From assembly GCF_005576615.1 (NCBI RefSeq), contig NZ_CP040330.1, positions 1,054,001 through 1,118,000 on the forward strand: DNA of 64,000 bases, given 5' to 3'. Shown here one piece after another: positions 1 to 64,000 of this stretch. The notes below the pieces were generated by a model. That model was not told where the DNA came from, searched no databases, and was given only the letters and a program-made list of their open reading frames with translations. The translations under genes and the position numbers were made by a program. Origin of the DNA: Natrinema versiforme (GTDB lineage: Archaea; Halobacteriota; Halobacteria; Halobacteriales; Natrialbaceae). How positions within the stretch are numbered: the stretch's first letter is position 1; each line of letters begins with the position of its first letter.

Positions 1-64
1 TACGGACCGCACGACCCGGGACGTTACTGAGATCCATCTTCGTTGAGATTTCTATCAGGAACGC

Positions 65-70
65 TTTTAA
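65..70 (+). promoter_or_regulatory. TATA-like box of the first glycosyltransferase gene
   Basis: The T/A run TTTTAA lies 26-31 bases before the ATG at 96, the spacing expected for a leaderless haloarchaeal transcript. It supports the chosen start. Confidence 0.5.
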
Positions 71-95
71 CAGCACCGGGATATAGCCGTCTTGT

Positions 96-998
96 ATGCC
101 GTCGTCTCCTCTCGTTTCGTTTATTATCCCAGTTTATAACGATCCGAACGGCCTCCGTGATACGTTGGAATCAGTAACAAGTCAGCGAGATGCTCCGCCG
201 TTCGAAGTCCTCGTTGTCGACAACGACTCGACGGATGAAACGCCGGCGATTATCGATGCGTTCGAATCGGAATACCCCGACGTGGTGTCCGGATATACCG
301 AAACGGATGTCCAGAGTTCGTACGCGGCAAGAAACACTGGTCTCGAACGCGCGACCGGAGACATCATCGCATTCTTAGACGCGGACGAAACCGTCGGCAA
401 GAACTGGCTCGAAACAGCACTCGAAGCGAGGAACGAACAAGATGCCGCGTACCTCGGATGTGCCGTTAAGCTGACTCTCGAGTCGGAGACGCTCGTCGGT
501 CGGTACAATTCTCGAACCGGATTCCCGGTCCAAGCGTATCTGCAGGAAGAGAATTACGCGCCGACGTGTGCGCTCCTCGTCCGGCGCGAAGTCTTCGAGG
601 ATGTCGGTGCGTTCGATAGTCGGCTGATTTCGGGTGGCGACATCGAGTTCGGACACCGAGTCGCAGCCGCGGATTACGTGCAGGGATATGCAGAAGATGC
701 CACTGTCAGCCATCCTGCACGGACATCCCTTGAATCGATCGCGAAGAAGAACTTCCGAGTCGGTCGCGGGTTCTGTCAGAAACAGCGATACTACCCGGAT
801 CGATATGGCCGACCGGGAATACCACCGACACCGACTGGTTCCGGGAGTAGCGACCATGGAGACGAACCGGACTCCATCGCAACGCGCGTAGCGTTCACGA
901 TACTTTCGGTAGCGATGCTAGCGTGTCGCGGATTGGGCTACTACTACGAGTTTCTGTTCGGCACAGAACAGATGGCTACGCATTCGCTTTCTCGATGA
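96..998 (+). CDS. Family 2 glycosyltransferase
   Basis: This 300-residue protein has a GT-A fold: an N-terminal SFIIPVYND strand, LVVDNDSTDE and a metal/nucleotide-binding FLDADE motif near residue 93. A hydrophobic stretch near residues 265-290 probably anchors it to the membrane. Such enzymes move a sugar from a nucleotide or dolichol donor to a lipid-linked acceptor. It lies about 1 kb from aglB, which suggests a role in building the N-glycan, but the sugar and acceptor cannot be read from the sequence. Its 3' end overlaps that of the convergent neighbour by 23 bases. The ATG is preceded by a TATA-like box at leaderless distance. Confidence 0.85.
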   Translation: MPSSPLVSFIIPVYNDPNGLRDTLESVTSQRDAPPFEVLVVDNDSTDETPAIIDAFESEYPDVVSGYTETDVQSSYAARNTGLERATGDIIAFLDADETVGKNWLETALEARNEQDAAYLGCAVKLTLESETLVGRYNSRTGFPVQAYLQEENYAPTCALLVRREVFEDVGAFDSRLISGGDIEFGHRVAAADYVQGYAEDATVSHPARTSLESIAKKNFRVGRGFCQKQRYYPDRYGRPGIPPTPTGSGSSDHGDEPDSIATRVAFTILSVAMLACRGLGYYYEFLFGTEQMATHSLSR

Positions 999-1914
999 GA
1001 TTCGGTGTTAGAATCGCGTATAGGTAACCGAGCCCAACAGCACCCGTGAAGAGAACAATCGATAGCAACTGCTTCGCTCCGAATGTTGACGGTGATCGAA
1101 CCAAACTACGAATTCGCCTCGGAATGAAGTGTGTTAGCAATTGCTTCAGATAGTCTCCCTTATCATCGGGGGCGTTTGGATAGAGGAGATCCATTATCCG
1201 TTTCGAGTACCCTTGCCAGAACGATCGGAACACGAGCCACCGAAGGTCACCGCGATAGTCGAACAACTTGTGGTGGACAACCGCGTCTTCGGTGAAAATC
1301 ATCCCTTTGCCGTATCGCTCTAATAACCGAATTCCGACCGGTGCCTCGTGGGCCTGTAAGTGCTGGTCTCCTTTCCTGCCTGTATTGGGATCATAGCCGC
1401 CGACCGTCAAGAATACTGGACGACGGTAAGAGATGTTCGATCCGTACGTGTTTCGGACTTCTTCTTTATCTTCAGCGAACCCAGGCTCTACACAGCCGAC
1501 GAGCCAATAGAACTCCTCCGGAAAGAAGTCGGGTTTCTCCGTCACCCACTCAGGTACGACGTCGCCACCAACTGCGATGGCGTCAGTTTCGTCGTAGACT
1601 CGAGCCAGTTCGGCCACCCAATCGTTCTCGGCGACGGCGTCGTCGTCGATAAACGCGACCACGTCTCCGGTCGCGATTTCGGCACCCCGCGTTCGACTGT
1701 ACGAGATCCCGTGATTCTCGTCGTTACAGTGGAGGACGACGTCGTCGAGACCACCGTAGTCCTCTCGGACGCGTTCGAAGACCGGTTCGTTGCCGTCAAC
1801 GACGATCACGACCTCGAGCGGGTCGTACGTCTGTGCGAGGACGCTATCGACGCACTCCGAAAAGACATCGTAGCGTTCCATCGCGTAGGTACAGATAACG
1901 ACGGAGACCTTCAT
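976..1914 (-). CDS. Family 2 glycosyltransferase, AglG/AglI-like
   Basis: The protein begins MKVSVVICTYAMERYDVF, and this ATG at 1914 is preferred over the upstream in-frame start at 1983, which adds an unconserved-looking tail. The 312-residue product has a GT-A domain with VVIVVDGNE and FIDDDA (the DxD-type metal site). It ends in one hydrophobic segment (about residues 285-305), as in haloarchaeal Agl transferases that add sugars to dolichol phosphate. It is transcribed divergently from aglB, with about 170 bases between the starts, and converges on the preceding transferase. Its membership of the AglB pathway is inferred from position and family. Confidence 0.82.
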   Translation of the reverse strand: MKVSVVICTYAMERYDVFSECVDSVLAQTYDPLEVVIVVDGNEPVFERVREDYGGLDDVVLHCNDENHGISYSRTRGAEIATGDVVAFIDDDAVAENDWVAELARVYDETDAIAVGGDVVPEWVTEKPDFFPEEFYWLVGCVEPGFAEDKEEVRNTYGSNISYRRPVFLTVGGYDPNTGRKGDQHLQAHEAPVGIRLLERYGKGMIFTEDAVVHHKLFDYRGDLRWLVFRSFWQGYSKRIMDLLYPNAPDDKGDYLKQLLTHFIPRRIRSLVRSPSTFGAKQLLSIVLFTGAVGLGYLYAILTPNLIEKANA

Positions 1915-2043
1915 CGGAGACGGATTTCGGTGAGGCCTGAATAAGCTTTTTCGTTCACACGAGTCCGTTGGCGCGACGATCACGGATCCCTGAGAGTCCG
2001 CGAATCGGCCGCGTTCGACGACCGGATATCAAACACTGACGAG

Positions 2044-2050
2044 TATATAA
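2044..2050 (+). promoter_or_regulatory. TATA-like box upstream of aglB
   Basis: The sequence TATATAA lies about 40 bases before the ATG at 2087. A start 25-30 bases further on would leave a short leader. Confidence 0.45.
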
Positions 2051-2086
2051 CAAGACTTATTCTTGGCTTGGGTCTGGTGCAAGCTA

Positions 2087-5014
2087 ATGAGTACCGACAC
2101 AGAACGCGTCGAGGACGGAACCGAAACGTCCCTCCTCGAGTCGTTCCGAGACTGGTATCACCTCCCCGTTCTCGGGGCCGTGATGCTGTTTATGGTCTGG
2201 TTGCGAACCCAGTCGTACGAGCAGTTCGTAACAGATGACGGAACGCCCGCGCTGGCGGGCATCGACTCGTGGTATCACTGGCGGACGATCAACTGGACGG
2301 CAGAAAACTTCCCGCAGACGATGCCCTACGAGGTCTGGACCGGGTTCCCGACCGGAAATTACGTCGGCCAGTTCGGCACGCTGTTCGACCAACTCATCGT
2401 CACCGCGGCGATGATCGTCGGGCTCGGTGATCCGTCGGCCGAGACGCTGTATACGGTCTCGCTGCTTGCGATTCCGGTCATGGCCGCACTCGTGGCGATT
2501 CCCGTCTTCTACGCCGGTCGGCGGCTCGGCGGCACGCTCGGCGGCATCGTTTCCGTGCTCGTCCTCGCGCTCGCGAAGGGGCAGTTCCTCTCGCGGTCGA
2601 CGGTCGGCCAACTCGACCACCACGTCGGCGAGGTCCTGTTCATGGCGATCGCGATCCTCTCGATGATGGTCGCGCTCACCGCGGCCGAACGCGAGAAACC
2701 GATCTACGAACTGGTCGTCGACAGGGACTGGGACACGCTCCGAACGCCGGCCCTCTACAGTGGCCTCGCCGGACTCGCACTCTCGCTTTACATCTGGGTC
2801 TGGCCGTCGGCCGTGTTGCTGATCGGTATTCTCGGTGTCTTCTTTACCGTCCAACTCTGCCTCGACTACCTCCGCGGCGTCTCGCCGGACCACGTCGCAT
2901 TCGTGGGCGCGGTGAGCCTCGGTGTGACCGCGATTCTGACGGTGCTCCTGATGGAGCAACCCGGTAGCACGAGTTCGACGAGCTTCGGACTCCTCCAGCC
3001 ACTTACGGCCTTCCTCGTGGCCGTCGGCTGTGTCTTCATGGCGTGGCTCGCCCGCCAGTGGAACAACCGCGGCCTCGAGCGACGGTATTATCCCGTCGCG
3101 ATCGGCGGCCTCATCGGTGCGACGCTGCTGGTGATGTGGCTCGCCCTTCCTGGTCTGTTCGATACGATCATCGGTAACGCGACGCGTCGAATGTTACCGT
3201 TCGGCGGGGCGACCACTGACCTCACCATTCAGGAGGCCCAGCCGCCGGAGGACTTCTTCAACAGCGTCTTCCGAGAGTTCGGGTCCGCGTTCTACACGAT
3301 GCTCATCGGACTCGCGTTCCTCGCGATCCGGCCGCTCTTCGGTCGGAAGCTCCGTGCCGAACACACGCTCGTCATCGTCTGGTCGCTGTTCCTGATCAGC
3401 ATGGCGGCGACGCAGGTCCGCTTCTCGTACTACCTCATGCTCGCGGTCGCGATCGTCAACGCCGCGTTCGTCGCGGAGGTCGTCGGGCTTTTCGACATCG
3501 ATCTCACGACGAACCTCGAGTCGATCCGATCGATCGAGACCTATCAGGTCATCGTCGTCGCACTGGTCGTCTTGCTCCTGTTCGCACCGCTGCTGCCGCC
3601 GCTGGCGTCGGCGACCGCTTGGGACAGCGCCGAGGGCGCTCAACCGGGCGGTAGCGCGGTCATCTGGGAGGATTCGAACCAGTGGCTACAGGACAACACG
3701 CCCGCACCGGGGAACTACGGCGGTGCGAACAACGCCAGCGAACTCGACTATTACGGGACGTACACTCCCGGAGACGGTGACTACGAGTATCCCGACGGCG
3801 CGTACGGCGTCATGTCGTGGTGGGACTACGGCCACCTGATAACGACGCAGGGCGAGCGGATTCCACACTCGAATCCGTTCCAGCAGAACGCGCGATCGTC
3901 GTCGGCGTTCCTGACCGCAGAGTCGGAGGAACGAGCGGAGCTGATCCTCGATGCGATCGCGGCCGGCGAATCCGTCTCGGAGCAGTCTAACGAAGAGCTC
4001 CGGACGGCCGTCGAGGGCAACGAGACCGACGAGGAGATGCGATACGTGATGATCGACGACCAGATGGCCGGCGGGAAGTTCGGCGCGATCACGCAGTGGA
4101 CGGGGCCTGACTACAACCACTACGTCACCCCCGAAGACTACGAATCGGGCCAGCAGATCTCGCGGGACGAAATCGCCAGCACGTTCAGCAACGTGCCGTA
4201 CGACAACACGACGATGTCGTCGCTGTACTTCGGCGACGCTGCGGGCATGGAGCACTACCGGCTCGTCCACGAGAACGACATTCGGATGTCGGCGTACGTC
4301 AGTTACGCGATCGTCGATCCCCAGAACGATCAGGTCCTGCTCGACGAGAACGGGCAGCCCCAAGTCGGGATCAACCGAGCGTGGAACCAGCAGACGCAGG
4401 CCCAGCTTCAGCGGATCCAGCAGTATTCCCAGTACGATGTCGAAATCTTCGATCAGAAGCAGGCGGCCGCGGTCAAGACCTACGAGCGCGTCGACGGCGC
4501 GACGATCACGGGCTCCATCGACGAGGGAAGCCTGAACGATACCGACAACGCCACGGTCTCGGCCTCGGTCGAACTCGAGACCAATGCCGATCGAACGTTC
4601 AACTACACCCAGCGAGCCGACGTGGCCGACGACGGCAGCTTCGAACTGACGGTGCCGTACGCGACGAACGACGAACTCAGCGTCGACGACGGCTACACGA
4701 ACAGCAGTGTCGAGGCCACCGGCGACTACAACGTCAGCGTCATCGCGCCCGGCGAGCAGGGCTTCCCCGCCGTCCAGTACAGAGGACAGACGGACGTTCC
4801 CGAAACGGCGGTCGTGAACGGCGAGACGATCGACGATGTCGCCTTCGAGGAAGTCGAGTCCGAGGAACCGGCAGGGAACGAGACCGACAGTAACGAGTCG
4901 ACCGGCAACGAAAGCGAAACCGCATCCGGCGACTCCGGATCGACCGACGACGGAACGGCCGATAACGGGACCAGCGAGTCGCTCGCGACGGTCGCGGCTG
5001 AGCCGGCTCACTGA
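2087..5014 (+). CDS. aglB: Archaeal oligosaccharyltransferase AglB (STT3 family)
   Basis: AglB transfers the completed glycan from a dolichol phosphate carrier to Asn in N-X-S/T sequons of surface proteins, on the outer face of the membrane. The 975-residue product has a multi-pass membrane half (about residues 1-530), a GIDSWYHWR acceptor-side acidic motif and a GQLDHHVGEV motif. The STT3 signature WWDYG is at residues 578-582, at the start of the external C-terminal half. The C-terminus is Asn/Ser/Thr/Glu rich and has several sequons, so it may itself be glycosylated. The ATG at 2087 is preferred to a TTG 24 bases upstream. The flanking glycosyltransferases and DUF368 gene make an N-glycosylation neighbourhood. 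Confidence 0.95.
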   Translation: MSTDTERVEDGTETSLLESFRDWYHLPVLGAVMLFMVWLRTQSYEQFVTDDGTPALAGIDSWYHWRTINWTAENFPQTMPYEVWTGFPTGNYVGQFGTLFDQLIVTAAMIVGLGDPSAETLYTVSLLAIPVMAALVAIPVFYAGRRLGGTLGGIVSVLVLALAKGQFLSRSTVGQLDHHVGEVLFMAIAILSMMVALTAAEREKPIYELVVDRDWDTLRTPALYSGLAGLALSLYIWVWPSAVLLIGILGVFFTVQLCLDYLRGVSPDHVAFVGAVSLGVTAILTVLLMEQPGSTSSTSFGLLQPLTAFLVAVGCVFMAWLARQWNNRGLERRYYPVAIGGLIGATLLVMWLALPGLFDTIIGNATRRMLPFGGATTDLTIQEAQPPEDFFNSVFREFGSAFYTMLIGLAFLAIRPLFGRKLRAEHTLVIVWSLFLISMAATQVRFSYYLMLAVAIVNAAFVAEVVGLFDIDLTTNLESIRSIETYQVIVVALVVLLLFAPLLPPLASATAWDSAEGAQPGGSAVIWEDSNQWLQDNTPAPGNYGGANNASELDYYGTYTPGDGDYEYPDGAYGVMSWWDYGHLITTQGERIPHSNPFQQNARSSSAFLTAESEERAELILDAIAAGESVSEQSNEELRTAVEGNETDEEMRYVMIDDQMAGGKFGAITQWTGPDYNHYVTPEDYESGQQISRDEIASTFSNVPYDNTTMSSLYFGDAAGMEHYRLVHENDIRMSAYVSYAIVDPQNDQVLLDENGQPQVGINRAWNQQTQAQLQRIQQYSQYDVEIFDQKQAAAVKTYERVDGATITGSIDEGSLNDTDNATVSASVELETNADRTFNYTQRADVADDGSFELTVPYATNDELSVDDGYTNSSVEATGDYNVSVIAPGEQGFPAVQYRGQTDVPETAVVNGETIDDVAFEEVESEEPAGNETDSNESTGNESETASGDSGSTDDGTADNGTSESLATVAAEPAH

Positions 5015-5115
5015 CCCTGACGAACTGACTCGTTGCCGCTCGAGTCACGCGGTCGTCTTCGGGCGACGAACGAAGTGAGAAGTCTTTTGATGGGGTCCGA
5101 AATACGTCTCGAGGA

Positions 5116-6057
5116 ATGCGGGAGTTTCTCGTCGTGTATCTCAAGGGGTTCTCGATGGGGTCGGCGGACGTCGTCCCCGGGGTATCGGGAGCCACGATAG
5201 CGCTGATCCTCGGCATCTACGATCGGTTGATCCGAGCGATCACGGCGATCGACCCGCGCGCGTTCCGGTCGGCGGTGCGCGTCTCCGAGCCGGCGGAGCG
5301 AGCGGCGCTCCGCGCGGAACTCGAGCGGATCGACGCGACGTTTCTGCTGGCACTCGGGCTGGGAATCGGGACGGCGATCGTCGTCCTCTCGGAGGTGCTG
5401 TACACCGCGGTGACCGAGTATCCGGTCCCAACCTACGGCTTTTTCTTCGGGCTGATCGCCGCATCGGCGTTTATCCTCTATGGTGAGATTGATCGTTGGA
5501 CCGGCCGCCGCGTCACCGTCTCAGTCGCGGGTATCGGCCTCGCTGCTGCGGTGACGGGTGTGACGCAAGCCGGCGTGTCACACGGGCCGGCGATGATCGT
5601 TCTGGCGGGTGCCGTTGCCGTCTGTGCGATGATTCTCCCCGGCGTCTCCGGCTCGCTTTTCTTGCTGATACTCGGCCAGTACGAGTTCATCACGGGGACA
5701 GTAAGTGCGTTCGTCGACGGACTGTTCGGCCTGCTCACGGGCGAGGGGCTCGCTTCGGTCTTCGAGACAGGAACGGTGATCGTACTCTTCGCGCTGGGAG
5801 CGGTCGTCGGGCTGTTTACGATGGCACACGCCGTGCGCCGCGCCCTCGAGCGCTATCGAGTGACGACGCTGGCGTTTCTCGTGAGCTTGATGGTAGGCGG
5901 GCTTCGGCTCCCGGCCACGGAAGTCTCGTCGAACCTCGATGCAGCACTGAGAGCGGATCTCGCGGTGGCCGTTGTCGCGGGTATCGTCGGTGTCGGAACC
6001 GTCTTGCTGGTTGATCGATATACCGACGGACTCGAGTACGCTAAGCCCCATCGGTAG
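5116..6057 (+). CDS. DUF368 membrane protein, candidate polyprenyl-phosphate transporter
   Basis: The 313-residue protein has about eight membrane segments and an internal duplication marked by two copies of PGVSG, at residues 21-25 and 175-179. The first copy sits in the DUF368 signature SADVVPGVSGATIALILGIY. Bacterial DUF368 proteins have been implicated in returning undecaprenyl phosphate across the membrane. In archaea the equivalent carrier would be dolichol phosphate, which AglB releases on the outer face. The gene lies 101 bases downstream of aglB on the same strand. The family call is firm. The transport role in archaea is inference. Confidence 0.88.
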   Translation: MREFLVVYLKGFSMGSADVVPGVSGATIALILGIYDRLIRAITAIDPRAFRSAVRVSEPAERAALRAELERIDATFLLALGLGIGTAIVVLSEVLYTAVTEYPVPTYGFFFGLIAASAFILYGEIDRWTGRRVTVSVAGIGLAAAVTGVTQAGVSHGPAMIVLAGAVAVCAMILPGVSGSLFLLILGQYEFITGTVSAFVDGLFGLLTGEGLASVFETGTVIVLFALGAVVGLFTMAHAVRRALERYRVTTLAFLVSLMVGGLRLPATEVSSNLDAALRADLAVAVVAGIVGVGTVLLVDRYTDGLEYAKPHR

Positions 6058-6140
6058 CGTCGAGAGTCGTTTTGGTTGAAATCGTCGTCGAATCCGAATC
6101 TTCGTTCAATTATAATAATTCATATACGTAAGTATTAGAT

Positions 6141-6149
6141 AAATTTATT
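6141..6149 (+). promoter_or_regulatory. TATA-like box of the small hydrophobic-protein gene
   Basis: An A/T-only stretch lies about 28-36 bases before the ATG at 6177, inside an unusually AT-rich 100-base region. It supports a leaderless or near-leaderless transcript for the 44-residue gene. Confidence 0.5.
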
Positions 6150-6176
6150 TCTGCCGGTGACAACCGTTGGAATGTG

Positions 6177-6311
6177 ATGTCCGCGACAGACAGCATGAAG
6201 GATTACCTCGCACAGCACCCACGAATGATCGGCGCCCTGTTCACGATGTTTGTCCTGCTCAGTCAAGCCGGATCGGCCATAGCGACGAGTTCGTCACAGG
6301 TCGGACCGTAA
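6177..6311 (+). CDS. Small hydrophobic protein, DUF7503-like
   Basis: This is a 44-residue ORF with the core YLAQHPRMIGALFTMFVLL followed by QAGSA, and it ends SSQVGP. The pattern (charged N-terminus, HPRMIG, one hydrophobic helix, small polar tail ending GP) is what I remember of the haloarchaeal DUF7503 family. It should form one membrane helix or a cleaved signal-like peptide. Function is unknown. Its stop lies 75 bases from the stop of the convergent CHAT protease gene. Codon use is less GC-biased than in the glycosylation genes upstream. The existence of the gene is supported by its promoter spacing and family-like sequence. Confidence 0.7.
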   Translation: MSATDSMKDYLAQHPRMIGALFTMFVLLSQAGSAIATSSSQVGP

Positions 6312-6386
6312 CAGCGGACTACTCTTGACAGTCGACTGTTTTCGAAGAGAGAGAACGGAGGAAAGCGGTTCGTAGACGGTTCCTGG

Positions 6387-8477
6387 TTAGCGATGCAGAC
6401 CGCCTAACGTGAGCGCGTTGATCCCGTCGTTCCACTGTAACGTCCCGTCGATTCGGATCGGTGCTTCGCTCCAGATGAGATACTCCTCGATATCCTCCCG
6501 ATCGACCCGTGAGAACGACGTGTTCCCGGGGCTGAGATGACGGTCCGCAACCGACGGGAGCGTCGATTCCGTGGACGTACCAAGTTTGAATTCCTTGGTC
6601 GAATACGATTGAACGGCGAAGTCGAACTGGCCGTCCCCACACTGTTCGAGTTCGACAACCATCGGCGCACCGCTATCCGATTGGGCGATATCAGCTGACC
6701 CGTCGCCGACGATGAGGTACTGCTCACCAAGAGCCGAGTTCGTTCGAGCGATTTCGAGCGCGGCCCGAAGCGGAAAGCCGCAGTCGAGCAATCTGGCCAT
6801 CGTCTCTCCGGCCTCGACGGCCCGATCGTTGACGACATCGGCGTACGTGCTGACACCCCCAAACGCGCCGCGTCGGGTAAGCGCCACCCCCTGATTATAA
6901 GACCGGCAGGCGTTCAGGAAGAAGACCCCGAGATCGACCGAATCGAGGGTCCGTACGTCGAGATCGCCGTTCGGACAGCGGATACCGTCCTCGGTTGCGT
7001 GACCGATATAATGAAAGAAGTCGTAGCCACCCTCGGTGAGTAGCTTGGCGAGTCGGTCCGTATCGACTCCGAACTCCGAGTGGACCTCGAAGGGGAGGAC
7101 CTCACGACTGCCGTACGTACCGTCGAGGAGATCGTGTTCGTCGATCATCCGGGCATCGTTACAGACGAGCAGGATTTCGATCGATTCGTTTCTGGCGTCG
7201 CGGGCCAGTTGATTGCGGTATGCCTCGAGAGTCGCCTTCGAGGCCTGCTGGGGAATGCCGTCGCCGAACCAGGCGTGTTCGACGGACTCGTCGGTGACAT
7301 CGGGAACGACAAACGAGGACCGGTCAGCGCCCGACGGCTGTGACGAGCGGCGGACGCCGGTGGCCGATCGAACCAGTCCCGCCGTATCATCAGGACACGG
7401 GACTGTTTCCGGCGGGCCGCCGCGTGAGTCTCGAACGACGCCGAGTTCGTTGATAATGTACGGTAACAGTTCGACAGTATCGGGATCGGCCGGCACGTGC
7501 GCAGTCAGCGGCCAGCGCGGCATGTGTGGTTCGAGCCGTTCATACGGTACGTCGAGATACCGCTCGAGTCGTTCTGGAAGATCGGCCTCGTAGATCTCCG
7601 CAAGGTCGTATGGCAACTCTTCTTCGAGTATCTGCCGCTCGTGAAGTTCGTATCGGAATATCCCCTCCGTCCTCGTGACGCATTCGAGGAAGAAGAATCG
7701 CTTCAACAGTCGGGCGATCGCGTCCTCGAATGCCTCGCCAGTCGGGAGTGATCGTTCGAACCGACTCGTTTCGAGCGTCGGCTGGGGACCCGGTTGTACC
7801 CTCGCACCGAGGAAGAACACGAGGGGAGCGGCCTGATAGAGTGACGCGTGATCCGGCGGCACGGTCAGCGTTACGTCACTGGCCGGTCGGTCGATGACAG
7901 CCGGAATCTCGAGTCGATCGCCCAGTTCGATCAGCGGCGGGTGGCCGCGCAACGTCGGCCACGTCCGTTCGGCCGAGATCGTCTTCAGTGCAGACGGCAG
8001 GGCGGAGACTGCCTCCATCATGGATTCGACATCGGAGGTGGTCGTTACCGTCGCTGCGGGACGTTCATGAAGCGATCGAATGCCCAACTCGATCCGAGCA
8101 CTCCGGTCGAGCGAGATTCGAATCGACGTTAAGCCAATACTGATCGTCCCCGGGACATCGATTCGACAATAGAGTTTGATACGGCCGCTCAACCCGATGA
8201 ACTGGGTTCGGTCCTCGAGGTGGACCGTTTCACCGGCGTCCAAGTTCGCCTCGGTCTGCCCCGTTGGTCCATGGATCGTAACGGAGTACAGTTGATCGAG
8301 AACGATCTCGTTCGTTTCGATCACGCAGGTCCTTTCGACGGGAAAACAGAACTCACCGGAATCGCCCGCATCCGGCGAGACGGACCCCGACGTTTCGATC
8401 CGTAAGCGGCGTTGTTCGATCGAGTCGTATATTTCCAGTCCGGTCGGGTCCGTCGTATCCTCGATCTCGATCGTCAT
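6387..8477 (-). CDS. CHAT-domain (caspase-like) protein
   Basis: This 696-residue protein has a C-terminal CHAT peptidase domain, of the caspase/separase clan. The catalytic dyad is visible as His493 in HYIGHATEDG and Cys524 in VFFLNACRSY, both after hydrophobic strands as in caspases. The long N-terminal part (1-400) looks beta-rich early, then helical, and I do not recognise a named domain in it. CHAT proteases often act in regulated cell death or defence by cleaving a partner once triggered. Here the only adjacent candidate partner is the 44-residue hydrophobic gene. The gene lies 80 bases downstream of the orc-like gene on the same strand, so read-through from the glp operon is possible. 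Confidence 0.85.
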   Translation of the reverse strand: MTIEIEDTTDPTGLEIYDSIEQRRLRIETSGSVSPDAGDSGEFCFPVERTCVIETNEIVLDQLYSVTIHGPTGQTEANLDAGETVHLEDRTQFIGLSGRIKLYCRIDVPGTISIGLTSIRISLDRSARIELGIRSLHERPAATVTTTSDVESMMEAVSALPSALKTISAERTWPTLRGHPPLIELGDRLEIPAVIDRPASDVTLTVPPDHASLYQAAPLVFFLGARVQPGPQPTLETSRFERSLPTGEAFEDAIARLLKRFFFLECVTRTEGIFRYELHERQILEEELPYDLAEIYEADLPERLERYLDVPYERLEPHMPRWPLTAHVPADPDTVELLPYIINELGVVRDSRGGPPETVPCPDDTAGLVRSATGVRRSSQPSGADRSSFVVPDVTDESVEHAWFGDGIPQQASKATLEAYRNQLARDARNESIEILLVCNDARMIDEHDLLDGTYGSREVLPFEVHSEFGVDTDRLAKLLTEGGYDFFHYIGHATEDGIRCPNGDLDVRTLDSVDLGVFFLNACRSYNQGVALTRRGAFGGVSTYADVVNDRAVEAGETMARLLDCGFPLRAALEIARTNSALGEQYLIVGDGSADIAQSDSGAPMVVELEQCGDGQFDFAVQSYSTKEFKLGTSTESTLPSVADRHLSPGNTSFSRVDREDIEEYLIWSEAPIRIDGTLQWNDGINALTLGGLHR

Positions 8478-8557
8478 AGCTCACTCTGTACGACTGCAAC
8501 CATTCCTCCCCACGATCAAAAATGATTGTATCACTTAGACTGGGCAGGACGGTGTCG

Positions 8558-9730
8558 TCATTCCGAGTCACTCGTGGATGTCGTCGTCGAAAGCGACCGA
8601 AACGCGATCGTCGGGAACCGCGGCTCGACCGTACTCGGTCGTCGACCGCTCCCGGCGTCGGCGGTCGAGAGGGGCAGCCGTTCGATGACCCCGCGATCGG
8701 CGAGTTCGTAGAGGAATCGCTTGACCGTTCCGTCGGTCAGCGACGACCGATCGGCGATCGCGGTCGCGACCTCGCGAATCGGTCGGTCGGTCGATTCGAT
8801 CTCGACGAGCGCCAGCAGCACCTGCTGGCGGGTCTCCGAGAGCGCGAGCGGGCGACCGACGTGGACGCCGTCGTCGGGTACGTCCGCCCGCGCCGTCTCG
8901 AGGTGACGGGGTTCGATCCGCTCGGCGTCGTCCTCGCTCGCAAGCACGGCGGCGCCGAACAGGGCCGCGAGCGCGTCGTGGGCGTTCCCGTCCGCCCACG
9001 CGGCGAGGTCGCGAACGGCGTCGTGATCGAGCGCGCCCGCCGCGAGCCCCGTCGAGGCGCGGTCGGTCACCACGTCGACGAGTTCGTGATCGCGGTAGGC
9101 CGGCACGGTGACGGCTGGCCCCGAGTGGTCGTCGGGCTCCCGATGGCCGACCGCGACGGTGGCAGTGCTGTCCGCGACCGGCGCGAGCAGTTCCCGGACC
9201 CGCTCGAGGCCGAGCGTCTCGGGTTCGTCGTGGTGGTCGATCGCGACGATCGCGTGCCGGTCCGGTCGAGCGAGGCCGTCACAGAGACGCTCGCGCAGAT
9301 CGTCGGTGCCGACGCCGCTCTCGGGGACCCGTTCGCTCGAGATCCCCGAGAGCACGGCTCGGTAGAACGCGAACGCGCTCTCGACCCGCCGGCCGTCGAC
9401 GGTGACGAACCACGTGGCCGGGTCGGTGCTGCCGCCCCGTGTCGTCGTGACGATCGCCCGACTCGAGCCGCCGAACTGGTCGTTCAACGCGTCGAACAGC
9501 GCGGTAACGACGGCCGACGTGCCCGACCCCGACGGACCGACCACCGCGACCGGTGGCGGCAACTCGCCCTCGAAAATCGGCTCGAGCGCGTCGAGCAACT
9601 GCTCTAACACGGGGCCGCGACCGACCGGTTCCGGTCGGTGGACGGCCGGGCTGAGCTGGTCGCGGTCGACGACGACGCGCCGGCCCTGTCGCGCCGATCG
9701 GCGGCGAGCGATGCGCTCCTGGAGGTCCAT
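8558..9730 (-). CDS. Orc1/Cdc6-like AAA+ protein with degenerate Walker A
   Basis: The protein is 390 residues, starting MDLQERIARR. The N-terminal half is AAA+-like: Walker A position GPSGSGTS at residues 65-72, where Thr71 replaces the usual Lys, and a Walker B-like AIDHHDE near residues 164-169. The C-terminal 90 residues look like a winged helix (RQQVLLALVEIESTDRPI onward). It matches a haloarchaeal Cdc6/Cdc18-type family rather than a canonical origin initiator. Its ATG overlaps the glpC stop by one base (TAATG), so it is translated with glpC. Without the lysine, ATP hydrolysis is doubtful and a regulatory DNA-binding role is plausible. The longer in-frame extension up to 10168 is an antisense-frame artefact inside glpC. 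Confidence 0.75.
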   Translation of the reverse strand: MDLQERIARRRSARQGRRVVVDRDQLSPAVHRPEPVGRGPVLEQLLDALEPIFEGELPPPVAVVGPSGSGTSAVVTALFDALNDQFGGSSRAIVTTTRGGSTDPATWFVTVDGRRVESAFAFYRAVLSGISSERVPESGVGTDDLRERLCDGLARPDRHAIVAIDHHDEPETLGLERVRELLAPVADSTATVAVGHREPDDHSGPAVTVPAYRDHELVDVVTDRASTGLAAGALDHDAVRDLAAWADGNAHDALAALFGAAVLASEDDAERIEPRHLETARADVPDDGVHVGRPLALSETRQQVLLALVEIESTDRPIREVATAIADRSSLTDGTVKRFLYELADRGVIERLPLSTADAGSGRRPSTVEPRFPTIAFRSLSTTTSTSDSE

Positions 9731-11076
9731 TACTGCGCGTTCGCCCCCGTCGCGTTCGCCCCCGTCGCCCCGACCAGCGCCGCCTCGAGCACCTCGAGGG
9801 TGTGTGTGATCTCGTAGCCGGTGCCGTGTTCCATCTGCATCGAGCAGGTCGGACACTCCGTGAGCCCCGTCTCGGCGTCCGCGTCTTCCATGTGATCGAC
9901 CATTTCTTCCCCGATTTTCATGGAGGTTTCGTAGTTCTCCGCTTTCCAGCCGTACGTGCCGGAAATCCCCGAACAGGAGTCGCCGACATCGTGGGCTTCG
10001 ACGCCGTCGATGTGGGCCAACACTTCGAGCGTCTGCCCGTCGAGGCCCTGATTCCGGGCGTGACACGGCGCGTGGTAGGCGAAGTCGTCGAACTCGTCGC
10101 CGACCGAGGTCCCCTCGAGTTCGGCCGCGAGGTTCTCGTGAACGCGGAGGTACTCGACGGCGTCCCACGTGTTCTCGGCGACGTCTTCGGTCCCCTCGAA
10201 GTCGAACAGTTCGGGGTACTCCTGCCGGAGCGACATCGAACAGGAACTACAGGAGGCGACGATGTCCGCGCCGTCCTCGAGCGCGGCGGCGAGTTCGCGC
10301 ACGTTGGTCTCGGCCGAGCGACGCGCGTCCTCGAGCATCCCGTTGGCGAACATCGGGGTCCCCGAGCAGTGCTGGTCGGGGACCATGATTTCGTAGCCGA
10401 GGTGCTCGTAGACCCGCACGAGCGCCTTCGCGACCTCGGGGGTGTTGTAGTTGGCGTAGCAGCCGTGGAAGTAGGCGATTCGCTTGTCCGGGTTCGTCAC
10501 CTGCGCGCCGCCCCGTTTCGTCCACCACTCGCGGAAGGTTTCCGTCGCGAACTCGGGGAGTTCGCGCTCGCTCGTGATCCCGAGGAGTTTCTCGCCGAGC
10601 CACTGCGTCGCGGAGAGGCCCATCATGAAGTTCGTCGTCCGGGGGAACATCGACCCCAGCGGGGCGAGCCGCCGGTAGTTGGCGAGGATTCGGTTGCGGA
10701 CGTACTCCCGGGAGAACTTGTCCATCTGCTCCTCGACGTACTCGCCGCGCGCGGTGTTGTGCATCTGCGAGAGCGGCACGTCGGAGGGGCAGGCGCTGTC
10801 ACAGCGCATGCAGTTCGAGCACTTCATCACCGAGTCGTCGATGTCCTGATCCTCCTGTCGTTTGAGCCGCCACTGCTCGGGCCCCTGGAACTTCGGCCCG
10901 GGGAACTCGTCGTCGACCTCGGCGACCGGACAGTTGGTGTCGCAGGTCGAGCACTTGTAACAGTCGTCCGCGCCCGGCCGGAGGTCCATCTCCTCGGCCT
11001 CCGGAAAGACCTGAATCGGTTCGAACTCGTCGTCTCCCGTTACCCCGTCGTCGGTCGGCCGTTCTGCGTCACTCAT
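9730..11076 (-). CDS. glpC: Anaerobic-type glycerol-3-phosphate dehydrogenase subunit C
   Basis: This is the iron-sulfur subunit that links the GlpAB dehydrogenase to the membrane quinone pool. The 448-residue protein has two ferredoxin-type [4Fe-4S] clusters: Cys39/42/45/49 and Cys86/89/92/96. Two cysteine-rich CCG-type domains follow, with motifs such as HGCYANYN, CSSCSMSLRQE, HAPCHARNQG and CPTCSMQMEHG. It follows glpB by about 136 bases and precedes the orc-like gene with a one-base overlap. In haloarchaea these enzymes work aerobically in glycerol catabolism despite the subunit name. The acidic N-terminal tail is typical of the group. Confidence 0.95.
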   Translation of the reverse strand: MSDAERPTDDGVTGDDEFEPIQVFPEAEEMDLRPGADDCYKCSTCDTNCPVAEVDDEFPGPKFQGPEQWRLKRQEDQDIDDSVMKCSNCMRCDSACPSDVPLSQMHNTARGEYVEEQMDKFSREYVRNRILANYRRLAPLGSMFPRTTNFMMGLSATQWLGEKLLGITSERELPEFATETFREWWTKRGGAQVTNPDKRIAYFHGCYANYNTPEVAKALVRVYEHLGYEIMVPDQHCSGTPMFANGMLEDARRSAETNVRELAAALEDGADIVASCSSCSMSLRQEYPELFDFEGTEDVAENTWDAVEYLRVHENLAAELEGTSVGDEFDDFAYHAPCHARNQGLDGQTLEVLAHIDGVEAHDVGDSCSGISGTYGWKAENYETSMKIGEEMVDHMEDADAETGLTECPTCSMQMEHGTGYEITHTLEVLEAALVGATGANATGANAQ

Positions 11077-11212
11077 CGTATCACCTGAATCGATTGTCTA
11101 CCGTGTCCGCCGTCGATCGCATCGATCGAGCGGGTCCGTTCGCCCGCCCGTCGTCGTCGTTCGAGTCCGTTACTGATGCTCCGCCTCGAGTCGTCCACGC
11201 CGTCTCCGCCGG

Positions 11213-12517
11213 TCATCGTTTCTCCTCCGCGGCACGCCGGCCTGCGACGTAGCCCGTCGCGAGCGAGACGCCGGCACCGGATTTCTCGGCCGCGAAGTCG
11301 TAGCCGCCCAGCACCGCGCCCGCTCCGCGCAGGTTCGGGAACTCGAGGCCGTCGTCGGCGTCGAGCGGGCGGAGGTCGCGGTCGACCGGCAGGCCAAAGC
11401 GCGCGTAGGGCTGGTCGCCGAAGACATCGTCGACGAACCAGTCGTAGCGGTCCGCGGCGTGGGGAACGTGGCAGTCGAAGATCGGTTCGAACACCCGTTC
11501 GCGCTCCGACTCGACCCCTTTGCCGACCAGCCCGCCGGTCGCGAGCACGTACTGGTCGGCCCGGTGGGGAATCTCGGTCCCGTTGCGGTCGACGACGACG
11601 TGATCGATCCGCGCGGGTTCGTCCGCGTTCGCCCCGTCCGCGTCGGTTTCGTAGTCGACCACCGGAACCCCCGTCGTCACGCGGACGCCCCGCTCCTCGA
11701 GCGCGTCGTAGAGCAGGTCCTCGAGTCGCATCCCGGGCAGGCTCGGCGGCCCCATCGGGACCTCGAAGACGTCGACGCCCAGTCGGTCCCCGAGGTCGGC
11801 CCTGACCGCGTCGGCGTGGTCGTCGCCGAGGACGGCGGGGAAGCCGACGCGGGATTCGCCCTCGAGGTGCGGGTCGACGACCGCGGCGAGGGCTTCGCGA
11901 GCGGTGGTCTCGCCGCGGTCAGTTTGGACCGTTTCGGGCCGGTCGAGCAGGTGGGCGTACCGCGTGATCTTCGCGTCGTCACGGACGATACCGGGGAACT
12001 GCACCGTGACGCCGCGGGCCTCGAAGGGCGCGCCGGCGGCCTCGAGGTGAGCGGCCGAAAGCGGCGCGTCGAAGTCCGGCAGCGTCTCGAAGCCGACGAG
12101 CAGCGCGTCGCGGTCGTCGCTCGCGAGGCCGTCGGCGGTCGAGACCGGATATCTGGCCGTCGGTTTGACCGTGCCGCCGTGGGTCGGTACGAGCGCGTTC
12201 GCGTCCGTGTGCCCCCCCTCGTAGGCGTCGCCGGCGATCTCGTCGAAAAAGGCGAGTGCCTCGCGGACCGCCTCGCCGCCCACCCGCTCGTAGGGGTGGC
12301 CGGCCGGCAGGTCCTCGAGCGCCGCGAACGGGTCCGCGAGCGGGCCGTCGCCCGCCGGCGCGTATCCCAGCACGTCGATCAGTCCGCTGGCGTGGCGGAG
12401 CGTGCTCTGTTTGGCCGAGACGAGTCGCACCTGCGCGCCCCGGTCCGCGGCTGCGAGCGCGGCGGTCGCGCCGGCGAGGCCACCGCCGATGACGAGGATG
12501 TCGTCCTCGATGGCCAT
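11213..12517 (-). CDS. glpB: Anaerobic-type glycerol-3-phosphate dehydrogenase subunit B
   Basis: The 434-residue flavoprotein subunit opens with a dinucleotide-binding motif, VIGGGLAGATAALAAADRG (about residues 9-27), and keeps the C-terminal flavin-binding region FPNLRGAGAVLGGYDFA. GlpB pairs with GlpA to oxidise sn-glycerol 3-phosphate to dihydroxyacetone phosphate. The start codon directly abuts the glpA stop (TGAATG), which shows tight translational linkage. The length is normal for the family. Confidence 0.93.
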   Translation of the reverse strand: MAIEDDILVIGGGLAGATAALAAADRGAQVRLVSAKQSTLRHASGLIDVLGYAPAGDGPLADPFAALEDLPAGHPYERVGGEAVREALAFFDEIAGDAYEGGHTDANALVPTHGGTVKPTARYPVSTADGLASDDRDALLVGFETLPDFDAPLSAAHLEAAGAPFEARGVTVQFPGIVRDDAKITRYAHLLDRPETVQTDRGETTAREALAAVVDPHLEGESRVGFPAVLGDDHADAVRADLGDRLGVDVFEVPMGPPSLPGMRLEDLLYDALEERGVRVTTGVPVVDYETDADGANADEPARIDHVVVDRNGTEIPHRADQYVLATGGLVGKGVESERERVFEPIFDCHVPHAADRYDWFVDDVFGDQPYARFGLPVDRDLRPLDADDGLEFPNLRGAGAVLGGYDFAAEKSGAGVSLATGYVAGRRAAEEKR

Positions 12518-14227
12518 TCAGCGGGCCCCCCGGGGGCCGTCGACCCGGTCCCCCTCGGTTCGGCCGCCGTCGAAGGCCGCGAAATCGACGTTCTCGCTCG
12601 CGCTCGCGGGGTCGCGATCCCGGTTCATCGTCGTCGCGTGCAGCGCGTAGTTGAGCATCGCCTGCGAGAGCTGTTCGCCCCACAGGGCGTGGCGTTCGCC
12701 CTTCCAGCGCTCCTGAAACAGTTCGTCCAGCGCCTCGCAGGCGGTCTCTTCGTCGTGTGTCGGGTGGAGTTCGTTCGCCATGTTCTGACAGCAAAAGCCG
12801 CCCTGACAGTTCCCCATCGAGGCCCGCGTTCGGATGCGGACCGCGTTCAGGTCCGACCCGGACTGCGAGATCGCATCTCGGATCTCCGCCCGAGTCACCC
12901 CCTCACACTGGCAGATCACCGGATTCGGCTCCTCGGTCTCGAGCACCTCGTTCGCTCGGCTGCCGAGTCGCTGCTTGCTCCGGCGGGCCACCGGCGAGCG
13001 CAGCCCGAAGTCGTCCATCCCGGCCTCGAGGGTCTCGATATTCTCGCTGCCGGGAAGGGGCTCGTCGGCGGTCGCGCAGGTCGCGTTCACGCCCAACTGC
13101 TCGCAGACGTGGTCCGAGATTTCCTCGGCCATCGCCCGGTAGGTGGTGAACTTGCCGCCGACGATGCTGGACATCCCCGAGACGCCGTCGCGGTCGGCGT
13201 GATCGAGCAGGAAGAAGTCCCGCGTGATGTCGGTCGGGTCCTGCGTGCCGGTTCCCGGCGGCTCGTACAGCGGGCGCACGCCCCAGAACGAGCGGATGGT
13301 TCGCGCTTCCGAGAGGATCGGCACCAGTTCCGAGAGCGTGTCGATCATCTGGTCGACCTCCCATCCCGCCTCGGGGTAGTCGTCCGGGTCCGAGACCTCC
13401 TCGTCGGTCGTCCCGAGGATGGCCGTCGTCTCGTGGGGGACGACGATGTCGGCGTCACCTTTCGGCCGGCAGCGGTTGATCACGGTGTCGACCTGCCGGA
13501 CGTTCATGATCGTCATGACGCCCTTCGAGGGCCGGACCTCGATCTCGAGGTCGGCCATCGCGCCGATCTGACCCGCCCACGCGCCCGTCGCGTTGACGAC
13601 GTAGTCGGCGGTGATCTCCTCCGTGGTTCCGGGGGTGGCGTGCGTGCGCTTGCCCGGACCCGAGTCGTGGCGCACCTCGACCCCGTAGATGTCGTCGCCG
13701 TCGCGCAGCAGGTCGATCACTTCGGCGTGGGTCTCGACGCGCGCCCCGTGGTTCTCGGCGTCGATCGCGTTCGCCACGCAGAGCCGGAACGGATCGACCG
13801 CGCCGTCGGGGACCTCGATCGCCCGTTTGACGTCGTCCGCGAGGTACGGTTCGACCTCGCGGGCTTCCGAGCCAGAGAGCACGCGGGCGGGGATCCCGCA
13901 CTCGCGACAGCCCTCGAGTTTCTCACGGAAGTAGTCGTCCGAGTCCTCGGGGCGCTGGACGAACAGGCCGCCGGTCTCCTCGACGCAGTGGCCGGCGATC
14001 TCCCGGAGGATCTCGTTTTCCTCGATACACTCCGTCGCGCTGGCCTGATCGGAGACGGCGTAGCGGCCGCCGCTGTGGAGCAGGCCGTGCATCCGCCCGG
14101 TCGTCCCGTCGGTGAGGTTGCCCCGCTCGACGAGCGTGACGTCGAGACCGCGCATCGCCAGATCACGGGCGATGCCACACCCGGTCGAGCCACCGCCGAG
14201 GACGAGGACCGCAGTATCGCGTGCCAT
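12518..14227 (-). CDS. glpA: Anaerobic-type glycerol-3-phosphate dehydrogenase subunit A
   Basis: The start is placed at the ATG giving [18 protein letters not shown], ten codons inside the longest frame, because this aligns with the FAD-binding N-terminus. The 569-residue subunit has a DAO-type FAD domain followed by a BFD-like [2Fe-2S] domain, with Cys439 and Cys441 in CQCEG and Cys474, 479 and 480 in GNCQGGFCC. It oxidises glycerol 3-phosphate. It is first in the glpA-glpB-glpC-orc unit and divergent from glpK across about 295 bases that hold promoters and candidate operators. Confidence 0.95.
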
Positions 14228-14256
14228 TCTGTCACTGACTGCTACGGCCACCCGCA

Positions 14257-14270
14257 CCTTTATTTTATCG
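14257..14270 (-). promoter_or_regulatory. TATA-like promoter of the glpABC operon
   Basis: Read on the minus strand this is an A/T-rich GATAAAATAAAG box about 30-40 bases before the glpA ATG. It gives a very short or absent leader. Confidence 0.5.
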
Positions 14271-14322
14271 ACGGAGAGAAAGCGGCCATACCAATCGGTC
14301 GCTATCGAATATTTCGCTCAGG

Positions 14323-14338
14323 TACTGTGTCTCGAGAA
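14323..14338. promoter_or_regulatory. Near-match to the haloarchaeal TrmB site
   Basis: The sequence is TACT, seven bases, then GAGAA. The recalled TrmB consensus in Halobacterium is TACT-N7/8-GAGTA, so eight of the nine fixed bases match. It lies between glpA and glpK. TrmB controls central carbon genes, so the site would make sense, but one mismatch in a short motif is weak evidence. Confidence 0.3.
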
Positions 14339-14372
14339 AATCGGTCATTGATCGCTTCTCTCCAGATACCAG

Positions 14373-14387
14373 CGAGTAACGCACTCG
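14373..14387. promoter_or_regulatory. Inverted repeat, candidate operator
   Basis: CGAGT, five bases, then ACTCG forms a perfect 5-5-5 inverted repeat in the centre of the glpA/glpK divergent region. It could bind a dimeric repressor of glycerol genes. Chance occurrence cannot be excluded at this length. Confidence 0.3.
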
Positions 14388-14440
14388 AAACGGCCGTTCT
14401 CCCTCTCAATTTGTGAAACGTCTCTTATGGATTCGATAAC

Positions 14441-14448
14441 ATTTATAA
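14441..14448 (+). promoter_or_regulatory. TATA-like box of glpK
   Basis: ATTTATAA lies about 75-80 bases before the glpK ATG, implying a leader of roughly 50 nucleotides. A second, weaker T-rich element near 14463 would give a shorter one. Confidence 0.45.
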
Positions 14449-14522
14449 TGATCGTCAAACTTGTTTACCAGTATCACAGCGTCGTCGGTAAAGATGGCGC
14501 GTGGACGTTTGGGTGACCACCA

Positions 14523-16064
14523 ATGACAGCCAATACCTACGTCGGTGCGGTAGACCAGGGAACGACAGGCACCCGCTTCATCGTGTTCGATCACGAGGGG
14601 CAGGTCGTCGCGAACGCCTACGAAAAGCACGAACAGATCTACCCGGAACCCGGCTGGGTCGAGCACGACCCGATTGAGATCTGGGAGAACACCAAAGACG
14701 TCATCCGACAGGCGCTCGGGCAGGCAGGGATCAGCCCCGACCAACTCGAGGCCATCGGCGTGACCAACCAGCGCGAGACGACGCTCCTGTGGGACGCCGA
14801 CTCCGGGCGGCCGGTCCACAACGCCATCGTCTGGCAGGACCGGCGGACCACCGACCGCGTCGAACAACTCGAGGAAGACGACCTCGTCGAGACGATCCGC
14901 GACAAGACTGGTCTCGAGGCCGACGCCTACTTCTCGGCGACGAAAGCCGAGTGGCTGCTCGACAACGCCGATCCGATCAAACTCGAGCGCTCCCGGCCCG
15001 AGGACATCCGCGACCGCGCGGAGAAAGGCGAGGTGCTGTTCGGCACCATCGATTCGTGGCTGATCTACAACCTCACGGGCGAGCACATCACCGAGGTCAC
15101 GAACGCCTCGCGGACGATGCTCTACAACATCCACGACCTCGAGTGGGACGACGACCTCCTCGCCGAGTTCGACATCCCCAGAGAGATGCTCCCCGAGGTC
15201 CGTCCCTCGAGCGACGACGAGACCTACGGGACGACCGATCCCGAGGGCTTCCTCGAGGCCGAGGTGCCCGTCGCGGGCGCGCTGGGCGACCAGCAGGCCG
15301 CCCTGTTCGGCCAGACCTGTTTCGATGCCGGCGACGCGAAGAACACCTACGGCACCGGCTCCTTTTTCCTGATGAACACCGGCAACGAGGCCGTCGAGTC
15401 CGATCACGGCCTCCTGACGACCATCGGCTTCCAGCGCTCGGGCGAGGAGGTCCAGTACGCCCTCGAGGGCTCGATCTTCATCACCGGCGCGGCGATCGAG
15501 TGGCTCGAGGACATGTCGCTGATCGACAACCCCGCTCAGACGGCGGAACTGGCCCGCAGCGTCGACTCGACCGACGGCGTCTACGTCGTCCCCGCCTTCA
15601 CCGGGCTGGGTGCGCCCCACTGGGACCAGCGCGCTCGCGGCACCATCGTCGGGATGACCCGCGGCACCCGGAAGGAACACGTCGTCCGCGCGACCCTCGA
15701 GTCGATCGCCTACCAGACCCGGGACGTGGCGGAGGCGATGGAGGCCGATTCCGGCATCGAGATGCGCTCGCTGAAGGTCGACGGCGGCGCGGTCAAGAAC
15801 AACTTCCTCTGTCAGCTCCAGTCGGACATCATCGGCTCGGAGATCGTCCGCCCAGTCGTCGACGAGACGACGGCGCTGGGGTCGGCCTACGCGGCCGGCC
15901 TCGCCGTCGACTACTGGAGCGATCCCGACGAGTTGCGGAGCAACTGGCAGGTCGACGCGGAGTTCGAACCGAAGATGGACCCCGAGACGGCGGACAAGCG
16001 CTACGGCCGCTGGAGCGAGGCCGTCGAACGATCGCGCGACTGGGCGCGGGACGGTGAGGAGTAA
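14523..16064 (+). CDS. glpK: Glycerol kinase
   Basis: This FGGY-family kinase phosphorylates glycerol with ATP to sn-glycerol 3-phosphate, the substrate of the divergent GlpABC. The 513-residue protein begins with the phosphate-binding YVGAVDQGTTGTRFIVFD region. It contains TNQRETTLLWD, YNLTGEHITEVTNASRTML, KNTYGTGSFFLMNTG and the FGGY signature area around GAPHWDQRARGTIVGMTRG. Length and motifs are complete. The following membrane-protein gene starts two bases after its stop, so the two are cotranscribed. Confidence 0.97.
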   Translation: MTANTYVGAVDQGTTGTRFIVFDHEGQVVANAYEKHEQIYPEPGWVEHDPIEIWENTKDVIRQALGQAGISPDQLEAIGVTNQRETTLLWDADSGRPVHNAIVWQDRRTTDRVEQLEEDDLVETIRDKTGLEADAYFSATKAEWLLDNADPIKLERSRPEDIRDRAEKGEVLFGTIDSWLIYNLTGEHITEVTNASRTMLYNIHDLEWDDDLLAEFDIPREMLPEVRPSSDDETYGTTDPEGFLEAEVPVAGALGDQQAALFGQTCFDAGDAKNTYGTGSFFLMNTGNEAVESDHGLLTTIGFQRSGEEVQYALEGSIFITGAAIEWLEDMSLIDNPAQTAELARSVDSTDGVYVVPAFTGLGAPHWDQRARGTIVGMTRGTRKEHVVRATLESIAYQTRDVAEAMEADSGIEMRSLKVDGGAVKNNFLCQLQSDIIGSEIVRPVVDETTALGSAYAAGLAVDYWSDPDELRSNWQVDAEFEPKMDPETADKRYGRWSEAVERSRDWARDGEE

Positions 16065-16066
16065 TC

Positions 16067-17107
16067 ATGTTCGGGACGCTCCTCCAGGTTCCCGTCATCG
16101 GGATGGAGTTCGAAGCGTTCGCCGTCCTGCTGATCGCCGCCCTCGCCGGCGGCGCGTTCGGCGCGGCGCTGGGCGCGCTGCCCTCGTTCGTCTTCACGGG
16201 GTTCGTCGTATTCCTCGGTGAAGGACTGGGCGTCCTCGAGGGGGATCTCGCGACCGACATCACCGGTGTGATCGGCTTCGGCGCGGTCACCGGCCCCCAC
16301 ATCGCCTTCGCCGGCGGGGTCGCCGCGACCGCCTACGCCGGTCGGAAGTACCCCGAGATGGAGCCCGCCGACTGGGACTACCACTTCGGGAAGGACATCC
16401 TGTACGCGTTCGGGACCAAACCCGACATCCTCGCGGTCGGCGCGATCTTCGGCGCGCTCGGAATGCTCATCACCCGGGGAATGAACGGGATCGGCTTCCC
16501 CACGGACAACATCGCGCTGTCAGTCGTCGCAACGGCCTTCCTCGCGCGGATCGCGTTCGGCTACCCGCTCGTCGGCAAGGTCGGCGGCTCGAGCATCCTC
16601 GACATGTCGCCGTTCGAGCGCGAGGAGACGCGCGTGGCCGCCGACGGCGGCACCCAGACCGGGCGGCTGGCGACCGAGCCGTGGCTGCCACATCAGTACG
16701 AGTGGAGCGGCGTCACCGCCATCGGCATCGTCGGCGGCCTCCTCGGCGGCTTCATCTGGCTCGAGACGGGGAGCATCTTCATGGGCTATGCGATCTCGGC
16801 GATGAGTCTGCTCTTTCTCAACCTCGGCGTCGAGAAGATCCCGGTAACCCACCACATCACGCTGCTGGGATCGACCGGCGCGGTGATCGCGGCGTCGGCC
16901 GTCGGCAGCGACCCGGTCGTGTTGCTCGTCGCCGGCGCGTTCGGCGCGATCAGCGCCCTCATCGGCGAGGTGAGCCAACGGGTGTTCTATTCGCACTCCG
17001 GGACCCACGTCGACCCGCCCGCGATGGCCATCGCGGCGTTCATGTTGGTCCTCGGGGTCCTGTATCTGGCCGGGCTCCTGCCCAACGCGGGCTACCTCGG
17101 ACTCTGA
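16067..17107 (+). CDS. Polytopic membrane protein linked to glycerol kinase
   Basis: This 346-residue protein has about nine or ten hydrophobic segments rich in Gly, Ala and Phe, with conserved-looking polar loops such as PADWDYHFGKD and MSPFEREETR. It has no recognisable MIP/aquaporin NPA motifs, so it is not a classical GlpF. It starts two bases after glpK, which strongly suggests a joint function. Glycerol uptake or facilitation is the obvious hypothesis. I recall that haloarchaeal glycerol studies discuss a membrane protein beside glpK (called glpX there), but could not verify the identity. Confidence 0.75.
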   Translation: MFGTLLQVPVIGMEFEAFAVLLIAALAGGAFGAALGALPSFVFTGFVVFLGEGLGVLEGDLATDITGVIGFGAVTGPHIAFAGGVAATAYAGRKYPEMEPADWDYHFGKDILYAFGTKPDILAVGAIFGALGMLITRGMNGIGFPTDNIALSVVATAFLARIAFGYPLVGKVGGSSILDMSPFEREETRVAADGGTQTGRLATEPWLPHQYEWSGVTAIGIVGGLLGGFIWLETGSIFMGYAISAMSLLFLNLGVEKIPVTHHITLLGSTGAVIAASAVGSDPVVLLVAGAFGAISALIGEVSQRVFYSHSGTHVDPPAMAIAAFMLVLGVLYLAGLLPNAGYLGL

Positions 17108-17229
17108 ACGAATTCGGATTTCAACTGCATCCCGTCTTTCCGAGTTCCGGTCGAAGGGGTTGGATTATGGAGTGATTGAAATGTGTCTCGTGAGATGGTT
17201 TTCCTGAACGGTACGTACTGGTCAAAGAC

Positions 17230-17682
17230 TTACTGATCAGTACGAACGATGGACAGTTTGAAATCTGCGAACTCCCGTACCACGTCGAGAAATTCGTCTG
17301 GATTGATCGGCTTTTCAATGACTGCATCTTCGTCTGCATCATGGTCGAGATCGCGGGATTCGATGATGTTTTCGTCCATTCCGGAGAGAACGATGACGGG
17401 AACGTCGTCCAGTTCGGGATGATGTTTGATCTCGTGCAGGACATCCTCTCCATCTACGCGCGGTAAGTTGAGGTCTAATAAGACAATGTCCGGACGCGGG
17501 GCGTCCGTGTATTCGTCTTGGCGATGAATGAAGTCCAGTGCTGCTTGGCCATCGGTAGTGGTATGCAGCTGGTTGTTAATCTGGCCGTCACGGAAGGCTT
17601 CTTCGAGAAGACGCACATCCCCTGGATTGTCTTCAATCAGTAATATTTGCGCATCATTCGCGGGTGACGGGCGGCATTCCAT
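17230..17682 (-). CDS. Stand-alone response regulator receiver protein
   Basis: The 150-residue protein is a single receiver domain: acidic pair Glu17/Asp18 in LLIEDNPGDVRLLEEAF, phospho-acceptor Asp70 in IVLLDLNLPRVDGED, and Lys124 in IEKPINPDEF. There is no output domain, as in the haloarchaeal RR family that pairs with PAS-rich histidine kinases. No kinase gene is adjacent. A TTATC box lies about 26-31 bases before the ATG, fitting a leaderless message. Codon choice is less GC-biased than in the flanking glpK and phosphatase genes, suggesting recent arrival. Confidence 0.88.
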   Translation of the reverse strand: MECRPSPANDAQILLIEDNPGDVRLLEEAFRDGQINNQLHTTTDGQAALDFIHRQDEYTDAPRPDIVLLDLNLPRVDGEDVLHEIKHHPELDDVPVIVLSGMDENIIESRDLDHDADEDAVIEKPINPDEFLDVVREFADFKLSIVRTDQ

Positions 17683-17906
17683 ACCCGACTCAATTAGTGA
17701 GAAGGGATAAGCCGCTCGGCTTGCAGGCGGTCTGTTCGCACACGGTTACCGCGAGCTTCCGTCATCCGCTCAGAATCAGTCAGGAACGGCCTGCTGAATA
17801 GAGAGGATGAATTCAGCAGCTCAATCCCGTCCCTTTCAGCACTCGTGGTGAGTCCCCGTGAGAAAAACCCGTTTCAACAGCAGTGAATTCACACAGGTTT
17901 CCGCTG
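17683..17906. other. Non-coding spacer, AT-richer than surroundings
   Basis: I see no convincing gene here. It holds the promoter of the response regulator. The string GATGAATTCAG occurs near 17808 and again near 17916 as a short direct repeat about 100 bases apart. This could be the trace of a past insertion or a chance match. Confidence 0.3.
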
Positions 17907-18206
17907 TCATCCGGTGATGAATTCAGGAGCGAAAGCCATCGTAGCGAACAGAGATCCAAGCACAACGAACGCTGTGAGTCGCAGGACACCAGCCGCCCGT
18001 CGTCGATTGTTCGGCAGGGACTCGGCAACTCCGGACAGGGCGGCCCCGACACCAATAAATAGCGCCCCACTGCCCGGTAAAGAATTTGCAACAACTGCGT
18101 AGTATCCGTAGGCACTGAACAAAACGAATGCGCCACAGAGCTGGACCACTCCAAAGAAACGACCAGAGGGTTCACTGAACACGATCTCGTTGATGATGGA
18201 GGGCAT
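17907..18206 (-). CDS. Small membrane protein of unknown function
   Basis: The start at 18206 (MPSIINEIVFSEPSGRFF) is chosen because an AATATTTATC TATA-like box lies about 27-30 bases upstream; a longer frame opens at 18320 with no such signal. The 99-residue product has three hydrophobic stretches (about residues 14-35, 42-58 and 72-92) separated by an arginine-rich loop. I do not recognise the family. It shares the AT-richer composition of the neighbouring response regulator. Confidence 0.55.
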   Translation of the reverse strand: MPSIINEIVFSEPSGRFFGVVQLCGAFVLFSAYGYYAVVANSLPGSGALFIGVGAALSGVAESLPNNRRRAAGVLRLTAFVVLGSLFATMAFAPEFITG

Positions 18207-18456
18207 CTGATGTGTGATTCTTCCGTGAAAGATAAATATTGACTGTATATATGCTCCCTCTGCAAGGACTGTTCCATCTGCGCCGAGCAAGCGGTACCGA
18301 TGATTCTGTCCGAGTTGCACACTGGGTTCAGCACGTCATTCTCGACATAATTCCTGTCTGCTAGAGAACGAATTCCAGTCAGATAACCGAAGACCATTCG
18401 GTCTCGAACACGCCCGAACCGACCCCTTTAGGTCGTCAAGCCCTCGAGTGACGGTT

Positions 18457-19137
18457 ATGACCGCCGATCCGCCGCTCGTCCTCGACATCGACGGCACGCT
18501 GACCCGGCCCGAAGGCTGGGGCATCGATCCCCGCGTCTTCGACCCGCTGCGCGAGTGGGACGCGCCCGTCGTGATCGCGACCGGGAAGGCCTTCCCCTAC
18601 CCCGTCGCCCTCTGTCACTTCGTCGGCATCCCCGAACTCGTCGTCGCCGAAAACGGCGGCGTCGTCTACACCGGCGACGACGTCTTCTTCACCGCCGACC
18701 GCGAGGCCGCCCGCGCCGTCGCCGAGGCCTACCGGGCCGCCGGCTACGACCTCGGCTGGGGCCGAGAGGACACCGTCAACCGCTGGCGGGAAACCGAGAT
18801 CGCGGTCAACTTGGACCAACCCCTCGAGCCGCTGCGCGAAATCGCCGCCGACTACGGCCTCGAGGTGATCGACACCGGCTACGCCTACCACGTCAAGGAC
18901 ACCGATCCGACCAAGGGCGAGGGGCTCGAGACGATCGCCGATCACGTCGGGATCGACCTCGCGGACTGCGTCGCCGTCGGCGACTCGATCAACGACGTCT
19001 CGACGTTCGAGGCCGTGGGACGGAGTTTCGCCGTCGCGAACGCCGACGAGCGGGCGACGGCGGCCGCCGATGAGGTGCTCGAGGAGGTCCACGCGGACGG
19101 CACGCTCGCGGTGCTCGAGCGGGTTCGCGGGACGTAG
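18457..19137 (+). CDS. HAD-family phosphatase, phosphoglycolate phosphatase type
   Basis: The 226-residue protein has HAD motif I as DIDGTLT (Asp10 nucleophile, Asp12), a capped middle domain and motif IV in VGDSINDVSTFEAVG. It resembles the archaeal phosphoglycolate phosphatase group (EC 3.1.3.18), which hydrolyses 2-phosphoglycolate. Other sugar phosphates are possible, because HAD substrate assignments are loose. The ATG at 18457 gives MTADPPLVLDIDG and is preferred over a GTG three codons upstream. Confidence 0.82.
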   Translation: MTADPPLVLDIDGTLTRPEGWGIDPRVFDPLREWDAPVVIATGKAFPYPVALCHFVGIPELVVAENGGVVYTGDDVFFTADREAARAVAEAYRAAGYDLGWGREDTVNRWRETEIAVNLDQPLEPLREIAADYGLEVIDTGYAYHVKDTDPTKGEGLETIADHVGIDLADCVAVGDSINDVSTFEAVGRSFAVANADERATAAADEVLEEVHADGTLAVLERVRGT

Positions 19138-19187
19138 CCGAAGCGGGTAAAGCAGGTATTCGGCCGCGAAAAGACGACTGCCGGTCG

Positions 19188-20156
19188 TTATTCGCCGCCC
19201 TCGAGAACGTCCTCGAGCCACTGCTCCGGGACGATTCGGAGCTGGTCGTCCGCCTGCAGGGTATCGGTCGTGAGGACGGCGAGTTCGGTTCCGGAGGCGA
19301 CGGCAAGTCCGCCGCCGGCGACCGCGTCCCAATGGTTCAACACGGGATCGGGAACCGTCAGCAGGCGGTCGCCGTCGACCTCGGAACTGGCGACGTATCT
19401 GATCTCGTCGCCGTCCTGAATCGGATCGAACTGCCCCGAGACGATAACGGCGTCGTCGGCGTCGCGGATCCCCCAGAAGACCTCGGACCGCAGCGACAGG
19501 ATGGTCCGATCGAACGCCGCCTGCGGGATCGGGATCTCGCTGCTGTGTTCGTCGAACGACGCCGCGCCGAGCCGTTCGTAGGTCTCGTGGGCTGGCTCGG
19601 ACGCGGCGGACTCGCCCGCGGCAGCGGACTCGCTCGAGGCGTCGGCGAGTCGCTCCTCGTCGATTCCGGACTCGGCGACATCGGTCTGGTCGACGTTCGC
19701 TGCGTCGACCCCGCCGTCCCGATCGGGGCCCGAGTCCGCGCCCTCGATGTCGATCCCTGTGCCGGTGTCGACGACCTCGCTGGCCGCGTCGCCACCGTAG
19801 TGCTCGCCCTCGGTGTCTCCCGTCTCGAGGTTCCCGATGTCGGGCGTCGTATCGACGACATCGGTCGCGTCGATATCGGCTCGGTCGCCGGCGACCCGCC
19901 GCTGGTTGAGCGCGATCGCGACGAGGAGCCCGCCCGCCCCCAGCCGGAGGTAGCCGTTATCGCGGTCGCCACGTTGCAGCGCGCGGACGCCGCCGAGGAG
20001 GCTCGCGAACCCGGCGATGCCCGCCGGAACGCCCGAGCGGACGCCGCGCCGAACGGCCCCCAGCGCCCCGGAGATGGTTCCGTTGCCGAGTTTCGGGACG
20101 CGTTGCTCGGCCGCGGGACTGTCGTCGGTCTCGGCGGAGGTATCTCGTTGGCTCAT
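19188..20156 (-). CDS. Acidic membrane-associated protein of unknown function
   Basis: The 322-residue protein has a Gly/Arg-rich region with hydrophobic stretches (about residues 38-58 and 70-86), then a long disordered acidic Ser/Ala/Asp/Glu linker to about residue 190. A compact C-terminal part of about 120 residues contains FDRTILSLRSEVFWGI and ILTTD-like strands. I recognise no named domain. It lies 31 bases downstream of another small membrane protein on the same strand, which also has a Gly-rich hydrophobic N-terminus and acidic tail. The two probably form a unit. Confidence 0.6.
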   Translation of the reverse strand: MSQRDTSAETDDSPAAEQRVPKLGNGTISGALGAVRRGVRSGVPAGIAGFASLLGGVRALQRGDRDNGYLRLGAGGLLVAIALNQRRVAGDRADIDATDVVDTTPDIGNLETGDTEGEHYGGDAASEVVDTGTGIDIEGADSGPDRDGGVDAANVDQTDVAESGIDEERLADASSESAAAGESAASEPAHETYERLGAASFDEHSSEIPIPQAAFDRTILSLRSEVFWGIRDADDAVIVSGQFDPIQDGDEIRYVASSEVDGDRLLTVPDPVLNHWDAVAGGGLAVASGTELAVLTTDTLQADDQLRIVPEQWLEDVLEGGE

Positions 20157-20187
20157 ACTCGTAGTGGTCGATGTCGTGTCGCGTGGC

Positions 20188-20550
20188 TCAACTCTCGGCG
20201 CTCGAGCCGTCCCCGCCCGTGCTGTCGGCGAACTCGTCGGTCTCCTCCTCGGCCGACGACTGGACGTCGTCCATGTCGAAGGTCGAACCGACCTCGTCTT
20301 CGTTGATCGCTCGGTCGAGCGTCTCCGTACTCGTCACCGTGCCGAGCCCCTTCTCCTCGACCGCGGACTGGATTTCGCCGGCGTCGATGGCCGAGTCGAC
20401 GTTGCCGTCGTTCGTCGACGATTTCAGGGCTCGGCGGACGATCAGGTATCCCGCCAGCGCGGCGCCGCCGGAGGCGACGGCTCCCGGAACCCCGTAGCGT
20501 TTGTAGCCGAACGTGACCGCTTTCTTGCCGATGGTGTACGCGCCAATCAT
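20188..20550 (-). CDS. Small acidic-tailed membrane protein
   Basis: The start at 20550 gives MIGAYTIGKKAVTFGYKRYG, and the longer frame upstream reads arginine-rich nonsense. The 120-residue protein has one clear hydrophobic helix (about residues 22-40, GVPGAVASGGAALAGYLIV), then an acidic low-complexity tail. Function is unknown. It precedes the 322-residue protein on the same strand and is probably cotranscribed with it. Confidence 0.6.
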   Translation of the reverse strand: MIGAYTIGKKAVTFGYKRYGVPGAVASGGAALAGYLIVRRALKSSTNDGNVDSAIDAGEIQSAVEEKGLGTVTSTETLDRAINEDEVGSTFDMDDVQSSAEEETDEFADSTGGDGSSAES

Positions 20551-20734
20551 ACCCGAGACTTGCGCCGGAACGGGCAAGAGGGCGAGGCTTTCGTACGGAA
20601 GCGGGAACGAGCGACGGGGGGCTGAAGACCGCGAACGGCCTCGGGAGCCGATCTCGGCTCGCTTTCCCAAATCGATATCGGCTCGACCAGACGGGTCTCA
20701 GAACGCTTTTCCCCTCGTTGTGGTAAGGTTCGGT

Positions 20735-21070
20735 ATGGTTTCGCTGCAGGCGGTCGCCGTCGCCGTCGTCGGGTTCGCGATCGTCCTCGGCTCCGCCGTC
20801 GCCGTCTACCGCGACGCGACCCGACTCGAGTTCTCGAGGCCGGCGCTGTGGGCGGGATTCGTGTTCGCCACCTGCGGGACCGGGCTGGCGATGTATCTCG
20901 GCCCGCCGGACGTTCCGGTTCCCGGCCTGCTCGTGATCGTCATCGCGGGTCCGGCGCTGTACCTGTTCGAGCGGGACGACGCGAAATACGGCGACGAACC
21001 CGCCGACCCGCGCGCGCTTCCGGACGAGTCGGCCGGCGACTCCTCGAGCGAGCGGCGCGACGACGAGTAG
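20735..21070 (+). CDS. Small membrane protein of unknown function
   Basis: The 111-residue product starting MVSLQAVAVAVVGFAIVLG has three hydrophobic helices (about residues 3-24, 36-54 and 60-77), then an acidic tail with repeated Asp/Glu and Ser. The longer in-frame start at 20513 is rejected because the added part overlaps the opposite gene and is not protein-like. It lies just upstream of twy1 on the same strand, with 93 bases between them. Confidence 0.6.
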   Translation: MVSLQAVAVAVVGFAIVLGSAVAVYRDATRLEFSRPALWAGFVFATCGTGLAMYLGPPDVPVPGLLVIVIAGPALYLFERDDAKYGDEPADPRALPDESAGDSSSERRDDE

Positions 21071-21163
21071 TCGACCGGGTGGGGAGACGGGCCGGAGTCG
21101 GAGACGCGCCGGGCGGTCGCCACACCACACACCTTTTGACCGGGCCGGTCCAACGACGGGCAA

Positions 21164-22201
21164 ATGAGCGATTCCGCAAATCCCGGGGCCGACGGCGCGA
21201 GCGCCGACACAGGCGACGACGCCGAGAGCGACGGCGGCGGGCCGGCACAGGTCTCGAGCCCGGATTACCACAGCGAGAACCACACGGCCGCCCAGACCTG
21301 CGGCTGGACGGCGAACGCCATGCGCGGCGAGGGCAAGTGTTACAAGAACATCTTCTACGGTATCGAGTCCCACCGCTGCATCCAGATGACGCCGGTCGTC
21401 CGGTGTAACGAGCGCTGTGTCTTCTGCTGGCGCGATCACCAAGGCCACTCCTACGAGATGGATGATGTCGCGTGGGACGACCCCGAAGCGGTGGTCGACG
21501 CCTCGATCAAACTGCAGAAGAAGCTGCTCTCGGGTTTCGGCGGCAACGAGGAGGTCCCTCGAGACGTGTTCGAGCAAGCGATGGAACCCCGTCACGTCGC
21601 CATCTCGCTGGACGGCGAGCCGACGCTGTACCCCTACCTCCCCGAACTCATCGAGGCCTTCCACGACCGCGATATCACCACCTTCCTCGTCTCGAACGGC
21701 ACCCGACCGGAGATGCTTCGGGACTGCGACCCCACGCAACTGTACGTCAGCGTCGACGCCCCCGAGCGCCACACCTTCGATCAGGTCGTCGGCGCGATGG
21801 AGGACGACGCGTGGGCGAACCTCCTCGAGACGATGGACGTCCTCGCGGAGAAAGACGAGACACGAACCGTGCTCCGGACGACGCTCGTCAAGGGCGAGAA
21901 CATGCACAGTCCCGACTGGTACGCCGGCTTCTACCAGCAGGCCGATCCCGACTACATCGAGTTGAAGGCGTACATGCACGTCGGCCACTCGCAGGGCCGC
22001 CTCGACCGGTCCGCGATGCCCGACCACGAGGAAGTCGTCGAGTTCGCCGAAGATGTCGGGGAGTACATGCCCGAGTTCGACGAGGTCAAGGGAGTGCCCG
22101 CCTCCCGCGTCGCGCTCCTCTCGAAGACGAAAGACACGTGGGTGCCGAAACTCCAGAAGGGCAGCGAGTTCTGGGAACGGGACCCCGTTACCGGCGACTG
22201 A
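21164..22201 (+). CDS. twy1: S-adenosylmethionine-dependent 4-demethylwyosine synthase
   Basis: This radical SAM enzyme converts N1-methylguanosine at position 37 of tRNA-Phe to 4-demethylwyosine, using pyruvate as carbon source. The CxxxCxxC cluster is Cys81, Cys85 and Cys88 in VVRCNERCVFCWRDH. Upstream cysteines at about 46, 59 and 72 may ligate the second cluster known in this family. Further signatures are ISLDGEPTLYPYLPELI and FLVSNGTRP. Archaeal TYW1 lacks the flavodoxin domain of the yeast enzyme, as here. The length of 345 residues fits. The acidic N-terminal extension (1-35) is halophile-typical. Confidence 0.95.
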   Translation: MSDSANPGADGASADTGDDAESDGGGPAQVSSPDYHSENHTAAQTCGWTANAMRGEGKCYKNIFYGIESHRCIQMTPVVRCNERCVFCWRDHQGHSYEMDDVAWDDPEAVVDASIKLQKKLLSGFGGNEEVPRDVFEQAMEPRHVAISLDGEPTLYPYLPELIEAFHDRDITTFLVSNGTRPEMLRDCDPTQLYVSVDAPERHTFDQVVGAMEDDAWANLLETMDVLAEKDETRTVLRTTLVKGENMHSPDWYAGFYQQADPDYIELKAYMHVGHSQGRLDRSAMPDHEEVVEFAEDVGEYMPEFDEVKGVPASRVALLSKTKDTWVPKLQKGSEFWERDPVTGD

Positions 22202-22349
22202 CCGCACGAACCCGGCCAGCATGGACCGAATTTCCGAACTGGCCCGACGTGCTCGCGGGGCTCGGGACCGAGTCCCGGACTTAGGACGGATTCTGGACGG
22301 CCGATCCGGATCGGGTCGCTGCGATCGGTGAGTACGTCGCGCGGAACCT

Positions 22350-23792
22350 CTAGAACTCGAGTCGCGAACTGCTGACGACGCCCCTGATCGTGACGCGGAG
22401 CTTTCTGCTGATGGCCGCCAGCGTGAGGCTGTAGACCGCCGCGCCCAGTGCGACGATCGCGAGGAGGTGGTACCAGTGGTCGACGGTGGCGGCGCGCTCG
22501 ACGGGGACGATCACGGCGAACATCACGAGTCCGGCCGCGACCTGTTCTCCCAGCGTCCGCGGGAACAGGACGACCGACGAGAGTTCGCGTTTGATAACGA
22601 TCGCAGAGAGGCCGTAACGGAGCGTTTCCGCGACGGCCGTCGCGACGACGACGCCGATCGCGCCGTAGGCGAGTGTCAGTGCCACGCCGAGGACGATGTT
22701 GATCGCGAGCGTCGCGGCCGAAATTCGGGTGTTGATGTCCGGCCGGTCGATCCCGTAGAGCACGCTCGTGAGCACGCCGGCCTGGGTCTTCGCGATCTGG
22801 TAGGCCGCGAGTCCGACGAGGAGCGCCGCGGCCGCGGCGTACTCGTCCCCGAACAGCGTCACGACGAGCAGTTCCGGCATCGCGACGGCACCGAAGAACA
22901 TCGGGATCGCGATGATGCTCGTAAAGGAGAGGGTGTTCGAGATGTCGGGCCCGAGCGTCTCGCCCTCGCTGTGTCGGTGGCTCACGCGGGCCATCAGTCC
23001 GCTCGAGGCGGCCATCGTCACGAACGTCGCGGGCACCGTGAGCTTGAGCGCGACCTCGTAGTGACCGGCCGCGGCGGGTGCGAGCAGGTAGCCGAGCAGA
23101 ATGATGTCGAACCGATCGTAGGCCTGTCCGAGAAACGAGTTCGGAATGCTGTACCGCGCGTACGACCAGAGGTTCGCGACGGTCTCCCGCGTCGGCGCGA
23201 CCGGTCGCGTCCGGATGAAATACCAGAGGACCGGGACCGTCAGGAACGTCGCGGCGGCGAGTCCGTACGCCATTCCCGCCGCGCCCAACCCGAGCAGGAT
23301 CAGGCCCAACTGGAGCGGGAAGGTAAGCAGCGACCGGAGCGTATCGGTCCACATCGAGGCCCCGACGCGGCCGCGCGCTTGGACGATCAGATCCAGCGGC
23401 TCGAAGAGCGTGACCGCGAACAGCAAGAGGACGAACAGGATCGGTGCCTCGGGGAGTCCCGTATAGGAGACGAGCCAACTCGAGGTGACGACGGCGACTG
23501 CAACGGCCAGCGCCATCCAGACGAGCGTGAACAGCCCCTGACTGCCGATCAGCTCTCCAGAGGGTGCATCGGCCTCCGAATATCGCTTTTTCACCGCCGT
23601 TCCCCACCCGTTGACCGCCCGGTCGGCGATCTTCACGAGCGAAAAGAGGAGGTAGTAGCCGCCGAACCCGGTCGGGCCGAGCACCCGCGCGAAGACGATC
23701 GTGCCGAGAAAGCCGATCGCGGCCATCGTGAACTTCGCGGCCGTCGCCTTGATCGTCTCGCCCCCGAGGCTGACGGACGTTGCGTCACTCAT
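22350..23792 (-). CDS. Polysaccharide/oligosaccharide flippase (MATE/PST type)
   Basis: The 480-residue protein has about 12-14 membrane segments, with FARVLGPTGFGGYYLLFSLVKI near the N-terminus, the hallmark of Wzx/AglR-type exporters. Such proteins move lipid-linked glycans across the membrane. It is last in a unit with a sulfatase-like gene (21 bases upstream) and a pyruvyltransferase-like gene. It converges with twy1. Whether it serves the AglB pathway 20 kb away or a separate exopolysaccharide cannot be decided from the sequence. Confidence 0.88.
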   Translation of the reverse strand: MSDATSVSLGGETIKATAAKFTMAAIGFLGTIVFARVLGPTGFGGYYLLFSLVKIADRAVNGWGTAVKKRYSEADAPSGELIGSQGLFTLVWMALAVAVAVVTSSWLVSYTGLPEAPILFVLLLFAVTLFEPLDLIVQARGRVGASMWTDTLRSLLTFPLQLGLILLGLGAAGMAYGLAAATFLTVPVLWYFIRTRPVAPTRETVANLWSYARYSIPNSFLGQAYDRFDIILLGYLLAPAAAGHYEVALKLTVPATFVTMAASSGLMARVSHRHSEGETLGPDISNTLSFTSIIAIPMFFGAVAMPELLVVTLFGDEYAAAAALLVGLAAYQIAKTQAGVLTSVLYGIDRPDINTRISAATLAINIVLGVALTLAYGAIGVVVATAVAETLRYGLSAIVIKRELSSVVLFPRTLGEQVAAGLVMFAVIVPVERAATVDHWYHLLAIVALGAAVYSLTLAAISRKLRVTIRGVVSSSRLEF

Positions 23793-23813
23793 GCGTTCGT
23801 CTCGAGACCTCCG

Positions 23814-25226
23814 TCACAGATATCCCAGCTCCTCGAGTTGGGACTCTAGACCGCCCATATCCGCCTCGGAGAGTCCTTCGCGGCGCTCGAGGTCAGCGAC
23901 CAGTTCCTCGAGTTCCGACTCGAGGGCCGCCGGCTCGTAGTCCCCGATCAGTTCAGTCCCGGACAGCCCCTCGAAGTAGTAACAGTCGGCCGTCACGAGT
24001 CCGTGGCGTTCGGTGTCGATCGAGGCGGCCTCGTATCCGTCCTCCTCGAGCGCGAGCGCCCGTCGCTTCGAGATCCCGTGGTACTCGAGCAGCGCGCTCG
24101 AGCGCGGCCCAGTGTCGACCGAGTCGCTCGAGCACAGCGGGCGGAACGACTCGCCGCGGCGGTGGGCCGACTCGACGCCGGCGAGATCGAGCACCGTCGC
24201 GTAGACGTCCAGCAAGTTCACGAGGGCGTCCCGCGTCGGTCGCTCCGCGCCGTCTGCGGTGGGGGTTCGATCGTCGGCGTTCGAGCCGGGCGCGGAGACG
24301 ACGAGCGGGACCTTCGTCACCGGCGGGTGGAGGCCGCCGCCGTGTTGCCACGCGCCGTACTCGCCGAGCGCCTCCCCGTGGTCGGCGAGGGTCACGACGT
24401 AGTCGAACTCGGCGGCGAGTTCCGCGTAGATGTCGCGGTAGATGTCCGATAGGTACCGCACGGCATCGTCGTACGCGGTCCTGATACGCTCCGGATCGGC
24501 CGAGGGCTCCTCGAGCGTGGCTTTCACGCTGTCGAAGTGCGGTGAGTCCTCGTCCGGATGGGTGCGGTACTCGTCGGGCGGGTCGTACGGCAGGTGTGCC
24601 TCCATCAGATTCGCGAAGAGGAACTCGCCGTTGTGGGTCCACGACCGTTCTCGAACGTACTCCAGGAACTCCGCCGCGCCGTCGTCAGGGTGGCGTCCCT
24701 TCAGGCCCATATCCCGGAGCTTCATCAGGGCCCCCTGTTTCAGCGACTGGGTCGTATCACAGTCGTCGTCGACGCACCGCCAGAGCGCCCGAAGGTACCG
24801 CTCGGGGCCGTCGGCCTGGTGTTCGGCGATGAACTCGTCCCAGTCGAAGACGTCCTCGCCGAGGCCGCTGAGCCGCCAACCGCCGTCGAACTCGTCGAAC
24901 CCGTGATGCCAGCCGAGTTGCTCCGAGATGTTGACGTTACAGCTGAACGCCCGCGTCCGGTAGCCGCGGTCCTGAAGGAGTTCGGGGAGGCGAGTCGTGT
25001 CCCGGTCGAAGTCCTGGGATTTGATCGTCACGCCGGCCTCGCTCGCGTATCGGCCGGTGAACAGCGAGGCGTGGGCCGGTGCCGTCCAGTGGCTCGTACT
25101 CCACGCGTTCGCGAACTGCACGCCCGGCAGCCAGTCGAAGTGCTCGTCGAAGGAATCCGCCCGCAGGGTGTCGAGCACGACGAGGGCGATGGATGGCTCG
25201 TCTCCCATGGTTGCGTGTCCGCTCAT
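23814..25226 (-). CDS. Sulfatase-like alkaline phosphatase superfamily protein (Thr nucleophile)
   Basis: The 470-residue protein has the metal-binding ALVVLDTLRADSF, a nucleophile region SHWTAPAHASLFTG and a C-terminal metal pair in LADHGEALGEYG followed by WQHGGG. True sulfatases carry Cys or Ser in C/S-x-P-x-R for formylglycine. Here Thr occupies that place and His the arginine place. That favours a phospho- or phosphoglycerol-type transferase, although sulfatase activity is not excluded. It lies between a pyruvyltransferase-like gene and a flippase. An alternative ATG at 25208 would remove six residues. The C-terminus ends in LEELGYL. Confidence 0.8.
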   Translation of the reverse strand: MSGHATMGDEPSIALVVLDTLRADSFDEHFDWLPGVQFANAWSTSHWTAPAHASLFTGRYASEAGVTIKSQDFDRDTTRLPELLQDRGYRTRAFSCNVNISEQLGWHHGFDEFDGGWRLSGLGEDVFDWDEFIAEHQADGPERYLRALWRCVDDDCDTTQSLKQGALMKLRDMGLKGRHPDDGAAEFLEYVRERSWTHNGEFLFANLMEAHLPYDPPDEYRTHPDEDSPHFDSVKATLEEPSADPERIRTAYDDAVRYLSDIYRDIYAELAAEFDYVVTLADHGEALGEYGAWQHGGGLHPPVTKVPLVVSAPGSNADDRTPTADGAERPTRDALVNLLDVYATVLDLAGVESAHRRGESFRPLCSSDSVDTGPRSSALLEYHGISKRRALALEEDGYEAASIDTERHGLVTADCYYFEGLSGTELIGDYEPAALESELEELVADLERREGLSEADMGGLESQLEELGYL

Positions 25227-25320
25227 CCTACCAGCCCTCCGCCAAAGAACCTAGCCCCGGCAATAGAATCGACTGTGGGACCGCCAGCCGTCCGCCCGCC
25301 GAACGCGGGTACGGTCACGC

Positions 25321-26328
25321 TCACAGGACCGTCGTCACCCCCTCCTCAAGCGCCTCGACCTGTGCGTCTTTCTCCCGCTCGAGTTCGTCCATATCGAACC
25401 GGACCGGCTCGCTCGTGACGTCGCCGTCGATCGGGACCCGATCGAACAGGTTCGCTCGCGGCGTGTCGAAGTAGAACTGCGCCCGGTTGCCGTAGGTCAG
25501 CGCGGGGAGGCAGGCGTGGATCCGATCGGAACGAACCACGTCCGCGTTGGCGTAAAGGAAGAGGTAGTCGGCCACCTGATCGGAGACGAAGACGTTCTCG
25601 GCCTCGAACAGCGGCGTCTCGAGGCCGAGCAGTTCCCGCGCTCGCTCGCCGACCGGGAAGTGGTACGGTTCGTCGAAAGGGGCGTGATCGGGCCTGATGA
25701 TCGTCGATGCGCCGTCGATGTCGGGCTCTTCCTGTTTGTCGAACGTGTGAACGTCGAATTCCCGGTTCGCCTCGGGCGGCCGGTCGCGGTCGCCCAGAAA
25801 CAGCGAGCAGTCGATGCCGTCGTACAGGTACTCGACGAGGTCGCCGTACTCCTCGTAGGCGGTTCGATCCCGCGTGAGCAGGACCTCGATATCGAGCGCG
25901 TCGAAGACGGCCTCGACGTCCTCGCGCTCGGCCTCGTCGTACTCCTCGCCGCCCCCGCCGATGATGACGATCGGGATATCCCGCTCCCTGAGTCGGGTGA
26001 GCGTGTCGAAGTACTTCCGGAACGTCGGTCGGGAGAGCACACAGCCCGGGAAGACGGCCAGATCGGCGTCGATCAGTTCGCTGACGTTCATCACGTTCCG
26101 CCGGATCGAGTGTGTCGGCGACTCGTAGTCCGCTCCGGACCCGGTCATCCGTTCGAACTTTCGGGTGCCCCGCCACAGCGCCGCGGTGTCCGCCGCGTGG
26201 TTGGGATAGCCGCCCGTCTCGACAATCTCCGCGTCGGGGAACGCCCGCTCGAGCATCGCCCTCGCCCCGTAGTCGATGAAGCCGTTCCCGATGTTCGTCG
26301 TCCACGTCCGCAAAAGCAGGATTCGCAT
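25321..26328 (-). CDS. Polysaccharide pyruvyl transferase family protein
   Basis: The start at 26328 gives MRILLLRTWTTNIGNGFIDYG, aligning with the family's N-terminal strand and Gly-Asn loop. The 335-residue protein has a GT-B-like arrangement with PIVIIGGGGEEYDE in the middle and DRIHACLPALTYGNRAQFYFDT near the end, where the SxRxH-type motif of the family sits. Members transfer pyruvate ketals from phosphoenolpyruvate to glycans. The acceptor here is unknown. It is first in a three-gene unit with a sulfatase-like enzyme and a flippase. Confidence 0.82.
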   Translation of the reverse strand: MRILLLRTWTTNIGNGFIDYGARAMLERAFPDAEIVETGGYPNHAADTAALWRGTRKFERMTGSGADYESPTHSIRRNVMNVSELIDADLAVFPGCVLSRPTFRKYFDTLTRLRERDIPIVIIGGGGEEYDEAEREDVEAVFDALDIEVLLTRDRTAYEEYGDLVEYLYDGIDCSLFLGDRDRPPEANREFDVHTFDKQEEPDIDGASTIIRPDHAPFDEPYHFPVGERARELLGLETPLFEAENVFVSDQVADYLFLYANADVVRSDRIHACLPALTYGNRAQFYFDTPRANLFDRVPIDGDVTSEPVRFDMDELEREKDAQVEALEEGVTTVL

Positions 26329-26343
26329 TGGGCCGTTCTCCAC

Positions 26344-26978
26344 TGGAACGGGGCATAATTATGCGGAGGATACAGCCCGTACGCGACCGATTCGACGCCG
26401 AAGTGGCGGCTCGTCGATGACGGCCTCGAGCCGACGTGCCTCGAGCGGCCCGTCGAACGGAACAGTTTGTGAGCGGTTTCACACGGTAATCCGACGCTGA
26501 CGGTTCCGTCCCAGCCCACGCGACGAGCGGGTACTCGCCTTTCCGTGACGGAAAGCGAATCCCACCCCGTAATCGCGGCCAGCGGAGAGGGGCAGTTTCG
26601 TACGTCTCGAAAATGCGACGAGTAGATTCGAAGTAGACGACGAGGGAGCAGCGACCGACATCGGCGTGGTTCAACTCACCAACCCGCCGTCTCTCGAGGC
26701 GAGCACCACCTTCTCTCGTAGAGCCCTCGGACTCGAGGGGACGGTTCTGAAGCCGTCTAGCCTGCTATCGTGGCGGCAGGGAATCACCACACCCTCCCCA
26801 GCCGATTCGTTCGCTCCTGGCCGTCGCTCACTCATCCCTCGCACAGTATCGACGGCTTCCCTCGCTAGCGCTCACGGGTCACTTCGTTCCCCGTTCACAT
26901 TCGACGAGCTCCCTCCAGTCGCACCTCGCTTCGCTCGGTCAGCCGTCAGCGCGCGCCACAGCACGTCATCAGTAGCGG
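26344..26978. other. Non-coding region with possible mobile-element remnant
   Basis: This 635-base gap in the polysaccharide cluster has no credible ORF. The part from about 26750 to 26900 (for example AATCACCACACCCTCCCC and the palindrome CGCTAGCG with purine/pyrimidine-alternating runs) resembles dispersed intergenic repeats I remember from haloarchaea, sometimes at IS605/TnpB ends. That link is memory-based and unproven. The first part must hold the promoter of the pyruvyltransferase-like gene. Confidence 0.3.
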
Positions 26979-27893
26979 TCAGTCGAGATAGCCGAGTTCG
27001 CGCAGGCGCTCGGTCGGCATATCGATCCCCTCGTCGCCGTCGGCGGCCGTGCCCGATTCGGCCGCGCGTTCCTCGGCCCACCGGCGCACGTCGTAGACCG
27101 ATTTCGGATGGGTGTCCGCCGTCGAACTCGCGTACGCGCGCCAAGAGTGACTCGCCGGCTTCTCGCCGGCGTCGGGCGGGTAGAACTCGGTTCGCATGCC
27201 GTGGTCGCTGACGACGAGGAGTTCGTCGTCCTCGCCGAGGGCGGCGACGATTTCGTCGACGAACTCACCGACGCGCTCGTAGGCGCGGCCCAGCGCGGCC
27301 TCGTCGTCGGCGTAGGCGTGGCCCGCCGCGTCCAGCGTGTGGACGTGGACGCCGGCGATCGAAACCGGATGTGCGAGCATCTCGCGGGCCCAGCCGAACT
27401 GCTGGGCGCAGAGCCCGAACAGTTCGCGCTCGAACTCGCTGCGGGGCATCCCCTCGGCGACGGCGTTCATCAGGTCCCAGGCCCGCTGGAGGGGTTTCCC
27501 GTCGTGGACGCCCGGCCAGTTGTGGACGACCGCGTCGTCGGCGTCGAACATCGACTCGCGGTCCGTCTCGCCGATGCGCTCGCGCTCGCCGGTTCGGGAG
27601 CGGACCAGTTTGCCGAGCGTCCCCCGCGTCGACTCGTCGAGGTGGCCGGTGACCGTCGAGGCGAGGTCGAGCGCGGGGTTTTGCCACTCGCTCGTGCCGC
27701 CACCGGTGATCCCGTGTTCGGCCGGCCCGAGCCCGGTCGCGACGGTCGCCCAGACCTCCGGGGTGTACGGAACCGCCTGCGTGTTCGCGAACGTCTCGAT
27801 CTCGCCGCCCGACTCGAGGCGGACGGCGTCGAGGTCGAAGTAGTCGACCAACCCGGCGTCGAGCGCGTCGAGCGCCAGGACGACGACGGTCAT
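26979..27893 (-). CDS. Type I phosphodiesterase/nucleotide pyrophosphatase-like protein
   Basis: The start at 27893 gives MTVVVLALDALDAGLVDYF; the longer frame upstream is antisense noise. The 304-residue protein carries the first metal Asp in LALDALDAG, the Thr nucleophile in PYTPEVWATVATGLG, a central HTLDAAGHAY metal motif and LVVSDHGM. This is the NPP/alkaline phosphatase fold, so it probably cleaves a phosphodiester on a nucleotide-sugar or glycan. Its ATG overlaps the stop of the preceding gene (ATGA). The C-terminus LRELGYLD resembles the tails of the three sulfatase-like neighbours. Confidence 0.8.
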   Translation of the reverse strand: MTVVVLALDALDAGLVDYFDLDAVRLESGGEIETFANTQAVPYTPEVWATVATGLGPAEHGITGGGTSEWQNPALDLASTVTGHLDESTRGTLGKLVRSRTGERERIGETDRESMFDADDAVVHNWPGVHDGKPLQRAWDLMNAVAEGMPRSEFERELFGLCAQQFGWAREMLAHPVSIAGVHVHTLDAAGHAYADDEAALGRAYERVGEFVDEIVAALGEDDELLVVSDHGMRTEFYPPDAGEKPASHSWRAYASSTADTHPKSVYDVRRWAEERAAESGTAADGDEGIDMPTERLRELGYLD

Positions 27894-28999
27894 GCGTAGC
27901 CCAGATCCTCCAGGTCTTCCTGCAGTGCTTCTTCCTTGACGACGTAGGCGGGATCGAACCGCTCGCGTTCCCGCTCGAGTCCGGGGTCGTCGACCGGTTC
28001 GCCATCCTCGAGTCGATACGTACCCTCGTCGGTCGCAATGCGTTCGGCGGTCATCGCGGCCTTTCGGTCCCCGTACGCGGCGAACGCGACATCGCGATCG
28101 AGCGTCCCCTGACGGTGCTCGCTTCCGGTCAGGATCGTCGGCACGTCGATCAGGGAGACGACCTCGCCGACGTCGGGGGCGTTGTGCGTCCCGAACGGGA
28201 CGTTCAGCAGTTCGGGGCGCATCTCGCCGGGGTGACCCCACAGCCCGTCCTCGCCGAGCAGTTCGCCGTGGTCGCCACAGAAGACGACGCGCGTGTCGTC
28301 GGGGATCGCGTCCCAGAGAGCCTCGAGGGCCGCGTCGAGTTCGCTCACCTCCTGCCGGTAGAGGTCCCGAACGAGGGCCTCGTCTTCCTCGGAGCCGCGG
28401 TCCGAGAGGACGCGGCGGGTGACCCGCTGGGCCGTCGCCCGATCGACATCCGTGCCGTCGGGATCGTAGGGATGGTGGGGCTCCATGAAGTGCAGCCAGC
28501 CGAACCACTCCTCGCGGCCGTCGACCGCGGTGAGGAACTGGTCGACGACCTCGTCCGCGGGGCGGAACGACTTCTCGGTCTCCTCGACGTAGCTCCGGAG
28601 CTGCTGGTATCGGTTGTAGCCCCAACTGGCGACCTTGTAGGGAAGCGAGCCGCGCTCGAGCAGGATCGCGCCCTTGTCCTTCAGCGACTCGCCGCCGCCT
28701 TTCGGCGACGCGAACGAGTCGAACCCGGCCGCGTAGCCGTACTCCTGAGAGAGCAGGTGGTTCGTCGTAATCCCGACGCAGGGGACATCGAACTCGTGGG
28801 CGACGCTGGCCTCGGACTCGAGGCCGTTGCCGGCCGGGTACTCCCCGCCGATGATCGCCGGGAAGCTGCCGGGCGTCGCGGTGCTCGTGGCGAAGGCGGC
28901 GTCGTGGGTGTCGTCCAGAAAGTCCAGCGTTCGGGGCATGTACTGGACGTGATCGGTTCTGAGCGAATCGACCGTGACTAACAGGGTCGTGTCCGTCAT
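27890..28999 (-). CDS. Sulfatase-like alkaline phosphatase superfamily protein
   Basis: The 369-residue protein contains LLVTVDSLRTDHVQ (first metal site), the nucleophile region STATPGSFPAIIGGEYP, HFMEPHHPYDP and FCGDHGELLGEDGLWGHPG. The nucleophile is a Thr or Ser in T-P-G-S-F, not the C/S-x-P-x-R of formylglycine sulfatases. This pattern is common in haloarchaeal proteins annotated as sulfatases and may mean phosphatase or phosphotransferase activity on surface glycans. It is 28 bases downstream of another such gene and overlaps the next by four bases. Confidence 0.8.
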   Translation of the reverse strand: MTDTTLLVTVDSLRTDHVQYMPRTLDFLDDTHDAAFATSTATPGSFPAIIGGEYPAGNGLESEASVAHEFDVPCVGITTNHLLSQEYGYAAGFDSFASPKGGGESLKDKGAILLERGSLPYKVASWGYNRYQQLRSYVEETEKSFRPADEVVDQFLTAVDGREEWFGWLHFMEPHHPYDPDGTDVDRATAQRVTRRVLSDRGSEEDEALVRDLYRQEVSELDAALEALWDAIPDDTRVVFCGDHGELLGEDGLWGHPGEMRPELLNVPFGTHNAPDVGEVVSLIDVPTILTGSEHRQGTLDRDVAFAAYGDRKAAMTAERIATDEGTYRLEDGEPVDDPGLERERERFDPAYVVKEEALQEDLEDLGYA

Positions 29000-29027
29000 G
29001 TGTTCTCCGTTCGAATCGAATTCGTTC

Positions 29028-30482
29028 TCATAGGTATCCCAGGTCCTCCAGTCGCGCGCGACTCGCCGCGTCTACCTCCTCGCCGAACGCCCCCTCGTCG
29101 CGGTCGTCGTCGGTAACCCAGTCCCCGAAGGCGGACTCGAACAGTCCGTCCGGAACCGTCTCGTCGGGCCGGTCGACTTGTTTCGACGGGGGACCGGAGA
29201 CATCGTACACGGCTTCGGTGCCGAGCTGGTCGCGGTAGTACTTCCGATCGCCCTCGTAGACGACTCGCTGGCCGCGGTCCCAGTAGGACTCGTCGCCGCC
29301 TTCGGGGATGCCCGAGCCGGAGCCGACGATCTCGGCGCGAGCGCGCTCGCGCTCGAACGCGAACGGATCGAAGGGGCCCTCGCTCGCGAGCGATCGGAGC
29401 ACGTCCCCGAGATCGGCGTGAGAACTGAGCCCGTCCACGTCGACGGGGCGGGCAGTGGCGTCAGTCGCGAGATCGAAGTCCCGTTCGCCGGTCGCGATGA
29501 CGTCGAAGGGGACGTGCAACAGCGCCTCCGAGAGGCTGCTCATGTGATTCATGAGGTGGCCGTCCGATTGGTAGCCGAGGTTCTCACCGTGGTCCGCCGT
29601 CACGATCACGATTGATTCGCGGTCGTCACCGGTCCCCAGTGCGGCCACGAGGTCGGCGACGATTCGATCGAGGTAGTCGACCGTCGCTGCGTACAGCCGG
29701 CGGACGCGTTCGACCGCCGCGGTGTACTCGCCGAGGCCGTCCGCGACGTTCACGTCCGAATCGCGGAACGAACTCGAGTGGAAGTCCGCGGAGACGCCGT
29801 GGATCGAGTCGTCCAACCCGCGAAACGGCGTGTGCGGCCCGTGGGCGTCCATGAGGTTAGCGAAGGCGAGCACCGGGCCGTCGGGCTCGGTGACTTCCCG
29901 CTCAAGGGCTCGAGCGATCGCGCGGCCGCCGAAGTCGGTCGGTTTCTCGATCGGGAGCTTCCGGCTCACGTCGTCCAGTTTGAGGAGGACGCCGTTGGCC
30001 AGCGAGCGCAGCGGGTGGTCGTGTTCGAGCGCTTGCCGGACGAAATCGGCGTAGGCTTCCACGCCGTCAGTCGATCGATCGGAGATGTGGCGCTGGACAT
30101 CCATGCCCGCGGGCAGCCTGCGACTCGGCGAGATGGGGACCGTACGATCGAAGAATCGATCGAACCCGAAGACGGGGCTGGCGTAGATGTTCGACGAGAC
30201 ACAGACCGACTCGTAGCCCGACCGCGAGAGGGGCGCGATCCAGGTGTCCGCGGCGTCGATCGGGTCGAACCGACGCTGGTGTGCGTGGACGCCCGTTTCC
30301 GAGGGGACCGACCCCGTCAGGAGCCCGGCGTGGCTCGGAACGCTCCAGCCACCGAGCGCCCGCATTCCCTCGAAGCGGACGGTCGCCATCTCCCGGAGGC
30401 GAGTGGCGTACTGGTCGTAAACGTCTTTCCTAACGGTGTCCAGACAGAGGACGACGACGTTCGGGCGGGCGTCTCCGGTCAT
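29028..30482 (-). CDS. Sulfatase-like alkaline phosphatase superfamily protein (Ser nucleophile)
   Basis: The 484-residue protein has VVVLCLDTVRKDVYDQYA, the nucleophile region GGWSVPSHAGLLTG, FANLMDAHGPHTPF and IVTADHGENLGYQ. The Ser-x-Pro-Ser-His site matches the Ser type of sulfatase motif except that His replaces Arg, so its chemistry is uncertain. The C-terminus is LEDLGYL. Its ATG overlaps the stop of the upstream glycosyltransferase (ATGA), placing it in the same operon. Confidence 0.8.
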   Translation of the reverse strand: MTGDARPNVVVLCLDTVRKDVYDQYATRLREMATVRFEGMRALGGWSVPSHAGLLTGSVPSETGVHAHQRRFDPIDAADTWIAPLSRSGYESVCVSSNIYASPVFGFDRFFDRTVPISPSRRLPAGMDVQRHISDRSTDGVEAYADFVRQALEHDHPLRSLANGVLLKLDDVSRKLPIEKPTDFGGRAIARALEREVTEPDGPVLAFANLMDAHGPHTPFRGLDDSIHGVSADFHSSSFRDSDVNVADGLGEYTAAVERVRRLYAATVDYLDRIVADLVAALGTGDDRESIVIVTADHGENLGYQSDGHLMNHMSSLSEALLHVPFDVIATGERDFDLATDATARPVDVDGLSSHADLGDVLRSLASEGPFDPFAFERERARAEIVGSGSGIPEGGDESYWDRGQRVVYEGDRKYYRDQLGTEAVYDVSGPPSKQVDRPDETVPDGLFESAFGDWVTDDDRDEGAFGEEVDAASRARLEDLGYL

Positions 30483-31573
30483 GTGAATCGCTCGAGTGCG
30501 GCGCTGAAGCGGTCTCGCTGGTTCGATTCGGTCAGGTCGGCGACGAGGTCCCGCTGGTCGCTCGCGACGGACCGCCGCTCCGCGGGCGACAGGTCAGCGA
30601 ACGCCACCAGCCCGTCGAACAGGCCCGCCTCGGTCGGCGGAACGACCTGTCTGGCGGGTAGGAGCTCCCGGACGCCGGTCGCCTCGGTGACGATCGTCGG
30701 CGTCCCCGAGAGGATCCCCTCGAGCGCGGCCACGGGAAACGCATCGCCCCGCGACGACTGGACGTAGAGGCTCGCGCGGTCGAACCAGTCGGCGAAGGTA
30801 TCGAGGTCGACGAAGCCGGGCGTGATGACGCGGGAACTGTCCGCGTACCCTTCGGCCTCGTGACCCTCCCCGAGGATGACCAATCGAACGTCGACCTCGA
30901 CGGTCCCGGCAAACCGGTCGACGGCTCGAGCCAGTCGATCGTAGCCGTTGGCCGGTTTGGCCTCGCCCGCCGAGAGGACGGTAAAGGGGTCCTGCGGCGA
31001 GTTCGGCGAGAGCGCGGCGAGGCGCTCGTACTTCGCGTCGCTGATCGGCGGCCGGACGTAAGCGACCGGGGCGTCGCCGAGGTACGGCCGCGCCCAGCGG
31101 TCGGCGTCGCGGCCGACCGCGATCACGCCGTCGAGCAGCCGGCTCGAGAGCGGCCTGAGTCCGCGCCAGAGGTGTCGCGTCGGCCGTTCGGAGAGCGTAT
31201 AAAAAGTCTCGTCCGCGGCGAGGTAGACGAGGGTCGTTTCCGGATGGCGAAGTTTGTAGGCGAGCCCGGTCTGGAGCGGCGCGCTCCCCTCCGCGATGAC
31301 CGTCTCGTATGCGGGTAGCGTTCCTGCGGTTCGGAGCCGGTCGACGGTCCGCTCGGTGTTGCCGCCCGGTTCTGGCGGGCGACGACCGGTTTCGAAGTGA
31401 CGGCGATCGGCGCTCACGGCGTCGGCGAACACCCGGTGAGCGGGGTGTGCGTCGCTGTTCTGATAGAGCAGACACCGATCGCTCGTCGCCGCTCGCTGTG
31501 TCTGCGACGGCTCGGTCACCGTCCGCTTCCTCGAGTCGCCGTCTCGATCGTGTTGGGTCGTCCTCGCCGTCAC
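30479..31573 (-). CDS. Family 4 glycosyltransferase
   Basis: The start is a GTG at 31573 that overlaps the upstream stop as GTGA. There is no ATG before the first conserved strand, CLLYQNSDAHPAHRVFADAV. The 364-residue protein has GT-B features in its second half: FTVLSAGEAKPANGYDRLA, VRLVILGEGHEAEGY and the donor-binding FPVAALEGILSGTPTIVTEA with the typical acidic residue. It retains the nucleotide-sugar donor. The sugar is unknown. Together with its neighbour it forms a pair of GT4 genes between a GT2 and three hydrolase genes. Confidence 0.82.
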   Translation of the reverse strand: MTARTTQHDRDGDSRKRTVTEPSQTQRAATSDRCLLYQNSDAHPAHRVFADAVSADRRHFETGRRPPEPGGNTERTVDRLRTAGTLPAYETVIAEGSAPLQTGLAYKLRHPETTLVYLAADETFYTLSERPTRHLWRGLRPLSSRLLDGVIAVGRDADRWARPYLGDAPVAYVRPPISDAKYERLAALSPNSPQDPFTVLSAGEAKPANGYDRLARAVDRFAGTVEVDVRLVILGEGHEAEGYADSSRVITPGFVDLDTFADWFDRASLYVQSSRGDAFPVAALEGILSGTPTIVTEATGVRELLPARQVVPPTEAGLFDGLVAFADLSPAERRSVASDQRDLVADLTESNQRDRFSAALERFT

Positions 31574-32775
31574 TGATCGAGCACCCCCTCGGCACGCTGT
31601 CGTCCGGATTCTCGATCGTCGTCCGGGCCGCGGCCCGATCGGTCTCCACCTCGCGGACCCACGTCGGCGGTCGCCGTCCGCTCGACGACCTCGCGTAGGC
31701 CCGCGGCGAAGCGATCGTACTCGTAGCGCCGGGCTTCCTCGCGGATCTCGCCGGCGTCGAAGTCGTCGGGATCGAATCGGCGGACCGTCTCCCGTATCGA
31801 GGCGACGGTCGGCTCGAAGCACAGCCCCGTCCGCCCGTCCTGCACCTGATACCGCGTGAACCCCTCGTTCACCCCGAGCAGGGGCTTGCCGGCCATCATG
31901 GCCTCGGCTCCGACGAGGCCGAAGTCCTCCTGCTTGGGCGCGTAGACGATCGCGGTAGCGCGCGCGACGAGCGATTCGATGTCCTCGACGTAGCCCCGGA
32001 CCTCGATGTTGTCGTAGTTCGCGGCGAATTCCTCGAGTCGCTCGCGCTGTTCCCCGTCGCCGGCGATCACGAGGCGCTCGTCGAGCCCCGCGAAGGCCTT
32101 CGCGATCAGGTCGATCCGCTTCTCGGGGGCGAGCCGGGACCACGTCACGAAGTAGCCGTCGTCGCCGTCGTTGTGCCAATCGCCGGTCACGGGCGGGTAG
32201 ACGACCGTCGCGTCGCGGTCGTAGAACCGCCGGATGCGGTCCCGGACCAGTTCGCTGTTCGCGACGAACTGGTCGACGTAGTCGTTGGCCTCCTTGTCCA
32301 GTGCCCGCCACGCCTTCGCGTACGCTTTGAGTCCGATCTCGACGAACGGTAACTCGAACGACGAGAGCCGGTCCCGATAGAGGTCGTACAGCCACCGCGG
32401 CGGGCTGTGCGGGTAGTGGACGATCCGCTGGCCCACGTCGGGGACGTAGTACTTCGACAGCGGCGCGCTCTCGAGGACCACGTCGTAGTCGGCGAGAGCC
32501 GGGTGGGCGTCGGTCATATCCAGCGCCACGTTCAGCGTCTCGAGCGGGTTCATCCCCTCGTTTTTCCACTCGAGGAACGGCCGCCACGGCAGCGAGGTGT
32601 ACTTCGACTGCCGAAACGGGATCACCTCGATATCGTCGGGAATCTCGGTTCCGTCGGCGACGTAGGCGGTGTAAATCGGCGCGTCGAGCACTCGCGCGGC
32701 CTCGATCGCGAACTCCTCGCCGCCGCCGATGCCGGGAAAGCGGTCGTGGAGGACGGCGACGTTCGCGTCGGTCAC
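31570..32775 (-). CDS. Family 4 glycosyltransferase
   Basis: The start is a GTG at 32775 in a GTGA overlap with the upstream GT2 stop, giving a protein beginning MTDANVAVLHDRFPGIGGGEE after the first V/T. The 401-residue product has the GT-B acceptor-side signature FPGIGGGEEFAIEAARVL, then FVTWSRLAPEKRIDLIAKAF, LVIAGDGEQRERLEE and EDFGLVGAEAMMAGKPLLG (donor site, E-x7-E type). It resembles mannosyltransferase/AglL-like enzymes. The C-terminal 30 residues are disordered and Arg/Asp rich. Confidence 0.85.
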   Translation of the reverse strand: MTDANVAVLHDRFPGIGGGEEFAIEAARVLDAPIYTAYVADGTEIPDDIEVIPFRQSKYTSLPWRPFLEWKNEGMNPLETLNVALDMTDAHPALADYDVVLESAPLSKYYVPDVGQRIVHYPHSPPRWLYDLYRDRLSSFELPFVEIGLKAYAKAWRALDKEANDYVDQFVANSELVRDRIRRFYDRDATVVYPPVTGDWHNDGDDGYFVTWSRLAPEKRIDLIAKAFAGLDERLVIAGDGEQRERLEEFAANYDNIEVRGYVEDIESLVARATAIVYAPKQEDFGLVGAEAMMAGKPLLGVNEGFTRYQVQDGRTGLCFEPTVASIRETVRRFDPDDFDAGEIREEARRYEYDRFAAGLREVVERTATADVGPRGGDRSGRGPDDDRESGRQRAEGVLDQ

Positions 32776-33935
32776 TGTAACACCTCCCGGAGTTCGTCGT
32801 CGGTCGACCACGTGCCGTCGTGGGTCTCGTCGTCCCCGTCGGCTCGAGCGCGGAGCAGCGAGACGCTCGCGCGGAGCAGCGAGATCTGGGTATCGAACAG
32901 CGAGTAGAACGGCTGGAGCGGGCCGAGCGCGTCGCGGGAGCCGAGCGCCGTAAAGCCGAGCGCGGCGGCCGGGACGGCCGCACCGGCGGGGCCGAGCATC
33001 GCCAGCGACCCGACCGTGGCCACGGCGATCCCCGCGGCGACAAGCCACGGCGAGACCACCATGAACCACCAGTTGAAGGGGAGGACGACGCGGCCGTAGG
33101 CCCCGTGGCTGCCGAGCGCGTCGCGCTGTCGCCACAGGAGTCGGAGCAGCCCCATCGCGCGCCGGTCTTTCTGCTCGCGGCGCTTGCCGAAGGCCGAGTG
33201 GGCGGCCTCCTTGTAGTGAATGTCCGGATCGAAGACGACGCGGTCGCCGTTGCGCCGGATCTTCAGCGCGAGTTCGGTGTCGTCGGCGATCGAGTCCTCG
33301 TCGATCCGGACGATCGCGTCGCGTTCGAACGCCGAGAACGGCCCGTGGAAGATCAGCGTCGAGTCGATATGGGACTCGAGGACCTGGATCATCGTCTGGA
33401 TGTCCCGGTAGCCTCGCTCGACATCGCTGTCGCCGAGGACGTCCGCGTTGCGGCCGGTCACCGCCGCCACATCTGGATCGGCGAGGTTCGCGGCCGCTTT
33501 CCGGACCGCGTCGGGTGCGAGCCGCGAATCGCAGTCCGTTTTGACGACGACTTCGTTCGTCGCGGCGGCGTAGGCCTCGTTCAGCGCGACCGCGAGTCCC
33601 TTCCGCTCGTCCTCGCGGATGAGCGTCAGCTCCGGGTCCGATCGCCCGGCGAAGAAGGTCTCGACGAGTTCCGCCGTTCCGTCGTCGCTCGAGTCGACGA
33701 CGACGATTTCGACCTTTGCCATCGGATAGTCGAGGTCGACGAGTTCCTCGAGTTTCGATTCGACGATCGCCGCCTCGTTGTACGTGGGTAAGACGATGCT
33801 CACCGACGGCTCTCGGGGCCACGTGTCGGCGGGCGTGCCCGACGGCCGGCGGAGGTAGTACACCCCGAGGTAGATCAGATAGGGGAGGCCGGTCAATGCG
33901 ACTAACCCGAACAGGGCCTCGAGGAGACGCTTCAT
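32772..33935 (-). CDS. Membrane-anchored family 2 glycosyltransferase
   Basis: The 387-residue protein has an N-terminal helix (LLEALFGLVALTGLPYLIY), a GT2 domain with VSIVLPTYNEAAIVESKLEE, VVVDSSDDGT, VKTDCDSRLAPDAV (DxD) and SIADDTELALKIRRNG (the second acidic motif), and two or three C-terminal membrane helices near residues 285-335. This layout is that of processive or polyprenyl-linked transferases. It is first in the six-gene operon, behind a leader with two perfect hairpins. Function in surface polysaccharide assembly is inferred. Confidence 0.87.
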   Translation of the reverse strand: MKRLLEALFGLVALTGLPYLIYLGVYYLRRPSGTPADTWPREPSVSIVLPTYNEAAIVESKLEELVDLDYPMAKVEIVVVDSSDDGTAELVETFFAGRSDPELTLIREDERKGLAVALNEAYAAATNEVVVKTDCDSRLAPDAVRKAAANLADPDVAAVTGRNADVLGDSDVERGYRDIQTMIQVLESHIDSTLIFHGPFSAFERDAIVRIDEDSIADDTELALKIRRNGDRVVFDPDIHYKEAAHSAFGKRREQKDRRAMGLLRLLWRQRDALGSHGAYGRVVLPFNWWFMVVSPWLVAAGIAVATVGSLAMLGPAGAAVPAAALGFTALGSRDALGPLQPFYSLFDTQISLLRASVSLLRARADGDDETHDGTWSTDDELREVLQ

Positions 33936-33959
33936 GCAGGTACGGCTAAACGCTCAACG

Positions 33960-33978
33960 GACCGGCTGAAAGCCGGTC
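33960..33978 (-). other. Hairpin in the leader of the polysaccharide operon
   Basis: GACCGGCT, loop GAA, AGCCGGTC: a perfect 8-bp stem with a three-base loop, 25-43 bases before the GT2 start. If transcription starts near the TATA-like CTAAAACC around 34019-34026 (minus strand), this lies in the 5' leader. Confidence 0.5.
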
Positions 33979-33979
33979 T

Positions 33980-33996
33980 CCTTGCATTGTGCAAGG
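33980..33996 (-). other. Second leader hairpin or operator palindrome
   Basis: CCTTGCA, TTG, TGCAAGG: a perfect 7-3-7 inverted repeat one base away from the first hairpin. It could be an RNA structure controlling the operon or a dimeric-regulator site near the transcription start. Confidence 0.45.
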
Positions 33997-34163
33997 GACG
34001 ACGGCCGTGACTGTCATCGGTTTTAGGTGGTTCCGGGATCGCCCCACGGATCGATCGGCTCGGATCGCTGCCGGTCGACGCGGAGAGCGAAGGCAGAATC
34101 CGACCGGACCGGTGGCTTTTTCCACCCGCTCGCCAACCGTCGAGTACGCGATAAACTCTCGTG

Positions 34164-34178
34164 AACTGCATCACAGTT
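34164..34178. promoter_or_regulatory. Inverted repeat upstream of rbkR, candidate operator
   Basis: AACTG, five bases, CAGTT lies about 27 bases upstream of the TATA-like box. RbkR is known to regulate riboflavin genes including its own in archaea. The haloarchaeal motif is not known to me, so this is only a candidate site. Confidence 0.25.
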
Positions 34179-34204
34179 TCGTGACGCATTCCACATCCGA
34201 TATG

Positions 34205-34210
34205 CTTTTA
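34205..34210 (+). promoter_or_regulatory. TATA-like box of rbkR
   Basis: CTTTTA lies 25-30 bases before the ATG at 34235, as expected for a leaderless transcript. It decides that start over the longer frame from 33989. Confidence 0.5.
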
Positions 34211-34234
34211 CGGGGCTACGGTATAGCTTCGTGT

Positions 34235-34942
34235 ATGTCAGTACTAGCCGAGTCCGCCGTCGGGCACGACGAACTCGCCGTGCTCAAACTCCTCGCACTC
34301 GAGGGCGGACTCGAGGGCGATGTCAAGATTTCCTGTTCTCGTCTCGCGGAACGCCTCGACGCGTCGAACCAGACCGCCTCGCGGCGGCTGCAACGGCTCG
34401 AAAGCGCCGACCTGCTCGAGCGCGACACGGTCAGCGACGGCCAGTGGGTCGCGATCACCGAGACGGGCGAGCAGACGCTCCACGCCGAGTACGAGGACTA
34501 CCGTCGCATCTTCGAGACGGACTCCCGTATCGCGCTCGAGGGGACCGTCACCAGCGGCATGGGCGAGGGTCGCCACTACATCTCCCTGTCGGGGTACAAA
34601 CGCCAGTTCGAAGAGCGCCTCGGCTACGAGCCGTTCCCCGGCACGCTGAACGTCGACCTGCGCGAGGACAGCGTCCGCCGGCGCAGCGCCATGGCCTCGC
34701 TCGAACCCGTCCCCATCGACGGCTGGGAGTCCGACGACCGGACCTACGGCCCCGCCGTCTGCTATCCGGCGACGATTCAGACGACCGACGGCGACACCTA
34801 CGATAACGCCTACACCATCGCCCCCGAACGAACCCACCATGACGACGACCAACTCGAGGTCATCGCCCCCGACAAGCTCCGGGAGGAACTCGACCTCGAG
34901 GACGGCGATCACGTCACCGTCTCGGTCGGTGATCGCGAATGA
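34235..34942 (+). CDS. rbkR: Bifunctional transcriptional regulator / CTP-dependent riboflavin kinase
   Basis: The 235-residue protein joins an N-terminal winged helix (about residues 1-90, with [20 protein letters not shown]) to a DUF120 riboflavin kinase domain. Kinase signatures are [20 protein letters not shown] and [10 protein letters not shown], which bind CTP and riboflavin. It makes FMN from riboflavin with CTP and, in archaea with this fusion, regulates riboflavin genes. The next gene, ribB, overlaps it by four bases (ATGA), which supports the assignment. Confidence 0.93.
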
Positions 34943-35649
34943 CTGGCCGCCACGCCGGTCCCCAGTCGAACGCCGACGGGAGCGCCGCGGGATCGGCGAA
35001 CGCCGCGGGGTCGTTCGAACACGCCCTCGAGTCGCTTCGGGCGGGCGAACCGATCCTCGTCCACGACGCGGCCGACCGCGAGGGCGAGACGGACCTGATC
35101 TATCACGCTGACGCCGTCACGCCCGAGGCCGTCGCTCGACTGCGCAACGACGCCGGCGGACTGGTCTGCGTCGCGCTCGGCCACGACATCGCGGAGGCGT
35201 TCGAACTCCCGTTCTACTCGGAAGCCGTCGACCACCCCGCGACGGCCGACCACGAACTCGGCTACGACGACCGCTCGTCGTTCTCGCTGACGGTCAACCA
35301 CCGGGACACCTACACCGGCATCACCGACGACGACCGCTCGACCACCATCCGGGCGCTCGGCGAAGCCGCCGCCGAGCCGGCGACGACCGATTTCGCGTCG
35401 GCGTTTCGGGTCCCCGGCCACGTCCACCTGCTCAAGGGCGCGCCCGACCTGCTCGCCCAGCGCGAGGGCCACACCGAACTCGGACTCGCCCTCGCCGACG
35501 CCGCCGAACTCTCCTCTGCCGTCGTCGTCTGCGAAATGCTCGACGACGAGACCGGCGCGGCGCTCTCGCCCGCCGACGCCCGCGCCTACGCCGAGCGCCA
35601 CGACTTCGCCTACCTCGAGGGCAGCGAGGTCCTCGAGCGCCTCGGCTGA
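34939..35649 (+). CDS. ribB: 3,4-dihydroxy-2-butanone-4-phosphate synthase
   Basis: RibB converts ribulose 5-phosphate to formate and L-3,4-dihydroxy-2-butanone 4-phosphate, a branch of riboflavin synthesis. The 236-residue protein has the acidic active-site loop [16 protein letters not shown], then [19 protein letters not shown] and [22 protein letters not shown] in the substrate-binding region. It is monofunctional, with no RibA domain. It is translationally coupled to rbkR. Confidence 0.94.
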
Positions 35650-35838
35650 GACTCGCCGACAAATACCGACGGCTCGAGAGGCAGTTTATTCTCTCCGCGT
35701 TCTTCGATTGTCCATCGTTCTCGGACGGACTGATACTCATCCGAAACCCGTTTCCGCACGGCTATTTTCGACGATCGAACCATAATTTCGACCGATGAAC
35801 CAGAATAGAAAATATGGTGGGGTGGCTGGCTATCGCAC

Positions 35839-37020
35839 ATGGTGCAATCCATCGATCGACGACGGCTCGTACAGGCGATCACCGGCGGTCTCGCGGTCGG
35901 GGTCGCAGGCTGTCTCGGCGGCGACGATGACGACGAGACGAACGAGGAGACCGACGACGCCAAGCCCGACGAGGGAAGCGCCGGCCTCGCCTACGCGTTC
36001 GGTCCGGACGCGATCTCGCTCGTCGATCCTAGCGCGGGGGAGGTCGTCGACGAGATCACGGACGGCGTCGACGGCTACGAGTACGGCGACGCGGTCGTGA
36101 CCGCGGACGGAAGCCAGCTATTCGCCATCGAAGAAACGCTCAGTCAGGTACTCGCCATCGACCTCGAGGCACGCGAGATCGCCGCCGAGATCGGGATGGG
36201 TCCCGGCGGCACCCACATGTACCACCCGACCGACGACGAGATGTGGGCCCACTCGGATACCGAGGGGACCTTCTACGTCATCGACACCGACTCCCACGAG
36301 GTTATCGAGACCGTCGAGGCCGGCCTCGACGGCGAGGGCCACGGGAAACTGCTCTCCCACCCGGAACTCGGCGACACGGGGTACGCGACCAACGTCAACG
36401 ATCCGGCCCTCCACGTCGTCGATCTCGAGGCGTACGAACGAACCGACACGATCGAACTCGGCGAGGACGGCGGGACTCACTACAAGGCGTACAGTCCGGC
36501 CAACGGGTTCGCGTACGTCGAGTACGGCGACGTCACCGCCGTCGTCGACACCGAAACCGACGCGGTCGTCGACGAACTCGACGTCGCCGGCGGCATGTAT
36601 CTCACGCCCGATGAGGAACGGATGGCCATCGTCGATCACGGCGCGATCCACGCGTTCGACGTGACCGGCGACGAAACGACGGCGATCGGCTCCGTCACGA
36701 TCGAGGGCGGTCCCGACGACCTCGAGTACTACCGAGCAGACGACACACTCTACGGTTTTACGGCCAACACGATGGACGACGACTCGGTCGTGGTCGACAT
36801 GGACGCCCTCGAGGCGGTCGACCGAATCGAGGTCGGCGACATCGAGCGCCCGGCGGGGGCCCAGCACCTCCACCGGTCGGCCGTCTCCGGTGACGGGTAC
36901 TTCATTACGCCCGCGGACGCGGAGGGCACCGTCGCGGTGATCGACATGGCCGACCGGGAACCGGTCGCGCAGGTCGAGGTCGGGGACGGCGTCGGCACCG
37001 TCGCCTACGTTCCCGAGTGA
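35839..37020 (+). CDS. Tat-exported lipoprotein, YncE/AztD-like beta-propeller
   Basis: The 393-residue protein begins with a twin-arginine signal, DRRRLVQAITGGLAVG, and a lipobox with Cys25 (VAGC), so it should be anchored outside the cell. The rest is a seven-bladed propeller-like series of repeats (FVIDxxSHEVI-type strands). Histidines at 126, 129 and 138 cluster in one blade, which could bind a metal; similar His clusters occur in the zinc chaperone AztD. Its stop overlaps a possible GTG start of the CopC/CopD gene, so a copper or metal role is likely. That role is inference. Confidence 0.75.
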   Translation: MVQSIDRRRLVQAITGGLAVGVAGCLGGDDDDETNEETDDAKPDEGSAGLAYAFGPDAISLVDPSAGEVVDEITDGVDGYEYGDAVVTADGSQLFAIEETLSQVLAIDLEAREIAAEIGMGPGGTHMYHPTDDEMWAHSDTEGTFYVIDTDSHEVIETVEAGLDGEGHGKLLSHPELGDTGYATNVNDPALHVVDLEAYERTDTIELGEDGGTHYKAYSPANGFAYVEYGDVTAVVDTETDAVVDELDVAGGMYLTPDEERMAIVDHGAIHAFDVTGDETTAIGSVTIEGGPDDLEYYRADDTLYGFTANTMDDDSVVVDMDALEAVDRIEVGDIERPAGAQHLHRSAVSGDGYFITPADAEGTVAVIDMADREPVAQVEVGDGVGTVAYVPE

Positions 37021-37022
37021 GC

Positions 37023-38990
37023 ATGGCGACGACTGGCTCGGTCGAGCGGACACGCTCACACCACGCCCGCGCTCGCCGCGTGCGGCTTCTCGTCGGCCTC
37101 GTTGTCGTCGCGCTCGCCCTCTCGAGTCTCGCCGCGCCGGTCGCGGCCCACGCGTACCTGAGCAACTCCGATCCGTCGAACGGCGACCGGGTCGGGTCCG
37201 TTCCCGACGAGGTGACGCTGACGTTCGGCGGCGACGGGGTCCAGACCGCCGACGTGACGGTGATCGGCCCCGACGGCGAAGACGTTAGCGGCGACGCCGC
37301 GGTCGACGCCGACGACTCGCGGATCGTTCGGGTCCCGATCGCGGACGCGGCCGGTGGCGACGGGGCCGACGGCCTGTACACCGTTCGGTGGGCAATCCTC
37401 GCCGACGACGGCCACGAAACCGACGGCTCGTTCGTCTTCAGCGTCGGCGACGGCCCGCTCGATCGCGACGCCGTTCTCGCGGCCGCCGAGGGCGACGGCG
37501 ACGGGGGAGAAGGGTCGATTCCACTCGTCGAAACCGCCGCGAAAGGGCTGCTACTGGTCGCGCTCATCGCGCTCGTCGGCGGGCCGGTGACGGCCGCGGT
37601 CGCGGTCTACCCGGTCGTCAGCCGGTTCGGCTCACCGGCCCGGACCGTCGATCGACGTCTCACACGGCTGTTCGCGGCCGCGGGCGGACTGTTACTCGTC
37701 TCCGTGCTCGGACTCGGACTCAGCCGGGCCGCATCGGTCGGTCCGCCGTCGCTCGAGACGCTCGTCGAATTCGCCGGCCTGCCGCTCGGGACCGCGTGGG
37801 TCGTCCAACTCGTACTCGCAGCGATCCTCGTCGTCGTCCTCGCCCTCGCCGTAGCGGGGTCGTTGCCCCGCCGCGTCTGGCTCCCCGGAACGGTCGCCGG
37901 CGCGGTCTCCGTCGGCGCAACCGTCGGCTGGACGAGCCACTCCGCGGCGGCGATCGATCGGCTGCAGGGGACCGCCGTCGACTTCGCCCACGTCGGTGCC
38001 GCGGGGCTGTGGGTCGGCGGCCTCGTCGTCCTCGCCGTCGCCGTCCCGCCGGCGCTCCGCGAGGCGGCCCCTGACGATCGGGCGGCGCTCGCCGCCGGAA
38101 CGATCCGTCGCTACTCCCTGCTCGCGCTCGGCGGCGTAGCGCTGGCGGCGGCGACCGGCCTCCTCCTCGCAGCGTGGCACGTGCCGACCCTCGAGTCGAT
38201 CGGCGCGAGTCGCTACGGCGTCACCCTCTCCGCGAAATCCCTGTTGGTCCTGCTGGCGCTCGGACTAGGCGGGTTCACCCGATTCGTCCTCCTCCAACGG
38301 CTCGAGTCTGCCGCGGACGGCGACCGAGCGGACGCGAGCGGGACGATCGCCGCGTTCACCCGCGCCGTCCGACTCGAGGTCGCCGTCCTCGTCCTCGTCG
38401 TGTTGCTCTCGGGGGTGCTCACCTCCGTCCCGACCGCGGCCGTCGGCGGCGCGGACGACGGTCTCGAGCGAGCTACGATCGAACGCCAGGGCGATGTCGA
38501 TCTCGAGCTAACGGCGATTCCCGCTACGCACGGTGGCGAAGCCGACGACCGACTCCTCGTGCGGGCGGGCGAGCCGGTCGTCTTTGAAGTCGCGTTCCGC
38601 GACGGCGACGAGCCGCTGGAATCGGAACGGCCCGTCCGCCTGCTCGCCGACGGTCCCGACGAGGAACGGTTCGAGGTCGACCTCAAGGCGACTGACGACC
38701 GAACCTACGCGACCGTCCGGGCGTTGCCGGCGAGCGGTGACTGGCGGCTGCGAATCACCGGCGGGCCGGACGGTCGCTACGTCGACGAGTGGATCGACGT
38801 GCACGCGCTGGCGGACGCTACCGAGCGAGGACACAACGGCAACGGAGAGTCGCGCGAGTACGACCGCGGCACAAGCGATGCCGGAACCGACTCGTCGTTC
38901 ACCGCTGGCCTCCGGATCGCTGCAGTCGCGGTCGGCGTCGTCGGTACCGCAGCCGTCACGATCGAAGCGGTTCGGACTCGCAGACGCTGA
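37023..38990 (+). CDS. CopC/CopD copper-resistance fusion protein
   Basis: The 655-residue product starts with a signal/anchor helix, then a CopC domain (about residues 40-140: AHAYLSNSDPSNGDRVGS with the mature N-terminal His copper ligand, and DDGHETDGSFVFSVG). A CopD membrane domain of about eight helices follows (about 170-470), and then an extracytoplasmic C-terminal domain and a last helix. CopC binds copper outside the membrane and CopD is thought to import it. An alternative GTG at 37017 overlaps the upstream stop. The preceding propeller lipoprotein is probably a partner. Confidence 0.88.
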   Translation: MATTGSVERTRSHHARARRVRLLVGLVVVALALSSLAAPVAAHAYLSNSDPSNGDRVGSVPDEVTLTFGGDGVQTADVTVIGPDGEDVSGDAAVDADDSRIVRVPIADAAGGDGADGLYTVRWAILADDGHETDGSFVFSVGDGPLDRDAVLAAAEGDGDGGEGSIPLVETAAKGLLLVALIALVGGPVTAAVAVYPVVSRFGSPARTVDRRLTRLFAAAGGLLLVSVLGLGLSRAASVGPPSLETLVEFAGLPLGTAWVVQLVLAAILVVVLALAVAGSLPRRVWLPGTVAGAVSVGATVGWTSHSAAAIDRLQGTAVDFAHVGAAGLWVGGLVVLAVAVPPALREAAPDDRAALAAGTIRRYSLLALGGVALAAATGLLLAAWHVPTLESIGASRYGVTLSAKSLLVLLALGLGGFTRFVLLQRLESAADGDRADASGTIAAFTRAVRLEVAVLVLVVLLSGVLTSVPTAAVGGADDGLERATIERQGDVDLELTAIPATHGGEADDRLLVRAGEPVVFEVAFRDGDEPLESERPVRLLADGPDEERFEVDLKATDDRTYATVRALPASGDWRLRITGGPDGRYVDEWIDVHALADATERGHNGNGESREYDRGTSDAGTDSSFTAGLRIAAVAVGVVGTAAVTIEAVRTRRR

Positions 38991-39113
38991 CTGACGACTG
39001 CGTGTCTGGTCGGCGTAACACGTCGGATTCGACGGCGCAGTGCCGGCGAATTCGGCGACAGCCGAACCCGAAACCGCGAACACTTAGTAGAGTGGCTTGC
39101 AACAGTCCTGATC

Positions 39114-40049
39114 ATGGGATTCGACGAGATGGACGTCGACACGATTTGGATGGACGGCGAGTTCGTCGACTGGGACGACGCGGAGATTCACGTGTTGACC
39201 CACGGACTCCACTACGGATCGGGCGTCTTCGAGGGCGCACGCTGTTATGACACCGACAACGGGCCGGCGCTGTTCCGCTGGGAGGAACACTTAGATCGAC
39301 TCTTCCAGTCTGCGAAGCCGTACGAGATGGACATCGAGTTCACGACCGAGGAACTCACTGCGGCGACCAAAGAGCTCATTCAGCGCCAAGAGCTGCCCTC
39401 CTGTTACATCCGCCCGATCGCCTACTACGGCTACAACTCGCTGGGCGTCAGTCCCAAGGACTGTCCCACCCGCACTGCCATCGCCGTCTGGCCGTGGGGT
39501 GCCTACCTCGGCGAGGACGCACTGGAGAACGGCATCGACGTGATGATCTCCTCGTGGCGGAAACACGCCTCGAGCCAGATCCCCACGAACGCGAAGACCT
39601 CAGGGCTCTACGTCAACAGCATGCTCGCAGGCGAGGAGGCCCGCCGGAACGGCTACGCGGAAGCGATCGTCCTCAATAAGGAGGGCAACGTCGCCGAAGG
39701 CCCCGGCGAGAACATCTTCCTCGTGCGCGACGGCGAACTCTTCACGCCCGGCCTCTCGGAGTCTATTCTCGACGGCATCACCCGCGATTCCGTGATCCAG
39801 ATCGCGGAGGATCTCGGCTACACCGTCCACGACAACGTCTCCATCTCGCGGGGCGAACTCAACACGGCCGACGAGCTGTTCTTTACCGGCTCCGCGGCCG
39901 AAGTCACGCCCATCCGCAAAGTCGACAACGTCGTCATCGGGAACGGCTCTCGAGGCCCCATCACGGAAGAGATCCAGCAGAAATTCTTCGAGATCGTCGA
40001 GGAGGCCCCCGACGAATACGACGACTGGTTCGAGTACGTCGATATCTAA
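39114..40049 (+). CDS. ilvE: Branched-chain-amino-acid aminotransferase
   Basis: This class IV PLP enzyme moves the amino group between glutamate and the 2-oxo acids of Leu, Ile and Val. The 311-residue protein has THGLHYGSGVFEGAR near the N-terminus, the PLP lysine Lys161 in TNAKTSGLYVNSM, and EGPGENIFLVRDGELFTP and ITRDSVIQIAEDLG further on. Length and motifs match bacterial-type IlvE. It stands alone, with a two-hairpin region downstream. Confidence 0.94.
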   Translation: MGFDEMDVDTIWMDGEFVDWDDAEIHVLTHGLHYGSGVFEGARCYDTDNGPALFRWEEHLDRLFQSAKPYEMDIEFTTEELTAATKELIQRQELPSCYIRPIAYYGYNSLGVSPKDCPTRTAIAVWPWGAYLGEDALENGIDVMISSWRKHASSQIPTNAKTSGLYVNSMLAGEEARRNGYAEAIVLNKEGNVAEGPGENIFLVRDGELFTPGLSESILDGITRDSVIQIAEDLGYTVHDNVSISRGELNTADELFFTGSAAEVTPIRKVDNVVIGNGSRGPITEEIQQKFFEIVEEAPDEYDDWFEYVDI

Positions 40050-40280
40050 CCTCACGGTCCCGCAGGGACCGCAGCAACAGGAATTCGATTTTCACACTCG
40101 CTCTCTGAACGGCTACGCAGGCGACATTGCGGTACTTTTCCGCTCGAATCAAACCGTTTGGCCGGGAGCGTGCCTCGAGTACCACGAGAGGCGCGCGACT
40201 CGGGGGAGGGCAGGCCGTCACCCGGTACCGACCGCGAGCGAACCCGAAGGGTGAGCGAGCGGGCCGACGACTGACCCAGA

Positions 40281-40299
40281 AGCCGCGCTCTGCGCGGCT
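40281..40299. repeat. Perfect inverted repeat
   Basis: AGCCGCGC, TCT, GCGCGGCT: an 8-bp stem with a three-base loop. It is downstream of ilvE and of the opposing DUF502 gene. Confidence 0.55.
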
Positions 40300-40330
40300 G
40301 GCGGGGAAGGAGGAGTGCTTTTCATCGAAG

Positions 40331-40371
40331 TTTTGCCGAGGGCGCGGCGAAGCCGCGCCCGCAGCGCAAAA
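40331..40371. terminator. Bidirectional terminator-like hairpin
   Basis: GGGCGCGGC, GAA, GCCGCGCCC makes a 9-bp perfect stem at 40340-40360. Outside it, TTTTGC (40331-40336) and GCAAAA (40366-40371) also pair, giving T-runs on either strand. It lies ten bases after the DUF502 stop and about 280 bases after the ilvE stop. Confidence 0.5.
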
Positions 40372-40380
40372 GTTCGTTCT

Positions 40381-41070
40381 TTAGTCGTCGTCCGACCCTG
40401 TCGTCTTCGCCTCGTCGATCACGTCGATCGAGACGCCGGCGTCCATGCCGCGGCGGTTGGCGTCGCCGAAGCCGGCGCTGAGGACTCGAGTGAGCGCGTC
40501 TTCGACGTCTTCGTCGAGTTCCGTGATTCGGTCGGATTCGACTTCGATGACGTAGCCGGTAGTGATGTTCGGCGACGTGGGTAAGAAGAGCACCTCGCGG
40601 CCGTCGCTGGTTACTTTGCCCGTTTTGAACGCCGTCATCCGCAGCCCCTGCCACGTCTCGAGTTTGACGGGTTTCTGGAGCGATTCCTGTTCGCCGAAGG
40701 CGGTCTCGGCGGCCATTTTCGAGGCGTTGTAGACGACGCGGATGACGGGAACGCGGTTCGCGATGTTGTCGACGAGGCGTTCGACGAGCCCGCCGACGGT
40801 CGTCCGCATGAGGTAGCCGACCGAGAACGTGAGAATGATGAAGACGGTCAGGGCGACGATCACCCGCAGAAACTGGGCAACTTGCTCGCGCGTCTGGACC
40901 GCCTGATCGCTCTGGCCGCCGATAAACGCCGTCAGCGCTTCCTGTTTGAGAATGAGACCGGGCGTGAGGCCGGCGACGAGTCCGTAGAGCCAGTAGATCG
41001 CGTAGAGCGTGATGAGGATCGGGACCAGAACGATGAGCCCACTCGCGAAATCCCGCTTCCACGAAGCCAT
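40381..41070 (-). CDS. DUF502 membrane protein
   Basis: The ATG at 41070 (MASWKRDFASGLIVLVPILIT) is preferred to a TTG three codons upstream. The 229-residue protein has two N-terminal hydrophobic helices (about residues 10-32 and 75-100) and then a soluble part with IRVVYNASKMAAETAFG, TGKVTSDGREVLFLPTSPN and TGYVIEVESD. This is the DUF502 family, widely conserved and of unknown function. The C-terminus is acidic. Confidence 0.88.
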   Translation of the reverse strand: MASWKRDFASGLIVLVPILITLYAIYWLYGLVAGLTPGLILKQEALTAFIGGQSDQAVQTREQVAQFLRVIVALTVFIILTFSVGYLMRTTVGGLVERLVDNIANRVPVIRVVYNASKMAAETAFGEQESLQKPVKLETWQGLRMTAFKTGKVTSDGREVLFLPTSPNITTGYVIEVESDRITELDEDVEDALTRVLSAGFGDANRRGMDAGVSIDVIDEAKTTGSDDD

Positions 41071-41216
41071 GTCCTGCAACTCACACTACTGGCTAATGAG
41101 CGCTTCCCTTTGTCGTATCCAAGTCCGGGCCGCCCGCGGCGACTCGAGGTGCGGCGGTCCGGATTCGGCGATCCGCCGGACCAAATTTCAAGTCGATTCG
41201 ATGAGCACAGAGGGGT

Positions 41217-42593
41217 ATGAGCCTCGAGCAGGACCGACCGGGTGAGTCGGCCGATCCGCTGGACCCGTTCCGGCAGTTCTTCGCGCTCGAGCGCGACGTG
41301 CTCGTCCTCTCGGCGGCGATGTTCGCGTTCAGTCTGGGCTTTCAGATGACCAATCGGTACATGGCCGAGTACATGTCGGCGCTGGGCGCGTCGGCGTTTG
41401 TCATCGGCCTGTTCGGCTCGTTCGGGAATATCATCAGCGCCGTCTACCCCTATCCCGGCGGGGCGATCTCGGACCGAATCGGGTCGCGGTACGCGCTGAC
41501 CGCCTTTGGCCTCTGCTCGACGGTCGGCTTCGGGATCTGGCTGGCCGCCCCCGCGTTCGCGGACGTCTCGATCGGGTCGACGTCGCTGGCGGTCGTCCTG
41601 CTCTTCGTCGGCTTGCTTCTCGCACAGGCCTGGAAGTCGTTCGGCCTCGGGGCGACCTTCGCCATCGTCAAGCAGGCGGTGCCGCCCTCGCAGCTGGCGG
41701 CCGGCTTCGCGAGCACCGAGACGTTCCGCCGGACCGCCTTCCTCGTCGGCCCGCTGGTCGCCGCCGCGCTCTTCTATCCGTTCGGCTCGAGCGACGGCGA
41801 GATCCGTACTGCCTTCCAGCTAATCCTGCTCATCGCCGTCGTCTTCGGCGTTCTCGGCACGCTCGTCCAGCACGTCCTCTACAGGCCGGACGAGGACGAT
41901 GTCGGCAAAGCGTTCGAGGGCGTCTCGCAGGTAGTCGCCGATCTGCGAGCGATGCCCGCGGAACTTCGCCCGCTGCTCGTGGCCGACACGCTCGTTCGCT
42001 TCGCCAACGGGATGGTCTACGTCTTCTTCGTCATCGTCGTCACCCGGGTTCTCGAGGTCGGCCTCTCCCTGTCCGTTCCGGCGGTCGGGACCGTCGATCT
42101 CTCGCCGCAGTCGTACTTCGGCGTGTTGCTGGGGATCGAGATGCTCGTCGCCCTGCTGACGATGATCCCGGTCGCCAAGGCCGCCGAGCGGATCGGGCTC
42201 AAACCGGTCGTCGCGCTCGGCTTCGCGGTCTACGCGATCTTCCCGGTCCTCCTGATCAACGCGCCGGACGACGCGGTCGTCCTCGCGGCCCTCTTTGCCT
42301 TCTCCGGGCTCCGGTTCGCGGGGTTGCCCGCCCACAAGGCGCTGATCGTCGGTCCCGCCGAGCGGGGTGCCGGCGGTCGCGTGACCGGTGCGTACTACCT
42401 CCTGCGGAACCTGGTCGTCATCCCGAGCGCCGCGCTCGGTGGCCTCCTTTGGGACGGCGTTTCGAACCCGCTGACCGGGACCGAGGTGTTCGCCGGCGAT
42501 CCGATCGTCGCGTTCACTCTCGCGACCGCGATCGGACTGCTCGGGACGGCCTACTTCCTGCTGTTCGGCAGGGAGTTCGAGGCGTACGAGTAG
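41217..42593 (+). CDS. Major facilitator superfamily transporter
   Basis: The 458-residue protein has 12 predicted membrane helices, with the MFS loop-2-like motif PGGAISDRIGSRYALTAFG (about residues 79-97). The helices are split into two halves by a cytoplasmic loop around residues 220-260 (YRPDEDDVGKAFEGVSQ). The substrate is not predictable. It starts about 145 bases from the divergent DUF502 gene and has no obvious partner. Confidence 0.9.
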   Translation: MSLEQDRPGESADPLDPFRQFFALERDVLVLSAAMFAFSLGFQMTNRYMAEYMSALGASAFVIGLFGSFGNIISAVYPYPGGAISDRIGSRYALTAFGLCSTVGFGIWLAAPAFADVSIGSTSLAVVLLFVGLLLAQAWKSFGLGATFAIVKQAVPPSQLAAGFASTETFRRTAFLVGPLVAAALFYPFGSSDGEIRTAFQLILLIAVVFGVLGTLVQHVLYRPDEDDVGKAFEGVSQVVADLRAMPAELRPLLVADTLVRFANGMVYVFFVIVVTRVLEVGLSLSVPAVGTVDLSPQSYFGVLLGIEMLVALLTMIPVAKAAERIGLKPVVALGFAVYAIFPVLLINAPDDAVVLAALFAFSGLRFAGLPAHKALIVGPAERGAGGRVTGAYYLLRNLVVIPSAALGGLLWDGVSNPLTGTEVFAGDPIVAFTLATAIGLLGTAYFLLFGREFEAYE

Positions 42594-42623
42594 CCGCCGA
42601 GTGCGGACGCCGCGTCGGCGCAA

Positions 42624-44156
42624 CTACGAGAGGAACAGCCGGTAGTAGTACGGACTGACGAACCCCTCGATCAGGGCCGCGATCGCCAGCAGGATCCCGA
42701 TCCCGACGAGCACCCAGAACGCCCGCTCGAGCGCGTCCGCGAGGTCCGTCCGTGCCGCGCGACCGCGCCACGTCCGCCACGCGGTGACGCCGACGGAAAT
42801 CCCGAGCGCGCCGGCGATGAGGATCGCCGGGATTTCGATGATGCCGTGGGGGACGACGAAGGCCGCGAGTTCGGCCGGATCGACCTCGAGGCGGGCGGTA
42901 ATCCCCAGCGCGATGCCGTTGAACAGCACGGAGACGATCGCCGGGATCACGAACGCGACGCCGCCGTAGGCCGTCGTGAGCGCGACCAGCCAGTTGTTGC
43001 CGAACAGCTCGAGCGCCATCGTCGGGGGGAACATCCCCTCGAGTCGGGTCGCGATCGACGCGTCGAAGGTACCGGCGAAGGGGCCCGCGGCCGCCCAGCC
43101 CATCCAGAAGCCGAGGAGCCCGAGGGCGAGGACGAGCACGTGGGTCCCCGGGGTGGATCGGACGTAGGATACCAGTTCGGTCCAGCCGCGCCGGAGTCCG
43201 GCCCGGAACTGAGCACGCAGGGAGCGGGTCGGCGGCTCCGGTGGCGTTAATCGATCCCGGTAGCCGCAGTAGATGGCCGTCTTCAGCAGATCCAGCGCCG
43301 GGAAGAGAACTAGGGCGGAAACCAGCGAGCCGAGCGTGACGACGTCGACGAGCGAGAGCAGCCCGGTGACCATCGACAGGGCGATCATCGCGAGGATCGC
43401 CATGGCGTAGTAAAAGACGGCTTCGACCGGCTGTGCGCGGACGAAGCCGGCGGCGCTCCGCAGGGAGCCGAAGACGCCCGCATCGTCCACGACGATCGCG
43501 ACCGGTGCGAACGCGAACAGCGCCCGGATGAGGACGAGGAGAACGACGGTGAAAAGCCCAGCCAACAGGACGACCGGAGCGATGAGTAGCATCGACCCGG
43601 TTCCCAGCGAGATCGCGCCGGCGAGCAGCGCCGCCCCGATACCGACGGTGACGAGGACGACGGACCAACACAGGAACTCGAGGATGAAGAGGCCGAGAAA
43701 TCGCAGCCAGTAGCGTCGCGCCCCGTCGAACGCGGCGAGGAGCCCGCGGTTGTTGCGCAGCCGGCTGTAACAGGCCGAGAGCTGTCCCGCGGCGACGGCG
43801 GCCGAAAGCAGTGCGAACAGCAACACGCTCACACCGATCGTGACCGCGGCGAGGATACCGAGCGGCAGCGTCCAGAGCTGGTCGAAGACGGGCTCGAGGC
43901 CGTTGGCCCACGATTCGAACGCCTCGGGATCGGCGTTCGGATCGGTCGGGGGCGACTCGAGGTCGGCCAGCGCCGTCCGGATCGTGTCCAGACGACCGGT
44001 CGCCGCCAGAAAGAGGTAGGCGACGGCGATCCCGACGAACGGAACGACGCGAACGATCGCGGTGATCGCGGCGCCGAGAGCGTACACGGGCAGGAGATCG
44101 CCGGGGCGGCGACGGAGGACGGCGACGACGGCAGCGATGAAATCGGAGAGAGCCAT
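42624..44156 (-). CDS. SpoIIM-domain membrane protein
   Basis: The 510-residue protein has two membrane regions. The N-terminal 300 residues are helices of the kind seen in DUF7544/DUF7847-like haloarchaeal proteins, with an acidic external loop near residues 60-85. The C-terminal part is SpoIIM-like (DUF95): FWMGWAAAGPFAGTF and the signature FVVPHGIIEIPAILIAGALG. SpoIIM works in spore engulfment in bacteria, but archaea do not sporulate and the role here is unknown. The start at 44156 has a TTTAACTAAT box about 25 bases upstream. Confidence 0.82.
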   Translation of the reverse strand: MALSDFIAAVVAVLRRRPGDLLPVYALGAAITAIVRVVPFVGIAVAYLFLAATGRLDTIRTALADLESPPTDPNADPEAFESWANGLEPVFDQLWTLPLGILAAVTIGVSVLLFALLSAAVAAGQLSACYSRLRNNRGLLAAFDGARRYWLRFLGLFILEFLCWSVVLVTVGIGAALLAGAISLGTGSMLLIAPVVLLAGLFTVVLLVLIRALFAFAPVAIVVDDAGVFGSLRSAAGFVRAQPVEAVFYYAMAILAMIALSMVTGLLSLVDVVTLGSLVSALVLFPALDLLKTAIYCGYRDRLTPPEPPTRSLRAQFRAGLRRGWTELVSYVRSTPGTHVLVLALGLLGFWMGWAAAGPFAGTFDASIATRLEGMFPPTMALELFGNNWLVALTTAYGGVAFVIPAIVSVLFNGIALGITARLEVDPAELAAFVVPHGIIEIPAILIAGALGISVGVTAWRTWRGRAARTDLADALERAFWVLVGIGILLAIAALIEGFVSPYYYRLFLS

Positions 44157-44285
44157 ACCGACCGTTGGACCGGCTATTAGTTAAATGAACCCTCTTTGTA
44201 CGCGTAATATCTGCCAGGAAAGTTCGGTCGGTCACCTCCGGCCGCCGACTCGAGACTTACGTCGATCGGCGGCGTAGGTTCGTGT

Positions 44286-45428
44286 ATGGTCACCACGATC
44301 GACGCTGACCGGCTCGCGGAACTGCAAGACGACGATGCGGACTTCGTCCTCGTCGATACCCGCCCCGCGGACAGTTACGAGTCGTGGCACATCTCCGGGG
44401 CGGTCCACTTCTCCTTCGGCCCCGAGGAGGAACTCGACGGCCGCCTCGAGGACCTCCGGGAGACCGTCGGCGACGCCGACCGCGTGATCACCGTCTGTGC
44501 GAAGGGCATCTCCTCGGGCAACCTCGCGACGCGCCTCGAGTCGGCGACCGACGAGTACGATGTCGGGACCGTCGACGGCGGGATGAAGGGTTGGAGCGGT
44601 GTCTACGACCACGTCGAGATCGATATCGGGGACGGGCTGACGATCGTCCAGATCCAGCGCCGCGCGAAGGGGTGTCTGGGCTACGTCGTCGGCTGTGACA
44701 CCACGGGCGAGGCCGTCGTCGTCGATCCGACCGCGGACACCGACGCGTACGCGGTCGCGGCCGAGGAAGCCGGCCTCACCGTCACGGGCGTCGTCGACAC
44801 GCACGTCCACGCCGACCACGTCTCCGGCGGTCGCCAGTTGGCCGACGACCTCGCGGTGCCCTACTACCTCAGCGAGCGCGCGAGCGAACGCGATGTCGAG
44901 TACGAGTACACGCCCCTCGAGCGCAACGAGGTGCTCGCGGTCGGCGAACGCGAACTCAAGGCGCTGTTCGCGCCGGGTCACACGAGCGAGATGATCACCC
45001 TCTTGGTGGACGACCGAGCGCTGTTGACCGCCGATACGCTCCATATCGATTCAACGGGGCGGACGGAACTCGAATTTAGCGACGACGAAGGCCAGCAGGG
45101 AGCCAAACTCCTCTACGAGACGCTTCACCGGACGATTCTGGCCGAGCCCGAGGGCGTCGCGGTGTTGCCCGGTCACGTCACGGTTACCGCCGACGGCGAG
45201 TTCGAGCACGGCGCACCCGGCGAGCCGATCCGGACAACGATCCGCGAGGCCCGGACGGGAATCGACCTCCTCGGACTCGAGGAAGACGAGTTCGTCGACC
45301 GCATGGCCGACGCCGGCGAGAAGCCGTCGAACTATGAGGAGATCATCGAGTACAACCGCGGCGACACCACCCTCCCGCCGGAGGAGCGCGTCGAACTCGA
45401 GCTCGGGCCGAACAACTGTTCGGCGTAA
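44286..45428 (+). CDS. Rhodanese / metallo-beta-lactamase fusion, persulfide dioxygenase-like
   Basis: The 380-residue protein has an N-terminal rhodanese domain (residues 1-115) with catalytic Cys71 in VCAKGISSG. A metallo-beta-lactamase domain follows, with the metal motif THVHADH (His173, His175, Asp177, His178), FAPGHTSEM and LLPGHVTV-type histidines. ETHE1-like persulfide dioxygenases oxidise glutathione or similar persulfides, and rhodanese moves sulfane sulfur, so the fusion probably handles reactive sulfur. Rhodanese in front of the lactamase domain is the reverse of many bacterial fusions. Confidence 0.88.
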   Translation: MVTTIDADRLAELQDDDADFVLVDTRPADSYESWHISGAVHFSFGPEEELDGRLEDLRETVGDADRVITVCAKGISSGNLATRLESATDEYDVGTVDGGMKGWSGVYDHVEIDIGDGLTIVQIQRRAKGCLGYVVGCDTTGEAVVVDPTADTDAYAVAAEEAGLTVTGVVDTHVHADHVSGGRQLADDLAVPYYLSERASERDVEYEYTPLERNEVLAVGERELKALFAPGHTSEMITLLVDDRALLTADTLHIDSTGRTELEFSDDEGQQGAKLLYETLHRTILAEPEGVAVLPGHVTVTADGEFEHGAPGEPIRTTIREARTGIDLLGLEEDEFVDRMADAGEKPSNYEEIIEYNRGDTTLPPEERVELELGPNNCSA

Positions 45429-45473
45429 GCCGACCGGGTGCCGACTGGCCCGCTGGCCGACCGTCGCGTCAGC

Positions 45474-45644
45474 CTACCGCTTCGCGCCGGCGACGCCGCT
45501 TCCGATCGCCGCGCCGCAGTCGTTGCACGCGACGAGATAGAACCGCTTCGACGCCGCGAAGAAGCCGGTCGTGGCGTCCATTTCGACGAACTCGACGTCG
45601 GTCTTCTCCGAGAGGGTCGCGTCGCATTCGGGGCAGTGGACCAT
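45474..45644 (-). CDS. Mini zinc-ribbon protein (copy 1 of a tandem pair)
   Basis: This is a 56-residue ORF beginning MVHCPECDATLSEKTDVEF and ending ASKRFYLVACNDCGAAIGSG with VAGAKR. Two CxxC pairs (Cys4/Cys7 and Cys40/Cys43) form a zinc ribbon. It is a close paralogue of the neighbour at 45684-45878, with the same ASKRFY and IGSGVAGAK blocks, so it arose by tandem duplication. Function is unknown; zinc ribbons of this size often bind RNA or protein. Confidence 0.7.
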   Translation of the reverse strand: MVHCPECDATLSEKTDVEFVEMDATTGFFAASKRFYLVACNDCGAAIGSGVAGAKR

Positions 45645-45683
45645 ACGCGCAGTTATGATAGCAGTGCTATATTTCTTGTCCTC

Positions 45684-45878
45684 TCACACGGCTCCGCCCC
45701 CGCCACCGCCGGCTTTCGCGCCGGCGACGCCGCTGCCGATCGTCGCGCCGCAGGCGGCACAGGACGCCGTATAGAAGCGTTTGGACGCCGCGATGATCCC
45801 CATCTCCGCGTCGGTTTCTGTGAAGTCGATGTCGGACGCCTCGGCGAGGGTCGTTCCGCAGTCAGGGCAGTGGACCAT
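45684..45878 (-). CDS. Mini zinc-ribbon protein (copy 2 of a tandem pair)
   Basis: The 64-residue product starts MVHCPDCGTTLAEASDIDF, has a second pair in ASCAACGATIGSG and ends in a Gly-rich tail. It shares the motif order of the 56-residue paralogue immediately downstream on the same strand. The Gly-rich tail (AGGGGGGAV) distinguishes it. Paired zinc-binding cysteines are conserved. Function is unknown. Confidence 0.75.
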   Translation of the reverse strand: MVHCPDCGTTLAEASDIDFTETDAEMGIIAASKRFYTASCAACGATIGSGVAGAKAGGGGGGAV

Positions 45879-45953
45879 AGCGATCGAATGGGAAGCCTGC
45901 CTGAAATTTGTTACCCACGTTCCACATCGGCGACTCGACCACCGCGAAATCGA

Positions 45954-46277
45954 TCACCGCGAGTACGTCTCGAGGCGGCGGATCTCCCCGTTCGACAGGT
46001 CGAAGAAGTCGGCGAACTCGAAGAGCGTCGCTCCGTCGTCGACCACGCGGCCGCGAACCGCGACCCGGTCGGCCTCGGCGATCACCGACTCGAGTTCGTG
46101 ACTGGTGTCCGGATTCGGTCGCTTCTCGCGCATGAATTCGATGAACTCGTCGCGGTCCTCGAACGTCCGGTCGGGCCGGTGCTGGACGAACTCGGGCGAG
46201 AGAACCGCCTCGAGTGCGTCGTAATCGTGCTCGTCGAGCGCGTCGTAGTATTGCCGGACGAGAGCGGCCGAATCCAT
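45954..46277 (-). CDS. SnoaL/NTF2-like protein
   Basis: The start at 46277 (MDSAALVRQYYDALDEHDYDAL) gives 107 residues. The early helix with AVLSPEFVQHRPDRTFEDRDEF and a following beta part are those of the SnoaL-like NTF2 fold, a cone-shaped pocket used for small hydrophobic ligands or polyketide cyclisation. Haloarchaeal members are uncharacterised. The longer frame from 46361 adds a non-conserved-looking tail. Confidence 0.78.
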   Translation of the reverse strand: MDSAALVRQYYDALDEHDYDALEAVLSPEFVQHRPDRTFEDRDEFIEFMREKRPNPDTSHELESVIAEADRVAVRGRVVDDGATLFEFADFFDLSNGEIRRLETYSR

Positions 46278-46438
46278 ACCCGACGTTTCGGTGCGATCGA
46301 CAAAAGTGTGCGACTCTCCTGCCCGGTTCGTTCCGGTTACTCGAGCAGGGATCGCAATCATTTGGACGATTTACAGCGATAATCCCATATGCGAAGGGCT
46401 GAAATGAATGGCCGAAACGGTACCGACCGAGATAGCAA

Positions 46439-46720
46439 ATGATCGATGGAATTGGAAGCGAGATCTACTGGGAACAGGTCGCAATGAGCGTCTTCGTGTC
46501 AGCCGTACTCGTCCGTGATCTGCTCGAGAATCGAGACTCAGAGGAACAGGTTCGATCGAGTATCGTCTCCCTCGTCGGCTGCGTGTTGCTCGCCGCGAAC
46601 GGAGTGATTCGGCCGCCCGGACTCGTCTTGCTGGGTCCTGCCACGATCTGCTTCATCACTGGCCTCGCATTGCACCTGTCGACACGAGGGTGGCGTTCCG
46701 ATGGCAGTACGGCCCACTGA
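46439..46720 (+). CDS. Small membrane protein of unknown function
   Basis: The 93-residue frame has three hydrophobic stretches (about residues 13-25, 44-60 and 64-80) with a charged loop between the first two (RDLLENRDSEEQVRS). No family is recognised. It lies between an NTF2-like gene and tsr3. Coding is plausible but unproven. Confidence 0.45.
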   Translation: MIDGIGSEIYWEQVAMSVFVSAVLVRDLLENRDSEEQVRSSIVSLVGCVLLAANGVIRPPGLVLLGPATICFITGLALHLSTRGWRSDGSTAH

Positions 46721-46804
46721 GGCCCGGAAACGACGAACGGACGGCGGACCTGTGAGTCGCCCCGTTCCACATCGCTTTTCTCTCGGCTTCCCCTCCCTCC
46801 TCCT

Positions 46805-47308
46805 GTGGAGTGTCACGTCTACTACGAGGGCGACGACGACCCCGAGAAGTGTACCGCGCGTCGCCTCGAGAAGTTCGAGAAGGCGATCCTCCATCGGTCG
46901 ATGGGGCGGGTGCCCTACGGGGTCGTGCTCAACCCCCATGCCGAGCAGGCGCTCTCGCCGGCCGATCTCGAGGAGGGGCTGGGGACGTTGGTCGCGCTGG
47001 ACTGCTCGTGGGAGTCCGCCGAGGAAGCGTCATTTCAGATGCGCGGGGTCCACCGCGCGCTCCCGTTTCTCGTCGCCGCGAACCCGATCAACTACGGTCG
47101 CCCGTTCCGGCTGACCACCGTCGAGGCGCTCGCCGCCGCGGCCTGTATCTTCGACGACCGGGAACTGGCCGAGGACCTGCTCGAGCCGTTCCGCTGGGGC
47201 GAGACCTTCCTGACGCTCAACGAAGAACCGCTCCGGCGGTACAGCGAGTGTACGGACTCGAGCGAGATCGTCGCGGTCCAAGAAGACTATCTGGCCGACG
47301 AGGAGTAA
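46805..47308 (+). CDS. tsr3: 16S rRNA aminocarboxypropyltransferase Tsr3
   Basis: Tsr3 adds an aminocarboxypropyl group from SAM to the small-subunit rRNA hypermodified base near the decoding centre. The 167-residue protein has [18 protein letters not shown], the ALDCSWE motif and [18 protein letters not shown], all DUF367/Tsr3 hallmarks. The start is a GTG at 46805 (GTG GAG TGT CAC); no ATG occurs before the first conserved block. It lies 140 bases upstream of rpl40e, another translation gene. Confidence 0.92.
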
Positions 47309-47450
47309 CCGCGAGCCAGCGGCGGCGACGGTCCGTCGCCGACACCGACCGCTGGTCCTGTTGACGCCCGCTCGACAGTTGGGTTCGGCCGCGACCGAGT
47401 CGCGCCCGTCGGATCACAGCGATTAAATGCCCCACGAGCGAAAGCCGGGT

Positions 47451-47600
47451 ATGGCCAGTTTCGACGCCGCTGAGAAACGGATGCTCGAGAAGATGATCTG
47501 CATGCGCTGTAACGCTCGCAACTCCAAGCGAGCCACCCGCTGTCGCAAGTGCGGGTACAAGAAGCTTCGCCCCAAGGCGAAGGAAGCCCGCGCCGCATAA
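47451..47600 (+). CDS. rpl40e: Large-subunit ribosomal protein L40e
   Basis: This is a 49-residue [23 protein letters not shown], then a basic zinc finger with Cys17, Cys20, Cys31 and Cys34 and a Lys/Arg-rich tail ending KEARAA. This is archaeal L40e, a zinc-binding ribosomal protein. A GATTAAATG box lies about 25-30 bases upstream, giving a leaderless message. Confidence 0.95.
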
Positions 47601-47745
47601 TCGCCCGCGACGGATCGCTCGGTTCGATCCGGTTTTTGGCGCTTCTGGTTCTGTAGTGACCACGTTGCTAGTTCCGACTCTCGCTGGCGACGCCGTCGTC
47701 TCGAGAGACGGTCGCAGCGCTAGTGATGGCCCAGACGACAAGTCC

Positions 47746-48363
47746 TCACTCGTCAGGATATTTCGGCTCCCGCTTCTCCGCCCGCTCGAGCGCCGTTTCC
47801 ACGACATCGAGTACGTCGCCGTGGAAGACCCCACCGTGGCCCGCGTACATGTGTTCGACCCCCTCGGGCATGCGCTCGAGCAAGTCCTCGATGCTCTCGA
47901 TGAGTCGCTCGCGGGACTGGCCGGCCATGTCGGTGCGCCCGAAACTGCCGTAGTCGAAGGCCCCGTCGTCGTGGACGACGACATCGCCGGAGAACAGCGA
48001 CGACTCGGAGACGAACGAGACATGGTCGTCGGCGTGGCCCGGCGTGTAGACGACGTCGAACTCCTCGTCGCCGATCCGGACCGTGTCGCCGTCGTCGATC
48101 GCCTGCGTCCGGGCTGGATGCTCGGCGTAGGCGTACACCTCGGGGTCGAAGGCGTCGCAGACGGCCTCGAGCTGGGCGACGTGATCGCCGTGTTGGTGGG
48201 TCATCACGACGGCCTCGAGGTCGTCGGCGTAGTCGCGGATTTCGTCGACGACGCCGTCCCACGCGCCGGCGTCGACCAGCGTCGTCGTTCCGTCCTCGCC
48301 GACGGCGAGGAATGCGTTGCAGGTGAACGTCTCCGCGTCCTCGGTGACGTGATGGACTTCCAT
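47746..48363 (-). CDS. Metallo-beta-lactamase-fold hydrolase, glyoxalase II-like
   Basis: The start at 48363 gives MEVHHVTEDAETFTCNAF. The 205-residue protein has the metal motif THQHGDH (His56, His58, Asp60, His61), then YTPGHADDHVSF, SGDVVVHDDG and YAGHGGVFH, a complete set for a dinuclear site. It probably hydrolyses a thioester or similar. The family covers glyoxalase II and others, so the substrate is open. It stands alone and converges with rpl40e. Confidence 0.85.
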   Translation of the reverse strand: MEVHHVTEDAETFTCNAFLAVGEDGTTTLVDAGAWDGVVDEIRDYADDLEAVVMTHQHGDHVAQLEAVCDAFDPEVYAYAEHPARTQAIDDGDTVRIGDEEFDVVYTPGHADDHVSFVSESSLFSGDVVVHDDGAFDYGSFGRTDMAGQSRERLIESIEDLLERMPEGVEHMYAGHGGVFHGDVLDVVETALERAEKREPKYPDE

Positions 48364-48582
48364 ACCGGAACAGTCGACGGCCGGTGGCAAAAACGGTGCC
48401 ATCACGGAACCCGACGCCGCTCGCGCTCGCCGTCTTCGCCCATCGCACATCTGGCGGATATTTTATATCGGATCTCCGGATCGTCCGTAGAACGTCTTTC
48501 CCGAACGTGTTTGTTGCTTGGAAAACTCTCATAACTCAGTGACCACGGAATTTTTCAATCGGTATCTCGTAGACCATACTGT

Positions 48583-48759
48583 ATGGGATTTGGGAGCTAC
48601 GATGAATCTGAGCAACAGGAGGTCGACGCTGATTTTGACGACGAGGACGCAGTCAAGTCGGGAGAGAACAGCCACGAGGGAACCATCGAGTTCGAAAATG
48701 GCGCGTCCAGCGACGAACTGCTCGATCGGCTCAAGGAGATCAAAGACGAGAGCGACTGA
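48583..48759 (+). CDS. DUF5786 small acidic protein
   Basis: The 58-residue ORF begins MGFGSYDESEQQEVDADF and ends LLDRLKEIKDESD. This opening is the signature I know for the haloarchaeal DUF5786 family. It is very acidic, with one predicted C-terminal helix. The next gene starts three bases after its stop, so the two are cotranscribed. Function is unknown. Confidence 0.8.
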   Translation: MGFGSYDESEQQEVDADFDDEDAVKSGENSHEGTIEFENGASSDELLDRLKEIKDESD

Positions 48760-48762
48760 CGG

Positions 48763-49341
48763 ATGAAGCCCGGGGTGCGGGCGCTGGGCATCGCCGAATC
48801 GTACCGCGGCGATCACGACCGTAACCGGGCCGAGAGCACGCTCGCCGGTGCCGTCGTCCGGGCCGACCGTGTCTGTGACGGCCTCGAGTACGCTGCCTGT
48901 CGCGTCGGCGGCACCGACGGGACCGACGCCGTTATCGGGCTGCTCGACGACCTCGGCCGTCCGGACATCCGGTACGTCCTGCTCGGCGCTGTCGCCCCCG
49001 CGTGGTACAACCTTCTCGACCTCTCGCGAATTCACGAGGCGGTCGACCGGCCGGTGATCGCCGTCACCTTCGAGGCCAGCGACGGCCTCGAGGCCAGCCT
49101 CCGAGAGGCGTTTTCCGGACCCGAACTCGAGGCCCGCCTCGCGACCTACCGAGCGCTGCCGGAGCGACGCGACCTGTCGGTCAACGACGAGACCGTCTAC
49201 GTGAGATCGGTCGGGCTCGAGGCCGACGAGGCAGCGGCCGTCGTCCGGGCATTCACTCCCGAGGGCGGCCGTCCGGAGCCGATTCGGGTCGCCGGACAGG
49301 CGGCTCGAGCGGCGGATTCGTACGTGCGATCGCTCGAGTGA
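48763..49341 (+). CDS. DUF99 family protein, endonuclease V-like fold
   Basis: The 192-residue protein has MKPGVRALGIAESYRG, LLGAVAPAWYNLLDL and DRPVIAVTFEASDGLE. DUF99 is an archaeal family whose fold resembles endonuclease V. Biochemical function is not established to my knowledge. It follows the DUF5786 gene and precedes a uracil-DNA glycosylase gene, which is suggestive of DNA repair but weak evidence. Confidence 0.85.
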   Translation: MKPGVRALGIAESYRGDHDRNRAESTLAGAVVRADRVCDGLEYAACRVGGTDGTDAVIGLLDDLGRPDIRYVLLGAVAPAWYNLLDLSRIHEAVDRPVIAVTFEASDGLEASLREAFSGPELEARLATYRALPERRDLSVNDETVYVRSVGLEADEAAAVVRAFTPEGGRPEPIRVAGQAARAADSYVRSLE

Positions 49342-49455
49342 CGGAATGAGGCGGGCAGGGGTCGGTCCGTCGAGCCGGTACACCGGTCGCAGTCCGTCTC
49401 GGACCCGACGGCACCGTCCCGAAAGACGTAGGAGGCGACCCGCTGACTCCCACGT

Positions 49456-50052
49456 ATGGGAGCGATGGAGGACCTCTGTGTCACGGAGTGTACGCGCTGT
49501 CCGGCGCTCGTCGATTCGCGGAGCCGGATCGTCAACGGCGGCGGCCCCGAGGACGCCGACCTCCTGTTCGTCGGCGAGGGCCCCGGAGCCAACGAGGACG
49601 AGCAGGGCGAACCGTTCGTCGGCCGCAGCGGCACCGTCTTAGATGACGGCCTCCGCAACGTCGGCCTCGGGCGCGGCGACATTCGCATTACCAACTGCGT
49701 GCGCTGTCGTCCCCCCGAAAACCGCGACCCGAAAAAGGACGAACTCGCGAACTGTCGGGGCTACCTCGAGCAAGAAATCGCCTCGCTCGATCCGGAGGTG
49801 ATCGTCACGCTGGGGAAGGTGCCGAGCGAACACCTGCTCGAGCGGTCGGTCGCGGTCACCAAGGAGGCGGGCGACCTCGCGGAGGTTCGGATCGACGGCA
49901 CGCCGCGGCGACTGCTGATCTGTGTCCACCCGGCGGCGACGCTGTACGATCGCAGTCAGGAGGAGACGTTCGAGAACGCCCTGCAGCGGGCGGCCGATCT
50001 CGCGGGCGTCGCGGACAGCGAGGGCGGACAGTCCCGCCTCGACGGGTTTTGA
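49456..50052 (+). CDS. Uracil-DNA glycosylase, type 4 (iron-sulfur)
   Basis: The 198-residue enzyme removes uracil from DNA. It has the [4Fe-4S] ligands Cys12, Cys15, Cys84 (or Cys81) and Cys100, the active-site GEGPGANEDEQGEPFVGRSG motif, NCVRCRPPENRDP and a C-terminal CVHPAATLY. These features are typical of type 4 UDG. The start at 49456 is used; an internal ATG at codon 4 is possible. Confidence 0.93.
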   Translation: MGAMEDLCVTECTRCPALVDSRSRIVNGGGPEDADLLFVGEGPGANEDEQGEPFVGRSGTVLDDGLRNVGLGRGDIRITNCVRCRPPENRDPKKDELANCRGYLEQEIASLDPEVIVTLGKVPSEHLLERSVAVTKEAGDLAEVRIDGTPRRLLICVHPAATLYDRSQEETFENALQRAADLAGVADSEGGQSRLDGF

Positions 50053-50169
50053 GCTGCCGGAGCCGACGCGGTAACTCTCAGTCGTCGGCGGAGCGATTTC
50101 GGTGACGATTCAGACGACCGATCACAGTTCATCGAATATATTATTACATGTTGTCAGAAATCAACGCAT

Positions 50170-50640
50170 ATGTCTCAGTCCTCCGCTTCCGAATCCGCCG
50201 AACCCGCCGATCCCGCGTGGCGATTCGGCGTCTACCTGTTTCCGCTCGCGCCGCTCGCGATGCTCGGCTCGTACGCTGGCCTCTGGCTCTTCACGCGGTC
50301 CGTCGACGCGGAGTCGCTCGGCGTCGGACTGGCCGCGTTCGCCGTGACCGTCCTCGCCGGCTGGTTGTCGGTCATCTTCGCTGCGATCGTTGCGGGGTCG
50401 TTGCTCATGGACGCGCTCGCACTCCGGGACCACCCGTCTTGGAATCCGAACCCGTGGATCGCGGGCGGCCTCGGTCTCGTTCACCTCGCCGGAGCCGAAC
50501 TGGTGATTCCGTACCTGCTCTCGGTTCCCGGTATCGGCTACTACCTCTACCGGCGACGGCAACTGATCGGTCGCGACGGCGGTGACGACAGTGGCGGCAG
50601 TGGTGGGCCAACCGAGTCGACGGAGGGCCGCGCCGCGTGA
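50170..50640 (+). CDS. Membrane protein of unknown function
   Basis: The 156-residue protein has four hydrophobic segments (about residues 19-43, 52-80, 96-110 and 112-128) and an acidic/Ser-rich tail. An AT-rich box (ATATATTATTA, 50134-50144) lies about 26-36 bases before the ATG, supporting the start. No family is recognised. Confidence 0.65.
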   Translation: MSQSSASESAEPADPAWRFGVYLFPLAPLAMLGSYAGLWLFTRSVDAESLGVGLAAFAVTVLAGWLSVIFAAIVAGSLLMDALALRDHPSWNPNPWIAGGLGLVHLAGAELVIPYLLSVPGIGYYLYRRRQLIGRDGGDDSGGSGGPTESTEGRAA

Positions 50641-50697
50641 GTCACGACGGGTTGCACGAAGGGTAATTCACTTTACCACGCCCCACCGAGTACGCGT

Positions 50698-51360
50698 ATG
50701 AGCACTGTTTCGTCTCCGCAGGAGGAAACCCTCGCGTCCATCGTCATCGTCGACTACGGGCTGGGGAACCTCCGCAGCGTCACGCGCGGCTTGGAGCGGG
50801 CGGGTGCCGACATCGAAATCACGGACGACCCCGCGGCGTTCGCCGCGGCCGACGGCGTCGTCCTGCCGGGCGTCGGCGCGTTCCGCGAGGGCGTCGAAAA
50901 CGCCGACCCGCTCCGCGAGGACCTCCTCGAGGTGGCCGAGAGCGGGACCCCCCTCTTCGGCATCTGTCTCGGAATGCAGATGCTGCTCACGACGAGCGAG
51001 GAGGGCGACAACGACGGCGAGTCGGCCGTTCAGGGACTCGACCTGATCCCCGGCACCAACGTCCGATTCGCGGAGGGCCAGAAGGTCCCCCACATGGGCT
51101 GGAACGAACTCCACGTCCAGCGCGAGCACCCGCTGGTGGAGGGCATCGACGGGAACTACGCCTACTTCGTCCACTCCTACTACGCGGTTCCCGACGACCG
51201 GAACGCGACGGTCGCGACGACGGATTATGAACTCGAGTTCCCCTCGATCGTCGCGAACGAGGCGGGCAACGTCTTCGGCACGCAGTTCCACCCCGAGAAG
51301 AGCGGCGAGACGGGACTACAGATCCTGCGGAATTTCGTGGAAATCTGCGCCGCGGAGTAG
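50698..51360 (+). CDS. hisH: Imidazole glycerol phosphate synthase subunit HisH
   Basis: HisH is the glutaminase that supplies ammonia to HisF in histidine synthesis. The 220-residue protein has the triad Cys90 (FGICLGMQMLL), His198 and Glu200 (FHPEKSGETG), plus VVLPGVGAFREG and PHMGWNELHVQ. No hisF is in the window. Length is normal. Confidence 0.95.
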   Translation: MSTVSSPQEETLASIVIVDYGLGNLRSVTRGLERAGADIEITDDPAAFAAADGVVLPGVGAFREGVENADPLREDLLEVAESGTPLFGICLGMQMLLTTSEEGDNDGESAVQGLDLIPGTNVRFAEGQKVPHMGWNELHVQREHPLVEGIDGNYAYFVHSYYAVPDDRNATVATTDYELEFPSIVANEAGNVFGTQFHPEKSGETGLQILRNFVEICAAE

Positions 51361-51539
51361 TCGAGCGTCGCAGACTGCGAACGGCTGCCGGAACGTGCTG
51401 CTTTTTCCCGATTATGCGGAGTGGAAGCCATTGGATCGCCCGAACGAAAAAGCGGAGTGCTGACGGGCTGGGAATTCTGCAAAAGTCGTCGAGGTGCAAC
51501 CGACTCGCGCAGAGCAATAGACGGAGTGCTCTTCGGCCG

Positions 51540-52193
51540 TCACTCCATCGAGAGCGACCACGTCCCGGCGGCTTCGACCGTCACGAAACCGACGCCGTCG
51601 ATATCGAACGTCGTCTCACCCTCGAACTGATCGAGTTCGTTGAACGCGAGTTCCGAAAAGAGACCGCCTTGGGGAAGGATTTCGACGATGAAGTTACCTT
51701 GCCCCTCGTGGCTTCCGTGAGCTCGGCCGAGTCCGTCGAACAGAAACGGGCCGTCCCATGTCGACCCTTCACCCTCGAGTTCGACCGGTAACGAATCGGC
51801 TTCGTCCGCAGTCGGCCGCGGTTGTCGGATCTCGATTTCCCACTCCCCGTCAGCGTCGATATCCAGTAGATACGTCCCCTGTTCCGCGAGCACGCCCGAC
51901 GCGCCGTCGTACTCCCCGATCGCGTTAATCAGCAATTCCTCGTACCCGTTATCCGTCGGAATCAGTTCGACGATGAAGTTCGCCTCGCCGTCGTGGACGG
52001 CCTCGGCGATGGTCACACCACCCTCGAGTTCGAACTCGTCGGTGACGGTCGCACCCGTCCCGTCGATCGTGAGCGGATCTGGGTCGTCGTCCGATTGGAC
52101 GTTGGCCGTTCCCGTGGTTGCGGCTGTTCCGGACGAGCCAACGATCGGAGCGGTCAATCCGAGACTCGCGGTGAGATAGCGTCGTCTCTTCAT
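51540..52193 (-). CDS. Secreted beta-rich protein with two repeats
   Basis: The start at 52193 gives MKRRRYLTASLGLTAPIVG, a twin-arginine-like or Sec signal (residues 1-30). The remaining 180 residues fall into two similar halves of about 90 residues, each with an acidic beta-strand region and a FIVELIP / FIVEILP strand (SHEGQGNFIVEILPQGG against VHDGEANFIVELIPTDN). A tandem domain duplication is the clear feature. Function is unknown, perhaps surface-attached. AT-richer composition than the flanking hisH suggests transfer. Confidence 0.7.
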   Translation of the reverse strand: MKRRRYLTASLGLTAPIVGSSGTAATTGTANVQSDDDPDPLTIDGTGATVTDEFELEGGVTIAEAVHDGEANFIVELIPTDNGYEELLINAIGEYDGASGVLAEQGTYLLDIDADGEWEIEIRQPRPTADEADSLPVELEGEGSTWDGPFLFDGLGRAHGSHEGQGNFIVEILPQGGLFSELAFNELDQFEGETTFDIDGVGFVTVEAAGTWSLSME

Positions 52194-52309
52194 ACGGTAA
52201 CAACCCACATTCAACGTCTTCAAATGCTACTCATATCGTTAGTGATAGTCGTACGTGTTGGGGTGTAAGACCGCTCACTGACTGATTTCCGCAGCCGGCC
52301 GCAGAGACG

Positions 52310-52666
52310 TTATATGAGGTCACGGACTTCCGAGTACCACATATCGTGGTAGTCGACGTGGCCGACCCGGCGCGCGATCGCGACCGCTAAGGAGTGCCAG
52401 CAGCGCTCTGTCGGGTCGTCGGCGTCGAGGTTGTACTCGCTGTCCTTGCAGGTACAGCCGCCGTCCTCGACGATGTACTCGTCGTCGTAGCCGACGACGA
52501 TCGTGAAGTCGCGGTAGGATTTCACGCGGTTTTCGCCGACCGCTTCGATGGCGCGAACCCCGCGGTCGCCGTGGATCTCCGAGATCTCGCCGACGATCTC
52601 CGGCGTCAGCTCGCCGGCTTCCTCGAGAGCAGCCTGCCATCGCTCGACGGGGTTGGCCTTCGGCAC
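52310..52666 (-). CDS. SWIM zinc-finger protein
   Basis: The start is a GTG at 52666 giving 118 residues (MPKANPVERWQAALEEAG); upstream residues are not conserved-looking. The C-terminal half has VEDGGCTCKDSEYN then TERCWHSLAVAIARR, the CxC...CxH zinc ligands of SWIM domains. These often sit in DNA or protein interaction modules. Haloarchaeal members are uncharacterised. Confidence 0.8.
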   Translation of the reverse strand: MPKANPVERWQAALEEAGELTPEIVGEISEIHGDRGVRAIEAVGENRVKSYRDFTIVVGYDDEYIVEDGGCTCKDSEYNLDADDPTERCWHSLAVAIARRVGHVDYHDMWYSEVRDLI

Positions 52667-52857
52667 GTCCGTGACTGTGCACCGAACTGTAAAATCGGTT
52701 TGGTTGTGTCGCCGCAGGGGCGGGACGACCGACGCGCCCTGTGTGCAATCGCCCGCCGATTCGAGAGCGACGCCGGGCTCGGTCAACCGGTTGACTCCCG
52801 CTCGAGCCGGCGACGTAACAGGAAAGCCGAAAGTCTGGGGAACCATTCCGTAGCGTG

Positions 52858-53011
52858 ATAGCCTCCGCGCGCTAACGGCCGAGGCGTTGCGTCTGCTTCA
52901 ACGGAACCGAATCGTCGAACGCCACGGCGGGGACAGCCGGGTCGAGTCCGAGTCGGGCGACGACTCGACGGTCTCGGGTACCCTGTCCGCGCTCGACGAC
53001 GGCCTCGAGTG
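52858..53011 (+). pseudogene. Possible degraded C-terminal coding fragment
   Basis: One plus-strand frame runs from just after a TAG to a TGA at 53011 and reads ALTAEALRLLQRNRIVERHG then an acidic tail, with strong haloarchaeal codon bias but no ATG or GTG start. It may be the end of a lost winged-helix-like gene, or chance in a GC-rich genome. Confidence 0.25.
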
Positions 53012-53093
53012 AGCCCACACGGTCTCACAGCGCGGTCCGCCGACTGCCGTCCGAGACCACACCGTTTTTCGCCCGGTACCGACGAGACGTGGT

Positions 53094-54212
53094 ATGCGCG
53101 TCACCGAGGGCGGGGTCGAACTCGAGGTCCCCGGCGAGCAGACGGAGGGCATCGAGGAGGCGGTCTTCTACAACCCGCGACAGGAGTTGAACCGGGATCT
53201 GACGATCGCGACGCTGCGGGCCTACCGCGAGCGCGAGGACCGCGCCACCTCCTATCTGGACGCGATGACCGCGAGCGGCGTCCGCGGCGTTCGGGCCGCC
53301 GCGGACGGCTGGGACGTGACCTGCTGTGACGTCGACGAGGAAGCCGTCGACCTCGCGCGAGAGAACCTCGAGCGGAACGACTGCGAGGAGGCGACCGTCG
53401 AACACCGCGATGTCAACGCCCTCATGCACGACTCGACGTTCGACGTGATCGATCTCGATCCCTACGGGACGCCGATGCCCTTCGCCGACGCCGCGTTCGC
53501 GAACTGCCGCGATCTGCTCTGCGTGACCGCGACCGACACCGCGCCGCTGTGTGGCGCACACTTCAACAGCGGCGTCCGTTCGTACTCCGCGGTGCCCCGA
53601 AACACGGACTACCACGCCGAAATGGGCGTTCGGATCCTCATCTCGGCGCTCGCACGCAGCGGCGCGCGCTTCGATGTCGGCGTCGAGCCGATCCTGACCC
53701 ACGCGACCAGCCACTACGTCCGCACCTACCTCGAACTGACCCACAAGCCCACCGCGGCCGACGCCGCGATCGACGAGTTAGGCCACTGCTATCACTGCGA
53801 AGACTGCCTCTACCGCGAGGTCGACCCCGGGCTGATCGCCGATCCGGTCGAGACGTGTCCCCACTGCGGCGGGAATCGGATGCTCGCTGCCGGCCCGATT
53901 TGGCTCGGACCGGTCCAAGATTCGGAGTTCATCGCCGCGGTTCGGGACGAGATTCCCTATACGTTCGATACCGCACCGGAGGCGCGGGAACTCTGTGACA
54001 CGCTCGCGGCGGAACTCGACGAGCCGACCCACTACGACCAGCACAAACTCTGTCGGAACTGGGGGCTGCCCGCGAACGCGATGGACGACTTCTTGGCCGA
54101 TCTGCGCGAGGCGGGGTATGCGGCCTCTCGAGCCCACTACGGCGGGACGACGTTCAAGACGGACGCGAGCGTGGGCGAGATCCGTGCGGCGACCGAGGAC
54201 AGTCTCGGCTAG
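53094..54212 (+). CDS. trm1: tRNA (guanine(26)-N(2))-dimethyltransferase Trm1
   Basis: Trm1 uses SAM to make N2,N2-dimethylguanosine at position 26 of tRNA. The 372-residue protein has the SAM-binding [15 protein letters not shown] loop, the catalytic [18 protein letters not shown] motif, [13 protein letters not shown] and a C-terminal zinc-binding region with [11 protein letters not shown] and [11 protein letters not shown]. Length fits archaeal Trm1. The ATG at 53094 lies just after a T-rich box at about 53065-53070. Confidence 0.95.
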
Positions 54213-54225
54213 TCGACGAGAGCGG

Positions 54226-54426
54226 TCACTCGAGGTCGGCGTACAGTCGCACGAGCCCACACTCCGGGCAGCAGACGCCCTGCAGTTTCGTCGTATTTTT
54301 CAGCCCGATCTTTCCCAGGAGTCCGTCGCGTTTCCCCGTCGCGATGGACAGGCTCATTCCCTCGGTGTCGCGAACGGGGACCGATTTCATCGTCACACCG
54401 CAGTCCGGACAGCGTCGTTGCTCCAT
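54226..54426 (-). CDS. Zinc-ribbon protein
   Basis: The 66-residue protein has CPDC (Cys6, Cys9) and a C-terminal VCCPECGLVRLY (Cys52, Cys53, Cys56) around a basic middle. This is a small zinc-binding module of unknown function that converges with trm1. Two-ended cysteine pairs and the conserved C-terminus support a real gene. Confidence 0.75.
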   Translation of the reverse strand: MEQRRCPDCGVTMKSVPVRDTEGMSLSIATGKRDGLLGKIGLKNTTKLQGVCCPECGLVRLYADLE

Positions 54427-54668
54427 ACGATAGTATCAGTTCTCCAATTGAAAATACTTGGCTCGAACCGCAGCGTCCGGCGACGGGTCGAGCGGCGGCT
54501 CTCCGGCCCGTATCGGCCCCGTACATCGACTCGACGGTCGAAGGGAACGACTACGGCGTTTCAGTCGCGATCGGGCCAGAGGCGTCGTGACGAGCGCCAC
54601 AGTGTAAGAGTCCGTTGTGCATCTGTGCGACGAGACTACATATAGTGGCCCGCGTGGAAGGGGCGCGC

Positions 54669-55967
54669 GTGATCGACCGCAAACGGGGACTGGAGGTAAC
54701 GGGAGAAGCGGTCCGGCTCGCGCGGACCGAACAGTTGACGCTGCTCGCGGCGGGCGTCGCGTTCTACGGGTTCATCTCGCTCGTCCCGCTCATGTTACTG
54801 GCGCTGGGGATCGCCGCGTCGATCGGCGGCGAGGCGCTCGCGGCGCGGCTCACCGTCGCGGCCAGCGACGTGCTCACGCCGGCGGCCCAGGAGTTGCTCG
54901 CCGAGACGATCGTCGACGACACCGGCCGACAGGGGGCGACGGTCGTCGGCAGCCTCGGGCTGCTGTGGGGCTCGAGTCGGGTCCTCCGCGGACTCGATCG
55001 GGCCTTCTCGCAGGTGTATGGCACCGCAGGGGACAAATCGCTGCTCGACACCGTCTGGGACGCGATGATCGTCTCGCTCGGCATCTCGGCAGGCCTCGTC
55101 ATAGTCGGGACCCTCGAACTGGGGATCCGGTTCGTTCCCGGAGTCGGCCTGTCGATCATCGGGCAGCTGTTCGTCATCCTCGGACTCATCGCGACGTTCC
55201 TGCCGCTGTACGTCATCTTTCCGGACGCGAACGTCGGCTTCCGGGAGGCCGCGCCGGGGACGCTCGTCGCCGCCATCGGCTGGTTCGCGCTGAGTCGGAG
55301 CTTCTCGCTGTACACCAGTCTCGCTACCGGGTACGCGATCTACGGCGCGCTCGGGGCCGTGTTCCTCGTCCTCGTCTGGCTGTACATCGGCTCGATCATC
55401 CTCGTCTTCGGCGCGGTCCTCAACGCGGTCCTCGCCAACCGTGAAGTGGATCGGCAGCTACAAAGTCCCGGACACCGACAGATTTCGACAGAAGCGATGA
55501 CCGACGACGCTACGGGTGCCGACGAGGGAGCCGCGGAGGACCGCGCGAGCGACCGTGCGACCGCGAGGAGCGCCAGCGCCCGAACGCGCGATCGTTCGGG
55601 CGACCCCGAGGTGCTCCGCGAGGAGATCGAGCGGCTGCGCGACCGCGTGGATTCCTTCGAAGACGACGTCGAGAACAGGACCGTTCGAAAGGAATCCCTC
55701 GAAGGGGAGTTGAAACGCTACGTTCGACGCCGCGTGCGGCGCGGCCACGCCCACGACTGGGGACCGTACCTCGTCTTGCTGTACGGGACGGCGATGTCGA
55801 TCGCCGCGTTCTACTTCCTCGAGGGAATTTACGCTATCCTCGCGATGATCGTCGTCTGGACCTCGACGCTCGGCGTCTACGTCCTGATGGTCCTGTTCGG
55901 CTTCGGCATCTCCCTGCTCGGGATTCCCGGCCGCGTTCGGAACCTGATCGGCGATCGACGCTCCTGA
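54669..55967 (+). CDS. YihY/virulence factor BrkB family membrane protein
   Basis: The start at the GTG 54669 is favoured (VIDRKRGLEVTGEAVRLA); upstream GTGs at 54645 and 54654 are also in frame. The 432-residue protein has about six membrane helices in its first 290 residues, with FYGFISLVPLMLLALGIA and LLWGSSRVLRGLDRAFSQVYG, typical of the YihY/BrkB family. A long charged soluble part (about residues 300-380) and one or two C-terminal helices follow. The family is often wrongly called ribonuclease BN; its true function is unclear. Confidence 0.87.
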   Translation: MIDRKRGLEVTGEAVRLARTEQLTLLAAGVAFYGFISLVPLMLLALGIAASIGGEALAARLTVAASDVLTPAAQELLAETIVDDTGRQGATVVGSLGLLWGSSRVLRGLDRAFSQVYGTAGDKSLLDTVWDAMIVSLGISAGLVIVGTLELGIRFVPGVGLSIIGQLFVILGLIATFLPLYVIFPDANVGFREAAPGTLVAAIGWFALSRSFSLYTSLATGYAIYGALGAVFLVLVWLYIGSIILVFGAVLNAVLANREVDRQLQSPGHRQISTEAMTDDATGADEGAAEDRASDRATARSASARTRDRSGDPEVLREEIERLRDRVDSFEDDVENRTVRKESLEGELKRYVRRRVRRGHAHDWGPYLVLLYGTAMSIAAFYFLEGIYAILAMIVVWTSTLGVYVLMVLFGFGISLLGIPGRVRNLIGDRRS

Positions 55968-56162
55968 TCGCGCACGTAGTCCTCGTCCTCCTTTCGGCTC
56001 CCGTCTCACGCGCGGTTCTTCGATTCCGTCCTCGAGTCCTCACAGTTCAACCGTTCCATCGCGACTCGACCACCGCTTCATAGCGACCCGGATCGGCGGT
56101 CTCGCCGCTCGAGCGGGGCCGTTACCGAGTCGCTCGCTGCGTCGCGTCGCTGGCCCCATCGA

Positions 56163-56960
56163 TTACTGCCGCGTGGGGACGGCCTGCCGGACGAACCGCC
56201 GTACCCGATCCGTGTACGTCGCCGGGCGGTGGAGGTTGCAGATGTGGCCGGCACCGGCGAGGACTTCGACGCGGCCGTCCCGCGCCGCGCCGGCGTGGGC
56301 CTGCTCGCCGCGTCGCATGAGTTTGTCGTTCTCCCCGTTGAGGATCAGCGTCGACCCGGGATAGCTCGAGAGCTTCGCCCGGAAATCGACGCCCGCGATG
56401 TCCGGGCCCGCGTCGCCGAACTGCTTCGGGTAGAAGCCCGAGTCGATGATCTCCCGCTCGATGTCCGGCGGGAGATCGCGGTTTCGGACCCAGCGCGTCG
56501 CGAGCTTCTCGCCGGCGCGTTTCCCGAGGTCGGGTTTGGTCAGGAGCCGCGTCAAACCGCCGGTCAGTCGCGTACCGAGCGCCATCGTGTTCACCGGGTT
56601 GACGCTGCTACCCGACAGCACCAGCGCGTCGACGTCGCCGGGATTGCGGTAGGCGTACTCGGTCGCCGCGTACCCGCCCAGCGAGAGCCCGACGAGCACC
56701 GCCGAGCCGTCGACGTGGGTCTCGAACACGTCCTCGAGGACGTCGATCGCCGGGGCCATCCGGAACGGCTTGCCGGCGCGGGTCCCGTGACCCGGCAAAT
56801 CGGGCGCGACGGTGTGATACTCCTCGGAGAGTTCCCGCTGCTGGGGCAGCCACATCTTTCGCGTGAACATCGCGCCGTGGACGAACACGATCGATTGTGC
56901 ATCCGATGGGCCGGCGACATCGACGCCCTCGACGCCGTCGCCCTCGCCTCTCCAGTTCAT
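56163..56960 (-). CDS. Alpha/beta hydrolase
   Basis: The start at 56960 gives MNWRGEGDGVEGVDVAG, 265 residues. It has the oxyanion strand SIVFVHGAMFTRKMW, the nucleophile elbow VGLSLGGYAATEY (Ser in GLSLG) and a C-terminal GAGHICNLHRP with the catalytic His. It is probably an esterase, lipase or lactonase. Substrate is unknown. A longer start at 56978 is possible. Confidence 0.88.
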   Translation of the reverse strand: MNWRGEGDGVEGVDVAGPSDAQSIVFVHGAMFTRKMWLPQQRELSEEYHTVAPDLPGHGTRAGKPFRMAPAIDVLEDVFETHVDGSAVLVGLSLGGYAATEYAYRNPGDVDALVLSGSSVNPVNTMALGTRLTGGLTRLLTKPDLGKRAGEKLATRWVRNRDLPPDIEREIIDSGFYPKQFGDAGPDIAGVDFRAKLSSYPGSTLILNGENDKLMRRGEQAHAGAARDGRVEVLAGAGHICNLHRPATYTDRVRRFVRQAVPTRQ

Positions 56961-57056
56961 AGCTGGTGTGCGTATCACAAGGAGCGTCTTAGTAGGCCAC
57001 CCGGCGAGCCACGGCGAGCGCGGAAACGAATCCGGTGTCGACGCGAGTTGTGGACG

Positions 57057-57809
57057 CTACTCGTCCCCGCTCTCGTCGGAACCGGATCCGGACTCGGATT
57101 CGGCGTCCGTCAGCGACTCCGTTTCGGGGTCGTCTGCGAGCCCTCGTGCACCGTCCTCGGTCGTCGGCCCTCGATCGGTCGACTCCGTCTCGCGGAGCGC
57201 GTCCGGGTCCACTGCGGCGTCGGTCCGGTCTGCATCCTCACCGGGATCAACGGTCGCGTCCGTCCGCTGTGGGTTCTCGTCGACGTCTACCGTCGCATCG
57301 GATCGGCTGCCGTCGTCGCCAGCCGACCCCGACGAGAACTGCGGATCGCGGTCGGCTAGTTCGGTCGGATCAGCCTCCATCCCGCGACCCCGTTCTTCGA
57401 TCTCGTCCATCTCCTCGGCCGTACGCAGGCCGTCATCGTCGGCCATATCCTCGGAGATTTCAGTCTCGTCGATCCCGCTCATGCTGCCGGCGGGCTCCGT
57501 CTCCGGTCCGTCGGACGACGACCCGTCGCGCTCGGCACCGGCGTCGGTCGTCGAGTCATCCCGGATCGGAAGCCCGCCCTCGAGTCGGATCGCGTCGCCA
57601 GTAATTTCGCGAACGGACTCCCGGTCGAGCATGATCCGCTCCTCGGCACCCTTCTCCCAGCCGAGCGAGGACTTGATCGACTCGACGGCCGACGGGTCCG
57701 GCCTGACGCGGGCGATGTCCCCCTCGACGGCCGCGACGACCCCGACCGCCTCGCCGGCGGCGTTCTCAACGGGCTTGTCGATGTCGTCGTCCGAAAACGT
57801 GGCGCACAT
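57057..57809 (-). CDS. PRC-barrel-like protein with disordered acidic tail
   Basis: The start at 57809 (MCATFSDDDIDKPVENAAGE) aligns with the PRC-barrel style opening of a beta-rich N-terminal domain of about 90 residues. The following 160 residues are low-complexity Asp/Glu/Ser/Thr, typical of intrinsically disordered haloarchaeal tails, with repeated TDAxVDP-like units. PRC barrels bind RNA or act in ribosome maturation or membrane complexes. Function here is unknown. It lies upstream of, but on the opposite side from, the hydrolase gene. Confidence 0.7.
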   Translation of the reverse strand: MCATFSDDDIDKPVENAAGEAVGVVAAVEGDIARVRPDPSAVESIKSSLGWEKGAEERIMLDRESVREITGDAIRLEGGLPIRDDSTTDAGAERDGSSSDGPETEPAGSMSGIDETEISEDMADDDGLRTAEEMDEIEERGRGMEADPTELADRDPQFSSGSAGDDGSRSDATVDVDENPQRTDATVDPGEDADRTDAAVDPDALRETESTDRGPTTEDGARGLADDPETESLTDAESESGSGSDESGDE

Positions 57810-57895
57810 ACCGTCGGCTACCGCGACTCGAGGCAAGCCGGTGGTGCCTGCAACAGCCAGTCGATTTCGGGGACCGCAGCCGGTCTGCCCCGTCG

Positions 57896-58975
57896 TCAGT
57901 CGATCGGGAACCGCAACAGCGCGCCGACGCCGTCGAACGCGTCGCGAAAGCGGCTGCCGTCCGGGAAGTCGTCCGGAACGACGACGGTCTTGCCGCCTTG
58001 CTCCGCGGTTCGGTCACCCAACGTCTGTAGCTCGCGCCCTTCGAGCCCCGTCGAGAGCAACAGCGTCTCGACCGCGTCGTACTCGAGTGCGTCGTCGACT
58101 TCGTCTGCGCCGTAGGCGACGGGGTCGCCGTCGTCACGGACCGCTTCGAAAAACGTCCCGAGCGTGTCGCGGACATCCCCGCGATCGCGCTCCGAAATCT
58201 CGCTTTCGCCCTTGGCCGCGAGTTGGCGGAGCCCCTGCTCGGAGGCGTACTCGACGGCGAACTCACCGACGAGGCGGTCCTCGAGCCGGTGGTCGAGGTC
58301 GGCCTCCTCGCGGAAGTCCTCGACGGTGCCCGTGGTGCCCCCGAGGAGGACGCCGTCGATCGGGTCGCCGTCGACGAATTCCATTTCGGCGCGGTCGGCC
58401 ACCTCGTCGAAGAAGTCGCGTTTCTGGCGCTCGCGGTCGCGTTCGAACCGCTCGGCCGACTGCCCGCCGGCGCTCGACTTTCCCGGCACGTCGCTATCGA
58501 AGCGCTCGATCGGCTCGACGCCCTCGTCGTCCAGCCGGCCCAGCGCGGCCCCGCCGCGCTCGACGACGAGCAGGCCGTAGGTCGATTCGGGCTCCGCGAG
58601 GGTCTCGAGGGGCTCGAGGGCGAACTCGTTCGCGTGGTCGTATCTGGACTCGTTGATCGGGACCGGGAGGTCGTCGAACGACGCGGCGACGAGGTCGCCG
58701 TCGACGACGCCGGCGTAGATCGCCAGCCCGGTCTCGGGCACCTCGTCGTACTCGTTCAGGCGGCTTCGGGTCTCCTCGAGTGCGTCGACGAGCGGCTGGG
58801 CCGTCGACTGCTCGGCGAGCTGGGTCGCCTCGGCGTAGTCGGTTTCGACCGGCTGGCGGGCCTCGCCGATCGATTCCTCGGGCGTGACGGTCAGCGTGAC
58901 GAGCACGTCGCGGTCGGCCGACGCGTCCGAGAGGCGGTCGAGTCGCTCGTGGAGTTCGTAGTTGGCAGGAGACAT
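57896..58975 (-). CDS. Vms1/eRF1-like peptidyl-tRNA hydrolase (VLRF1)
   Basis: The 359-residue protein has an N-terminal domain, then the release-factor-like PGKSSAGGQSAERFERDRER with GGQ at residues 170-172, and a C-terminal eRF1 domain 3-like part. In eukaryotes Vms1 frees stalled nascent chains from the 60S ribosome. The haloarchaeal relatives are proposed to act in ribosome rescue. The GGQS motif differs from the classical GGQ loop only by the following Ser. Length and motif spacing fit the archaeal VLRF1 group. Confidence 0.85.
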   Translation of the reverse strand: MSPANYELHERLDRLSDASADRDVLVTLTVTPEESIGEARQPVETDYAEATQLAEQSTAQPLVDALEETRSRLNEYDEVPETGLAIYAGVVDGDLVAASFDDLPVPINESRYDHANEFALEPLETLAEPESTYGLLVVERGGAALGRLDDEGVEPIERFDSDVPGKSSAGGQSAERFERDRERQKRDFFDEVADRAEMEFVDGDPIDGVLLGGTTGTVEDFREEADLDHRLEDRLVGEFAVEYASEQGLRQLAAKGESEISERDRGDVRDTLGTFFEAVRDDGDPVAYGADEVDDALEYDAVETLLLSTGLEGRELQTLGDRTAEQGGKTVVVPDDFPDGSRFRDAFDGVGALLRFPID

Positions 58976-59100
58976 GGATAGCGCGTTCGTGTCGCCGCCT
59001 CGTCGACGGAACCGACGAACTCGTCACATCCGATGTCGGCGTCGAGGAGGGGCTACCCGCGGCTACAAGCGGCCCGGGATTGAATGCCCTGCCGGCGTGT

Positions 59101-59703
59101 TCACCGGTCGCGCTCGAGTTGGTCGCCGCCGAACTCGTCGTCGCTCTGGATACGGGAGGCCTGCGGGCCGTCCTGGTCCTGATACTTCGAGCCGCGTTCG
59201 CTGCCGTAGGGTCGCTCCGCGGGCGACTTGAGCTCGGTGAACGTGAGCTGCGAGATGCGCATGCCGGGCGTGAGCGCGACCGGGGCGGAGCCGAGGTTCG
59301 ACAGCTCGAGCGTGATCTGGCCCCGATAGCCGGGGTCGCAGAGACCCGCCGTGGCGTGGACGACGACGGCGAGTCGGCCGAGCGAGGAGCGGCCCTCGAC
59401 GTGGGCGATCAGGTCGTCAGGAATTTCGACGCGCTCGTGGGTCGTCCCGAGCACGAAGTCGCCGGGATGGAGGATGAAGTCGTCGTCCTCGTCGACGATC
59501 GTCTCGGTGACGTACTCGTCGACCTCGTCTTCGGTGTTCGGGTGAATACAAGGGATGTTCGTCCGCTGGAACTCGAGGAACTCACGGCCCAGCCGCAGAT
59601 CGACGCTCGCGGGCTGGATCTGCAGTTCCGGATCGTCTAACGGTTCCACGACGAGATCGCCGGCCTCGAGGCGCTCGAGGATGTCCGCGTCGGAGAGGAT
59701 CAT
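59101..59703 (-). CDS. dcd: dCTP deaminase
   Basis: The enzyme deaminates dCTP to dUTP for thymidylate synthesis. The 200-residue protein has [35 protein letters not shown] and the active-site [13 protein letters not shown] (Arg and Ser contacts) with [13 protein letters not shown]. It is the monofunctional archaeal form or a deaminase/dUTPase type; the sequence does not separate them firmly. No dUTPase gene is beside it. Confidence 0.93.
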
Positions 59704-59867
59704 ACGGAGTAGGAGCGAGCACGGGGCCCTAAATTCCTCGGTCCGAGCGCGACCCGTCGGTCGGCCGCGACCGACCGATCGCGCGGATCGTCGTCTCGTG
59801 TGAATACGCTGAAATTCTCGCGCGGACGGCCTAACCGATTATAACGCTGTATCACAAAGGCCGCCGC

Positions 59868-60683
59868 ATGGATGGGGAGCAGGACCGGTTCCACGGCGAC
59901 ACGAGGGTTCTGCATCAGCAGGCTGTCAGAATACCGCTTCCGGATCGGGAGGCCGAGCGCGTATTCCACGAGAACATGATGAACGTGGCAGCTGCTCGAG
60001 AGCAGAAAGCGGCGCTGTTCGCCGACTCGGACGTCTCAGTGTTAGACGCCTACGAAGCGGAACGCGATCGCATCGCCGAGACGTTCCAGCGGCGGCTTCG
60101 ACGGACTGTCGGGGAGAACTACGAGGAGGTCGCGATGGCATATCACCGCGGTGAGCGAGACGACCGGATCGGCGCGCTGGCCGCGTACTACTTCGAGGGG
60201 GCGTGGCGGGCACAACAGCAGGTCACGATCACCGACATGCTGTATTCCCCGCTGATACTCCGCTATCCGGACAGCTTCACCCTCAACATGCGGTTCGCCA
60301 GCGGGTACACGACGGCGGAATCGGTCCGCTACGAATCGCCGGCCCACTGTTCGGAGGACCTCGACGACGGATACACCGAGACCTACTACGAGGAGAGCCT
60401 GTACTCCCAGAAACAGGCCGCCGACTACCTCAGCGAGACCGCCGAGATCATCCGCGAGGAGTTCCCCGGTCCCGACGAGACGTCCTTCGAGGAGCGCAAG
60501 TACGGCGGCGTCGTCTCGGCGGGCGGCCGCCGCGGCTCGGTCTTCTCGGAACTGCTCGAGCGCGTCGAGCCCGATCCCGATCGGTTTTCGGAGTCGATCG
60601 ACGAGCCGACTCTCGTCGAGGCCGGCCCGGAGGCGACGCGGACGGAGCGCAAACTCCTTCGAGACTGCGAGATCGTTCACTGA
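59868..60683 (+). CDS. Protein of unknown function
   Basis: The 271-residue, mostly helical, soluble-looking protein starts MDGEQDRFHGDTRVLHQQAV. It has a Glu/Arg-rich helix (YEAERDRIAETFQRRLRRTV), a central aromatic stretch (YYFEGAWRAQQQVTITDMLY) and an acidic C-terminal part. I recognise no family. A TTATAAC box lies about 30 bases upstream of the ATG. The sequence reads as a normal haloarchaeal gene. Confidence 0.65.
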   Translation: MDGEQDRFHGDTRVLHQQAVRIPLPDREAERVFHENMMNVAAAREQKAALFADSDVSVLDAYEAERDRIAETFQRRLRRTVGENYEEVAMAYHRGERDDRIGALAAYYFEGAWRAQQQVTITDMLYSPLILRYPDSFTLNMRFASGYTTAESVRYESPAHCSEDLDDGYTETYYEESLYSQKQAADYLSETAEIIREEFPGPDETSFEERKYGGVVSAGGRRGSVFSELLERVEPDPDRFSESIDEPTLVEAGPEATRTERKLLRDCEIVH

Positions 60684-60850
60684 CCGCGGCCGGTTCACCC
60701 GACGCGAGTAGCGAAAGCGGTGGTCGCGCAGTTGGAACGCGCGTCTCTGGCGGACGAAATCTCACCGGATGAACGGCTACTCGCCGACCCGTCGTCGCTT
60801 TCGCCGCGGAGATAGTCACGGCTAAAGGTGTCCCCGTCCTCGAGTCGGCC

Positions 60851-61189
60851 ATGAAACAGGCCATCGTCGCCCGTACGGACATCGGGATGGGGCAGGGAAA
60901 GCTCGCCGCACAGGTCGCTCACGCGTCGCTGTCGGCCTACGAGAAGGCGGACAAACAGTTACAGGACCAGTGGAAACAGGGCGGACAGAAGAAGGTCGTC
61001 CTGAAAGGCCAGAGCGAACGGCAGCTCCACGAACTCTCCGAAATCGCCGAGCGGAAGGGGATCCCGAGCGCCGTGATCCGGGACGCCGGCCACACCCAAC
61101 TCGAGCCGGGAACCGTCACCGCGCTGGCGGTCGGTCCGGCGGCGGACGACCGGGTCGATAGCGTGACCGGCGAGCTGTCGCTGTTCTAA
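60851..61189 (+). CDS. pth2: Peptidyl-tRNA hydrolase Pth2
   Basis: Archaeal Pth2 releases peptides from peptidyl-tRNA left by aborted translation. The 112-residue protein has [41 protein letters not shown] and [21 protein letters not shown], the complete Pth2 set. It is about 2 kb from the VLRF1-like gene, which acts on the same substrate class. A GCTAAAGG box lies about 26 bases upstream. Confidence 0.95.
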
Positions 61190-61194
61190 TCCCG

Positions 61195-62175
61195 TCAGTC
61201 CGAGCGGTAGCCCCGCGGTTCCTCCCTGACCGCCGATTCGTCGTCTGCCAGCGGCGGGTCGGCGGGAACGGTCGGGAGCAGCGAGCGAACGTCGATCGAC
61301 TTGCTGCCAAGCACCGCGAAGCCGGCGAAGATCGTCAGGAAGCCGACGACGGCCATCGCGTCGATGGTCTCGTCGAGCAGCGCCCAGCCGCCGAGCGTCG
61401 AGACGACGGGCACGACGTAGAAGATCAGGTTCGCGCGGATCGCGCCGGCCGTGTCGATGAGGCCGAAGTAGGCGATGTAGGCGAGGACGCCGGCGAAGAT
61501 GCTGACGTAGCCGAGCGCCAGAGCCGCTTCGGCGCTCCACGTGATCGCGGCCGTCGACTCGCCGCCGGACCAGGCCAGCAGGTGACACAGCGCGGCGGCG
61601 AACGGCAGGCCCCACGCGACGCGGACCGTACTCGAGAGGTCGCTGTCGGCCCGGCGGATGAGGACGGCCCCGAGCGCGGCGGCGATCGCTCCAGCGAAGA
61701 GGATACCTTTGCCGACGGCACCGCCGAGCAGGTTCGCGGGGTCGGGGCTGACCACGAGGGCGACGCCGAGCAGGCCCAGTCCCATGCCGGCCGCGCCGCG
61801 GGCGGAGAGTCGCTCGTCGGAGAGCAGGAACGCGGCGAACACCGGCGTCATGATGGGGTTGAGACTGTACATGATCGAGGCGACGGCGCTCGTGACGTAC
61901 TGCTGGCCGACGAACAGCAAGGCGTTCGTCAGCCCGATCGCGAGGACGCCGGTCGCGAGGATCGCACCGATATCGCCGCGAGTCCGCGGGAGCAGTTCCG
62001 ACCGCGACGACGTCAGACCGACGTAGGCAAGCATGACGACCGCGGCGATGTCGAACCGGAAGGCGACGAACAGCAGCGGCGGAAAGTACGCCAGCCCGGC
62101 CTTCGCGGCGACGAAGGTGCCGCCGAAGAACAGACTCGAGAGGGCGAAGAAAACGGCGATGCGGCGGGAAACCAT
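61195..62175 (-). CDS. EamA/DMT family transporter
   Basis: The 326-residue protein has ten hydrophobic helices in two EamA repeats, with FFGGTFVAAKAGL near the N-terminus and YSLNPIMTPVFAAFLLSDERL at the end of the first repeat. These are metabolite exporters or importers of the drug/metabolite superfamily; the substrate is unknown. It diverges from a HTH regulator, and each side of the shared region holds a similar palindrome, so it is probably controlled by that regulator. Confidence 0.9.
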   Translation of the reverse strand: MVSRRIAVFFALSSLFFGGTFVAAKAGLAYFPPLLFVAFRFDIAAVVMLAYVGLTSSRSELLPRTRGDIGAILATGVLAIGLTNALLFVGQQYVTSAVASIMYSLNPIMTPVFAAFLLSDERLSARGAAGMGLGLLGVALVVSPDPANLLGGAVGKGILFAGAIAAALGAVLIRRADSDLSSTVRVAWGLPFAAALCHLLAWSGGESTAAITWSAEAALALGYVSIFAGVLAYIAYFGLIDTAGAIRANLIFYVVPVVSTLGGWALLDETIDAMAVVGFLTIFAGFAVLGSKSIDVRSLLPTVPADPPLADDESAVREEPRGYRSD

Positions 62176-62270
62176 CTACGCCGTCACCTCCGTTCGAACC
62201 GTGTGCGCCGGACCGATCTCGGCCGACGCGGGGATAGCGAAAATCATCGTACTACACCGTACGAGCTACG

Positions 62271-62280
62271 GGTTTATAGT
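62271..62280 (-). promoter_or_regulatory. TATA-like box of the EamA gene
   Basis: On the minus strand this reads CTATAAACC, about 96-105 bases before the EamA ATG, implying a leader of about 70 bases. A palindrome lies 9-20 bases upstream of it. Confidence 0.4.
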
Positions 62281-62288
62281 TTCGTTCA

Positions 62289-62300
62289 GAAAATATTTCA
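62289..62300. promoter_or_regulatory. Candidate operator at the EamA promoter
   Basis: The element GAAAATATTTCA fits GAAA-WWW-TTTCA and lies next to the EamA TATA box. The same pattern recurs at 62361-62372 near the regulator's promoter. Confidence 0.45.
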
Positions 62301-62358
62301 TAGTAAGAAAGGTCGGCGAGCCGAGAAACTGCTGGAAGCCGCGATACCGCTGCAGACC

Positions 62359-62373
62359 GTGAAATAATTTCAC
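62359..62373. promoter_or_regulatory. Perfect palindrome at the regulator promoter
   Basis: GTGAAATAATTTCAC is a perfect 7-1-7 palindrome. It lies 12 bases upstream of the GATTTA box (62385-62390) that serves the leaderless regulator gene at 62414. It matches the element at 62289 in its core. Confidence 0.5.
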
Positions 62374-62413
62374 ACTGCGAAAACGATTTACCACAGCGGC
62401 GACGACTGTCCGT

Positions 62414-63208
62414 ATGGAATCGGCGCTCGAGGAGATCGAGTTCCTCGCACTCTCGTCGAACCGGGTCGAGGTACTCAGGCTGCTCGCCGAGGAACGACGG
62501 ACGCGGACCGACCTCGCGAACGCGACCGGCGCCTCGCAGGCGACGCTAGGCCGGATTCTCGGCGATTTCGAGGACCGATCGTGGATCAGACACGACGGCA
62601 GCGAGTACGTCGCGACCGCGACCGGTCGGCTCGTCGCGGAGGGGTTTACCGACTTACAGGAGATCCTCGAGACCGAGGGCAGGCTCCGGGATATCGTGGA
62701 CTATCTGCCCACGCACGCGATGGACTTCGACCTCCGGCGGCTCTCGGACGCGACGATCACCGTCCCCAGCGGAACGCGGCCGAACGCGCCGCTGAGCCGG
62801 TTGCTCGGATTCCTTCGGGAGGGCGTCGAGGTCCGGACGTTTTCGCACACGTTCAACGAACAGACGCTGCGCGTCGTTCGAGAGCGCGTGACCGCCGGCG
62901 AGCAGCGCTTTCGAGGCGTGTTCGGCCGCAGCGCGATCGACGCCCTCGCCGACGACTCGGCGCTCCGGGGACAACTCGAGGCCCTGCTCGCGGCCGAGGA
63001 CGCCGAAATCCGGGTCCGCGAGGAGGGCGTGCCGATCGCGATCATGATCGTCGACGAGGTCGTCTACCTGCTCTTGCGCGACGAGAACGGCATTCTCCGC
63101 GCCTCCGTCGACACCGACGACGACGCCGTGCGCTCATGGGCCGAGGACTCGCTGGATCACTACTGGCGGACGGCGACGCCGCTCGAGTCTGAGACGCTAT
63201 CCGACTGA
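62414..63208 (+). CDS. HTH regulator with FilR1-like C-terminal domain
   Basis: The 264-residue protein has an N-terminal winged helix (about residues 1-80: ALSSNRVEVLRLLAEERR and ANATGASQATLGRILGDFE). A C-terminal alpha/beta domain of about 160 residues, with FLREGVEVRTFSHTFNEQTL and IMIVDEVVYLLLRDENG, matches the FilR1/DUF1724 family of archaeal regulators. It is divergent from the EamA transporter, and palindromes sit at both promoters. It probably represses itself and the transporter; the ligand is unknown. Confidence 0.83.
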   Translation: MESALEEIEFLALSSNRVEVLRLLAEERRTRTDLANATGASQATLGRILGDFEDRSWIRHDGSEYVATATGRLVAEGFTDLQEILETEGRLRDIVDYLPTHAMDFDLRRLSDATITVPSGTRPNAPLSRLLGFLREGVEVRTFSHTFNEQTLRVVRERVTAGEQRFRGVFGRSAIDALADDSALRGQLEALLAAEDAEIRVREEGVPIAIMIVDEVVYLLLRDENGILRASVDTDDDAVRSWAEDSLDHYWRTATPLESETLSD

Positions 63209-63264
63209 GAAGCGACCGGCGCGCCCGTTCTGCGTCATCATGGCTCCGTAGCCGCGGCGACCGG

Positions 63265-64000
63265 CTACGGCGACGCCGGTTCCGTTGCCACCGGGCCGAC
63301 GGCCGCCGGATCGGGCGCTCCCGACTCGAGTCCCGATCCGCCCGGTTCCGGCGCGGGTCGCGCGAGTGCGGGTGAGGAGTCCGCCGCGATCGACGCGGGT
63401 TCCGGGCTCGTCTCCTCGTCGCTCGTTTGCTCGATGACGTACTCCTGTCCGACCGTCGACGCCTGCAGGCTGTCGACGGGCGCGTGGTCCTCGGTCAGCA
63501 CCGGCACGTCGTCGGTCTCCGGCTCGGAGAGCGAGGCGTTGATCTCGCCGCTCAGGTCGATCCCGAGGTCGCGGTTCTCGTTTCGCTTGGCGAGTTCGGC
63601 GTCGGTGAAGTCGGTGTTGTCTTTCGTCGCGACGACCTCGATGTTCTGGACCGAGTCCCAGTTCGATGTCCGGTAGCTGTAGGTCGACGCGAACGCCTCG
63701 TCGATGGTCTTGTACTGGGCGCGGTAGAACTCCGAGCCGGCACCGCTGGGTGCGGCGATGACGTTCGCGAGGAAGACGCCGTCCTCGGTCAGTCGCTCCT
63801 CGGCCAACTCCATAAATCCGAGTTGGGTCAGGTGAATCGGGACCTGATCCTTCTGGTAGGCGTCGAGGACGATCACGTCGTAGGTCGTGTCGGTGTCTCG
63901 GAGGAACTGCCGCCCGTCTTCCGTGTGGACGGTCATGTTCTCGCCCTCCTCGAGATCGAAGTAGTTCTTGGCCGCCTGCGAGACCTCGGGATCGAGTTCG
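63265..64000 (-). CDS. Spermidine synthase-like protein, partial (start beyond window)
   Basis: The minus-strand frame is open to the window edge. The visible C-terminal 245 residues have a Rossmann-type methyltransferase/spermidine synthase part with MTVHTEDGRQFLRDTDT and YDVIVLDAYQKDQVPIHLT, then FLANVIAAP. The tail is a disordered Pro/Ser/Glu stretch. Haloarchaeal proteins of this kind are often fused to N-terminal membrane helices. Polyamine synthesis is not assured. Confidence 0.75.
   Translation of the reverse strand, partial: ELDPEVSQAAKNYFDLEEGENMTVHTEDGRQFLRDTDTTYDVIVLDAYQKDQVPIHLTQLGFMELAEERLTEDGVFLANVIAAPSGAGSEFYRAQYKTIDEAFASTYSYRTSNWDSVQNIEVVATKDNTDFTDAELAKRNENRDLGIDLSGEINASLSEPETDDVPVLTEDHAPVDSLQASTVGQEYVIEQTSDEETSPEPASIAADSSPALARPAPEPGGSGLESGAPDPAAVGPVATEPASP

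What the first reader, a model, noticed from the sequence alone, without database searches (positions are those of the whole stretch)
6177..8477. CHAT protease facing a 44-residue hydrophobic DUF7503-like protein
Seen: the CHAT protein has an intact His493/Cys524 dyad, a 400-residue unassigned N-terminal region, and a convergent 44-residue single-helix gene with its own TATA box 75 bases away. Known: CHAT proteases act in programmed death and defence, where small substrates or effectors are often encoded next to them. Inference: the small membrane protein could be a substrate, effector or immunity factor, making an undescribed haloarchaeal two-gene module.
Basis: partly seen in the sequence, partly recalled or inferred. 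Interest (0 to 1): 0.62.

Follow-up and report, generated by a model that had tools for sequence, protein, structure and literature searches.

The report
Haloarchaeal caspase-like protease with micro-protein partner
Salt-loving archaea almost universally carry a caspase-like protease gene facing a tiny gene whose short protein tail, ending in Gly-Pro, has co-evolved with the protease; the pair looks like an undescribed protease-regulation module, and what it does in the cell is unknown.

Summary
The 44-aa gene is DUF7503. The 696-aa protein has a CHAT/gingipain/separase-like catalytic fold and an invariant His493/Cys524 dyad. Of 244 distinct DUF7503 copies, 240 face a CHAT homologue convergently within 1.7 kb; the other four are two insertions, one rearrangement and one contig end. 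The family occurs in 335 of 391 Halobacteria genomes.

Beyond the finding: a second CHAT paralogue, in 29/29 genomes of this genus, faces an unannotated 43-47-aa gene with its own TATA box. It lacks the hydrophobic leader, yet its last seven residues (VSTYGGP) show 19 synonymous and no non-synonymous changes. The tail ending in Gly-Pro is thus the common feature. In 221 pairs, DUF7503 tail positions -8 to -5, not its leader, covary with the CHAT C-terminal domain.

Best reading: a micro-protein that docks by its tail on its own protease and regulates it, or is cut by it. Near-universal distribution speaks against accessory anti-phage defence. Inhibitor, substrate or activator is undecided; nothing is bench-tested.

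The parts
6177..6311 (+). DUF7503 micro-protein gene, 44 aa (MSATDSMKDYLAQHPRMIGALFTMFVLLSQAGSAIATSSSQVGP)
   Evidence: PF24335 E 6.9e-22, cut-off 27 bits, score 77.2; purifying selection in the family
6139..6149 (+). TATA-like promoter element of the small gene (AT-rich, about -38 to -28 from ATG)
   Evidence: A+T peak at this distance in 113 loci; sequence
6177..6284 (+). leader of DUF7503: YLxxHP[RK]M motif, then hydrophobic stretch ending in a small-residue AxA-like site
   Evidence: P 100%, R/K 100%, G98, F98, Q98, A96 in 163 distinct sequences; mean Kyte-Doolittle over 19 residues 1.75, N-region net charge about 0
6285..6308 (+). C-terminal tail TSSSQVGP, the element shared with the other partner families (ends Gly-Pro)
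   Evidence: GP in 145/163; 63 synonymous vs 1 non-synonymous change at GP; covariation with CHAT C-domain
6312..6386 (.). 75-bp convergent intergenic gap with a perfect 12-bp palindrome ACAGTCGACTGT followed by TTTT
   Evidence: sequence read directly; the terminator scan did not flag it
6387..8477 (-). CHAT/gingipain-like protease, 696 aa
8040..8477 (-). N-terminal beta-rich domain (residues 1-146), weakly supersandwich-like
   Evidence: AF2 pLDDT 93.8 for residues 1-318; best Z 8.5 to galactose mutarotase-like 3dcd, weak
7521..8039 (-). middle region (residues 147-319), conserved RGHPP and LDC..R motifs, no confident relative
6669..7520 (-). two-subdomain caspase/gingipain-like core (residues 320-603)
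   Evidence: RgpB Z 20.0 over 241 residues, SAVED-CHAT Z 18.7, separase Z 16.9
6999..7001 (-). catalytic His493 codon
   Evidence: 66/66 homologues; coordinates
6906..6908 (-). catalytic Cys524 codon
   Evidence: 66/66 homologues; coordinates
6828..6830 (-). Asn550 codon; Asn in most partnered CHATs, Asp in most partnerless ones
   Evidence: 218/221 and 28/29 Asn with partner, 2/9 without within the class
6390..6668 (-). C-terminal beta domain (residues 604-696), inferred docking site of the partner's tail
   Evidence: 8-12 of the top 20 columns covarying with tail -8..-5 lie here against 2.6 expected

Best explanation
A dedicated two-gene protease module. The large gene makes a cytosolic caspase-like Cys protease of the CHAT/gingipain/separase group. 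The convergent small gene, under its own promoter, makes a micro-protein that docks by its 7-9-residue C-terminal tail (ending Gly-Pro) on the C-terminal domain of its own protease, close to the substrate cleft. I think it most likely acts as a regulatory subunit (a latch or pseudosubstrate-type brake) that in the DUF7503 version also holds the protease at the membrane. Shown by sequence: the dedicated pairing, the protease fold and dyad, purifying selection on both parts of the small protein, the tail as shared element, tail/C-domain covariation. Inferred: physical docking, membrane tethering, direction of regulation. Rough chances: dedicated module 0.97; tail docks on CHAT 0.65; regulator rather than substrate 0.4.
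For: Pairing: 240/244 DUF7503 copies convergent with CHAT; 40/40 regions fetched from outside the window's family; 161/176 distinct CHATs have a DUF7503 at the 3' side; genomes carrying several modules carry several pairs. Co-absence: G125, G129, G136 and G139 lack both. Fold: RgpB Z 20.0, SAVED-CHAT Z 18.7, separase Z 16.9. Tail as shared element: VSTYGGP partner in 29/29 genomes, no hydrophobic leader, tail 19 synonymous: 0 non-synonymous while the middle evolves at ratio 0.68; Halococcus partner ending CTYSGP; degenerate DUF7503 copies that lost the leader keep NGGLFTGP. Docking: tail positions -8..-5 give 11, 8, 8 and 12 of the top 20 covarying columns in the C-domain, against a mean of 2.4 for leader positions and 2.7 for ordinary CHAT columns; tail -4 covaries best with Ser543, on the strand after the catalytic Cys. 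Residue 550 near that strand switches Asn to Asp in two separate partnerless branches.
Against: No biochemical data. Covariation was corrected by background and weighting only, not by a full phylogenetic model; the tail lies next to the CHAT 3' end, so local gene conversion could add signal, although the leader, only ~100 bp further, shows none. If DUF7503 sits N-in/C-out in the membrane, its tail would be outside and could not meet a cytosolic protease; topology is undecided because the N-region carries no net positive charge. CHATs without a partner keep an intact dyad, so the partner is not needed by every family member. 30 of 221 pairs have tails without Gly-Pro.
Confidence: 0.4

Rival explanations
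1. Substrate/effector: CHAT cleaves the small protein; the tail is an exosite tag that brings it in, and cleavage (for example after the invariant R/K of HP[RK]M in DUF7503, or after R in AKR|VSTYGGP) releases or destroys a membrane-active or signalling fragment.
For: Invariant basic residue in 163/163 DUF7503 sequences and Arg before VSTYGGP in 29/29; best structural match is an Arg-specific gingipain, and Lys-gingipain and separase also match; Csx29-Csx30 is a precedent; covariation reaches Ser543 by the cleft.
Against: The basic residue sits in different places relative to the tail in the two partner families, so there is no single shared cleavage site; Asp550, which could give basic specificity, is mostly Asn in partnered CHATs; the VSTYGGP partner has no recognisable effector part.
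Confidence: 0.27
2. Peptide ligand/activator: the 7-9-residue tail is released (by signal peptidase in DUF7503) and works as a pherotype-like signal that switches the cognate CHAT on, in the layout of Gram-positive Phr/AimP-type precursors.
For: Conserved leader + variable 5-7 residues + fixed Gly-Pro; AxA-like site with A in 96%; tails differ between paralogues but are kept within orthologues.
Against: No positive n-region; leader identity is conserved far beyond a normal signal peptide; the VSTYGGP partner has no signal sequence; the receptor would be a CHAT, with no precedent I know of.
Confidence: 0.15
3. Protease/immunity pair: CHAT is harmful and the small protein is its antidote, perhaps as part of antiviral abortive infection.
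For: One partner per protease; no DUF7503 copy clearly without a CHAT; several CHAT genes are disrupted beside an intact partner.
Against: CHATs with intact dyad and no partner persist; near-universal distribution, not patchy; no PADLOC or viral link. CHAT is ~16 times longer, so more disruptions are expected anyway.
Confidence: 0.1
4. The pairing acts at RNA level: convergent overlapping transcripts regulate each other and the small protein is incidental.
For: Orientation is always convergent and the gap is usually below ~120 bp.
Against: Strong protein-level selection; covariation between tail residues and CHAT residues; in a few genomes both genes persist although insertions separate them.
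Confidence: 0.04

Closest known systems
Csx29 (TPR-CHAT) with Csx30, Craspase type III-E CRISPR
   Same: CHAT protease with a dedicated protein partner encoded beside it; core aligns at Z 12-14
   Different: no gRAMP/Cas7-11 or CRISPR genes seen here, no helical TPR N-terminal part (N-terminus is beta-rich), partner is a 44-aa micro-protein with a Gly-Pro tail
SAVED-CHAT protease of type III CRISPR (8tl0)
   Same: closest CHAT by Foldseek (E 2.3e-7), Z 18.7 over 170 residues
   Different: no SAVED domain detected (not excluded); no CRISPR context seen; different partner
Gingipains RgpB/Kgp (peptidase C25)
   Same: best structural match, two caspase-like subdomains plus a C-terminal beta domain, Z 20.0 and 18.4
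   Different: gingipains are secreted with a pro-domain; this protein shows no signal sequence by eye and has about 320 extra N-terminal residues
Separase-securin
   Same: clan CD protease with a dedicated inhibitor; separase core Z ~17
   Different: securin is not known to dock by a C-terminal Gly-Pro tail (my knowledge); no sequence relation
CHAT or caspase-like protease + bacterial gasdermin
   Same: protease next to a membrane-related partner
   Different: gasdermins are several hundred residues with a C-terminal inhibitory peptide (my knowledge); DUF7503 is 44 aa with one hydrophobic stretch
Orphan caspase-like activity of Haloferax volcanii (PMC3615174)
   Same: DUF7503 is found in H. 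volcanii (control) and CHAT relatives in other Haloferax species; the paper calls for the genes to be identified
   Different: activity reported resembles caspase-4 (cleavage after Asp); whether this CHAT has it is untested

Membership tests
DUF7503 (PF24335) | profile match above the curated cut-off | tested here: met
   77.2 bits against 27
CHAT / clan CD cysteine peptidase | catalytic His and Cys in HxxGH and NxCxS motifs | tested here: met
   His493 and Cys524 invariant in 66/66
CHAT / clan CD cysteine peptidase | caspase-like fold | tested here: met
   AF2 pTM 0.90; SAVED-CHAT Z 18.7, RgpB Z 20.0, separase Z 16.9
CHAT (PF12770) | Pfam profile match above the gathering score | tested here: not met
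   no match for this protein, best E 0.012 in 6 of 52 homologues: a divergent branch, filed by fold and not by this model
CHAT / clan CD cysteine peptidase | proteolytic activity | not testable with these tools
   needs purified enzyme
TPR-CHAT (Csx29/Craspase) | helical TPR repeats N-terminal to CHAT | tested here: not met
   residues 1-146 are nearly all beta strand in the models
TPR-CHAT (Csx29/Craspase) | adjacent CRISPR effector genes | tested here: inconclusive
   none among the recurrent neighbours identified; not every neighbour was annotated
SAVED-CHAT | SAVED cyclic-nucleotide sensor domain | tested here: inconclusive
   no Pfam match; N-terminal model gives only weak supersandwich-like hits, best Z 8.5
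Known anti-phage defence systems | match to a PADLOC model | tested here: not met
   0 families for either protein
Type II toxin-antitoxin | two genes in one operon | tested here: not met
   convergent genes, small gene with its own TATA element
Gram-positive-type peptide pheromone precursor (Phr/AimP/PapR) | Sec signal peptide with positive n-region and cleavable site | tested here: inconclusive
   AxA-like site in most but N-region net charge averages -0.11
Gasdermin | pore-forming domain of gasdermin size and fold | tested here: not met
   partner is 44 aa with one hydrophobic stretch

The most novel reading that the evidence does not exclude
Haloarchaea possess a general, class-wide system in which caspase-like proteases are individually controlled by cognate micro-proteins through a short, rapidly diversifying C-terminal peptide ending in Gly-Pro. 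The code is peptide-to-protease specific, independent of the rest of the micro-protein (membrane leader in DUF7503, soluble leader in the VSTYGGP family), and may be read as an intracellular or secreted signal. It would be the first such peptide-protease recognition system in archaea and a candidate source of their orphan caspase-like activity.
Probability: 0.28. Interest if true: 0.85.

Novelty: new variant of a known kind. Interest (0 to 1): 0.68.

Why it matters
A protease of the caspase/separase group with its own micro-protein partner appears to be a near-core feature of an entire archaeal class, yet neither gene has a described function in the papers searched. The tail gives a defined, testable handle: eight residues that should bind, and whose exchange between paralogues should exchange specificity. 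It also offers concrete candidate genes for the caspase-like activity reported in Haloferax volcanii, whose responsible protein that paper left unidentified. The VSTYGGP family shows that conserved micro-proteins of these organisms can escape family libraries, and that convergent position plus tail conservation can find them.

Tried and rejected
Loss of the catalytic dyad as a sign of dependence on the partner: rejected, the dyad is intact in all 66 homologues, partnered or not. Flanking genes as part of the module: mostly not conserved beyond close relatives; DUF7504 upstream in 49/187 and a HalX response regulator beyond DUF7503 in 31 are recurrent but optional. Viral origin: no encoding contig in the viral collection; the best viral fold hits are weak. 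Sequence search in solved structures: nothing. N-terminal domain identity: only weak supersandwich-like matches (galactose mutarotase, GH31 N-domains, YidC periplasmic domain), best Z 8.5, not used. Counting disrupted CHAT genes beside intact partners as evidence for an antidote: rejected, CHAT is ~16 times longer and frameshifts may be assembly errors. Ribosome-arrest reading of the terminal Gly-Pro: considered and dropped, because no regulated gene is known downstream on the same transcript and the residues before it vary. Literature: no paper on DUF7503, DUF7504 or CHAT domains in haloarchaea/Haloferax. The first covariation run and runs 86-87 and 89-90 include a few rows where a wrong ORF was probably taken (L090, L091, L255); one search repeats the covariation test on DUF7503 pairs only and is the one to rely on.

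Full report
WHAT IS IN THE WINDOW. The 44-aa ORF at 6177-6311 (+) and the 696-aa ORF at 6387-8477 (-) are present as described. Their stop codons are 75 bases apart. The small protein is DUF7503 (PF24335), E 6.9e-22. The large protein matches no Pfam, NCBIfam or PADLOC model, and Pfam CHAT rings only weakly in a few homologues. The AlphaFold2 model is good (pLDDT 88.9, pTM 0.90). Residues 320-603 are a two-subdomain caspase-like core: Arg-gingipain Z 20.0, SAVED-CHAT Z 18.7, Lys-gingipain Z 18.4, separase Z 16.9; Foldseek puts SAVED-CHAT first at E 2.3e-7. His493 and Cys524 are invariant in 66/66 homologues. Residues 604-696 form a C-terminal beta domain. Residues 1-146 are beta-rich and only weakly like known supersandwich domains. 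The genome is of the genus Natrinema or close to it, judging by the nearest named homologues.

IS THE PAIRING REAL? In 125 genomes of the window's family, 125 of the 150 best DUF7503 hits lie within 1 kb of a listed CHAT homologue, all convergent and none in another orientation. Of the remaining 25, nearly all have an unlisted convergent CHAT. In 40 regions picked outside that family, 40 have the same convergent pair. Over everything held, 240 of 244 distinct DUF7503 copies are convergent with a CHAT within 1.7 kb. The four others are two with extra DNA between the genes (one showing a transposase-like ORF), one rearrangement and one contig end. The family occurs in 335 of 391 Halobacteria genomes and 73 of 86 genera, including Haloferax volcanii. 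Genomes with several CHATs tend to carry several DUF7503 genes. Beyond the pair, neighbours change from clade to clade. DUF7504 stands upstream of CHAT on the same strand in 49 of 187 loci and a HalX response regulator beyond DUF7503 in 31, which hints at a signalling context.

WHAT THE SMALL PROTEIN IS. In 163 distinct sequences the leader reads YLxxHP[RK]MxGxLFTxxLLLSQAG[TSN][VA]xA; the Pro is invariant and the next residue is always Arg or Lys. The tail has 7-9 variable residues and ends Gly-Pro in 145 of 163. Both parts are under purifying selection (dN/dS about 0.19 and 0.18; synonymous changes near saturation in the tail). The final Gly-Pro has 63 synonymous and 1 non-synonymous change in 60 independent pairs, with all four Gly and Pro codons in use, so the constraint is on protein. 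The leader is hydrophobic enough for a membrane helix or signal sequence, but its N-region carries no net positive charge on average, so topology is undecided. A promoter element about 28-38 bases upstream of the ATG is a general feature.

A SECOND, UNANNOTATED PARTNER. A second CHAT paralogue (33% identical to the window's) is present in 29/29 genomes of the genus and has no DUF7503. At the same convergent position there is, in 29/29, a 43-51-aa ORF (most 43-47, depending on the start chosen) with its own TATA-like element, in this genome at G000:C2:2324115-2324252 (-). It has no hydrophobic leader. Its last seven residues are VSTYGGP throughout: 19 synonymous and 0 non-synonymous changes in 14 independent pairs, while its middle evolves at a ratio of 0.68. 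Pfam does not know it. Two Halococcus species have a different leader ending CTYSGP. Three genomes of this genus have degenerate DUF7503 copies that lost the hydrophobic part and kept NGGLFTGP.

WHERE THE TAIL MAY BIND. In 221 DUF7503-CHAT pairs (effective number 125), background-corrected mutual information puts 11, 8, 8 and 12 of the top 20 CHAT columns for tail positions -8, -7, -6 and -5 into the C-terminal domain, which holds 13% of columns (2.6 expected). Leader positions give a mean of 2.4, and ordinary CHAT columns 2.7, with only 2.8% reaching 8. The recurring partners are Met606, Thr634, Glu637, Thr639, Arg646 and Tyr666; position -4 goes with Ser543, on the strand after the catalytic Cys. 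The leader is nearly as close on the genome, so linkage alone does not explain this, but no phylogenetic model was fitted. Pairwise distances of the two proteins correlate (r 0.60), and DUF7503 agrees with CHAT on paralogue assignment in 270 of 369 comparisons. CHAT residue 550, a few residues after that strand, is Asn in 218/221 DUF7503-paired and 28/29 VSTYGGP-paired proteins, but Asp in 7 of 9 partnerless ones inside the class. The switch occurs on two separate branches of the tree. From memory, separase uses an acidic residue in this region for its Arg specificity; that is a lead, not a test.

HOW IT MOST LIKELY WORKS. The protease and its micro-protein form a cognate pair in which the tail docks on the protease's C-terminal domain near the cleft. 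I favour a regulatory subunit: in the DUF7503 form it would also bring the protease to the membrane, in the soluble form it would not. A substrate reading is close behind. Immunity is disfavoured because partnerless CHATs with an intact dyad persist. Accessory anti-phage defence is disfavoured by near-universal occurrence, no PADLOC or viral match and mostly chromosomal location. None of the biochemistry is tested.

COMPARISON WITH THE KNOWN. It works somewhat like Csx29-Csx30, CHAT-gasdermin and separase-securin in having a clan CD protease with a dedicated partner, but membership in those systems is not met or not shown: no TPR, no CRISPR context seen, no gasdermin-sized partner. No paper in the library mentions DUF7503, DUF7504 or CHAT domains in haloarchaea. 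H. volcanii has a strong caspase-like activity whose protein was unidentified (PMC3615174); this module supplies a candidate, with the caution that the reported specificity is for Asp.

VERDICT. Observation confirmed; interpretation partly supported and moved: a conserved, undescribed protease-micro-protein module, with the C-terminal Gly-Pro tail as its key. New variant of a known kind.

Noticed in passing
L227:5616-5753 (-), that is G000:C2:2324115-2324252 (-); orthologues in L247-L275: Unannotated 45-aa gene convergent with the second CHAT paralogue, ending in invariant VSTYGGP, in 29/29 genomes of the genus, with a conserved caataactatatac promoter-like element.
   Followed up: yes
L217 and L223, 3' end of CHAT: Halococcus partner ORF overlapping the CHAT stop by 13 bp, Cys-containing, ending GASACTYSGP; probably a GTG start.
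   Followed up: partly
L119:7984-8688 (-) and 48 further loci: DUF7504 (PF24336) gene on the same strand directly upstream of CHAT in 49 of 187 loci; possible third member of the module outside the window's clade.
   Followed up: partly
L107:6549-7145 (-) and others: HalX-domain response regulator beyond DUF7503 in 31 loci.
   Followed up: partly
window 8558-9670 (-): Cdc6/Orc1-like AAA ATPase with winged helix, far below the Orc1/Cdc6 equivalog cut-offs, upstream of CHAT on the same strand; same arrangement in 38 loci.
   Followed up: partly
window 6326-6341: Perfect 12-bp palindrome ACAGTCGACTGT followed by TTTT in the convergent gap; possible bidirectional terminator.
   Followed up: no
L235, L236, L238 (another family of the same phylum): More distant members of the CHAT family in about 3-Mb genomes outside Halobacteria, with no DUF7503.
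   Followed up: partly
L239, L240, L245, L246: Paralogues that match mainly the N-terminal part and a small C-terminal piece of CHAT, possibly degenerate or pseudo-protease relatives.
   Followed up: no
DUF7503 leader versus tail in 60 pairs: Synonymous divergence in the leader is about half that in the tail (0.29 vs 0.61), a possible extra nucleotide-level constraint on the leader.
   Followed up: no
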